From: Trichococcus alkaliphilus
Lineage (GTDB): Bacteria; Bacillota; Bacilli; Lactobacillales; Aerococcaceae
Length of the DNA stretch: 33,637 bases
Direction: 5' to 3'
NCBI RefSeq assembly: GCF_003008695.1
Contig: NZ_PXZT01000023.1
Location: forward strand, 1-33,637
Shown here: positions 1 through 33,637 of the stretch, one piece after another
How the letters are laid out: the number at the start of each line of letters is the position of its first letter
Position numbering within the stretch: position 1 is the first letter of the stretch
Notes under the pieces: generated by a model
Seen by the model: the letters and a program-made list of their open reading frames with translations, nothing else
What the model was told of the DNA's origin: nothing
The model's database searches: none
Made by a program: the position numbers and the translations under genes

Positions 1-5
1 AAAAA

Positions 6-33
6 AGGCGTTGATGAAATTTACTTCATCAAC
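6..33 (-). terminator. Possible leftward terminator hairpin
   Basis: A 9-bp inverted repeat, GTTGATGAA (10-18) with TTCATCAAC (25-33), is followed on the minus strand by a run of six T (positions 6-1). On the plus strand the downstream sequence is not T-rich, so it looks like a minus-strand terminator. No minus-strand gene is visible immediately to its right, so it may simply form one side of a convergent terminator pair. Confidence 0.4.
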
Positions 34-53
34 ACCATTTATTATAGAACCCC

Positions 54-89
54 AAAAACTCCCGAATCCATTATTCGGGAGTTTTTTTT
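54..89 (+). terminator. Rho-independent terminator of the gene left of the window
   Basis: The stem ACTCCCGAAT / ATTCGGGAGT with loop CCATT is followed by eight T. An A-run on the left flank means it could also work on the other strand. It most likely ends a gene that lies outside the window. Confidence 0.8.
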
Positions 90-163
90 ATATTGTTGTA
101 AGACCATTATTTGGTAAATTCAAGGTTCCCTTTTAAACCATCTCGCTTCGAGTGCAAATACTT

Positions 164-169
164 TATAAT
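164..169 (+). promoter_or_regulatory. Possible -10 box of the GlsB-type gene
   Basis: A perfect TATAAT lies about 90 bases before the start codon of the small membrane gene. No convincing -35 box sits 16-18 bases upstream, so an activator or alternative sigma factor would be needed, or the match is fortuitous in AT-rich DNA. Confidence 0.3.
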
Positions 170-259
170 ATAGGTCATTCCTTATATAATTACAGTGTAA
201 CGAGCAAGGTATAGACACATGGTTACTGCAGGCTTCTTTATAAGAAGGAGGAGTAAAAA

Positions 260-508
260 ATGGACTTTCTTTGGTCTCTAATTGTCGGTGGTGTCTTAGG
301 CGCACTCGCTGGAGCTTTTTTGGGTAAAAATGTTCCTGGTGGCATTATCGGAAATATCATTGCGGGTTTCGTTGGTTCATGGTTAGGAGTAACATTATTT
401 GGAGCTTGGGGACCTGCAATCGGAGGATTCTACATCGCACCTGCATTAATAGGAGCCATCATCCTGATCCTCATCGTTTCCCTTATTATGAAATCGATGA
501 GAAAGTAA
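260..508 (+). CDS. GlsB/YeaQ/YmgE family stress-response membrane protein
   Basis: This 82-residue protein is almost entirely hydrophobic. It has three predicted membrane segments (about residues 3-22, 28-50 and 56-77) and ends in a short basic tail (MKSMRK). The glycine-rich pattern, with GGVLGALAGAFLGKN near the N terminus and a GNIIAGFVGSWLG segment, is typical of the YeaQ/YmgE/GlsB family (older name: transglycosylase-associated protein). Members are small integral membrane proteins induced by stress; their molecular function is unclear. The start is supported by a strong AAGGAGGAG Shine-Dalgarno about 8 bases upstream. A long hairpin follows the stop codon, so it is probably monocistronic. 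The family call is confident from length and glycine pattern; a role in stress is family knowledge, not visible here. Confidence 0.85.
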   Translation: MDFLWSLIVGGVLGALAGAFLGKNVPGGIIGNIIAGFVGSWLGVTLFGAWGPAIGGFYIAPALIGAIILILIVSLIMKSMRK

Positions 509-550
509 ACTTGGCCAATAATCAAGAGGCAGGCTAGCATGGAATATTTT

Positions 551-604
551 AAATAACGATAGTAGTATGACTGTTCATTTAGTCTATAATACTATCGTTA
601 TTTT
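551..604 (+). terminator. Long hairpin between the stress gene and the VIT gene
   Basis: AAATAACGATAGTAGTAT (551-568) pairs with the sequence at about 586-603 with one mismatch, and GACT/AGTC extends the stem into the loop. TTATTTTC forms the tail. It probably terminates the upstream gene. A TATAAT (585-590) sits inside the hairpin, so part of it may also serve as a promoter or operator for the next gene. Confidence 0.6.
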
Positions 605-630
605 CTGTTTCTGAAGGGGGTGAGTGAGTT

Positions 631-1347
631 ATGGGAAATCCTTTGGTAAAGGAAGAACAGAAAAAATTCAAAGGCGGAAAATACATCAAAAGTATAGTCT
701 ATGGTGGGTTGGACGGGATTGTTACGACATTTGCCGTAGTCTCAGGTGTTGCGGGCGCGTCGCTGGCTATGAAGGTGGTTATCATTCTCGGTTTTTCTAA
801 CCTATTGGCTGACGGTTTTTCAATGGCTGTAGGTGACTATCTTTCTTCTAAATCCGAAAATGAGTACAATCTAGGCCTCAAAAAACAAAAAAGCCGAGAA
901 GTGGTTGAAAACATTGACGATGAAATAGAAAGTTTGGTGAATGCCTATGAGAACCAAGGCATGTCAACTAAAGATGCTCAATCCATAGCCTATACGTTAG
1001 CCAAATATGAAACATCTTTTGTTGATCAAAGGATGACAAATGGACATGGCAGTGATGAGGTCCAGGAAGGACCGCTGAAAAATGCTGTTGTAACCTTCTT
1101 TTCTTTCTTTATTTTTGGAATGACTCCGCTTTTAGTTTATGTTCTTTCTATGTTCATACCGGTTTTGAATGATAATGTTTTTTTAGTTGCTTCTGTTCTG
1201 ACCGGCGTGACATTGTTTCTGTTAGGCGCATTGAAATCTCTCATTACCCAATCAAACTGGCTGAGGTCCGGACTGGAAATGCTGGTTATAGGCGGTTTAG
1301 CAGCTGTTTCTGCTTACTTGATAGGTTATATTTTGGGAGGGATTTAA
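631..1347 (+). CDS. VIT1/CCC1 family metal (iron/manganese) transporter
   Basis: This 238-residue membrane protein has the hallmarks of the vacuolar iron transporter (VIT1/CCC1) family. The first segment contains [20 protein letters not shown] (about residues 24-43), and the second contains [17 protein letters not shown] (about 61-77). A charged cytosolic stretch follows (about 78-145), rich in Glu and Lys, where family members bind metal. Three further hydrophobic segments run to the C terminus (about 150-172, 180-200 and 212-236). Bacterial members are thought to export or sequester Fe2+/Mn2+, but the ion cannot be told from sequence. The start follows a GGGGGTGAG ribosome site. The gene is bounded by a hairpin on each side, so it is its own transcription unit. 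Confidence 0.88.
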
Positions 1348-1388
1348 AAAGCGTAACCGGCAGGGATTTGTCGCCGGTTACGCTTTTT
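1346..1388. terminator. Bidirectional terminator between VIT and VOC genes
   Basis: AAAAAGCGTAACCGGC (1346-1361) pairs perfectly with GCCGGTTACGCTTTTT (1373-1388). An A-run on one side and a T-run on the other let it terminate both convergent genes. Confidence 0.92.
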
Positions 1389-1402
1389 GAATGATAATTT
1401 AA

Positions 1403-2254
1403 TTATTCTCCTTGGTGGATGACAGCGTGGATCTCGATGCCGCTGTTGTCTTTGAATATAAGTGTGTTGTTCGCTTCTTCAAACGAAATCTCTCCGTGAA
1501 CAAGTCTGCCTTTCAGCGCTTCATAGGCAGCACCATCAGCAACCACCCAAGTGAAGTACGCCAAACCTGGTTGATTAGCTTCAGCGGTCGGCAGATGTTT
1601 TCCAGCCCACATGTTCGAACCGATGTGGTGGTGGTAGTTTCCGGCTGCGAAGAATTTTGCTTGTCCAAAAAAGTCCGACTTCAATGAGATGCCGAGCACG
1701 TTTTCGTAAAATTGTTGGGTTTCGACCAGATCATGAACGGTCAAATGGACGTGTCCCATTATTGAACCGGAAGGGATGCCATCATAAATTTTGACCATCG
1801 CACCGATTACGCCATCAGCGTCCATCGCTTCCGTAACGCCTTCGATTTTGCCATCAGGACGGACATCCCAAGCCGACATCTCTTTATCACGGTAGATTTC
1901 GATGCCGTTGCCTTCCGGATCGTTGAAGTAAATGGCTTCGCTGTAGCCGTGATCACTCGCGCCATCAATGCCGTATTTCTTCGTCAGCAAATGATAGAGG
2001 ATGGATCCCAAGTCTGCTCGAGTCGGCAAAAGAATCGCCAAATGGAAAAGTCCGGTCGTTCTTTTGCGGGCAACCGGAGATTTGAGCCCAATCAATTCGA
2101 CCAATGGCGTGTTGTCCGCGGCAACTCCCAATACAACCGAATTTTCCTTTTCTTCCATTAAATCCAATCCCAGCGCTTCCTGATAGAATTGCGTCATTTT
2201 CTTCAGATCATTGACTTTCAAGGCAACCTTGCCCAAATCCCAAAATGCTGTCAT
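1403..2254 (-). CDS. Two-domain VOC protein, CatE-like ring-cleavage dioxygenase or glyoxalase-fold enzyme
   Basis: This 283-residue soluble protein has two vicinal-oxygen-chelate modules. The N-terminal one spans about residues 5-125 and ends in NGIEIYRDKE. The C-terminal one spans about 165-280, starting MGHVHLTVHD and ending GIEIHAVIH. The HHHIGSNMWAG motif of the second module is characteristic of the CatE/YfiE group annotated as catechol-2,3-dioxygenases in Bacillus. The likely metal ligands of the second module are His in GHVHLTV, His in YHHHIGSN and Glu in GIEIHAV. The family includes non-heme Fe(II) extradiol dioxygenases, but many such genes are thiol- or quinone-stress genes of unproven substrate, so the reaction is inferred. 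The start has an AAGGGG Shine-Dalgarno. The gene stands alone, facing the VIT gene. Confidence 0.82.
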   Translation of the reverse strand: MTAFWDLGKVALKVNDLKKMTQFYQEALGLDLMEEKENSVVLGVAADNTPLVELIGLKSPVARKRTTGLFHLAILLPTRADLGSILYHLLTKKYGIDGASDHGYSEAIYFNDPEGNGIEIYRDKEMSAWDVRPDGKIEGVTEAMDADGVIGAMVKIYDGIPSGSIMGHVHLTVHDLVETQQFYENVLGISLKSDFFGQAKFFAAGNYHHHIGSNMWAGKHLPTAEANQPGLAYFTWVVADGAAYEALKGRLVHGEISFEEANNTLIFKDNSGIEIHAVIHQGE

Positions 2255-2303
2255 GTTAATTTTCCCCTTTATTGTCGTTTTTATTTGAAGTTCAGTTTTG
2301 CCG

Positions 2304-2345
2304 GAATAGTATCACAAATTTAATTAATACGAATTCGAACTATTC
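2304..2345. promoter_or_regulatory. AT-rich dyad upstream of the VOC gene
   Basis: GAATAGT (2304-2310) and ACTATTC (2339-2345) form a 7-bp inverted repeat. The TTAATTAA palindrome lies roughly at its centre, and CGAATTCG lies inside the right half. It sits 50-90 bases before the start of the leftward VOC gene, where a promoter/operator is expected. No clean -35/-10 pair could be fixed. The rest of 2255-2540 shows only AT-rich spacer and the dnaX -10 box. Confidence 0.3.
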
Positions 2346-2500
2346 GATAGATTTACTATAATGCCTAGCTTACTTTTTGTCAACTGTTATTATTTCATCA
2401 TTTTATCTGAGCTGAATGTCCTCCAAACTAAGCATAATACAAGCTTATATTAAGCAGGAAAGCCACAGAGCGATGCCTTTCTATTTTACTGTTTTTCCCT

Positions 2501-2506
2501 TATAAT
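2501..2506 (+). promoter_or_regulatory. -10 box of the dnaX operon
   Basis: A perfect TATAAT lies 35 bases before the dnaX start codon. The -35 position 17 bases upstream (TTTCTA) is poor. This would give a leader of roughly 25-30 bases. Confidence 0.45.
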
Positions 2507-2540
2507 AGATGGACGAAGCAAAAGTGAAAGAGGGAAAAGG

Positions 2541-4484
2541 ATGAGCTATCAAGCACTATATCGGGTTTGGCGCCCGCAGCGGTTCGGAGACATCGCAGGT
2601 CAGGAAGCGGTCACGCAGACGCTGAAGAATGCCTTAATACAGGGGAAAACGAGCCATGCTTACCTTTTTACCGGACCACGCGGAACGGGTAAGACGAGTG
2701 CAGCCAAGATTTTTGCGAAAGCCATCAACTGTCATCATCGCGTCGACGGGGAGCCGTGCAACGAATGTGAAACGTGCAAGGCAATCACCGAAGGACGCTT
2801 GAACGACGTCATTGAGATCGATGCCGCCAGCAACAACGGCGTGGAGGAAATCCGGGATATCCGCGACAAAGCGCGTTATGCGCCGACCCAAGCCGACTAC
2901 AAAGTCTACATCATCGATGAGGTGCACATGCTCTCGACAGGTGCTTTCAACGCGCTCCTGAAGACGCTGGAGGAGCCGCCTGAAAATGTCATCTTTATTT
3001 TGGCGACGACGGAGCCGCACAAGATTCCGTTGACGATCATTTCCAGGACGCAACGGTTCGACTTCAAACGGATTTCCTATCAGGACATCATCAACCGGAT
3101 GGCCTATATCCTGCAGGAGGAGAAGATCGGTTATGATGATCAGGCGCTGCATGTCATCGCGCGCTCCGCGAACGGCGGGATGCGGGATGCGCTCAGCTTG
3201 CTCGATCAGATCATTTCCTACGGTTCGGATGCGGTCACTTTCGAAAATGCGGTAAAAGTTTCCGGCAGTCTGACGGAAGAAATGATGATCTCCTTCTCGA
3301 GTGCATTGCTGCATGAAGAGACGGAATCGGCGCTGCAACTGTTGCAGGAAATCCTGAGTGCAGGTAAAGAAGCCGGCCGTTTCCTTGAGGAGATGATCCT
3401 GTTTGCGCGGGATGTACTGGTCTATCAGCAGACAAAAGGCAAGGTCTTTGCGGACAATACGCAACAATACAGCGAGGCTTTCCAGACTTTCTCGCAAGAG
3501 GCGCCGGCAACGTTCCTCTACGAGATGATCGAAGCCTTCAACGAGACCCAAGGGGAGATGCGCTTCTCGACGCAACCGGATATCTATCTGGAAGTGTTGG
3601 CGGTGAAGCTGTCCCAATCCAAGGCGCACGCACAGGCGGCAGCTCCGAGCGCACAAGCTGCGCCGAACGGAGAAATCCAAAAGCTGGCGCACGAATTGGA
3701 GCTCGTCAAAAAAGAACTTGCGAAGCTGCAGGAACTGATCGCTTCCGGGAATCTTACCGTTTCCCAGGAAGGTGCTAAAGCGGCAGCAGCCAAAAAAGAA
3801 TCGGCTCGTTCGTCGAACACGTCAGTCGGATTCAAACCAAATATGGGGCGGACTTACCAGATTTTGGGCGAGGCTACGAAGCAGGATCTTGCCCGGGTCC
3901 GGGATTTCTGGACGGATATCCTGGACGTGCTCTCGGTCACCCAGCGTGCCGTGCTGAAGCAGGCCAATCCGGTGGCGGCGAGTCCGACCAGTTTCATCCT
4001 GTCCTTCCAGTATGATATCCTTTGCCAAAAGGCGACGGAGGATGGTGAGCTGCAGGCGGCCGTGGATGCGGCAACGCAGCGGATGCTGCAGCGTCCCGGC
4101 GAATTGGTGTGCTTGACGGAAGAGCAATGGACATCGGTACGACGCAACTATATCCAGAACCGGAACGACAGCCCGGCTGCTGAATCCGTTGGTGAACCGA
4201 AAAAAGCCGCGCCAAAACAGGCGGTGGCACCATCGGCTGCCCCTAAACAGCAGGCTTCGGCAACAGCCGATAAGGATAAGTCAGTCGATCTGGATCTGCC
4301 GCCGGAACCACCGATGCCGGAAATGGAAGACGGTTACCGCGGCGACTATCACCCCGGGAATTTCGCCGATGATTTTTCGGTCGAGACCGATCCGATCGTG
4401 ATCGAGGAACAAAAGGAACAGGAAGTCGTCGATCAGGCGCTGAGCCTTTTCGGAGACGAAGTCGTGACTGTCGTCGAGGACTGA
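2541..4484 (+). CDS. dnaX: DNA polymerase III subunit tau (DnaX)
   Basis: This 647-residue protein is the ATPase of the clamp-loader complex, which loads the sliding clamp and holds the polymerase cores at the fork. The N-terminal AAA+ domain shows Walker A GPRGTGKT (residues 45-52), the four-cysteine zinc module (CHHRVDGEPCNECETC), Walker B followed by DEVHMLS, and the sensor/arginine-finger region ISRTQRFDFKRI. Domain III and a long Ala/Pro/Gln-rich linker with a charged helix follow, then the tau-type C-terminal region ending in an acidic tail. The length matches full tau. The start codon follows AGAGGGAAAAGG. A-runs in the linker are not in the frame needed for the classical -1 slippage heptamer, so a gamma form is not predicted. 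It is first gene of the block with ebfC and recR, as in Bacillus. Confidence 0.97.
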   Translation: MSYQALYRVWRPQRFGDIAGQEAVTQTLKNALIQGKTSHAYLFTGPRGTGKTSAAKIFAKAINCHHRVDGEPCNECETCKAITEGRLNDVIEIDAASNNGVEEIRDIRDKARYAPTQADYKVYIIDEVHMLSTGAFNALLKTLEEPPENVIFILATTEPHKIPLTIISRTQRFDFKRISYQDIINRMAYILQEEKIGYDDQALHVIARSANGGMRDALSLLDQIISYGSDAVTFENAVKVSGSLTEEMMISFSSALLHEETESALQLLQEILSAGKEAGRFLEEMILFARDVLVYQQTKGKVFADNTQQYSEAFQTFSQEAPATFLYEMIEAFNETQGEMRFSTQPDIYLEVLAVKLSQSKAHAQAAAPSAQAAPNGEIQKLAHELELVKKELAKLQELIASGNLTVSQEGAKAAAAKKESARSSNTSVGFKPNMGRTYQILGEATKQDLARVRDFWTDILDVLSVTQRAVLKQANPVAASPTSFILSFQYDILCQKATEDGELQAAVDAATQRMLQRPGELVCLTEEQWTSVRRNYIQNRNDSPAAESVGEPKKAAPKQAVAPSAAPKQQASATADKDKSVDLDLPPEPPMPEMEDGYRGDYHPGNFADDFSVETDPIVIEEQKEQEVVDQALSLFGDEVVTVVED

Positions 4485-4556
4485 CGGAAGCAATCAAGCA
4501 GTAAAGGGAAATAAATACAATAAACTATAGTACACAAACAGAGAGGGAGTCATACA

Positions 4557-4871
4557 ATGCGAGGCGGAATGGGAAATATGCAAGGCATGATGAAACAAAT
4601 GCAAAAAATGCAGAAAGAAATGGAGCAGACACAAGCAGAGCTCAATATAACGGAGTTTGTCGGTGCGGCATCCAATGATTTGGTCAAAATCACGATGACC
4701 GGCAACAAGAAGGTGACCGATGTTGTCATCGCACCTGAAGCGGTCGATCCAGAAGATGTGGAAATGCTGCAAGATCTGATCCTGATGGCGACTAATGATG
4801 TACTAAGCAAGATCGATGAAGCAACGAAAGCGAAGTTGGGCAAGTTTGCCAGTGCGATTCCGGGCTTCTAA
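4557..4871 (+). CDS. ebfC: YbaB/EbfC family nucleoid-associated protein
   Basis: This 104-residue protein is of the YbaB/EbfC family, a small dimeric DNA-binding protein almost always encoded between dnaX and recR, as here. The N terminus is rich in Met, Gly and Gln (MRGGMGNMQGMMKQMQK) and leads into an amphipathic helix. A beta-sheet core with the family segment ITMTGNKKVTDVVI follows, then a C-terminal helix containing DLILMATNDVLSKIDEA. The start has a GAGGGAG Shine-Dalgarno 8 bases upstream. Its proposed roles are nucleoid organisation and recombination support; these come from the family, not from this sequence. Confidence 0.95.
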   Translation: MRGGMGNMQGMMKQMQKMQKEMEQTQAELNITEFVGAASNDLVKITMTGNKKVTDVVIAPEAVDPEDVEMLQDLILMATNDVLSKIDEATKAKLGKFASAIPGF

Positions 4872-4910
4872 GCCAGGCTACAGGCAATAAACGAAATGAA
4901 TGAGGGGAGC

Positions 4911-4963
4911 GAGGGTGAGACAAGTCGGGCAGTGTTGACTTTAGTCCCAGCCTCCTTTCTTTT
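4911..4963 (+). repeat. GAGGCTGGGAC-type hairpin repeat, copy 1 (diverged)
   Basis: The left arm GAGGGTGAGACAAGTC (4911-4926) pairs imperfectly with the right arm GACTTTAGTCCCAGCCTC (4937-4954); the tail is CTTTCTTTT. The outer arms match a second hairpin at 17181-17215 in this window. Both resemble the GAGGCTGGGAC...GTCCCAGCCTC intergenic hairpins that recur in Lactobacillales and Listeria genomes. Lying between ebfC and recR, it could reduce read-through. Confidence 0.6.
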
Positions 4964-4990
4964 GAAAGAAGAAAAGGGGATTTTACTGAA

Positions 4991-5587
4991 ATGCAATACC
5001 CAGAACCGATAGCGAAATTAATCGAAAGTTTCATGAAACTGCCGGGCATCGGGCAAAAAACGGCTGCCCGGTTGGCCTTTTTCTGTCTGGATATGGACGA
5101 GGAGGCTGTGTTGGCGTTCGCGGATGCGCTGATCCGTTCCAAAAGGGATTTACACCAGTGCGCCATCTGCGGTAATATCACCGAATCCGATCCATGCAAC
5201 ATCTGTTCGGACAATACGCGGGACTTGTCCATCATCCTGGTGGTCGAAAATCCCCGCGACATCATGTCGATGGAGAAAATCCGCGAATACCACGGCTTGT
5301 ACCATGTGTTGAATGGCGTCCTTTCGCCGATGGAAGGGACCGGACCGGAAGATCTGAACATCGCCAGCCTGATCAAACGGCTGCAGGACGAAACCGTCAA
5401 GGAAATCATCATCGCGACGAATGCGACAGCCGAAGGGGAAGCGACGGCGATGTACCTTTCGCGCCTGATCAAGCCTGCGGGCATCAAAGTGACGCGTCTG
5501 GCTTACGGGTTGGCGGTCGGCAGCGACATTGAATACGCGGACGAGATGACCCTCTTCCGTGCCATCGATGGACGCCGAGAACTGTAA
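4991..5587 (+). CDS. recR: Recombination mediator protein RecR
   Basis: This 198-residue protein acts with RecF and RecO in loading RecA at gaps. It opens with a helix-hairpin-helix region ([15 protein letters not shown], residues 17-31). Next is the four-cysteine zinc finger Cys57, Cys60, Cys69 and Cys72 ([16 protein letters not shown]). The TOPRIM domain follows, with [12 protein letters not shown] and the conserved [19 protein letters not shown] stretch, then a C-terminal region ending [11 protein letters not shown]. The length is the family norm. The start is preceded by AAAAGGGG with somewhat long spacing. It lies downstream of ebfC, separated by the hairpin repeat. Confidence 0.97.
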
Positions 5588-5621
5588 CAAGGGAAGGAAC
5601 AACGGGGGGAACTGAGCCAAA

Positions 5622-5933
5622 ATGGCATTCCATTTGAATATCACAAACAAGAAGCAAGGGCACTTAAAGCAGAAATATGACGAAAAACTGGTCGACTTGA
5701 TCAGCGATGTCCATCAACACTACACCACCTTGGCCCAACTGCAGCAGAATGCCTATGATTTGCCGGAAGAATTGCGTATCTTCGAGAAGATAGCGGAAGC
5801 GAAATATCTGTTCCTGCTGCGTGAAGCTAAAGAAAGACAGCTCCAAGCGGACATTTCCGCGCCGAAAAAGGCCAAGCAATTCCGTTGGCGCAAGCGCACG
5901 AACCGCGTAGAAGACATTTTCCATTCGGAATGA
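5622..5933 (+). CDS. yaaL: YaaL family protein (DUF2508)
   Basis: This 103-residue cytosolic protein is of unknown function. It matches the YaaL/DUF2508 family found directly after recR in Bacillus and relatives. It is predicted mostly helical and highly charged, with the family-type segment LPEELRIFEKIAEAKYLFLLREAKER in the middle and a basic region (KKAKQFRWRKRTNR) near the end. A GGGGGGAACTGAG stretch provides the ribosome site. It ends the recR transcription unit at a good terminator. Identification rests on length, position and the central helix. Confidence 0.82.
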   Translation: MAFHLNITNKKQGHLKQKYDEKLVDLISDVHQHYTTLAQLQQNAYDLPEELRIFEKIAEAKYLFLLREAKERQLQADISAPKKAKQFRWRKRTNRVEDIFHSE

Positions 5934-5935
5934 TA

Positions 5936-5967
5936 AAGAACCGGACCGGCGGCGGTCTGGTTTTTTG
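5936..5967 (+). terminator. Terminator of the dnaX-recR-yaaL unit
   Basis: AACCGGACC pairs with GGTCTGGTT across a short GC loop, followed by six T, directly after the yaaL stop. Confidence 0.88.
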
Positions 5968-5995
5968 CGTTCAAGGAGAGTCTGAGGCATTTTTG

Positions 5996-6024
5996 TTGCA
6001 AATTAGTTAGGTACCTAATATAAT
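5996..6024 (+). promoter_or_regulatory. Promoter of the marR-ABC operon
   Basis: TTGCAA (5996-6001), a 17-base spacer and a perfect TATAAT (6019-6024). The first palindromic operator occupies the end of the spacer, so bound repressor would block RNA polymerase. Confidence 0.85.
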
Positions 6025-6047
6025 ACACAAGAATAGATAGGTACCTA
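6007..6047. promoter_or_regulatory. Twin palindromic operators for the MarR regulator
   Basis: TTAGGTACCTAA (6007-6018) is a perfect 12-bp palindrome. A second copy of its core, TAGGTACCTA, lies at 6038-6047. Their centres are 30 bases apart, about three helical turns, flanking the -10 box and transcription start. Two sites directly before a marR gene strongly suggest autoregulation of the operon. Confidence 0.85.
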
Positions 6048-6070
6048 ACCATCTGGAGGAGGAAATCATT

Positions 6071-6511
6071 ATGGAAGAACAAAATAAAGATGTCATCGGC
6101 AGCGCGATGAAGCTGATGCGCACGCTGCGGCGCAAGGAGAACCCTGCCAAACACGAATCGCGCGGAGCAGGAAAGCTTTTGCGGATACTGCAGGAAAACG
6201 ACGGGATGAGTTCGCGGGAATTGGCGGACCGGATGGGGATCCGGCCGGCTTCCTTGACGGAGATGCTGAACCGGCTGGAGGCTGATGGGATCTTGACGCG
6301 CCAGCCAGACCCGGCCGATCAGCGCAGGAACAGGATTTTTATCCAGGAAAAGGGGTATGTTTTATTGAAAAAAATGAAGGCAGTGCGCCAAACGGAAAGG
6401 GAGCACATCAATCAAAGCTTGACGCTGGATGAGCAGGAACAATTTGTTGCGCTGTGCGAAAAACTGACAAAATCCTTGGAGGACTTCAGAAACAAAGCGG
6501 GTGAGCAATAA
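6071..6511 (+). CDS. MarR family transcriptional regulator
   Basis: This 146-residue winged-helix DNA-binding protein probably represses its own operon. The helix-turn-helix lies around residues 46-72 (MSSRELADRMGIRPASLTEMLNRLEADG), and the wing has the DPADQRRNRIFI segment expected in MarR proteins. Flanking N- and C-terminal helices would form the dimer interface. The start has GGAGGAGG upstream. Its stop codon overlaps the start of the ABC exporter by one base (TAATG), so the two are translationally coupled. By analogy with other MarR-exporter pairs it should respond to a toxic small molecule exported by its partner; the ligand is unknown. Confidence 0.92.
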   Translation: MEEQNKDVIGSAMKLMRTLRRKENPAKHESRGAGKLLRILQENDGMSSRELADRMGIRPASLTEMLNRLEADGILTRQPDPADQRRNRIFIQEKGYVLLKKMKAVRQTEREHINQSLTLDEQEQFVALCEKLTKSLEDFRNKAGEQ

Positions 6512-8325
6512 TGGGCGGCAACGGGTTCAAAGGCGGCCGCGGAGGTTTCCTGACGGACGAGGAAAAACAGAATAGCCCTAAAATCACATCACAGTTGCTG
6601 AAGCGGATGTTCAGTTATCTCATCCCTTATTGGAAGCAGCTCATCGTTTCCGTGTTGGCGATCATCACCTCATCGGTATTCGGCGTGTTTCCGACGATCT
6701 TGACCGGACGCATCATCGACGAAGGCCTGCTGCAGCAGGACATGCCTGTGCTGATTCGTCTGATCGGCCTCTCGTTCGGGGTGTTGATCATCGCCAATCT
6801 GATCAGTGTCGTGGAGAGTTATGTCAATGTCTGGATGGCGGAAAACATCACCTATGATATGCGCAATAAGATGTATAGCCATCTGCAGCGGATGTCGCAC
6901 CGGTTCTTCACGACCAGCAAGCAGGGCGACATCATCACCCGCATGACCAGCGATATCGGCGGCGTGCAGAGTGTGCTGACGGGTACTTGGACGAGCATCC
7001 TGCAGAATTTTGCGACGTTGACGGTTGCGCTTGTCACGATGTACACGAAAAGCCCTTTGCTTGCGACAATCGGAATCGTGGTCGTGCCGTTGTTCATCCT
7101 GCCGACGAAGCGTGTCGGCAAAAGGCGTTGGGAAATCACTTTGGCTTCGCGGAAGCACAATGACGACATCAACCAAATCTTGAATGAAACCCTCAGTGTC
7201 AGCGGGCAATTGCTTTCGAAGCTTTTCGTGACGGAAAACTACGAGTTCGACCGCTATCAGGAAGCCAACAAGCAGATGATCCGCTTGAACATCAAGGAAA
7301 GTATGGCGGGCAAATGGTTCCGGGTCGTGATCAACGTCTTCACGAACATCGGCCCGATGTTGATCTATCTGGTCGGCGGAATTCTCATCATCGAATACGG
7401 CAATACGGATCTGACGATCGGAGACATCACCGTGATGGTGGCGCTCCTGGGCAGGATGTATGGGCCGGTCAATTCCTTGCTGAATATCCAGGTCGATATG
7501 ATCCGTTCGATGGCGCTTTTCGACCGCATTTTCGAGTATTTCGATCTGCCTGTGGAAATCGACAATGATCCGGAGGCGATCAAGCCAGAGTCGTTTACAG
7601 GCGAGTTGGTTTTTGAAGAGGTTTCCTTCCATTATGATTCGGAACAGCCGATTTTGAATAACGTCAGCTTCGAACTGAAGCCGGGATCGTCCGTTGCCAT
7701 CGTCGGGCCTTCGGGAGCGGGCAAGTCCACCATCATCAACCTGATTCCGCGCCTCTATGATGTGACGGGCGGAAGGATCCTGTTGGACGGCGTCGACATC
7801 CGCAAACTCGATCTGGCCTATCTCCGCCAACACATCGGAGTGGTGACGCAGGACACGTACTTGTTCAACGGCACAATCAAAGAGAATCTGCTGTATGCCA
7901 AAGCCGACGCCACGCAGGCCGAAATCGAGAAAGCTTGCAGTGAAGCCAATATCCACGAGTTCATCAGCGGCTTGCCGAAAGGCTACGACACCATCGTGGG
8001 CAATCGCGGCATGAAGCTTTCCGGCGGCGAAAAGCAGCGGCTTTCAATCGCACGGATCATCCTCCGGAAACCGGGGCTGATCATCTTCGACGAAGCGACT
8101 TCCTCCTTGGACTCCATATCGGAGCATGCCATCCAGGAAGCGATAGCGCCGATCCTCGCCAAAAGTACGAGCCTGATCATTGCGCACCGTCTTTCGACAA
8201 TCCTGTCGGCTGATGAAATCTTGGTGCTGGAGAAAGGCAAAATCATTGAACGAGGGAACCATGAAATACTCGTCAAAAAAGGCGGCATCTACACGACGCT
8301 GTACGAAACGCAGATGAGAGTATGA
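6511..8325 (+). CDS. ABC transporter, fused permease/ATPase (multidrug-type half exporter)
   Basis: This 604-residue half-transporter is expected to work as a homodimer or with a partner. A Gly-rich N-terminal tail leads into a six-helix type I exporter membrane domain (about residues 35-325). The nucleotide-binding domain carries Walker A GPSGAGKS (399-406), the signature LSGGEKQR, Walker B LIIFDEATSSLD and the H-loop IAHRLST. There is only one half-transporter gene, so a homodimer is likely. The start overlaps the marR stop (TAATG). Linked to a MarR repressor and without a binding-protein gene, it is best called an exporter of drugs, peptides or lipids; the substrate cannot be read from sequence. 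A long terminator follows. Confidence 0.93.
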   Translation: MGGNGFKGGRGGFLTDEEKQNSPKITSQLLKRMFSYLIPYWKQLIVSVLAIITSSVFGVFPTILTGRIIDEGLLQQDMPVLIRLIGLSFGVLIIANLISVVESYVNVWMAENITYDMRNKMYSHLQRMSHRFFTTSKQGDIITRMTSDIGGVQSVLTGTWTSILQNFATLTVALVTMYTKSPLLATIGIVVVPLFILPTKRVGKRRWEITLASRKHNDDINQILNETLSVSGQLLSKLFVTENYEFDRYQEANKQMIRLNIKESMAGKWFRVVINVFTNIGPMLIYLVGGILIIEYGNTDLTIGDITVMVALLGRMYGPVNSLLNIQVDMIRSMALFDRIFEYFDLPVEIDNDPEAIKPESFTGELVFEEVSFHYDSEQPILNNVSFELKPGSSVAIVGPSGAGKSTIINLIPRLYDVTGGRILLDGVDIRKLDLAYLRQHIGVVTQDTYLFNGTIKENLLYAKADATQAEIEKACSEANIHEFISGLPKGYDTIVGNRGMKLSGGEKQRLSIARIILRKPGLIIFDEATSSLDSISEHAIQEAIAPILAKSTSLIIAHRLSTILSADEILVLEKGKIIERGNHEILVKKGGIYTTLYETQMRV

Positions 8326-8348
8326 TGCAAGATAAAAAAAGTTCTATA

Positions 8349-8406
8349 AATAATGGACCATGTGGACAGACGCTAAAAAACAGTGTCTGTCTACATGGTC
8401 CATTTT
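8349..8406 (+). terminator. Very long terminator hairpin after the ABC exporter
   Basis: AAATGGACCATGT (from 8349) pairs with ACATGGTCCATTT (to about 8405), and the inner GACAGAC pairs with GTCTGTC. The loop contains CTAAAAAACAG. Total stem is above 20 bp with few mismatches, and the tail is T-rich. It can also act on the convergent rpiR transcript. Confidence 0.88.
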
Positions 8407-8445
8407 AGTATGAGAGCATTAATTGGCCTACTTGAAAGTATGCGA

Positions 8446-9207
8446 TCAGATGAGTGCGTTTTGTTGCCATTGATTATATTTTATCAATAAAAATTCAGCT
8501 ACAAAAAAGAGAATGGAGGTTGATTCAAAAAGATTATTAGGATCAGCGGTCAAGGGCACTTTCGAATTGTAAATGTAAATATTTTCTGTGCTCAATTTTG
8601 TCATGGGTGAGTTTTTTAACTTTGTGATCGCAATTGTTTTTACATTTCTGTTTTTCAGTTTCTTAGCTATCTTTTCGATCGATTCTGAATCCCCACTCAA
8701 AGTGATTAATATAACGACATCATCTTCGGTTATCAAATTGTAGAATTCCTCGTTAATGTAGATAGCATCAAAATTATAAACGAGGACACCACTATGCAAG
8801 AAAAGCATTTTTATATAATTGCAAACTAGTTTTTGGATGTCTCCTGAACCGTAAATGAAGATTCGGCCCGCTGTTGAGATGAGTTCACATATAGCAGAAA
8901 AATCTTTCTGCTTTAAATTGTTGATTGTAAATGTATGATTTTCTAAAATGATATCTTCAGACTGAGAAAAAATTGACGAGACGGAATCTGTTTCCTGTTT
9001 GAGTGCATACTTGAATTCGGAAAAACCAGAAAATCCTAATTTTTGACTAAACCTCATGATGGTGGTTCTCGAAACGCTGCAGGCACTTGCTACATCATTT
9101 ATGGTCATGGTACGTACTGCATTTTTATTTTTCAAAACATAAGCCCAAATCGAGTGATCTGTTTCGGACAATTCGTCAAAAACTTCATTGATTTTTTCTT
9201 CTAGCAA
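8446..9207 (-). CDS. RpiR/MurR family transcriptional regulator (alpha-glucoside module)
   Basis: This 253-residue regulator has an N-terminal RpiR helix-turn-helix domain; the segment INDVASACSVSRTTIMRF (about residues 36-53) is the recognition part. A sugar-isomerase (SIS) domain spans about residues 105-235, with GSGDIQKLVCNYI and the ITLSGDSESIEKIAKKLK stretch that normally contacts sugar phosphates. It is divergent from a PTS transporter and a GH4 phospho-glucosidase, so it should sense a phosphorylated alpha-glucoside or hexose phosphate. The start is a TTG codon with AAGGAGGGG six bases upstream; no better upstream start exists. Activator or repressor action cannot be decided from the sequence. 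Confidence 0.87.
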   Translation of the reverse strand: MLEEKINEVFDELSETDHSIWAYVLKNKNAVRTMTINDVASACSVSRTTIMRFSQKLGFSGFSEFKYALKQETDSVSSIFSQSEDIILENHTFTINNLKQKDFSAICELISTAGRIFIYGSGDIQKLVCNYIKMLFLHSGVLVYNFDAIYINEEFYNLITEDDVVILITLSGDSESIEKIAKKLKNRNVKTIAITKLKNSPMTKLSTENIYIYNSKVPLTADPNNLFESTSILFFVAEFLLIKYNQWQQNALI

Positions 9208-9273
9208 TGGAGCCCCTCCTTCTGTTACAGAACCAAGTATAACGATTGAGTAAGCGTTTTACAAGCAGGACGA

Positions 9274-9298
9274 TGTGAATAGTCACACTGTTTTGTGA
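9274..9298. promoter_or_regulatory. TGTGA/TCACA palindromes between rpiR and the PTS gene
   Basis: TGTGA-ATAG-TCACA (9274-9287) is an inverted repeat, and a further TGTGA (9294-9298) follows six bases after the TCACA. Alternating half-sites of this type can bind a regulator dimer in two registers. The spacing of four differs from usual Crp (six) and Rex sites, so the binding protein is open. Confidence 0.4.
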
Positions 9299-9378
9299 TA
9301 AAAATTTATATACTGTGAAGTCCTCCTATTTCGTTGCAACCCCTTACTATATATGGAGTGAACTGTTAAACTACTTGT

Positions 9379-9396
9379 AAATAAAGCGCTTTATTT
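9379..9396. promoter_or_regulatory. Perfect 18-bp palindrome before the alpha-glucoside PTS gene
   Basis: AAATAAAGCGCTTTATTT reads the same on both strands and lies 33 bases before the EIICB start codon. The AAAGCGCTTT centre resembles a CcpA cre site, but the outer TG...CA bases are missing. It may be the RpiR operator or a variant cre. No convincing -10/-35 pair could be placed in 9208-9428. Confidence 0.65.
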
Positions 9397-9428
9397 AAAA
9401 ATAAGAAGATGGTGGTGAACTTCATTTT

Positions 9429-11003
9429 ATGATGAAGAAAGTTCAGCGATTTGGGGGAGCTATGCTAGCTCCAGTTATGCTTTTTTCTTTTTCTGGTGTC
9501 ATTGTTGGATTGGCGATTTTGTTCCAAAATGAACAAATCATGGGCCAAATCGCCCACGAGGGAACATTTTGGTGGAAATTCTGGAATCTTATCGCGGCGG
9601 GCGGATGGACAGTCTTTTTCCAATTGCCACTTTTATTTGTAGTAGGCTTGCCTATCGGACTCGCGAAAAAGCATTCCGGAAGAGCCGCAATGGAAGCTTT
9701 GGTTGCCTATTTGACATTTAATTATTTTATCAACGCGTTACTGACGTATTGGCCAACCACATTCATGGCGGACATTATGCAGGATGTGGGCGGATCAAGT
9801 GGTCTGGCCATGATTGCCGGTATCAAAAGTCTGGATACAGGTATGGTAGGAGCCTTGTTAGTATCCGGAATTACTGTGTATTTACATAATAAATATTTTG
9901 AACAGCCTTTGCCAGAAGTCCTATCCATATTCAGCGGTTCTGTTTTTGTAACGATGCTTGCATTTTTTGCCATGATTCCGGTAGCCGTCCTGATGGCTTT
10001 TGTTTGGCCAGTCATACAGGAAGGCGTGAGATCCTTACAAGGATTTTTCATTAATTCAGGCAATCTCGGTGTTTGGGTATACTCATTCCTTGAAAAAATA
10101 TTGATACCGACGGGAATGCATCATTTTATCTATTCCCCGTTTGCCTATGATAACGCAGTAGTTCAAGGGGGAATGGCTGCATACTGGGCATCACATATTG
10201 GAGAGTTTCAAACATCCGCTCAAAGCCTAAAAGAAATGTACCCAATGGGCGGATTTGCACTATCCGGGATGTCGAAAATATTCGGATCAATCGGATTAAG
10301 CGCAGCTATCATCAAAGCGGCTAAACCTGAGAAGCGGAAAAACGTAATCGCGCTTATGGTGCCAGCAGCTTTAACCGCTATATTGACAGGTATCACCGAA
10401 CCGATTGAGTTTACGTTCCTATTCTTGGCGCCTTCATTATTTTTGATCCATGCTTTATTATCAGCAACTTTAGCCACTTCCGCATTTGCTTTAGGTGTTG
10501 TAGGGGATTTTGGTGGCGGAATCATCAATTTCACAACGCTTAATTGGCTACCCCTGTGGAAATTTCACGGGAATACCTATATCGCTCAGATTTTAATCGG
10601 CTTACTCTTTTCAGTCATTTGGTATTTAACCTTCACCTTTATGATCAAAAAATTCGATCTGAAGACACCGGGACGAGAAGAGACAGCAGAAGTCGGGCAA
10701 CTCTATACCAAAAAAGATTACTTGCTAAAGAAGGAAGAAAAAGGCAGCAGACATTCGCACCAAGCAGCCTCTTATTTAGAATTGTTGGGCGGAAAAGACA
10801 ACGTGGTGGAAGTCACGAATTGTTCTACTCGCTTAAGATTGACAGTCAAAGATCCTAAAAAAGTGGCGACAGTACAAGAATTCCAACAGACCGGTGCACA
10901 TGGTTTAGTGAATGACGGAAAAGGTGCAATTCAAGTAATTGTCGGACTGACAGTTCCGATGGTGCGAGAGTCATTTGAAAATTTATTATACAACGAGGAG
11001 TAA
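9429..11003 (+). CDS. PTS alpha-glucoside-type EIICB transporter
   Basis: This 524-residue permease takes up and phosphorylates a sugar. The EIIC domain (about residues 1-420) has about ten hydrophobic segments and family motifs of the glucose/glucoside superfamily: MHHFIYSPFAYDN, and GITEPIEFTFLFLAPSLF, where the Glu of ITEPIE contacts sugar. A linker leads into EIIB (about 445-524), where Cys465 in VTNCSTRLRLTV is the phosphorylated residue. Sequence style and the partner GH4 enzyme point to maltose or related alpha-glucosides (MalP/GlvC-like). No EIIA domain or gene is present nearby, so a glucose-type EIIA elsewhere must donate phosphate. GGTGGTG gives a modest ribosome site; the next ATG codon could also serve as start. 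Confidence 0.93.
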   Translation: MMKKVQRFGGAMLAPVMLFSFSGVIVGLAILFQNEQIMGQIAHEGTFWWKFWNLIAAGGWTVFFQLPLLFVVGLPIGLAKKHSGRAAMEALVAYLTFNYFINALLTYWPTTFMADIMQDVGGSSGLAMIAGIKSLDTGMVGALLVSGITVYLHNKYFEQPLPEVLSIFSGSVFVTMLAFFAMIPVAVLMAFVWPVIQEGVRSLQGFFINSGNLGVWVYSFLEKILIPTGMHHFIYSPFAYDNAVVQGGMAAYWASHIGEFQTSAQSLKEMYPMGGFALSGMSKIFGSIGLSAAIIKAAKPEKRKNVIALMVPAALTAILTGITEPIEFTFLFLAPSLFLIHALLSATLATSAFALGVVGDFGGGIINFTTLNWLPLWKFHGNTYIAQILIGLLFSVIWYLTFTFMIKKFDLKTPGREETAEVGQLYTKKDYLLKKEEKGSRHSHQAASYLELLGGKDNVVEVTNCSTRLRLTVKDPKKVATVQEFQQTGAHGLVNDGKGAIQVIVGLTVPMVRESFENLLYNEE

Positions 11004-12341
<1,338 letters not shown>

Positions 12342-12391
12342 GCTGATCATTTTTTTAACCCGGCTAATCCAGCGTGTATATAAAATAAGAG

Positions 12392-12421
12392 GGCCTGAGC
12401 AATTATGCTCAGGCCTGTTTT
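12392..12421 (+). terminator. Terminator after the 6-phospho-alpha-glucosidase gene
   Basis: GGCCTGAGC (12392-12400) pairs with GCTCAGGCC (12407-12415), followed by TGTTTTG. The weak T-run suggests partial read-through into the MFS gene, which starts 16 bases later. Confidence 0.75.
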
Positions 12422-12436
12422 GAAAAGTGGAGTAAA

Positions 12437-13609
12437 ATGAAATTAATCAACTATTTCAGAGGCATCTATCTGTCCCAATACATATTAATGGCAGGCTTGA
12501 TGACCCAGATTGTGCCGTATTTGACGCATCTTGGATATGATTCCATTCAAAGAGGCTGGTTGTTGGCTTCGTACAGTTTTACAACCATCTTTTTTCAAGT
12601 TTATGTTGGCTATTTGTGCGATAAAAAGAGGCGCGTCAAAATGTTTTATGTAGCGGTCATCGTTGGCCTGGCAATATTTGCGTCCCTGTTTTTCCTTATC
12701 ACAAAACGTATTTTCTTTTTGCATCTCGTTTTGTTGGCCTTAGCAGGTGGCTTATGCAACACATCCGCAGCGGTCGTTGATAACTGGGTCATCAGCAACA
12801 AAAATGCACGAAGCCAGTTCTCTGGTATTAAAGCGGTGGGGTCTCTTGGTTGGGGAATAAGCAGCATACTCTTGCCTCTGCTTGTATCAGGAACACACTT
12901 TGCGATGCTGGCGTATATCATCAGCGGAATTGCTTTGTTGCTTCTTTTTCTATCATCCAGGATTAAAGAAGACGATGTGAGGAATGAAATTCATTCGGCG
13001 GAAATCAGCAAAGAAGATGTCATAAAACTTGTCCGGAACAATCAGTACGTTGCTTTTACATTTGTTTTCTTTCTGATTTATCTGACAATAGTGGCTAACA
13101 ACACATTGATCATCGATAAAATACTGTCGTTTCCGACAGGTTACCGTTTTGTGGGAATGAAATGGGCGATTCAGTCGTTTTGTGAAGTACCAGCCTATTT
13201 TTTGTTAAATCGCTTCAGTAGGAAAGTAAAAAATGAAATGCTCATCTATCTGGCCTGCTTTGCCTTATTTGTCCAGTTTGGAATCTATTATTTTGCCGCT
13301 AACGTGGAGATACTCGTGGTGGCAAGTTTTCTGCAAATTTTTACGGTACCTTTATTTAGTCTCGGAAGCCGGATGATGATTCATAAAGTTACACCGGAGA
13401 AGTTGTTATCTACGGGTCAATTATTATCAATAAGCTTTTATATGGGTTTGGCTTCCTTCATTTCGCCGCTGCTGTCAGGATTTATCAGTAATCTGCTGCA
13501 TATAAATGCAGCAATTGTAACTTTTATAATTTTTCCTGTATGTGCAGTAGTTGTATTGAAAACCGCGTCCTTAAAGCATTCTAGAATCGAACAAGGACAC
13601 GGTATATAA
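12437..13609 (+). CDS. MFS transporter, LacY/MFS_1-like (oligosaccharide or nucleoside symporter type)
   Basis: This 390-residue membrane protein has about 12 hydrophobic segments. The N terminus (FRGIYLSQYILMAGLMTQ), the loop 2-3 motif GYLCDKKRRVKM and the WGISSILLPLL segment match the MFS_1-like group that includes oligosaccharide:H+ symporters. The substrate is unknown. Its place behind an alpha-glucoside operon and in similar AT-rich DNA suggests a sugar, but a terminator separates them and no own promoter was recognised. GTGGAG precedes the ATG. It could equally export an unrelated compound. Confidence 0.8.
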   Translation: MKLINYFRGIYLSQYILMAGLMTQIVPYLTHLGYDSIQRGWLLASYSFTTIFFQVYVGYLCDKKRRVKMFYVAVIVGLAIFASLFFLITKRIFFLHLVLLALAGGLCNTSAAVVDNWVISNKNARSQFSGIKAVGSLGWGISSILLPLLVSGTHFAMLAYIISGIALLLLFLSSRIKEDDVRNEIHSAEISKEDVIKLVRNNQYVAFTFVFFLIYLTIVANNTLIIDKILSFPTGYRFVGMKWAIQSFCEVPAYFLLNRFSRKVKNEMLIYLACFALFVQFGIYYFAANVEILVVASFLQIFTVPLFSLGSRMMIHKVTPEKLLSTGQLLSISFYMGLASFISPLLSGFISNLLHINAAIVTFIIFPVCAVVVLKTASLKHSRIEQGHGI

Positions 13610-13611
13610 AG

Positions 13612-13657
13612 GAGTAGTTGGATCTGCAAATGCAGATTCTCAGCTACTCTTTTTTAT
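13612..13657 (+). terminator. Terminator after the MFS gene
   Basis: GAGTAGTTG (13612-13620) pairs with CAGCTACTC (13641-13649). An inner stem CTGC/GCAG lies in the loop, and seven T follow. Confidence 0.9.
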
Positions 13658-13827
13658 TTTGTGTTTTTATTGGAGCAATGGTTTCATTATTGTAAGCAAA
13701 ACGGGGTTTTTTGGTGACAGGAGTTTACTTGTTCTGTTTTCGGAAAAAGCCGACTACGGCAATTAATTGTTGCAAAATTGACAAAGCTATATCGGTTTCA
13801 TCTGTATAAAAAAACTTTCATTTAGCG

Positions 13828-13833
13828 TATAAT
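13828..13833 (+). promoter_or_regulatory. -10 box of the tmk operon
   Basis: TATAAT lies 31 bases before the tmk start. The -35 position is weak (TATAAA, 17-base spacer). A good TTGACA at 13778-13783 is too far away to pair with it. Confidence 0.45.
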
Positions 13834-13863
13834 GGAAGTATTAGAATCGTAGGAGTGTGCAAA

Positions 13864-14505
13864 GTGAGAGGGATTTTCATCACAATCGAAGGGCCGGATG
13901 GCTCAGGGAAGACAACAGCGTTGCAGCAAGTAGTGCCACGTCTGCAACAAGAGATGAACCGTAAAGTAGTAGCGACGAGAGAACCGGGTGGAAGCCCGAT
14001 CGCGGAAAAGATCCGCTCGTTGATACTGGATCCTTCGCATACGGACATGGATTCTAGGACAGAAGCTTTATTGTATGCGGCAAGCCGCCGCCAGCATCTG
14101 ATCGAAAAGGTGTTGCCCGTTTTGGAAAGTGGAGACGTCATTTTTTGTGATCGTTTTGTCGATAGTTCAATCGCTTATCAAGGCTACGCAAGAGGCATCG
14201 GTGAAGAGGGTATCCGCGAAATCAACCAATTCGCAACAGAAGGCCTCGAACCGGATGTGACTTTGTACATCGATGTCCCGGCGGAAGTAGGCATTCAAAG
14301 GATCCATGCGAACTTGGACGAACGGGAATATAATCGTTTGGACCAGGAAAAGCTCGATTTCCATGAAAAAGTCCGAGTTGGCTATCTGCTATTGGCGAAG
14401 GCTAATCCGGAACGGATAGTGGTCGTCGATGGGACGATGAGCCGTGAAGAGGTAGCAGAAGCATGCTATCACATCATCAAAAACAGATATCCAACCTATT
14501 TTTAA
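13864..14505 (+). CDS. tmk: Thymidylate kinase
   Basis: This 213-residue enzyme converts dTMP to dTDP with ATP. It has the P-loop GPDGSGKT (residues 10-17), the DR(F/Y) motif as DRFVDSSIAYQG, and a LID region around DEREYNRLDQEK. The GTG at 13864 is preferred over the in-frame GTG at 13855 because the ribosome site AGGAG (13851-13855) overlaps the earlier codon but stands 8 bases before the later one. The protein then begins MRGIFITIEG as family members do. It heads the second half of the core cluster with yaaQ and holB. Confidence 0.96.
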   Translation: MRGIFITIEGPDGSGKTTALQQVVPRLQQEMNRKVVATREPGGSPIAEKIRSLILDPSHTDMDSRTEALLYAASRRQHLIEKVLPVLESGDVIFCDRFVDSSIAYQGYARGIGEEGIREINQFATEGLEPDVTLYIDVPAEVGIQRIHANLDEREYNRLDQEKLDFHEKVRVGYLLLAKANPERIVVVDGTMSREEVAEACYHIIKNRYPTYF

Positions 14506-14569
14506 AGCAAGATCATTTGCCAAACATCACTGATCGACCTTTTCAACATACAGAAAGTGGGGATTTGTT

Positions 14570-14899
14570 ATGAAATTAATTATGGCTATAATTCAAGATA
14601 AAGACAGTGCTATCCTGTCCGATGAGTTGGTGGAAGCGAACGTCCGCGCTACAAAATTGCCTTCTACAGGCGGTTTTCTGCGCGCAGGCAATACCACCTT
14701 CATGATCGGTGTGGACGACGAACGGGTCGATGAAGTATTGAGCATCATCAAAACCAATTGTGAAGCGCGCGAGCAGTTCGTAGCGACGCCAGTAAGCATG
14801 GATGTGCCGTTGGACAATGCGATCGCCTATCCGATGGAAGTGCATGTAGGCGGAGCGACCGTGTTTGTTTTACCGGTAGATAGTTTTTACAGATTCTGA
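14570..14899 (+). CDS. darA: Cyclic-di-AMP receptor, PII-like (YaaQ/DarA/PstA family)
   Basis: This 109-residue protein is of the PII-like family that binds the second messenger cyclic di-AMP as a trimer. Family features are the start MKLIMAIIQDKDSAILSDEL, the TKLPSTGGFLRAGNTTFMIG stretch that forms the ligand loop, and the ending GGATVFVLPVDSFYRF. The output target is not known for most members. The start has GTGGGG upstream. The stop codon shares one base with the holB start (TGATG), so the two are translationally coupled. The yaaR gene that lies between them in Bacillus is absent here. Confidence 0.95.
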   Translation: MKLIMAIIQDKDSAILSDELVEANVRATKLPSTGGFLRAGNTTFMIGVDDERVDEVLSIIKTNCEAREQFVATPVSMDVPLDNAIAYPMEVHVGGATVFVLPVDSFYRF

Positions 14900-15903
14900 T
14901 GACGAAGGAAAGGATGGATGGTGTGACACAGCTTTTGATGAGGCAACAGCCGGAACTGCTCGAAAGGTTCCAACGTACGATTCGTGAGAAACGACTGGTC
15001 CACGCCTACTTATTTGAAGGAGCGCAGGGAACCGGCAAAGAAGAATTGGCGCGTTGGATAACTCAGATGCTCTTTTGCGAGGAGTTGCAGGATGATCAGC
15101 CTTGCGGGCACTGCAATCATTGCCTGCGGATTGCGGCGGGCGAATTTCCCGATATGACGGAAATCAGGCCGGATGGCAACACCATCAAAGTCAACCAAGT
15201 ACGCGAACTGAAGGCCGAGCTTTCCAAAAGCGGGATGGAAGGCAGCCGCAAGGTCTATCTGATTTATGACGCCGAAAAAATGACGGTCAGCGCTTCGAAC
15301 AGTCTGTTGACGTTCTTGGAGGAGCCGCAGAAAGATACGTACCTGATTCTGATGACCACGGCCAAGGAAAATATCCTGCCGACCATCCGCTCGCGTTGCC
15401 AAATCGTCCATTTCCAGGTCATCAATAAGCAGGCCTTGGGAGAAACCCTGGAGGCGCAAGGGATACAGCATGAAAATGCAGCGTTGTTGGCGGCCATCAC
15501 CAATAACCAAGAAGCAGCCTTGTTGCTGAACCAAGAGGAAAGCTTCCATGAATCCAAGAAGCGGACATGGGCTTGGTTCCAGCTGATGACCGATAAAAAT
15601 CCCCAAGCATTTGTGTTTGTGCAGACCGACTTGATGGACGGTCTGAAGGACAAAAATGATGGGCACTTCTTTTTGGACTTGCTATTATTCTATTACCGTG
15701 ATTTACTGTATACCAAGTACAGCAATAAGCAAGCTATCGTCAACAAAAATCACGGAAAAGAGTACGAGCGCATTGCAGAAAAACTGCATCCTCAGGAAAT
15801 CACCCGGCATATGGAAAATATCCTCAATGGAAAGAAACATTTGGAAGCAAATGTTCAGCTCCAAGGGGTACTGGAAGAAATCGCGCTCGGGAATAGCCTA
15901 TAG
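14899..15903 (+). CDS. holB: DNA polymerase III subunit delta'
   Basis: This 334-residue clamp-loader subunit works with DnaX. Its AAA+ domain has GAQGTGKEEL near the N terminus, a zinc module CGHCNHC, and IYDAEKMTVSASNSLLTFLEEPQ (the delta'-type Walker B/sensor region), then TIRSRCQIVHF. The C-terminal half is helical and less conserved, as usual. Its start overlaps the stop of the cyclic-di-AMP receptor gene. The first Met lacks its own strong ribosome site, consistent with coupled translation; an internal start cannot be excluded. Confidence 0.94.
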   Translation: MTKERMDGVTQLLMRQQPELLERFQRTIREKRLVHAYLFEGAQGTGKEELARWITQMLFCEELQDDQPCGHCNHCLRIAAGEFPDMTEIRPDGNTIKVNQVRELKAELSKSGMEGSRKVYLIYDAEKMTVSASNSLLTFLEEPQKDTYLILMTTAKENILPTIRSRCQIVHFQVINKQALGETLEAQGIQHENAALLAAITNNQEAALLLNQEESFHESKKRTWAWFQLMTDKNPQAFVFVQTDLMDGLKDKNDGHFFLDLLLFYYRDLLYTKYSNKQAIVNKNHGKEYERIAEKLHPQEITRHMENILNGKKHLEANVQLQGVLEEIALGNSL

Positions 15904-15928
15904 ATAAAGCTTCTGGAGGAGAAAGAAA

Positions 15929-16720
15929 ATGAAAAACGTAATTGGTGTTCGTTTTATGCCTGTCGGGCCCATCTCTTATTATGAAGCAGGCCAGACAAAG
16001 TACCGAATGGACGAAAAATTGATCATAAATAATGGGAATGCTGTCGATATTGGCCAAGTCGTCATTGTCGATAAAAAAAGCAATGAAGAAGGCGGCATCC
16101 TTTCGCATAAAAACATCATCCGCGTTGCGACCGAAAAAGATCTCGAGCAGGATGAAAAGAATCGCGCGGAGGCGAAAGAAGCCTTTGCCGTATGCAAGAC
16201 GAAAATGAAACAGCTGAAATTGGAGATGAAGCTGATCAAAGCGGAATACACTTTCGATCGCAGTCGTTTGACTTTCCATTTCAGTTCGGAAGGCCGGATC
16301 GATTTCCGGGAATTGGTCCGCGAGTTGGCGGCTATTTTCCGTACGAGAATCGAATTGCATCAGATTGGTGTCCGCGATGAGGCGAAGATTCTTGGAGGAA
16401 TCGGACCTTGCGGAAGAACGCTGTGCTGCTCGACTTTCTTGGGTGACTTTGTGCCGGTTTCGATCAAGATGGCGAAGGATCAAGGTTTGTCCTTGAACCC
16501 TACCAAAATATCCGGTTTGTGCGGCCGTTTGATGTGCTGCCTGAATTATGAGAACGATACGTACGTCTCCCTCAGAAAGGCGATGCCTGATTATGGGCAG
16601 GAAGTGATGACGCCCGAGGGTAAGGGAAAAGTTGTGGAATTGAATGTGCTCAGTCAAGTCGTCAAAGTGCGTCTGTTCGAGCATAATAAAACGGTTGAGT
16701 TTGCCAGTTCAGAATTATAG
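15929..16720 (+). CDS. ricT: PSP1-domain regulatory iron-sulfur subunit RicT (YaaT)
   Basis: This 263-residue protein of the PSP1/YaaT family partners with RicA and RicF in Bacillus, forming a complex that helps RNase Y-dependent mRNA maturation and influences phosphorelay and biofilm decisions. The characteristic cysteine-rich core is seen as GPCGRTLCCSTFL and SGLCGRLMCCLNYE, which in the studied complex takes part in [4Fe-4S] cluster binding. The N-terminal segment FMPVGPISYYEAG and the charged helical middle are typical. GGAGGAG precedes the start. Its place between holB and yabA is the standard order. Confidence 0.93.
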   Translation: MKNVIGVRFMPVGPISYYEAGQTKYRMDEKLIINNGNAVDIGQVVIVDKKSNEEGGILSHKNIIRVATEKDLEQDEKNRAEAKEAFAVCKTKMKQLKLEMKLIKAEYTFDRSRLTFHFSSEGRIDFRELVRELAAIFRTRIELHQIGVRDEAKILGGIGPCGRTLCCSTFLGDFVPVSIKMAKDQGLSLNPTKISGLCGRLMCCLNYENDTYVSLRKAMPDYGQEVMTPEGKGKVVELNVLSQVVKVRLFEHNKTVEFASSEL

Positions 16721-16779
16721 GATTTAAGGATCTGCACGATAAGATTGAAAAATAAGTATGGAAAATGCGAGTGGATAAA

Positions 16780-17130
16780 ATGGATAAACGTGCCTTGTAT
16801 GACCAATTCCATCGGGTGGAAAGCCGTATTTCATCGATGGGAGCAGATGTTAAAGAGATTCAAGAGAAGATGGATGACCTGATAGAAGAGAACGCAAATC
16901 TTCAAATCGAGAACCAGCATCTGCGTGATCGGATCGATTTCCTTACGAAGGAAAAAGAGGACGCGCAGAAGCAAGAGCCAGAAATGTCGAAGTCCCGTCT
17001 GAATTTACAGAAGCTGTACGAGGATGGTTTTCATGTCTGCAATGTTTATTATGGTTCCCGCCGTCTGAATGATGAGCCCTGTGTTTTCTGTATCGATGTC
17101 ATCTACGGCGAAAGAGATCGGAAAAACTGA
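16780..17130 (+). CDS. yabA: DNA replication initiation control protein YabA
   Basis: This 116-residue protein limits over-initiation by binding DnaA and tethering it to the sliding clamp. An N-terminal coiled coil (about residues 8-60, with repeated Leu/Ile/Glu heptads) drives tetramerisation. The C-terminal zinc module is visible as [12 protein letters not shown] followed by CVFC. The ATG at 16780 is chosen because the protein then begins [10 protein letters not shown] like other YabA proteins and GAGTGG lies seven bases upstream; an earlier in-frame ATG (16765) has no good ribosome site. Confidence 0.93.
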
Positions 17131-17180
17131 GAAGTGTCCCGCGCTGCGGGTACTGTCAACAAATGATGGATGAACAATAG

Positions 17181-17215
17181 GCAGAGGCGGGGACAGAAGT
17201 CCTGGCCTCTGTTTT
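17181..17215 (+). repeat. GAGGCTGGGAC-type hairpin repeat, copy 2
   Basis: CAGAGGCGGGGAC (17182-17194), loop AGAA, and GTCCTGGCCTCTG (17199-17211) form a 13-bp stem with one mismatch and one wobble, followed by TTTTG. The arms match copy 1 at 4911-4963. It sits between yabA and yabB and may act as a weak terminator. Confidence 0.7.
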
Positions 17216-17298
17216 GAGGATAAATGCAATGGCTATGCGGGCTGAAGCTTATTTCAGTTGCTGCATGTTTGATGATATATAAACAAAGGGGAATAGGA

Positions 17299-18051
17299 AT
17301 GGAAAATGTATTGAAGGAAGGCGAACGGTTGGATGTGCTGAAACGGGAAAACATCCAGATCATCCAAAGTTCAGCCGTGTTCTCTTTTTCACTGGATGCG
17401 GTACTGTTGGCGGATTTCGCGGAATTGCCGCGCGTGAAGCCGGCAAAGATAGTCGATCTCTGCGCCGGGAATGGGGCAGTCTCGTTCCTGCTGACAGGAA
17501 AAACCAAGAACCCGATCGTCGGGGTGGAACTGCAGGACCGGTTGGTGGATATGGCCCGCAGGACAGTCCAGCTGAACCAGTTGGAGGAGAAGGTCTCCTT
17601 CCTGCACGCGGATGTGAACGACGTGACCCGCTTCATCAAACCGGATTCCGTCGACGTCATCACCTGCAACCCGCCCTACTTCAAGCTGACCGAATCCAGT
17701 TTCACGAACGAATTGGATGCTTTTGCGATTGCGCGGCACGAAATCCATCTGACGCTGGACCAATTGATGAAACAGACGAGCCATCTGCTGAAGATGAAGG
17801 GCAAGGCTTATTTCGTCCATCGGCCGGATCGTTTGATGGAAATCCTGGAAACGATGCGGAACAACCGGATCGCACCGAAAAAACTGCAGTTCATCTACCC
17901 GAAACAGAATAAGGAAGCGAACATGATCCTGATTGAAGGCATCAAGGACGGCAAGGAAGACGGCTTCCGTGTGCTGCCGCCGCTCGTTGTGTACAATGAA
18001 GAAGGGGAATACAGCCAGCAGGTAAGGGATGCCCTCTATGGCGAGCAGTGA
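17299..18051 (+). CDS. yabB: tRNA1(Val) (adenine37-N6)-methyltransferase (YabB/TrmN6 family)
   Basis: This 250-residue SAM-dependent methyltransferase is predicted to make m6A37 in a tRNA. The start motif ERLDVLKRENIQIIQSSAVFSFSLDAVLLADF is diagnostic of YabB/TrmN6. The SAM-binding motif is VDLCAGNGAVSFLL (about residues 50-63), and the catalytic NPPY is at residues 124-127. The ATG at 17299 follows AAAGGGG and fits the family N terminus; a longer in-frame reading from 17224 lacks both. Its end overlaps the next gene, as in the conserved yabB-yazA-rsmI block. Confidence 0.93.
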   Translation: MENVLKEGERLDVLKRENIQIIQSSAVFSFSLDAVLLADFAELPRVKPAKIVDLCAGNGAVSFLLTGKTKNPIVGVELQDRLVDMARRTVQLNQLEEKVSFLHADVNDVTRFIKPDSVDVITCNPPYFKLTESSFTNELDAFAIARHEIHLTLDQLMKQTSHLLKMKGKAYFVHRPDRLMEILETMRNNRIAPKKLQFIYPKQNKEANMILIEGIKDGKEDGFRVLPPLVVYNEEGEYSQQVRDALYGEQ

Positions 18052-18328
18052 GCACTACTTTTATGTGCTGCGTTGCGGAGATGACTCTTTTTATGCCGGC
18101 TACACGACGGACACGCTTCGGCGCGAACAGGAGCACAACAAAGGCATCGGCAGCAAATATACCAAGGCCCGCCGCCCTGTACAAATGATCTATAAGGAAG
18201 TCTTCAATACCAGAACGGAAGCGACCAAAGCGGAGGCGGCATTCAAGAAGCTGAACCGCAAGCAGAAAGAGAATTTTTTGAAGGTGCGCTGTACCCAGCT
18301 GCCAGGTTCGGAACCGAGCGGGATTTAG
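18038..18328 (+). CDS. yazA: GIY-YIG nuclease-like protein (YazA/UPF0213)
   Basis: This 96-residue single-domain GIY-YIG protein begins HYFYVLRCGDDSFYAGYTTD, where YVL and YAG correspond to the GIY and YIG strands. A conserved Arg (LRREQEHN) and Glu (TRTEATKAEAAFKKL) follow, as expected for the nuclease fold. The cellular role of this family is unknown. The ATG at 18038 is chosen over 18029 because AAGGG (18024-18028) has proper spacing only to the later codon. It overlaps the 3' end of yabB by 14 bases. Confidence 0.9.
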   Translation: MASSEHYFYVLRCGDDSFYAGYTTDTLRREQEHNKGIGSKYTKARRPVQMIYKEVFNTRTEATKAEAAFKKLNRKQKENFLKVRCTQLPGSEPSGI

Positions 18329-18376
18329 CAGGTCGCCAGAGCCACCAAAATGAATCGAAATCAGAGGAGAACAAAG

Positions 18377-19249
18377 ATGCAACTGCAAAAAAGTTATGAA
18401 CAGCACGAGAGCGGAACGCTTTATTTAGTGCCGACTCCAATCGGCAATCTGGAAGATATGACCTTCCGTGCCATAAAGATACTGCGCGAAGTGGATCTGA
18501 TTGCGGCTGAGGACACGCGCAACACGCGGAAACTGTTGACGCATTTCGAAGTGGATACTCCCCAGATCAGCTTTCACGAGCACAATACGCAAGAGCGCAT
18601 TCCGCAATTGGTGGAAAGACTCCTTGGCGGGCAATCCATCGCCCAAGTGAGCGATGCGGGGATGCCTTCGATCAGCGACCCGGGCCATGATTTGGTGCGC
18701 GCTTGCATCAACGCAAACGTGCCAGTTGTGCCGTTGCCTGGGGCCAATGCGGGTGTGACCGCATTGATCGCTTCCGGATTGGCGCCGCAGCCGTTTTACT
18801 TTTTCGGCTTCCTGGAGCGCAAGAAGAAGGATCAAATTGCCCAGTTGGAGTCGTTGAAGAACAGGGAAGAGACGATGATTTTCTATGAGTCGCCTTACCG
18901 GCTGAAGGAGCTGCTCAAAAATATCGCAACCGTGATGGGGGCGGAGCGCCAAGTCGTCATCTGCCGCGAATTGACGAAACGCTTTGAGGAGTTCATCCGG
19001 GGTTCGGCGGAAGAATTGGCTGCTTGGGCCGAAGAAACGGAAATCAGAGGGGAAATCTGCCTGATGATAGCCGGCAATGATAACCCGGAAATGCCTGTTG
19101 AACAGACATTTGATGACCTCAGCGTCGCCGAATTGGTGGAAAAGTTGATGACGGAACAGGGGCTTTCTTCCAAAGATGCGATCAAAGAGACTGCAAAAAT
19201 CAGGGATCTGAAGAAACAGGAAGTTTACCAAGCTTTCCACGGCTTTTAA
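18377..19249 (+). CDS. rsmI: 16S rRNA (cytidine1402-2'-O)-methyltransferase
   Basis: This 290-residue tetrapyrrole-methylase-fold enzyme methylates the 2'-OH of C1402 in 16S rRNA. Signatures are TLYLVPTPIGNLEDMT near the start, IAAEDTRNTRKLL, VSDAGMPSISDPGHDLVR, and VVPLPGANAGVTALIASGL. The last segment binds SAM. The C-terminal region is helical. The ATG at 18377 is used because AGAGGAG lies six bases upstream, and the protein length then equals that of Bacillus RsmI/YabC. An earlier ATG at 18350 lacks a ribosome site. It follows yazA closely and ends the core block. Confidence 0.96.
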   Translation: MQLQKSYEQHESGTLYLVPTPIGNLEDMTFRAIKILREVDLIAAEDTRNTRKLLTHFEVDTPQISFHEHNTQERIPQLVERLLGGQSIAQVSDAGMPSISDPGHDLVRACINANVPVVPLPGANAGVTALIASGLAPQPFYFFGFLERKKKDQIAQLESLKNREETMIFYESPYRLKELLKNIATVMGAERQVVICRELTKRFEEFIRGSAEELAAWAEETEIRGEICLMIAGNDNPEMPVEQTFDDLSVAELVEKLMTEQGLSSKDAIKETAKIRDLKKQEVYQAFHGF

Positions 19250-19265
19250 ACAGGAGGGATGACCG

Positions 19266-20288
19266 TTGCTATTCTATTTATTGAGCGCATTCTCGTTTGG
19301 CGGTGGTCTGAAGCTCCGATCGATGGGGAGAAACAGGCAATTCCAAAGCTACTTGCTGGTTGCGTCGCTGCTTTTCCTTTTCGTGGGAATGCTGCAGGGC
19401 AACGACTCGCCCCAAGTGGCGTGGATCCGTTATGCGGTGATGCTTTTCCGTGTTTTATTCGGCTTGATTTCACCGTTCGCTTTCCTGTTTTTTGGCCTTG
19501 CGCTTGTCTTCAATGGGGTGCTGTTGCTCAAAAAAGAGGGCTGGGCCAAACGGTACGGTCTGCTGGTTGCGGTGGGTACCTTCATTTTATTGATGGATCT
19601 GCTGTTCCTGCTGAATTATTTTGTGTTCCATCATTACCTGATTTGGCGCTTCATGCGCTTGATGGGCTACTTCATCATCTATTTCGGTGTGGTGCTGATC
19701 CTGTTTTTTATCGCGACAGCCTTTTACGGCCTCATTCCGGTTGCCCTCGATAAAGATTTTGTCATTGTCCTAGGAGCGGGGTTGCTTCCGGGCGGAGGCA
19801 TCAGCCCGTTGCTGCAGAGACGGTTGGACAGAGCAATCCGGTTTTTCCGGCATCAGACCGAGCGCACGCAAAAGAGGCCCTGCCGGATGATTGTGAGTGG
19901 AGGGCAAGGGGTGGATGAACCTTTTTCCGAAGCGTATGCCATGAAACGTTATCTGATCGAGAATGGCATCCCGGAAGAAGTGATCCTTGAGGAAGACCAG
20001 TCCGTCAACACGTACCAGAATTTTCTTTACTCCAAGGGAATCATGGATGCCTACAAAGAAAGCTACAAGTGCCTCTTCATCACGAACAACTTCCATGTTG
20101 TCCGCAGCAGCCTCTATGCCCATCGGGTGGGATTGGAAACGGACGGATTGGGTGCCTGGACGCCGCTTTATTTTCTGCCTTATGCGTTTCTGCGTGAATT
20201 CATCGCACTCATCTTTCTGCAGATCAAAGGGCATACGCTGTTGTTGGCGCTTGTGCTGGTGTTTGGATTGTGGAGAATCTATTTTTGA
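19266..20288 (+). CDS. YdcF family (DUF218) membrane protein
   Basis: This 340-residue protein has about five N-terminal membrane segments (to about residue 155), then a DUF218 domain (about 160-300) and a C-terminal hydrophobic helix. DUF218 hallmarks are IVLGAGLLPGGGISPLLQRRLDRA, MIVSGGQGVDEPFSEAYAM and EEDQSVNTYQNFLYS, ending with ITNNFHVVRSS. Family members (ElyC/SanA/YdcF) are linked to envelope biogenesis, but the chemistry is unknown. The start codon is TTG at 19266, seven bases after AGGAGGG. An ATG at 19259 opens a shorter overlapping frame without family features. It follows rsmI by 16 bases and may share its transcript. Confidence 0.87.
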   Translation: MLFYLLSAFSFGGGLKLRSMGRNRQFQSYLLVASLLFLFVGMLQGNDSPQVAWIRYAVMLFRVLFGLISPFAFLFFGLALVFNGVLLLKKEGWAKRYGLLVAVGTFILLMDLLFLLNYFVFHHYLIWRFMRLMGYFIIYFGVVLILFFIATAFYGLIPVALDKDFVIVLGAGLLPGGGISPLLQRRLDRAIRFFRHQTERTQKRPCRMIVSGGQGVDEPFSEAYAMKRYLIENGIPEEVILEEDQSVNTYQNFLYSKGIMDAYKESYKCLFITNNFHVVRSSLYAHRVGLETDGLGAWTPLYFLPYAFLREFIALIFLQIKGHTLLLALVLVFGLWRIYF

Positions 20289-20312
20289 TATCATAAGCGC
20301 CAATTTCGGTGC

Positions 20313-20360
20313 AAAAAAAGCCGTATACCATGCGATATTTCGCAAGTATACGGCTTTTTT
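20313..20360. terminator. Bidirectional terminator between YdcF and HAD genes
   Basis: AAAAAAGCCGTATAC pairs perfectly with GTATACGGCTTTTTT around a loop of about 17 bases. It serves the convergent genes on both sides. Confidence 0.93.
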
Positions 20361-20372
20361 ATGTTCTCTCGT

Positions 20373-21263
20373 TTAAAGTAATCCTTCTGATATCAATTGA
20401 TTCAAGCCATGATAGACACCTTCGTCATCATTGGAAGGCGTTGTGTAGTTTGCCACGCCCTTGGCTTTCGGCAACGCGTTAGCCATTGCGAAGGAATAGG
20501 GTCTGTCGGAAAGCATGGAGATGTCATTTTCGCTATCACCAAAAACCGCCACTTCTTCATTGGAAATACCAAGTTTTTCCAGTAAGGTATCCAAGGCTTT
20601 GCCTTTGTTGATGCCTTTTTTGGTGATTTCAAGTTTCCGTTCATCAGAAAAGACCAGCTCGTACTCGTCATGCAGCCCTAAATGAGGCAACGACTGCGTC
20701 ACGGCCTCCATGAAATGCGGGTCTTGGCTGATCGAAATTTTGTTGCAAGAAGCTGGCGCTTCGTTCAGATCAAGAATCAGTTTTTGTTCAGGATAGCCGT
20801 CGCGCATATCGCATAACCAACTGTACATGCCGCTGGCCCAAGGATAATCGTCGGGCAGTCTCATTTCGCCGCGGATCTTCTTCTTTAAGGCATACAGTGA
20901 ATCCGGCAAATAGGTGTACAGGCCGGCATCCTGGGAGAATTGGATCTCAACATTGAATGTGCGGAAGACGGATGTGACTCTTTGGATGTCTTCTGAATCC
21001 ATTATCCCCAATCTTTCCCTGGTTTGAGAATGGAAATCATAAATGGAACTGCCGTTTACATCGATCAAATAACCTTGATGGGAATCCATCTTCAGTTTTA
21101 GGGCATCCGGCATCAAACGCAAGTAACTTCTCCCGCTGGCCAATACCAGCGTGATGCCTTTTTGCTGGAGTGATAAGAGGAGTTCCTGGGTTTTGGAGCT
21201 GATGGCGTGGTCAGCAGTCAATAAGGTGCCATCCATGTCGCAAACGATCGCTTTAATGGGCAT
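20373..21263 (-). CDS. Cof-type HAD-superfamily phosphatase (PTS operon associated)
   Basis: This 296-residue class IIB HAD hydrolase is predicted to remove phosphate from sugar phosphates or related metabolites. It has motif I CDMDGTLL (nucleophile Asp and acid/base Asp), motif II as VLASGRS, Lys in KKGINKGKAL, and motif IV VFGDSENDISML. The cap domain lies between about residues 85 and 190. Its start codon overlaps the stop of the upstream rpiR gene by one base (TAATG), so it is translationally coupled to the regulator of the divergent PTS operon. That linkage suggests it acts on a phosphorylated intermediate of the pathway, or relieves sugar-phosphate stress; this is inference. Confidence 0.9.
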   Translation of the reverse strand: MPIKAIVCDMDGTLLTADHAISSKTQELLLSLQQKGITLVLASGRSYLRLMPDALKLKMDSHQGYLIDVNGSSIYDFHSQTRERLGIMDSEDIQRVTSVFRTFNVEIQFSQDAGLYTYLPDSLYALKKKIRGEMRLPDDYPWASGMYSWLCDMRDGYPEQKLILDLNEAPASCNKISISQDPHFMEAVTQSLPHLGLHDEYELVFSDERKLEITKKGINKGKALDTLLEKLGISNEEVAVFGDSENDISMLSDRPYSFAMANALPKAKGVANYTTPSNDDEGVYHGLNQLISEGLL

Positions 21264-22138
21264 TATCTATCCACCTCTATTTTTGTTGTCGAAAGAATTT
21301 CGCGTATCGTGTCGATTGATTCTATATTTGTATGCTCATCATGATAGAGATACGATAAGTAGATGATGTCCACTACTGTGATATAAAGTAATCTGGCTGA
21401 AAGTGCCTCGGACTGGAAAATGGATTCTTCTGTTTCGACTACGATACTGACATCACTCAATCGGTTCAAGGCGCCTGGCGGATTCCCTGTCAGACAGATG
21501 ATCTTGGCTTTATTATGGGCAGCTACCTCAGCTATCTTGATTGTTTCTGCCGTCTTTCCTGAGTGAGAGAAAAGGAAGACGCAATCATTTTCCGTTAATT
21601 TGGAAGTGTGCATCAGCTGCATATGATAATCCGAAACATAGTTTACGGGGATGGCGGTTCTCAAGAACTTGTGGTAGGCATCGAGCGCAATGACTGCGGA
21701 GGAACCAAGCCCAAAAAAGTGAAGCGCTTTCGAATTTACGATAATATCAAGAGCTTGTTGCAGTGCTTCCCCTGATAGTTTACTCATCAAGCTTTGCAAC
21801 ATAATTTGTGAGGATTGAATGACTTTTTTAGAAATATCGCTCGGCGTGTCCGAAGCGGTAATATCGGTAAATACGGCTAACTGGTGTGTGCGTTCTTCAG
21901 ACATACGATAGTTTGATGCGACACTGATTTTGAAATCCTGGAAGCCTTTGAAGCCTATTCTTTTCACGAATTTAAAAATCGTCGATTCTGAAAAATCTGT
22001 TTCTTCTGCAAGATTGGATAATGTTTTGTTCACTAGGTCCATGCCCAAGCTCACGAAATAGTCGGCAATTTTTAATTCAGTGGCTGAAAAAGTTTCGTAG
22101 TGTGGTTTCAGGATCATTTGGATATAATTTTTTGACAT
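21263..22138 (-). CDS. RpiR/MurR family regulator of the Man-PTS/dehydrogenase operon
   Basis: This 291-residue regulator has an N-terminal RpiR-type helix-turn-helix, with TLSNLAEETDFSESTIFKFVKRIGFKGFQDFK (about residues 39-70). A SIS domain follows (about 120-260) with FFGLGSSAVIALDAYHKFLR and FLFSHSGKTAETIKIAEVA, the usual phospho-sugar contact region. It is divergent from a PTS operon and coupled to a HAD phosphatase gene. The shared intergenic region carries two inverted operator copies that cover both promoters. The start is ATG with AAGGAGG nine bases upstream. It probably controls both the operon and itself in response to a phosphorylated substrate. Confidence 0.9.
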   Translation of the reverse strand: MSKNYIQMILKPHYETFSATELKIADYFVSLGMDLVNKTLSNLAEETDFSESTIFKFVKRIGFKGFQDFKISVASNYRMSEERTHQLAVFTDITASDTPSDISKKVIQSSQIMLQSLMSKLSGEALQQALDIIVNSKALHFFGLGSSAVIALDAYHKFLRTAIPVNYVSDYHMQLMHTSKLTENDCVFLFSHSGKTAETIKIAEVAAHNKAKIICLTGNPPGALNRLSDVSIVVETEESIFQSEALSARLLYITVVDIIYLSYLYHDEHTNIESIDTIREILSTTKIEVDR

Positions 22139-22160
22139 ATATGAGCACCTCCTTGGGAAT

Positions 22161-22189
22161 AGTATAGCATATTCGCGATTAGTAATAAA
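22161..22189 (-). promoter_or_regulatory. Promoter of the rpiR-HAD unit (leftward)
   Basis: On the minus strand a -35 TTTATT (22184-22189), a 17-base spacer ending in TGC and a -10 TATACT (22161-22166) form an extended -10 promoter. The left operator arm covers its -35 box. Confidence 0.65.
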
Positions 22190-22230
22190 TATTTTTTATT
22201 TTAGCTTTACAAAGTAAAAAATATTTATTA
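22183..22230. promoter_or_regulatory. Paired operator, perfect 16-bp inverted repeat
   Basis: TAATAAATATTTTTTA (22183-22198) and TAAAAAATATTTATTA (22215-22230) are exact reverse complements, with centres 32 bases apart. Each arm itself contains the AAATATTT palindrome, so each can be one dimer site. The left arm covers the -35 box of the regulator promoter. The right arm covers the spacer and edge of the -10 box of the PTS promoter. Confidence 0.8.
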
Positions 22231-22234
22231 TAAT
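22206..22234 (+). promoter_or_regulatory. Promoter of the dehydrogenase/Man-PTS operon
   Basis: TTTACA (22206-22211), a 17-base spacer and TATAAT (22229-22234). The leader would be about 70 bases. Confidence 0.82.
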
Positions 22235-22248
22235 CAGAATATAAATTA

Positions 22249-22262
22249 CGAAAACGATTACA
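22249..22262. promoter_or_regulatory. CcpA cre site
   Basis: CGAAAACGATTACA matches the TGWNANCGNTNWCA consensus at all but the first base. It lies just downstream of the expected transcription start, a position from which CcpA blocks elongation, so glucose repression of the operon is expected. Confidence 0.75.
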
Positions 22263-22312
22263 AAAAAGAATGTGGCCGACATAAAGTTGTACAAGTGGAG
22301 GGGTAAAGCGAA

Positions 22313-23317
22313 ATGACTCAAGAAAACAAGATAGCCATCGTCAATTCAAGCAGTTTTGGGAAAATGTTCGACACACATGTGGAAAGACTGGAAAAAATCG
22401 GACAGGTCGATCGTTTCGATTTTGACAGTTCAATTGAAGGAAAGCAACTAGCTGAATCATTAATAGGGTATAATATTATTATCGCGAGTGTGACACCATT
22501 TTTCACTAGCGAGTTTTTTGAGCATAAGGATGAACTGAAGTTGATCACGCGTCATGGAATCGGGTACAACAATATAGACCTGGAAGCTGCCAAGGCACAT
22601 GGTACGATTGTCGCGATTGTTCCACCTCTGATTGAGCGCGACGCAGTTGCAGAAAATAATGTTACAAATTTACTTGCATTGATGCGGCGCACAACTGAGT
22701 CGGCCCAGGAAGTCAAAAATGATGGCTGGGAAAATCGAGCGCGGTTTATTGGAAACGGTTTATGCGGAAAAACGGTAGGCGTCATAGGTGTTGGCAATAT
22801 CGGTAGCCGAGCCGTCGAAATCCTGCATTATGGGTTCAGGTGTGAAGTGTTGGGGGTCGATCCGAACAAGACCGCGTTGGAAATTGAGATTTTCGGCGGC
22901 AAGAAAGTCGAATTGGATGAACTTCTGGAGCGGGCCGAGGTCATTTGCCTCTGTGCAAGCCTGAATGAAACGAACTACCATCTGATTTCCAAAGAAGCCT
23001 TTGCGAAAATGAAGGACGGTGTCTACATATCCAACTCAGCTCGTGGGGCACTGGTGGATGAAGCGGCAATCATTGGAGCGATCCAAACCGGGAAACTGCG
23101 CGGGTATGCAACAGATGTGCTGGAAGTTGAACCAGGACGCAGTGACCATCCTTTCCTGGCATATCCGAATATCATTTTGACCCCGCACACATCCGCGTAC
23201 ACAATGGAGTGCCTGGAAGGAATGGGAGACAAATGTGTTTCTGACTGTGAAGCGATAGTGGAAGGGAGGATGCCTCGACGGGTGGTGCAACCAGTAAGTC
23301 CGTATATTACAGCATGA
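22313..23317 (+). CDS. D-isomer-specific 2-hydroxyacid dehydrogenase
   Basis: This 334-residue NAD-dependent enzyme is of the D-2-hydroxyacid dehydrogenase (SerA/LdhA-like) family. The Rossmann motif GVGNIG (residues 159-164) is followed by Asp183, which favours NAD over NADP. The catalytic set Arg244 (NSARGALVDE), Glu273 (EVEP) and His292 (LTPHTSAYT) is complete. The N-terminal part ITRHGIGYNNIDL is typical. The enzyme interconverts a 2-oxo acid and a D-2-hydroxy acid; the exact substrate is not predictable, and a phosphorylated sugar acid is possible given the PTS context. It is first gene of the operon, with GGAGGGG before the ATG. It does not look like biosynthetic SerA, since there is no ACT domain. 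Confidence 0.9.
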   Translation: MTQENKIAIVNSSSFGKMFDTHVERLEKIGQVDRFDFDSSIEGKQLAESLIGYNIIIASVTPFFTSEFFEHKDELKLITRHGIGYNNIDLEAAKAHGTIVAIVPPLIERDAVAENNVTNLLALMRRTTESAQEVKNDGWENRARFIGNGLCGKTVGVIGVGNIGSRAVEILHYGFRCEVLGVDPNKTALEIEIFGGKKVELDELLERAEVICLCASLNETNYHLISKEAFAKMKDGVYISNSARGALVDEAAIIGAIQTGKLRGYATDVLEVEPGRSDHPFLAYPNIILTPHTSAYTMECLEGMGDKCVSDCEAIVEGRMPRRVVQPVSPYITA

Positions 23318-23332
23318 GGGAGGTGGATAAAG

Positions 23333-24436
23333 GTGGATACAGTTGTAAATGTAAAAGTTGGCCCGCAATTCTATAAGTATGGGCAAGGCGCTATGGAAAT
23401 GATCCCGGAGATAGTGAATGAATACGGTGCGAAACGCGTGCTGCTTGTTCATGGCACGATTTCATGGGAGAAAGCAAGGCCGTATTTGGAATTTCTGGAT
23501 GAGGACTTCACAATCCAGTACGAGAAATACAACGGTGAGTGCAGCTATAATGAAGCGAATCGCTTGGCCAAACTAGTCGACGATGGCAACTTCGACTTTA
23601 TCATCGGCGTCGGCGGAGGGAAATTGTGTGATCTGGTGTACTACGTCGCTTCCTTGACGAAAAAACCTTTCGGTGTCGTTCCGACGCTGGCCAGTAATTG
23701 TGCACCCTGGGCTCCCTTATCTGTAATGTACAAAGATAACGGACTTGCTGAAGGCAAAACCGAGCATTACAAAAGACAGGCAGCCTTTCTGATCACTGAT
23801 CCAACGTTAGTCGTCGATGCGCCAATACAATTCTTTATCGCAGGAATCGCGGATACTATAGCTAAGTGGTATGAATCCGATATGATATTGGAACAGCCGC
23901 AGTTTGAAGCGAATAATTTCTTGATGCTCGCACGGCATTCGGCGCGGATCTGCAAAGACGTCATCGCTGAAGATGGTTTGAAGGCTATCGAGGATATGCG
24001 CAATGGAACGGTATCTCCTGAGTTTATCAAGGTGTCTGAAGTAATATTCGGGGTTGCGGGACTGGTTGGGGGATTTGGCGACAAATATGCCCGTAATACT
24101 GCCGCTCATGCCATTCATGATGCGATTTCAGCGTATCTGCCGGGAGTCCACAACTACTTGCATGGTGAAAAAGTGGCATATGGCATTTTCTATCAATTGG
24201 CACTGGAAGACAAATGGCAAGTGATTGACGAGTTGATTCCGATGTATGAGGCTTTAAGTTTACCGAAATCATTAACCGAAATGGGCGAGTATCCTTTGGC
24301 GGAAGAGGAACTCAACAACATAGTCGAACTGGTCAACAAAAAGCAAAAAGTGCATTTGTTGCCGATGATGATCAATGAAGAAGTCTTAAAAAAAGCAATA
24401 ATAGATTTAGAAAAATACATAAATACGGAGGTATAG
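23333..24436 (+). CDS. HcxA-like hydroxycarboxylate dehydrogenase (GldA-type metal-dependent ADH family)
   Basis: This 367-residue enzyme is of the glycerol-dehydrogenase-like iron/zinc ADH family. Segments GVGGGKLCD (nucleotide binding), SNCAPWAPLSVMYKDNG, GIADTIAKWYES, GLVGGFGDKYARNTAAHAIHD and YLHGEKVAYGI follow the pattern I recall for E. coli YbdH/HcxA more closely than that of true glycerol dehydrogenase. The expected metal ligands are Asp174, His259 (or His262) and His277. HcxA reduces 2-oxo acids, so a second 2-hydroxyacid chemistry beside the upstream dehydrogenase is plausible. The start is GTG at 23333 with GGGAGGTGG eight bases upstream. It is three bases from the PTS IIC gene, so cotranscribed. 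The substrate is not known. Confidence 0.85.
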   Translation: MDTVVNVKVGPQFYKYGQGAMEMIPEIVNEYGAKRVLLVHGTISWEKARPYLEFLDEDFTIQYEKYNGECSYNEANRLAKLVDDGNFDFIIGVGGGKLCDLVYYVASLTKKPFGVVPTLASNCAPWAPLSVMYKDNGLAEGKTEHYKRQAAFLITDPTLVVDAPIQFFIAGIADTIAKWYESDMILEQPQFEANNFLMLARHSARICKDVIAEDGLKAIEDMRNGTVSPEFIKVSEVIFGVAGLVGGFGDKYARNTAAHAIHDAISAYLPGVHNYLHGEKVAYGIFYQLALEDKWQVIDELIPMYEALSLPKSLTEMGEYPLAEEELNNIVELVNKKQKVHLLPMMINEEVLKKAIIDLEKYINTEV

Positions 24437-24439
24437 GCA

Positions 24440-25264
24440 ATGGAAAATATTACCGCAATGCAAAGTTTGTTAATTGCACTATGGGTAGGGGCAGTCATGT
24501 CACGTGCATTTTTAGGTGGAGCAACATTAACGTTACGTTTTTCCCCTTTGATGACGGGTTTGATCGCAGGTATTGTAATGGGTGACGTTCCACAAGCAAT
24601 GATTATCACAGCAGCAATTCAGTTGATTTACATGGGGGTTTTCTCTCCAGGGGGAACGATGCCTTCTGAACCATCAATCGCAGCAGCGATCGCGGTGCCG
24701 GTTGCTTTAATGGGTAACCTGCAGCCTGAAGCAGCGATAGCTGTAGCTGTACCGGTAGGTTTATTGGGTGCTTATCTGTACCAATTCAGATTTTTCATCA
24801 ATACATTTTTGGGTAAATACACCGATAAAGCCGTCGAAGACTTGAATGACGGTGCAATCGTAAGATCGATCATCCTTTACCCAACAATCGCTTCTTTCCT
24901 TTTGTTTGTGCCATTAGTATTCGTTGCTTTGTACTTTGGAGCACCCGTTATTGCTGATGTCATCACCGCACTTGAAGGTACGGTTGTGTTCCATATTCTT
25001 ACTGTTGTCGGTGGCGGTCTAGCGGCTATCGGTATTGCAACAACGATTTATGTTATCGGCCGTAAAGACTACATGGTTTTCTTCCTGTTAGCATACTTGA
25101 TGAGCGTTGTGCTGGCTTCCTTATCAATCACGATGGTAACTTATGCCATTGTCGGAGCTTTAATAGCAGCAATTTTCGTGTTAAGCAAGGGACAAGCTGC
25201 AAAAACATCTTCTGCTTCCGCTGGTAGTGCAGCGCTTGAAGATGACGATGATGACGATTTCTAA
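24440..25264 (+). CDS. PTS mannose/fructose/sorbose family subunit IIC
   Basis: This 274-residue membrane permease subunit of the mannose-family PTS forms the sugar channel together with IID. Family features are SRAFLGGATLTLRFSPLMTG near the N terminus, the conserved QLIYMGVFSPGGTMPSEP segment, and several further hydrophobic helices. Sequence alone does not give the substrate. The C terminus carries an unusual acidic tail of six Asp ending in Phe (EDDDDDDF), echoed in the IIA subunit of the same operon. It starts three bases after the HcxA-like gene with GGAGG upstream, so translation is probably coupled. Confidence 0.94.
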   Translation: MENITAMQSLLIALWVGAVMSRAFLGGATLTLRFSPLMTGLIAGIVMGDVPQAMIITAAIQLIYMGVFSPGGTMPSEPSIAAAIAVPVALMGNLQPEAAIAVAVPVGLLGAYLYQFRFFINTFLGKYTDKAVEDLNDGAIVRSIILYPTIASFLLFVPLVFVALYFGAPVIADVITALEGTVVFHILTVVGGGLAAIGIATTIYVIGRKDYMVFFLLAYLMSVVLASLSITMVTYAIVGALIAAIFVLSKGQAAKTSSASAGSAALEDDDDDDF

Positions 25265-25294
25265 AAAGTATGCAAATTGAAAGGAAGATGAAAA

Positions 25295-26164
25295 ATGATA
25301 AACGCTAATCTAGATGCTAAAGAAAAAAACATGTTAGCACCAGAAGAAATAAATGCTAAAGATGTTACGAAAACCTATTTACGCTGGCACTTTGCAAATG
25401 AAATCCCTCACTCATTCGAACGTTATTTGGCTCCATCGCTCCTTTATGCGATGATGCCAATTCTGCGCAAACTGTACAAAGATGAGGATCAATTAAGAGC
25501 TGCCTACAAACGCCAATTGCTGTTCTTCAACACGCAACTGTCATGGGGTGGCGGAGTCATCACAGGGCTGATGTCTTCGATGGAACAAGAACGCGCCAAA
25601 GAGGTTGTGAACGGCGATGAAGTTACCATGACTGATGATCTGATGTACAATACTAAAGCAGGTTTAATGGGCGCTTTGGCAGGTATCGGTGATTCGATCG
25701 ACTCAGGGACTGTACAATATATTTTTATCGCTATCGCTGTTCCTTGGGCACAAATGGGTAGCCCAATCGGCGCCTTGTTCCCATTCATCGCTTTTGCTCT
25801 TTACCAAGCATTGTTAGGTGTATTCTTCGCACGAAGCGCATTCAAGACAGGTAAAAATGCAACGGGTGTTATGCATAGTGCTGGAATTCAGACTGTTATC
25901 GAAATGTTGTCGATCCTAGGGATGTTTATGATGGGGATTTTAGCCGGAAATTATGTTAAAGTTTCATCAAGCTTAGAATTTGAGATTTCAGGACGTCCGT
26001 TTATTATTCAGGAAATTCTGGATAAGATCATGCCTGGTATGTTGCCGCTGGCTGTTGTTCTGGGTGTATACTTCTTCTACATCAAAAAAGGTCTGAAGGT
26101 AACGCGTGCATTGGTGGGCTTGACGTTGATTTTGATTGTTCTGGCTGGCATAGGTATTCTATAA
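25295..26164 (+). CDS. PTS mannose/fructose/sorbose family subunit IID
   Basis: This 289-residue membrane subunit partners IIC. It has the family markers FERYLAPSLLYAMMPILRKLY, FNTQLSWGGGVITGLMSSMEQ and GLMGALAGIGDSIDSGTVQ. Hydrophobic segments at the C terminus complete the membrane part. AAAGGAAG precedes the ATG. It lies 30 bases after IIC and 29 before IIB, in one transcript. Confidence 0.94.
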   Translation: MINANLDAKEKNMLAPEEINAKDVTKTYLRWHFANEIPHSFERYLAPSLLYAMMPILRKLYKDEDQLRAAYKRQLLFFNTQLSWGGGVITGLMSSMEQERAKEVVNGDEVTMTDDLMYNTKAGLMGALAGIGDSIDSGTVQYIFIAIAVPWAQMGSPIGALFPFIAFALYQALLGVFFARSAFKTGKNATGVMHSAGIQTVIEMLSILGMFMMGILAGNYVKVSSSLEFEISGRPFIIQEILDKIMPGMLPLAVVLGVYFFYIKKGLKVTRALVGLTLILIVLAGIGIL

Positions 26165-26193
26165 AACGGTCATAAGAAAGGAAAGTGTAAAAA

Positions 26194-26697
26194 ATGGGAG
26201 TTGTAAATTTAGCGCGTGTAGATGAGAGGCTGATCCATGGTCAAGTCATGTTGACATTGTCCCAAAGAGATGGGGTCAATTCAATCTTTGTAGTTGATGA
26301 TGTAGTTGCTAAAGATAAATTCATGAAAGATTTATATAAGAGTGCGGGTAGCCGTACCGGGCAAAAAACAATTGTCATGACTGAAGAAAAGTGCAAATTC
26401 TATTGGGATGAGTTCAAATTTAAAGAGTACAGCGCTATCCTGATCACGAAAACAGTGACCGGAATTTATAATCTGGTTAAACATGGTGTTCCGATCAAGG
26501 ATCTGAATATCGGCGGAATCGCTAAAAAAGGCGATGATGATATTTTGGTCACTAAATCAGTTTATCTGAACAAAGCAGATGCATTGAAATTGAAAGAATT
26601 AAATGAAGACTATGGTGTTGAAAACATCTATTTCCAAGCAACACCATCTTCGTCAAGCTCTAGCTTAGCGGATGTATTAAAGCAATTCGGTTTATAA
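26194..26697 (+). CDS. PTS mannose/fructose/sorbose family subunit IIB
   Basis: This 167-residue cytosolic phosphotransfer protein begins MGVVNLARVDERLIHGQV, where His15 is the phosphorylated residue of IIB(Man) proteins. The middle ITKTVTGIYNLVKHGVPIKDLNIGGIAKKG is also typical. It takes phosphate from the IIA encoded further downstream and passes it to the incoming sugar. A Ser-rich patch (TPSSSSSS) lies near the end. The gene is followed by an intercistronic hairpin. Confidence 0.94.
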   Translation: MGVVNLARVDERLIHGQVMLTLSQRDGVNSIFVVDDVVAKDKFMKDLYKSAGSRTGQKTIVMTEEKCKFYWDEFKFKEYSAILITKTVTGIYNLVKHGVPIKDLNIGGIAKKGDDDILVTKSVYLNKADALKLKELNEDYGVENIYFQATPSSSSSSLADVLKQFGL

Positions 26698-26710
26698 AAT
26701 AATTCCTGGT

Positions 26711-26745
26711 GAGAAAGCAGTTATTGCGAAATAGCTGCTTTTCTC
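26711..26745 (+). other. Intercistronic hairpin between IIB and the membrane protein
   Basis: GAGAAAGCAGTTAT (26711-26724) pairs with ATAGCTGCTTTTCTC (26731-26745), with one bulge and one wobble and a six-base loop; the right arm ends in TTTTCTC. It is probably a partial terminator or mRNA-stabilising element that sets downstream expression lower than that of IIC, IID and IIB. Confidence 0.6.
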
Positions 26746-26786
26746 AATCGGGAAAATAGTGACCAAAATGACAGGTGGCAAATACT

Positions 26787-27668
26787 ATGCAGCAAAATGA
26801 AAAATTTAAAGATTGGCTATTTCGATATCAGTCTTTTTATCGTGTACGCCGTACTGATAAAAGCAAACGGCGGTTTATCTCAGCGTTAGTGGCGGATATT
26901 TCTGACATGCGAGAAGATGTGCAGGTGATCGAGTACAATCGCCATAAAAAATATGCATCAAGGAACGTTTACGTTGGCGATATCGGAAAAGCGGATCAGA
27001 TCATTTGCACGTATTATGACACGCCAATCCAGCATTTTGGTCCTTATGTTTTATTTGATCGAGAAGTACAGGAAAAACGGACAACCAGTTTCATTATAGT
27101 CAGTTCTGTCCTGTTGCTCCTGGTGGGTATTGCCGGAACGCTCTTTTATATGCAGAACGCATCCGGTGCAGTTGACCTGATTTCTGTTCGCACCTTGTTT
27201 ATCGCTCTTGCTTACGGTGTCTATTTCTATTTGTTCGGCAAGATTGCGAAGGGGTCGGCAAACCGAAAGACGTTGATTCGAAATACTTCGTCCGTCCTTG
27301 CTATGTTGGCGATGATAAGTGATGCAAAAGGAGAGAAAACAGCTTTCGCTTTTGTGGATGAAGGCAGTTTTGGGGAAAGTGGTCTGGAAGCAATGCGTAC
27401 GTCCCAAAATAAGAAAGCGAAAATTTTCTTTTTGGATTGCGTAGGCGCAGATGCTCCGCTGCATGTTATCGGGAATGATGTTTCTGAGGCTAAGTTGGCG
27501 GAATTGGGTATTGATCATCAGTCGTCAGACGAAAAGATCACTTATATCTTCAGTGCAAAAACTTCGGAAAAAGAGCAAAAGACGCAATTCTATCTGGATA
27601 AGTCGGATTTGGGCCGAAAGAATTTAAGTATGGAAAATATTACAAAAGTTGTGGAATTGTGCAGATAG
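26787..27668 (+). CDS. Membrane protein of unknown function in the PTS operon, faintly M28-peptidase-like
   Basis: I do not recognise this 293-residue protein as a named family. A charged N-terminal region (1-98) leads to two membrane helices (about 100-122 and 134-152) and a soluble C-terminal domain (about 155-293). Three motifs resemble an M28 aminopeptidase: CTYYDTP (74-80), like the HYDT metal motif; RNTSSVLAMLAMI (165-177), like the NxSGVAALLE helix; and FVDEGSFGESGL (189-200) with IFFLDCVG (213-220). The first His is replaced by Tyr and several ligands look lost, so it would be a non-catalytic or altered member with a membrane hairpin inserted. This resemblance is by eye only. The ATG at 26787 follows AGGTGG by 8 bases; a GTG at 26775 is less likely. 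Placed between IIB and IIA, it may regulate or localise the transporter. Confidence 0.7.
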   Translation: MQQNEKFKDWLFRYQSFYRVRRTDKSKRRFISALVADISDMREDVQVIEYNRHKKYASRNVYVGDIGKADQIICTYYDTPIQHFGPYVLFDREVQEKRTTSFIIVSSVLLLLVGIAGTLFYMQNASGAVDLISVRTLFIALAYGVYFYLFGKIAKGSANRKTLIRNTSSVLAMLAMISDAKGEKTAFAFVDEGSFGESGLEAMRTSQNKKAKIFFLDCVGADAPLHVIGNDVSEAKLAELGIDHQSSDEKITYIFSAKTSEKEQKTQFYLDKSDLGRKNLSMENITKVVELCR

Positions 27669-27704
27669 AAAATGGGCCTTTTCTGTAACGAAGGAGGATT
27701 ATCA

Positions 27705-28154
27705 ATGTTAGGGATTGTTATTGCAACACATGGTTCGTTAAGCAACGGACTGAAAGATTCAGCGGAAGTGATCTTTGGCCCGACCAATAATATCACAACA
27801 GCAAACTTGAATCTGGGAGACGACGTGCAGGCATTAGGCGCAACAATTAAAGAATCTATCCTTGAAGTTAACCAAGGTGACGGGGTCATCGTATTGGTGG
27901 ATCTGGTGAGCGCTAGCCCGTACAACCAATCGGTACTTGTGACGAATAGTCTGGAGAAACCGCTGCAGGATTCTGTTTACATCATTGGCGGGGTAAACCT
28001 TCCGATGTTGTTGGAAGGGATCAACCATCAATTGATCGGGACGCCGGTTGAAGAAGCTGCCGAAGCTGTGATCGCTCAAGGGAAGAACAGCATCAGTGAT
28101 TGGCATGTATCCATGATTGCTGACGAAGACGATGATGAGGACGACGCTTTTTAA
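27705..28154 (+). CDS. PTS mannose/fructose/sorbose family subunit IIA
   Basis: This 149-residue IIA(Man)-type phosphocarrier begins [16 protein letters not shown], where His9 is phosphorylated by HPr. [14 protein letters not shown] and [12 protein letters not shown] are family segments. It hands phosphate to IIB of the same operon. The ATG at 27705 has a perfect AAGGAGG eight bases upstream; the longer reading from 27672 does not. The C terminus ends in an acidic tail ([10 protein letters not shown]) very like the end of IIC. It is last in the operon, before a strong terminator. Confidence 0.93.
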
Positions 28155-28167
28155 GAAAAATAAAATG

Positions 28168-28217
28168 AACCCTATAGAATGGACACTAAAAAGTGCCCTC
28201 TATAGGGTTCGTTTTTG
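28168..28217 (+). terminator. Terminator of the Man-PTS operon
   Basis: GAACCCTATAGA (28168-28179) pairs with TCTATAGGGTTC (28199-28210). The inner CACT/AGTG stem extends it around AAAA, followed by GTTTTTG. Confidence 0.9.
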
Positions 28218-28236
28218 TATACTTTTAAGTGGAATC

Positions 28237-28276
28237 TAAAAACCTGCCCCCTGTATATTACCAGGGAGCAGGTTTT
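28237..28276. terminator. Bidirectional terminator between PTS operon and mscL
   Basis: AAAAACCTGCCCCCTG pairs with CAGGGAGCAGGTTTT around TATATTAC, with one mismatch. On the minus strand it ends in TTTTTAG and terminates mscL. Confidence 0.9.
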
Positions 28277-28284
28277 GTTGAGCA

Positions 28285-28689
28285 CTATTCGACTTTTTTG
28301 CTTTGATTCACCATCAAATCACGGATCTCTTTCAGGTAAAGTTCAACAACTGGTACTTCGGCTTCAACTTCCACTGGTTCTTCAGCAGGCATTCTGCTTT
28401 TAAGTTTGTTGATTACTTTGATCATCAGGAAGAGGACAAGTGCGATCAACAGGAAGTTCATTAAGGCTTGCAGGAAATTACCATAAGTGAAGTCTGCCTG
28501 TCCGATTTTGAAGGAAAGGCCGGTCAAGTCAGCGTTGCCGGTCAAGGCTACGATGATCGGAGTGATGATATCTTTTACTAATGAATTGACAATTGCTGTA
28601 AATGCACCCCCAATGACAACCCCGACTGCAAGATCAAGCACGTTCCCACGCATGATGAATAATTTAAATTCTTTCCACATATATTTCAC
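28285..28689 (-). CDS. mscL: Large-conductance mechanosensitive channel
   Basis: This 134-residue channel opens under membrane tension to release solutes during hypo-osmotic shock. The N terminus MWKEFKLFIMRGNVLDLAVGVVIGGAFTAIV, followed by NSLVKDIITP, is the conserved amphipathic helix and pore-lining TM1. TM2 lies around FLQALMNFLLIALVLFLMIKV. A cytoplasmic bundle ends in MVNQSKKVE; the stretch before it is Glu/Val-rich. The start has GGAGGTG upstream. The gene stands alone with its own terminator. Confidence 0.97.
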   Translation of the reverse strand: MKYMWKEFKLFIMRGNVLDLAVGVVIGGAFTAIVNSLVKDIITPIIVALTGNADLTGLSFKIGQADFTYGNFLQALMNFLLIALVLFLMIKVINKLKSRMPAEEPVEVEAEVPVVELYLKEIRDLMVNQSKKVE

Positions 28690-28770
28690 CTCCGTTTAAG
28701 ATAATTATATTTCAACTTTGTTGAGATAGCAAAAAATACGTGGTGCAATGGATAATATTTTTATGATTTT

Positions 28771-29904
28771 TTAACGGCAGGTCGGTTTTACGTAGGCGGC
28801 GAGCGGATAATCCTCGGTCGGTAAGCTGCTTTCTTTGCCTTGCGCCAATTCGGCCAACAAATAGCCGATCAGCGGGCCGGAAGTCAATCCGGACGATCCG
28901 AGCCCGCTTGCCGCGAAGCAGTTTTGCAGACCCGGTACGTTGCCGAAGAAGGGGCTGAAGTCGGAAGTGTAGGCCCTCGTGCCGACGCGGATATCCGCGA
29001 TTGCCGCTTCTTTCAGATCGGGGATCCAAGTGCGGGCTTGTTCCAGCATCGGATCCGTAACGGAAGCGTCAGGCTGCAGGTCATAGCCTTTATCGTTCTC
29101 ATGGCTTGCGCCGACGATTGTTTTCCCATGGCCAAACGGAAGCAGGTCGATTTCGCCTTGGGGCATGATGACCGGGTAGTTTTGCGGATCGTTGCCTTCG
29201 TTTTGTTCGAGGACGACCAGCTGCCCTTTTTGCCCCCGGACATCGACCGTGTACCCGAGCGGCTGGAGTAGCTGAGGCAGCCAGGCGCCGGCTGCCAGGA
29301 TGACCGCGTCGAATCTTTGTGGTGGTCCGTCCTGCGTCAGGACGGACAAGGTGCCGTCGTTATCCTTGGCGAGGGAGACGGTCTCTTTGTGGATGCTGCC
29401 TCCATATAGGGTTGTCGCCTTCAGCAATGTCTTCGTCAACTCCCGGCCATCCACGCGGGCGCCGCCGCCTACAAAAAGGGCTTGTTCAACGTTGACGAGG
29501 GGCGGGAAGGCCTTTTGTAGTTCGGATCCCTTCAGGATAGCGACGCTACCGATCAGCGGCGCCTGCTCACGGCGTTCCAGCGCACGGTGGTGGACCTCCT
29601 GGAGGTAGTCGGCGGATTGTCCCAAAATCAGGGCGCCGCAGCGTGCATAAGCATCCGTCTTTAAGCCGTCGGAAGCCAAGTCAGCCAGCAACTTGTCATA
29701 AAAAGCTGCGCCTTCAGAGACGAGGCGGTACCATTTTTTGTTGCGGCGCCTGGACAGCCAAGGGCAAATGATCCCTGCCGCCGCGGCTGTTGCTTGGCCG
29801 TTGCCGCTGTCGAACACGCTGACGCTGTGACCGGCTCTTGCCAAATAATAACTCGCGGTGGCGCCGACGATGCCGCCACCGATGACTGCAATCTTCTTTT
29901 GCAT
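28771..29904 (-). CDS. FAD-dependent oxidoreductase (DadA / glycine-oxidase-like)
   Basis: This 377-residue flavoprotein is of the DAO family. The N-terminal dinucleotide motif is GGGIVGATASYYLARAGHSVSVFD (split by a Gly triad at about residues 8-13). The substrate domain has GGGARVDGRELTKTL, and the C-terminal FAD contact is FAASGLGSSGLTSGPLIGYLLAEL. Members oxidise D-amino acids, glycine or other secondary amines to imines. The next genes upstream make proline, but a terminator separates them, so a proline substrate is only a thought. The ATG at 29904 follows AGAAGGG; an earlier ATG at 29943 lies in the terminator hairpin's shadow without a ribosome site. Confidence 0.85.
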   Translation of the reverse strand: MQKKIAVIGGGIVGATASYYLARAGHSVSVFDSGNGQATAAAAGIICPWLSRRRNKKWYRLVSEGAAFYDKLLADLASDGLKTDAYARCGALILGQSADYLQEVHHRALERREQAPLIGSVAILKGSELQKAFPPLVNVEQALFVGGGARVDGRELTKTLLKATTLYGGSIHKETVSLAKDNDGTLSVLTQDGPPQRFDAVILAAGAWLPQLLQPLGYTVDVRGQKGQLVVLEQNEGNDPQNYPVIMPQGEIDLLPFGHGKTIVGASHENDKGYDLQPDASVTDPMLEQARTWIPDLKEAAIADIRVGTRAYTSDFSPFFGNVPGLQNCFAASGLGSSGLTSGPLIGYLLAELAQGKESSLPTEDYPLAAYVKPTCR

Positions 29905-29950
29905 GGTTGGAACCCTTCTTTCTCCGGTAGCCGGTTGTTGCATTGTGGAC

Positions 29951-29978
29951 AGAAAAAGCCGGGAACGGTGTCCCGGCT
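29951..29978 (-). terminator. Terminator of proBA
   Basis: AGCCGGGA (29957-29964) and TCCCGGCT (29971-29978) form an 8-bp GC-rich stem, with a T-run on the minus strand. It lies between proA and the FAD gene. Confidence 0.88.
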
Positions 29979-30004
29979 CTAAGCATTTTTGATGAAGATC
30001 CCTC

Positions 30005-31255
30005 TTAGGATCTGATTTGGCCTTCGCCGTAGATGATGTATTTGTAGGAAGTCAATTCCTTCAATCCCATCGGTCCGCGGGCATGGAGTTTTTGCGTGCT
30101 GATGCCGATTTCTCCGCCGAAGCCGAAACATCCGCCATCCGTGAAGCGGGAAGAGGCATTGATGTAAACTGCAGCTGCATCGATATCGTTCAGGAAATTC
30201 TGTGCCGTTTGGTAATGATCGGTGACAATCACTTCGGAATGGCCGGTGCTGTATTTTTGGATATGCGCGATGGCTTCGTCATAGGAGGAAACCACTTTTA
30301 CCGCCAAAATGAAATCCGAGAATTCGGCAGCGAAATCTTCCTCTGTTGCTGGGACAGCTTCGGGCAGGATGCTGCAGGTCTTCGCATCGCCGCGCAATTC
30401 CACTTTATAAGGCGCCAAAGCTTCCGCGAAAACAGGCAGGAAAGCATCCGCAACTGTTTCGTGGACAACAAGCGTCTCGATGGAATTGCAGACGGAAGGG
30501 CGGGAACATTTCGCGTTGACCAGAATGCGTGTTGCCATTTCCAATTCGGCAGCCTTATCGATGTACAGGTGGCAATTTCCGACGCCTGTTTCGATGACCG
30601 GTACAGTCGCGTTTTTCAAAACGTTCTGGATCAGGCCGGCTCCTCCGCGAGGGATCAGGCAATCCAGATAGTCATTCAGTTTCATGAATTCATTGGCCAG
30701 TTCGCGGGATGGATCAGGGATCAGTTGCAGCGTTTCCTTGGCGAAACCGGCTTCCGCGAGACCGGCCTGCAATGCGGTCATGATGGCTTTGTTGGATTCC
30801 AAAGCCTCTTTTCCGCCGCGCAGGATGACGGCATTCCCCGATTTGAAGCAAAGGGCGCTCGCGTCCGCTGTGACGTTTGGACGTGATTCATAAATGATTC
30901 CGATGACGCCAAGCGGAACACGCTGCTTGCCGATCATCAAACCATCGGCTGATTTCGTCATTTCCTCAACGTAGCCGATCGGATCAGGCAATTGAGCGAT
31001 TTCCTTGAAACTGTCCGCCATCCCTTTGATCCGTTGCGGATTCAAAGTCAAACGTTCGATCATCGGTGTCGCCAAGCCATTAGCCTCGGCTGCGGTGATG
31101 TCATTCGCATTGGCTGCCAGGATGGCATCCTGATGTGCGTAAAGGGCAGCTTCCATGGCCAAAAGTCCCTCATTCTTTTGTTTGGTTGATGCTTTCCTCA
31201 GGCTGTTGGCTGCGGCTTTCGCGGCAATGCCCATTTCTTGCAATAAACTGTTCAT
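30005..31255 (-). CDS. proA: Glutamate-5-semialdehyde dehydrogenase (gamma-glutamyl phosphate reductase)
   Basis: This 416-residue NADPH-dependent enzyme reduces gamma-glutamyl phosphate to glutamate semialdehyde, the second step of proline synthesis. Clear markers are MGIAAKAAANSLRKAST at the start, VPLGVIGIIYESRPNVTADA, the LIPRGGAGLI stretch, the catalytic cysteine in RPSVCNSIETLVVH, and the ending MGLKELTSYKYIIYGEGQIR. It starts 13 bases after proB, so the two are cotranscribed. No proC is present in the window. Confidence 0.97.
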   Translation of the reverse strand: MNSLLQEMGIAAKAAANSLRKASTKQKNEGLLAMEAALYAHQDAILAANANDITAAEANGLATPMIERLTLNPQRIKGMADSFKEIAQLPDPIGYVEEMTKSADGLMIGKQRVPLGVIGIIYESRPNVTADASALCFKSGNAVILRGGKEALESNKAIMTALQAGLAEAGFAKETLQLIPDPSRELANEFMKLNDYLDCLIPRGGAGLIQNVLKNATVPVIETGVGNCHLYIDKAAELEMATRILVNAKCSRPSVCNSIETLVVHETVADAFLPVFAEALAPYKVELRGDAKTCSILPEAVPATEEDFAAEFSDFILAVKVVSSYDEAIAHIQKYSTGHSEVIVTDHYQTAQNFLNDIDAAAVYINASSRFTDGGCFGFGGEIGISTQKLHARGPMGLKELTSYKYIIYGEGQIRS

Positions 31256-31268
31256 CGAATATCCTCCT

Positions 31269-32084
31269 CTATTTGTCTTCCCTCACAAAATAGGTTCCAA
31301 TTTCTTTGCCGGCCAGTAAATCGAACAATACGGTCGGGTCTGTGGCTTGCGTCAATACCATTTGTTGCTTGTTCTTCAGGATTTGTTTGGCAGCTTTCAA
31401 TTTGGTTGCCATTCCGCCGGTCCCGAATTTCGAACCGTTCCCGCCGGCCAAAGCCATTTCTTTTGCCGTAATGGCATGAATGGTATGGAAGAGGACGGCA
31501 TCCGGATGCGCCATCGGATTTTTATCATAAAAACCTGGAACATCGGAAAGCATGATCAGCAGGTCGGCGGAGATGATTTCCGCTACGGTTGCGGAAAGGC
31601 GATCGTTATCCCCGAATTTTGTCAGGTGATCCAATTCTTCAACGGAGACAGCGTCATTCTCGTTTACGATCGGGATGATTCCCATTTTCAACAACTGCTC
31701 GAAGGCGTTTACGGCATTCCTGCGGCTTTCCGGGAACTGCACGATATCCAGTGTCATGAGTATTTGCCCGACGATTTGGTTATAGTGCGAGAAAAAGCGG
31801 GTGTAGAGGTTCATCAGTTCGGATTGCCCGACAGAAGCGACCGCTTGTTGCTCCGGGATGGTTTTCGGACGATGCGGGAGGTTCAGGCGGTTGAGCCCGA
31901 CGCCGATCGCACCGGAAGACACCAAAACGATTTCTTTGCCTTGCTTGCGCAGAACGGTCAAGACATAAGCAAGCCGGTCGAACGTTTGGTAGTTGACGGA
32001 TCCGTCCCCCAGCATCAAAGAACTTGTGCCGATTTTGATGACGATCCTTTTGCAGTCCAATATTTTATTGCGAATAGGTTCCAT
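31269..32084 (-). CDS. proB: Glutamate 5-kinase, without PUA domain
   Basis: This 271-residue kinase phosphorylates glutamate, the first and feedback-controlled step of proline synthesis. It shows RIVIKIGTSSLMLGDGSVN, VLVSSGAIGVGLNRL, IVNENDAVSVEELDHLTKFGDNDRLSA (split over the substrate loop) and GTGGMATKLKAAK. The C-terminal PUA domain of longer family members is missing; short forms are common in lactic acid bacteria. The ATG at 32084 is chosen because it follows ACGGGGA. The longer reading to 32192 would extend upstream of the promoter at 32183-32211. Confidence 0.95.
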   Translation of the reverse strand: MEPIRNKILDCKRIVIKIGTSSLMLGDGSVNYQTFDRLAYVLTVLRKQGKEIVLVSSGAIGVGLNRLNLPHRPKTIPEQQAVASVGQSELMNLYTRFFSHYNQIVGQILMTLDIVQFPESRRNAVNAFEQLLKMGIIPIVNENDAVSVEELDHLTKFGDNDRLSATVAEIISADLLIMLSDVPGFYDKNPMAHPDAVLFHTIHAITAKEMALAGGNGSKFGTGGMATKLKAAKQILKNKQQMVLTQATDPTVLFDLLAGKEIGTYFVREDK

Positions 32085-32182
32085 GTGCACATCCCCGTTT
32101 ACGATTTGATTTTTTGCATCTATAAAGAGAGTAGTTTTTTTTATGTATTGCAGAGCTCGCATCCAGCGAGGTATTACTTCAT

Positions 32183-32211
32183 ATAGTATCATGGAATGGC
32201 GAAAAAATTAA
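32183..32211 (-). promoter_or_regulatory. Promoter of proBA
   Basis: On the minus strand: -35 TTAATT (32206-32211), a 17-base spacer ending in TGA, and -10 TACTAT (32183-32188). It is an extended -10 type. The leader would be about 90 bases; I see no T-box features in it. Confidence 0.6.
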
Positions 32212-32218
32212 GATATAG

Positions 32219-32250
32219 CAAAAAAAAGCTGCCTGAAGTTATCAGGCAGC
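32219..32250 (-). terminator. Terminator of the second HAD gene
   Basis: GCTGCCTGA (32228-32236) pairs with TCAGGCAGC (32242-32250), and the minus strand then has eight T. The rest of the 312-base gap 32085-32396 holds the proBA leader and promoter. On the HAD side there is an AT-rich 3' region with a small hairpin (CTTTACT/AGTAAAG at about 32270-32287). Confidence 0.88.
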
Positions 32251-32396
32251 CCTAAAGGAGTTGCTCTTTACTTTGGAGGAGTAAAGAAATTTAAAAAAAG
32301 ATTGTTTGTGATTGGCCTACAGTCATGATAAATCTCAAATATGAAGAAACTATGAAGATAATTTTATGAAATGGATAAGATTCTTAGCTGCCGTTA

Positions 32397-33242
32397 TCAG
32401 ATGAGCCCGAAAGTACGAAATGCTTGATGAAGGCCATCCTCGTCCACCGAACTCGTGACATGGTCCGCAACAGCCTTCAATTCTTCTTTGGCATTTCCCA
32501 TAGCGATGCCGATTGCGCAATAGTCGAACATCTCCAAGTCATTCAAGCCGTCTCCGATCGCGATCGTCCGTTCTTTGGGGAGGCCAAGGTGTGTCAACAA
32601 CGCTTCGATTGCAGTCGCTTTGTGTATGCCGGGAACCATCAGTTCGCCGCTGTCATCGCCAAACTGAGGCACGGTGCATTGGATCGTGTCAAAGGCGTTT
32701 TCGAATTCCGCCTTGATCTGTGCGAAAGAAAGTGTGTCGCTCTGAAGGAAGCAAGCCTTATTGACGTCCGTCTTATACAGATCCTCTTCGCCGTAGATCA
32801 ATCCCTCAATGAAGGGGTGAGGCTGTTCTTCTTTGCGTCTGCGGGCGTCCGGATCGTTGTCGATATCGCCGTAAATGCAGCGTTCCACATGCGGCAGGAA
32901 ATTCTTGCTGGCGAACAGGCCGCCGTTTGATTCCAAGTAAAAGTCAACGCTGTGCTGATTGAAGAAATCCACCATCCGTCTGACTTCGCTGGCTGGCACC
33001 GTCTTGTGGTACAACATGCCATCGTGCAGCTCAACAAAGCCGCCGCCAGCGCCGATGATGCCGTCAAAGCCGATTTCCATGATGAAATCATAGATCTCCG
33101 GTTTTGATCGGCCGGTGCATAAATAAATTTCGTGTCCGTTCAGCCGGGCCTGTCTGCATGCGTCCGCAGCCGATGCGGGAACCCAACCGTCATCCGCCAC
33201 CAAAGTACCATCAATATCCAAAAAAATGATTTTTTTATCCAA
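32397..33242 (-). CDS. Cof-type HAD-superfamily phosphatase
   Basis: This 281-residue class IIB HAD hydrolase has motif I FLDIDGTLV, motif II LCTGRSK, Lys in the GIHKATAIEALL segment, and motif IV AIGDGLNDLEMF. The cap lies at about residues 80-190. Such enzymes dephosphorylate sugar phosphates, nucleotides or flavin precursors with broad specificity; none can be preferred. The start codon is TTG, with GAGGAT upstream, and no ATG suits better. It appears monocistronic, ending at the terminator near 32219. Confidence 0.9.
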   Translation of the reverse strand: MDKKIIFLDIDGTLVADDGWVPASAADACRQARLNGHEIYLCTGRSKPEIYDFIMEIGFDGIIGAGGGFVELHDGMLYHKTVPASEVRRMVDFFNQHSVDFYLESNGGLFASKNFLPHVERCIYGDIDNDPDARRRKEEQPHPFIEGLIYGEEDLYKTDVNKACFLQSDTLSFAQIKAEFENAFDTIQCTVPQFGDDSGELMVPGIHKATAIEALLTHLGLPKERTIAIGDGLNDLEMFDYCAIGIAMGNAKEELKAVADHVTSSVDEDGLHQAFRTFGLI

Positions 33243-33393
33243 TCTATATCCTCGCTCTCTGCCCTTAAATGTGGCTGTCCGATATTTTAGTCTACTATAT
33301 AATGGAATGAGAATTATTGCCAGTAGAAGAGGCTGCTCAGAGCCTGGGTTTTTGAAGAATCTGCAATTATTCGGTAAAAAATGAAAAGAATCG

Positions 33394-33422
33394 TTGACAG
33401 CATTCGGCTGCGATGATAGTAT
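33394..33422 (+). promoter_or_regulatory. Tandem rRNA-type promoter P1
   Basis: TTGACA (33394-33399), a 17-base spacer ending in TGA, and TAGTAT (33417-33422). It is the weakest -10 of the three. The stretch 33243-33393 before it shows only AT-rich DNA and a weak 5-bp hairpin (33330-33345). Confidence 0.7.
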
Positions 33423-33470
33423 ATAGAAGTTGTCCGCCAGAATCGGCTTTGAAATGATTTGAAAAAATTG

Positions 33471-33499
33471 TTGACATGCGATTTAGAGCGTGATATTAT
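33471..33499 (+). promoter_or_regulatory. Tandem rRNA-type promoter P2
   Basis: TTGACA (33471-33476), a 17-base spacer ending in TGA, and TATTAT (33494-33499), with an A-rich stretch just upstream that could serve as UP element. Confidence 0.88.
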
Positions 33500-33563
33500 A
33501 TAAAAGTTGCTGATCCACGCATCTGCAAGCCGATATTGTTTCTGAAAAACTTTCAGAAAAGGC

Positions 33564-33592
33564 TTGACGGAGAGCCGGAGCCGTGATATTAT
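33564..33592 (+). promoter_or_regulatory. Tandem rRNA-type promoter P3
   Basis: TTGACG (33564-33569), a 17-base spacer ending in TGA, and TATTAT (33587-33592), preceded by an A-rich segment containing CTGAAAAACTTTCAG. Downstream, the window ends in ATTGACCTTTGAAA, a leader pattern commonly found before 16S rRNA genes in Lactobacillales. No part of the 16S gene itself is included. Confidence 0.85.
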
Positions 33593-33637
33593 AAATAAGC
33601 AATCACGTAACACGTGATACACGATTGACCTTTGAAA

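Follow-up and report, generated by a model that had tools for sequence, protein, structure and literature searches.

The mannose-family PTS operon of Trichococcus alkaliphilus, a reduced form of a predicted gluconate operon with a proposed redox step at C2 of aldonate 6-phosphates

Introduction

What does a bacterium import through a mannose-family PTS (Man-PTS) whose operon offers two unrelated dehydrogenases of the 2-hydroxyacid type for catabolism? The question is raised by a locus of Trichococcus alkaliphilus (assembly GCF_003008695.1, contig NZ_PXZT01000023.1, positions 1–33,637 of the forward strand; these 33,637 nucleotides are hereafter the window). According to a preliminary description, a sugar acid would be imported as a phosphate, inverted or otherwise converted by redox chemistry at its 2-hydroxy/2-oxo position, and freed of its phosphate by a HAD enzyme.

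Gene content of the locus

All the genes named in the preliminary description correspond to ORFs, and Pfam assigned every gene of the locus bar one over its cut-off (Table 1). That gene list had nevertheless overlooked a further gene between those of EIIB and EIIA. We found 20 sigma-70-like sites against 17.7 expected, so the promoter-like site is suggestive by position and score only. Similarly, the cre-like site is suggestive by position only, given that two such sites were found in the window and four are expected by chance. Terminator-like hairpins number 11 in the region, with 7.7 expected.

Table 1. Features of the Man-PTS locus in the window
Feature	Position	Strand	Evidence
Cof-type HAD-IIB phosphatase	20373..21263	-	PF08282, E 3.8e-54; TIGR00099, 174.8 bits vs cut-off 137
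RpiR/MurR-family regulator (HTH_6 + SIS), divergent from operon	21263..22138	-	PF01418, PF01380 over cut-off
Inverted repeat overlapping the promoter-like site, with arms of 20 nt that are 95% complementary; candidate RpiR operator	22183..22230		Role inferred
Sigma-70-like promoter, 11/12 consensus positions, 17-nt spacer	22206..22234	+
cre-like site with a single mismatch, lying between the promoter and the first gene	22249..22262	+
D-2-hydroxyacid dehydrogenase (2HADH)	22313..23317	+	PF02826, E 8.2e-52
HcxA-like metal-dependent (iron-type) dehydrogenase (FeADH)	23333..24436	+	PF00465, E 2.3e-24
Man-PTS EIIC	24440..25264	+	PF03609, E 1.6e-53
Man-PTS EIID	25295..26164	+	PF03613, E 4.5e-75
Man-PTS EIIB	26194..26697	+	PF03830, E 4.9e-34
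M28-peptidase/glutaminyl-cyclase-fold protein, 297 aa	26775..27668	+	Predicted fold; no Pfam or NCBIfam match
Man-PTS EIIA	27672..28154	+	PF03610, E 7.8e-23
Terminator-like hairpin with T run directly 3' of EIIA gene; end of shortened operon	28195..28208	+

The overlooked gene codes for a protein matched by none of the Pfam and NCBIfam models. Its AlphaFold2 model (pLDDT 90.3, pTM 0.87) has the fold of M28 aminopeptidases and glutaminyl cyclases; the best PDB match found by Foldseek is the Streptomyces griseus aminopeptidase (E 4.8e-7, TM about 0.5, rmsd 8.3). The metal ligands and catalytic base of M28 enzymes are His and Glu residues. Unlike those enzymes, the protein carries a two-helix insertion, and no His or Glu column reaches at least 90% conservation across 66 sequences. 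Judged by eye from the sequence and the helices, the insertion probably spans the membrane. The gene is present in 58 of 64 complete related loci, and its product is likely a pseudo-enzyme accessory of the operon's PTS.

Related loci and local gene loss

A neighbourhood search in other genomes showed that the locus recurs in Bacillota, with related PTS loci in the best 80 of 133 stretches; the operon grouping is thus not due to chance. A divergent rpiR gene precedes most of the related loci listed. Among the 64 complete loci (window included), 2HADH genes were found in 59, FeADH in 47, uxuA in 46, eda in 44 and an NAD-type gnd in 28. Two of these loci, L094 and L101, come from one genome and share 20,843 identical bases; their operons are interrupted.

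A UxuA-like dehydratase and a KDPG aldolase are encoded together in 44 of the 64. The claim that the operon has no aldolase or classical sugar-catabolic enzyme hence holds for the window and fails for its relatives, since these 44 loci, and the 28 with an NAD-type Gnd, do encode such enzymes. The window encodes none of these three enzymes, and its lack of an aldolase is thus a local loss. In T. flocculiformis (L041), uxuA and eda lie between the EIIA gene and one that we take to be mscL, whereas neither gene has a match in the corresponding 130 bases of the window (28154–28285), which hold a terminator-like hairpin. Elsewhere in the T. alkaliphilus genome we detected a single UxuA (49% identity, of the canonical clade), KDPG aldolase homologues (31–32%) and, as the best match to the NAD-type Gnd, a 483-residue frame on another contig (33%).

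The UxuA proteins of the operons differ from canonical ones. Ser105, Lys107 and Gly111 are found in 59/59 operon-clade sequences and 0/26 canonical ones, Lys36 in 59/59 versus 1/26, and the operon clade carries an inserted loop. These residues and the loop appear suited to a phosphorylated substrate. The solved mannonate dehydratase 1tz9, presumably an Enterococcus faecalis protein, has the operon-clade residues. No Edd (TIGR01196) scored over cut-off in the 30 operon genomes or in 41 relatives.

Alternatively, and in keeping with the lack of Edd, the operon-type UxuA could dehydrate 6-phosphogluconate and so replace Edd without an Fe-S cluster, while the dehydrogenases would only feed side substrates into 6-phosphogluconate. 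The complete uxuA loci with neither dehydrogenase number three (L063, L069 and L070); these and the incomplete L062 all carry gnd and would then be simple gluconate operons. We consider this unlikely, given that both dehydrogenases are encoded in 36 of the 46 complete uxuA loci and that the known UxuA-family enzymes have mannonate (2S) stereochemistry. The dehydrogenase-less loci would fit either the use of two distinct substrates or 6-phosphogluconate as the substrate of UxuA, and as such they count against our best explanation below.

The relatives also bear on the HAD phosphatase. Its gene and rpiR share one base, an overlap that favours the proposal that it strips the phosphate after redox conversion. 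That proposal is nonetheless highly improbable, because phosphorylated intermediates are required by two enzymes of the relatives, Gnd and KDPG aldolase. Furthermore, among the named loci only those of Trichococcus (T. palustris excepted), Marinilactibacillus and L. nasuensis have the Cof-type HAD next to rpiR; in the others the HAD is of another, beta-phosphoglucomutase-like kind, or no HAD was recognized. The Cof-type HAD is probably a side-product or overflow phosphatase.

The two dehydrogenases

The 2HADH belongs to the D-2-hydroxyacid dehydrogenase family, with both family domains and the Arg-Glu-His triad. The alignment confirmed that Arg244, Glu273 and His292 are intact in the window protein, in all 66 PTS-linked sequences (window included) and in 18 lactobacillar relatives. 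These proteins form a clade common to PTS operons and lactobacillar hexuronate clusters, marked by Ser12, Arg80, His81, Glu108 and Cys300 (84/84 members, 0/5 outside) and by Asn11 and Tyr296 (84/84 versus 1/5). In both contexts the clade adjoins enzymes of mannonate and gluconate metabolism. The 18 lactobacillar stretches encode UxuB-like proteins (16), FGGY gluconokinase-like kinases (15), UxaC (8) and Gnd (8).

The FeADH retains the metal-site residues Asp174, His259 and His277, and Asn122-Cys123, in 56/56 operon members. This Cys occupies the position of the Asp of the glycerol dehydrogenase TDAP motif, which has a role in substrate binding or conversion; the Asp is present in all four aligned glycerol dehydrogenase structures. 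E. coli HcxA shares the Cys and the metal-site residues, which upholds the 'HcxA-like' label. Yet the window protein has only 31% identity to HcxA and scores below the cut-off of NF007880, which we take to be the HcxA/YbdH model (221.5 vs 429 bits). Ten aligned non-operon FeADHs, HcxA among them, also have the Cys, which thus marks a broad group rather than HcxA specifically. The glycerol dehydrogenase model NF006941 was likewise not reached (221 vs 336 bits).

Do the two enzymes work as an obligate pair? Only one of the 47 loci with an FeADH lacks 2HADH (p 0.015 by a Fisher test that leaves relatedness uncorrected), so the FeADH seems to act next to 2HADH; its association with uxuA is weak (p 0.06). 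None of the 18 lactobacillar stretches has an FeADH, nor do 9 of the 46 complete UxuA-bearing loci, and in 7 of 10 genomes with UxuA but no FeADH a homologue at E <= 1e-50 is absent altogether. A strict two-enzyme inversion is thus not general, and the idea that both dehydrogenases are required finds no support. Lower-scoring FeADHs are encoded elsewhere in two of these lactobacillar genomes (G579 and G759).

Proposed pathway

From the computed gene content, clades and conserved residues, and the lack of Edd over cut-off, we infer the reactions, substrates and direction of the following pathway. The PTS would take up a C6 aldonate or 2-keto-aldonate (of the gluconate, 2-ketogluconate or mannonate type) as its 6-phosphate. 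The 2HADH would interconvert 6-phosphogluconate and 2-keto-6-phosphogluconate, and the FeADH may act on the same C2 with the other stereochemistry (6-phosphomannonate/2-keto-6-phosphogluconate) or simply feed 2-keto-6-phosphogluconate. Both enzymes together, or the 2HADH alone with bound NAD, could thereby shift carbon from one to the other of the 6-phosphomannonate and 6-phosphogluconate pools. In most relatives 6-phosphomannonate would then be cleaved by the UxuA-like dehydratase and KDPG aldolase, in an Entner-Doudoroff route that dispenses with Edd, or 6-phosphogluconate would be consumed by the NAD-type Gnd, or both. As uxuA, eda and gnd are lost from the window operon, its 6-phosphogluconate probably exits via the chromosomal Gnd (G000:C11). 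We give roughly even odds (about 0.5) to this scheme, at the core of which the imported aldonate 6-phosphates would be turned into one another at C2 by way of 2-keto-6-phosphogluconate, the window's product being 6-phosphogluconate bound for the chromosomal Gnd. Import of a sugar acid as a phosphate and redox chemistry at the 2-hydroxy/2-oxo position are both supported, inversion being an attractive reading.

The 2HADH is proposed to be a 6-phosphogluconate 2-dehydrogenase, or a component of a 6-phosphomannonate 2-epimerase. 2-Epimerization between 6-phosphomannonate and 6-phosphogluconate was measured in lactobacillus extracts in 2020; in the accessible text no gene is proven, and an aldose-1-epimerase-like protein of the L. 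suebicus proteome is named as a candidate (PMC6978723). The 2HADH clade is another candidate, as a related gene lies in lactobacillar sugar-acid clusters. It is possible, though less likely than not, that the clade comprises new 6-phosphogluconate/6-phosphomannonate 2-epimerases that oxidize and re-reduce C2 via 2-keto-6-phosphogluconate, alone or with an HcxA-like partner. With the operon UxuA as 6-phosphomannonate dehydratase and KDPG aldolase, this would make an Edd-free Entner-Doudoroff pathway, and in lactobacilli the clade would supply the gene that the galacturonate-phosphoketolase pathway still lacks.

A plain 2-ketogluconate operon is a less likely explanation. The PTS would deliver 2-keto-6-phosphogluconate, a KguD-like 2HADH would reduce it to 6-phosphogluconate for Gnd or the pentose-phosphate pathway, and the FeADH would reduce a further keto-acid, all without epimerization; the lactobacillar 2HADH would be a 2-ketogluconate reductase acting before gluconokinase and Gnd. 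In keeping with this, six of the 64 complete loci (the identical L094 and L101 included) have only gnd and 2HADH beside the PTS, among solved structures the second-closest to the 2HADH bears the name 'probable 2-ketogluconate reductase', and fermentation of 2-ketogluconate by E. faecalis is on record (a title cited in PMC7701990). However, the UxuA-like enzyme of 46 loci and the UxaC and UxuB-like genes near the lactobacillar 2HADH would be left unexplained, and the 2HADH is far below the cut-off of the GhrB equivalog model (148.6 vs 492 bits).

A different acid (5-keto, 2,5-diketo or another aldonate), with the FeADH acting at another carbon, is quite unlikely. The HcxA-like group is broad and the substrates of both dehydrogenases are predicted only, but the relatives encode Gnd, UxuA and KDPG aldolase, which all point to C6 acids of the gluconate/mannonate type.

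How an Entner-Doudoroff pathway can run without Edd in enterococci and their relatives could now be addressed by purifying a small number of proteins. Pectin fermentation, too, could profit from a redox-neutral link that joins uronate and aldonate pools to the pentose-phosphate pathway.

Comparison with known systems

The glucosaminate (dga) operon encodes a Man-PTS for a sugar acid with a dedicated dehydratase and aldolase. The T. alkaliphilus operon resembles it in the proposed import of a sugar acid by a Man-PTS and differs in that those dehydratase and aldolase families are absent among the ten window proteins scanned.

The closest parallel is E. faecalis EF3142–EF3134, predicted in the accessible text to be a gluconate Man-PTS whose substrate is degraded 'via the mannonate route' (PMC2766626). 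The window operon is a reduced Trichococcus form of this type. The enzyme set, which the preliminary description did not recognize, had therefore in part already been assigned, as that prediction shows. As expected of this type, the EIIC, EIID, EIIB and EIIA genes of the PTS clade stand together in the window operon. According to the published description, the E. faecalis operon has a mannonate dehydratase gene and eda beside the PTS and reported cre sites (PMC2766626, PMC7701990, PMC8262876), whereas the window, with its cre-like site, is devoid of gnd, uxuA and eda, keeps the 2HADH and FeADH, and has a Cof-type HAD gene adjoining rpiR. The parts of the literature returned by our search held no Trichococcus phenotype on gluconate. 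For E. faecalis, and counting against our scheme, EF0422–0426 and EF2263–2266 have been proposed as a route from gluconate to KDPG in a paper whose accessible text calls the enterococcal Entner-Doudoroff pathway without Edd a long-standing enigma and offers this different answer (PMC7701990).

Finally, the lactobacillar gene set matches the L. suebicus pathway as published (PMC6978723), judging from predicted functions. As described there, mannonate and 6-phosphogluconate pools are joined as 6-phosphates, as we propose here, with a mannonate kinase in place of the PTS; other genes of that pathway are found in the lactobacillar clusters that hold the 2HADH relatives.

Organization of the locus

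Contig C15, which makes up the window, belongs to a genome of 2.96 Mb. Leftward from position 22138, rpiR is followed by a Cof-type HAD gene that overlaps it by one base. Rightward from 22313 are the genes of the D-2-hydroxyacid dehydrogenase (2HADH), the iron-type dehydrogenase (FeADH), IIC, IID, IIB, a 297-residue protein and IIA, with intergenic gaps of 3-77 bases. In the divergent spacer between rpiR and the 2HADH gene lie an inverted repeat of 20 nt and two sites that resemble a promoter and a cre element. The frequencies of these two kinds of site are not above chance in the stretches scanned, and thus mainly their position argues for them.

Features of the locus and related genes elsewhere in the T. 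alkaliphilus genome (G000)
Feature	Position	Strand	Remark
2HADH	22313-23317	+	
FeADH	23333-24436	+	
M28-peptidase-fold protein, 297 aa	26775-27668	+	in this clade of PTSs, retained between the IIB and IIA genes
Second HcxA-like FeADH	G000:C10:17000-18097 (L163 6986-8107)	-	
Hexuronate-like cluster	G000:C18:203000-222500 (L164)		contains the single UxuA of the genome
ILVD/EDD-family dehydratase	C18:215341-216834		~3 kb beyond the L164 cluster genes

All genes of the locus have Pfam assignments except that of the 297-residue protein, for which no Pfam or NCBIfam family was found. Its predicted fold (pLDDT 90.3, pTM 0.87, from a 66-row alignment) corresponds to an M28 aminopeptidase/glutaminyl-cyclase-like domain with a two-helix insertion (best E 4.8e-7, TM ~0.5, rmsd 8.3). 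No His or Glu column in that alignment reaches 90% conservation, which makes a zinc peptidase role unlikely. The protein is present in 12 of the 41 genomes searched, including that of the window, and in all eleven others its gene lies within this kind of PTS cluster.

Related loci carry a longer pathway

The preliminary description, which regarded the enzyme set as unfamiliar, had proposed a search for the same neighbourhood in other genomes. A scan with an IID alignment did find related loci, of which the best 80 of 133 by IID, an Enterococcus-heavy set, were named. A similar locus is present in named relatives from the genus Trichococcus, namely T. flocculiformis (L041), T. palustris (L042), T. 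pasteurii (L080) and T. collinsii (L117). Labels were given to 81 loci, the window among them, and the 17 that are truncated by contig ends were left out of the counts; the remaining 64 include both L094 and L101, identical stretches of one genome. Genes were labelled using BLASTP identity thresholds that we chose, and Gnd proteins below 45% identity (e.g. in loci L053 and L119) are not counted.

Of these 64 loci, 59 carry a 2HADH gene, 58 the gene for the 297-residue protein, 47 that for FeADH, 46 uxuA, 44 eda and 28 an NAD-type gnd. The most frequent forms combine 2HADH, FeADH, uxuA and eda (n=25), or the same genes and gnd (n=11). Both gnd and uxuA are absent from just seven loci: the window, its close kin L080, L115, L117 and L118, and two distant loci. 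The uxuA and eda genes of T. flocculiformis occupy the position of the terminator-like hairpin of the window, where the window has no match to either. Since the relatives carry uxuA, eda and gnd, in T. flocculiformis exactly at the hairpin site, gene content indicates that the odd enzyme set of the window is the remnant of a longer pathway.

L118 (MUZD01000016.1) is labelled Sedimentibacter sp. SX930, but its operon proteins are 92-100% identical to those of the window, and it is Trichococcus-like. L094 and L101 (BQKD01000001.1, Erysipelotrichaceae OPF54) are 20,843-base stretches identical base for base and ~71 kb apart on one contig; in both, the operon is broken by opposite-strand frames. 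An Enterococcus faecium plasmid (NZ_CP072711.1; L007/L008) harbours the operon with gnd, uxuA and HAD genes, and its membrane-protein gene is split over two frames. On a second plasmid (CP131096.1; L009), of uncertain sequence quality, only short operon frames were found, together with a predicted vanY. The plasmid IID is not the E. faecium colonization gene ptsD, as the former has 858 bp and the latter 822 bp and belongs to the locus of another record (PMC11008740). A search for the plasmid IID outside E. faecium yielded nothing useful.

The operon-type dehydratases form a separate clade

The dehydratases group in a clade of their own, apart from 26 canonical UxuA proteins; operon loci account for 55 of its 59 sequences. 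S105, K107 and G111 are found in all 59 and in none of the canonical proteins, and K36 in all 59 and in one canonical protein. The clade also has a partly inserted loop with a Gln-x-x-Gly-Phe core, in which Gln and Phe are invariant and Gly is present in 58 of the 59. The solved structure 1tz9 carries the residues of this clade. We infer that the extra lysines and the missing Asp would be compatible with a phosphorylated substrate.

No classical 6-phosphogluconate dehydratase (Edd) scored over the cut-off in the 41 relatives or in the 30 operon genomes; distant ILVD/EDD members are present in 23 and 22 of them, respectively. The only UxuA of the window's genome belongs to the canonical clade, and its cluster also encodes UxaC (named by eye) and a KDPG aldolase homologue. 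The nearby ILVD/EDD-family dehydratase scores under the Edd cut-off.

Operon-type FeADH usually accompanies this PTS

The metal residues of FeADH are kept in all 56 operon members. At the position of its Asn-Cys, the four aligned structures of glycerol dehydrogenases show Thr-Asp, and on this change from Asp to Cys glycerol was rejected as the first-guess substrate. The same Cys is found in Escherichia coli HcxA, recorded in the database as hydroxycarboxylate dehydrogenase A, and in the nine other non-operon FeADHs aligned; with the Cys common to all ten, the initial label 'HcxA-like' holds in a broad sense. HcxA acts on 2-oxo acids. The second HcxA-like FeADH of the genome is 46% identical to that of the window and shares its SNCAPW motif; the adjoining gene, judged by eye, is presumably luxS.

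We surveyed 395 genomes of the order, taking scores of at least 535 bits as operon-type (next best, 412). Such a score was obtained in 49 genomes, and 47 of these neighbourhoods were examined. In 43 of them, FeADH is next to this PTS, and thus the operon-type enzyme is mostly tied to it. In another (L210), a gnd-2HADH-FeADH module adjoins a different Man-PTS (41% identity for IIC, 48% for IID), suggesting that the enzyme module can swap transporter. The last three stretches (L214-L216, with L215 at a contig end) harbour a lone operon-type FeADH, with neither PTS nor 2HADH within the stretch seen. Among complete loci, FeADH occurs without 2HADH in 1 of 47, and 2HADH without FeADH in 13 of 59. 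FeADH being nearly always with 2HADH and the converse less so, it looks as though FeADH works alongside 2HADH.

2HADH is a candidate epimerase

We ran a 2HADH profile over 397 genomes from the family that includes G673, taken as Lactobacillaceae. Matches at E <= 1e-100 came from 41 genomes, and we compared 18 neighbourhoods. Their 2HADHs are 54-61% identical to that of the window. Beside them are encoded UxuB-like proteins (16 of 18), gluconokinase-like FGGY kinases (15), UxaC (8), Gnd (8) and UxaE (4), the kinase, UxuB-like and UxaE labels being based on Pfam and NCBIfam for ten of the proteins. The UxuB-like proteins score far under the fructuronate reductase cut-off. In two of the 18 (L268 and L274), 2HADH is beside a PTS, with no UxuB-like or kinase gene, and a Leuconostoc citreum plasmid carries 2HADH, an FGGY kinase, KDPG aldolase and gnd. 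None of the 18 stretches contains FeADH; two of these genomes (G579 and G759) have a lower-scoring FeADH elsewhere.

The 84 2HADHs from PTS and lactobacillar contexts form one clade. S12, R80, H81, E108 and C300 are present in all 84 and in none of five outside 2HADHs, and N11 and Y296 in all 84 and in one of the five. As the lactobacillar clusters hold other genes of the Lactobacillus suebicus mannonate kinase/6-phosphomannonate 2-epimerase pathway (PMC6978723), 2HADH would be a natural second candidate for its epimerase, based on the 18 stretches compared. That paper names another candidate.

Proposed pathway

Import through a PTS yields a 6-phosphate. We propose that the sugar acid would be delivered in this form, and that redox chemistry at C2 via 2-keto-6-phosphogluconate would join 6-phosphomannonate and 6-phosphogluconate. 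The products of uxuA and eda would complete the 6-phosphomannonate branch and Gnd the 6-phosphogluconate branch. Having kept just the C2 link, the window would have to depend on the Gnd encoded by a 483-aa frame of contig C11.

The preliminary description envisaged, as one option, an inversion by the two dehydrogenases. As a strict general rule, this is opposed by the lactobacillar stretches devoid of FeADH and by the FeADH-less uxuA loci, in 7 of 10 genomes of which no FeADH homologue was found at E <= 1e-50; FeADH is thus not supplied in trans in every such case. Loci with gnd and uxuA and no dehydrogenase are ambiguous. A literature search on Trichococcus phenotypes gave no useful result.

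Comparison with known systems

Enterococcus faecalis EF3142-34 already has a published prediction as a PTS for gluconate 'via the mannonate route' (PMC2766626), with cre sites reported (PMC8262876), and its dehydratase and aldolase are discussed in relation to the missing Edd, the phosphorylation step being left open (PMC7701990). The latter paper also proposes for E. faecalis another route between gluconate and KDPG. In the literature found, with subscription papers largely outside its scope, no role in the step between 6-phosphomannonate and 6-phosphogluconate is assigned to 2HADH or FeADH. The idea may already stand in such papers, the 2006 review cited for the gluconate-PTS prediction among them. 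Relative to these systems, the locus offers a candidate gene, open to testing, for 6-phosphomannonate 2-epimerase, an orphan activity.
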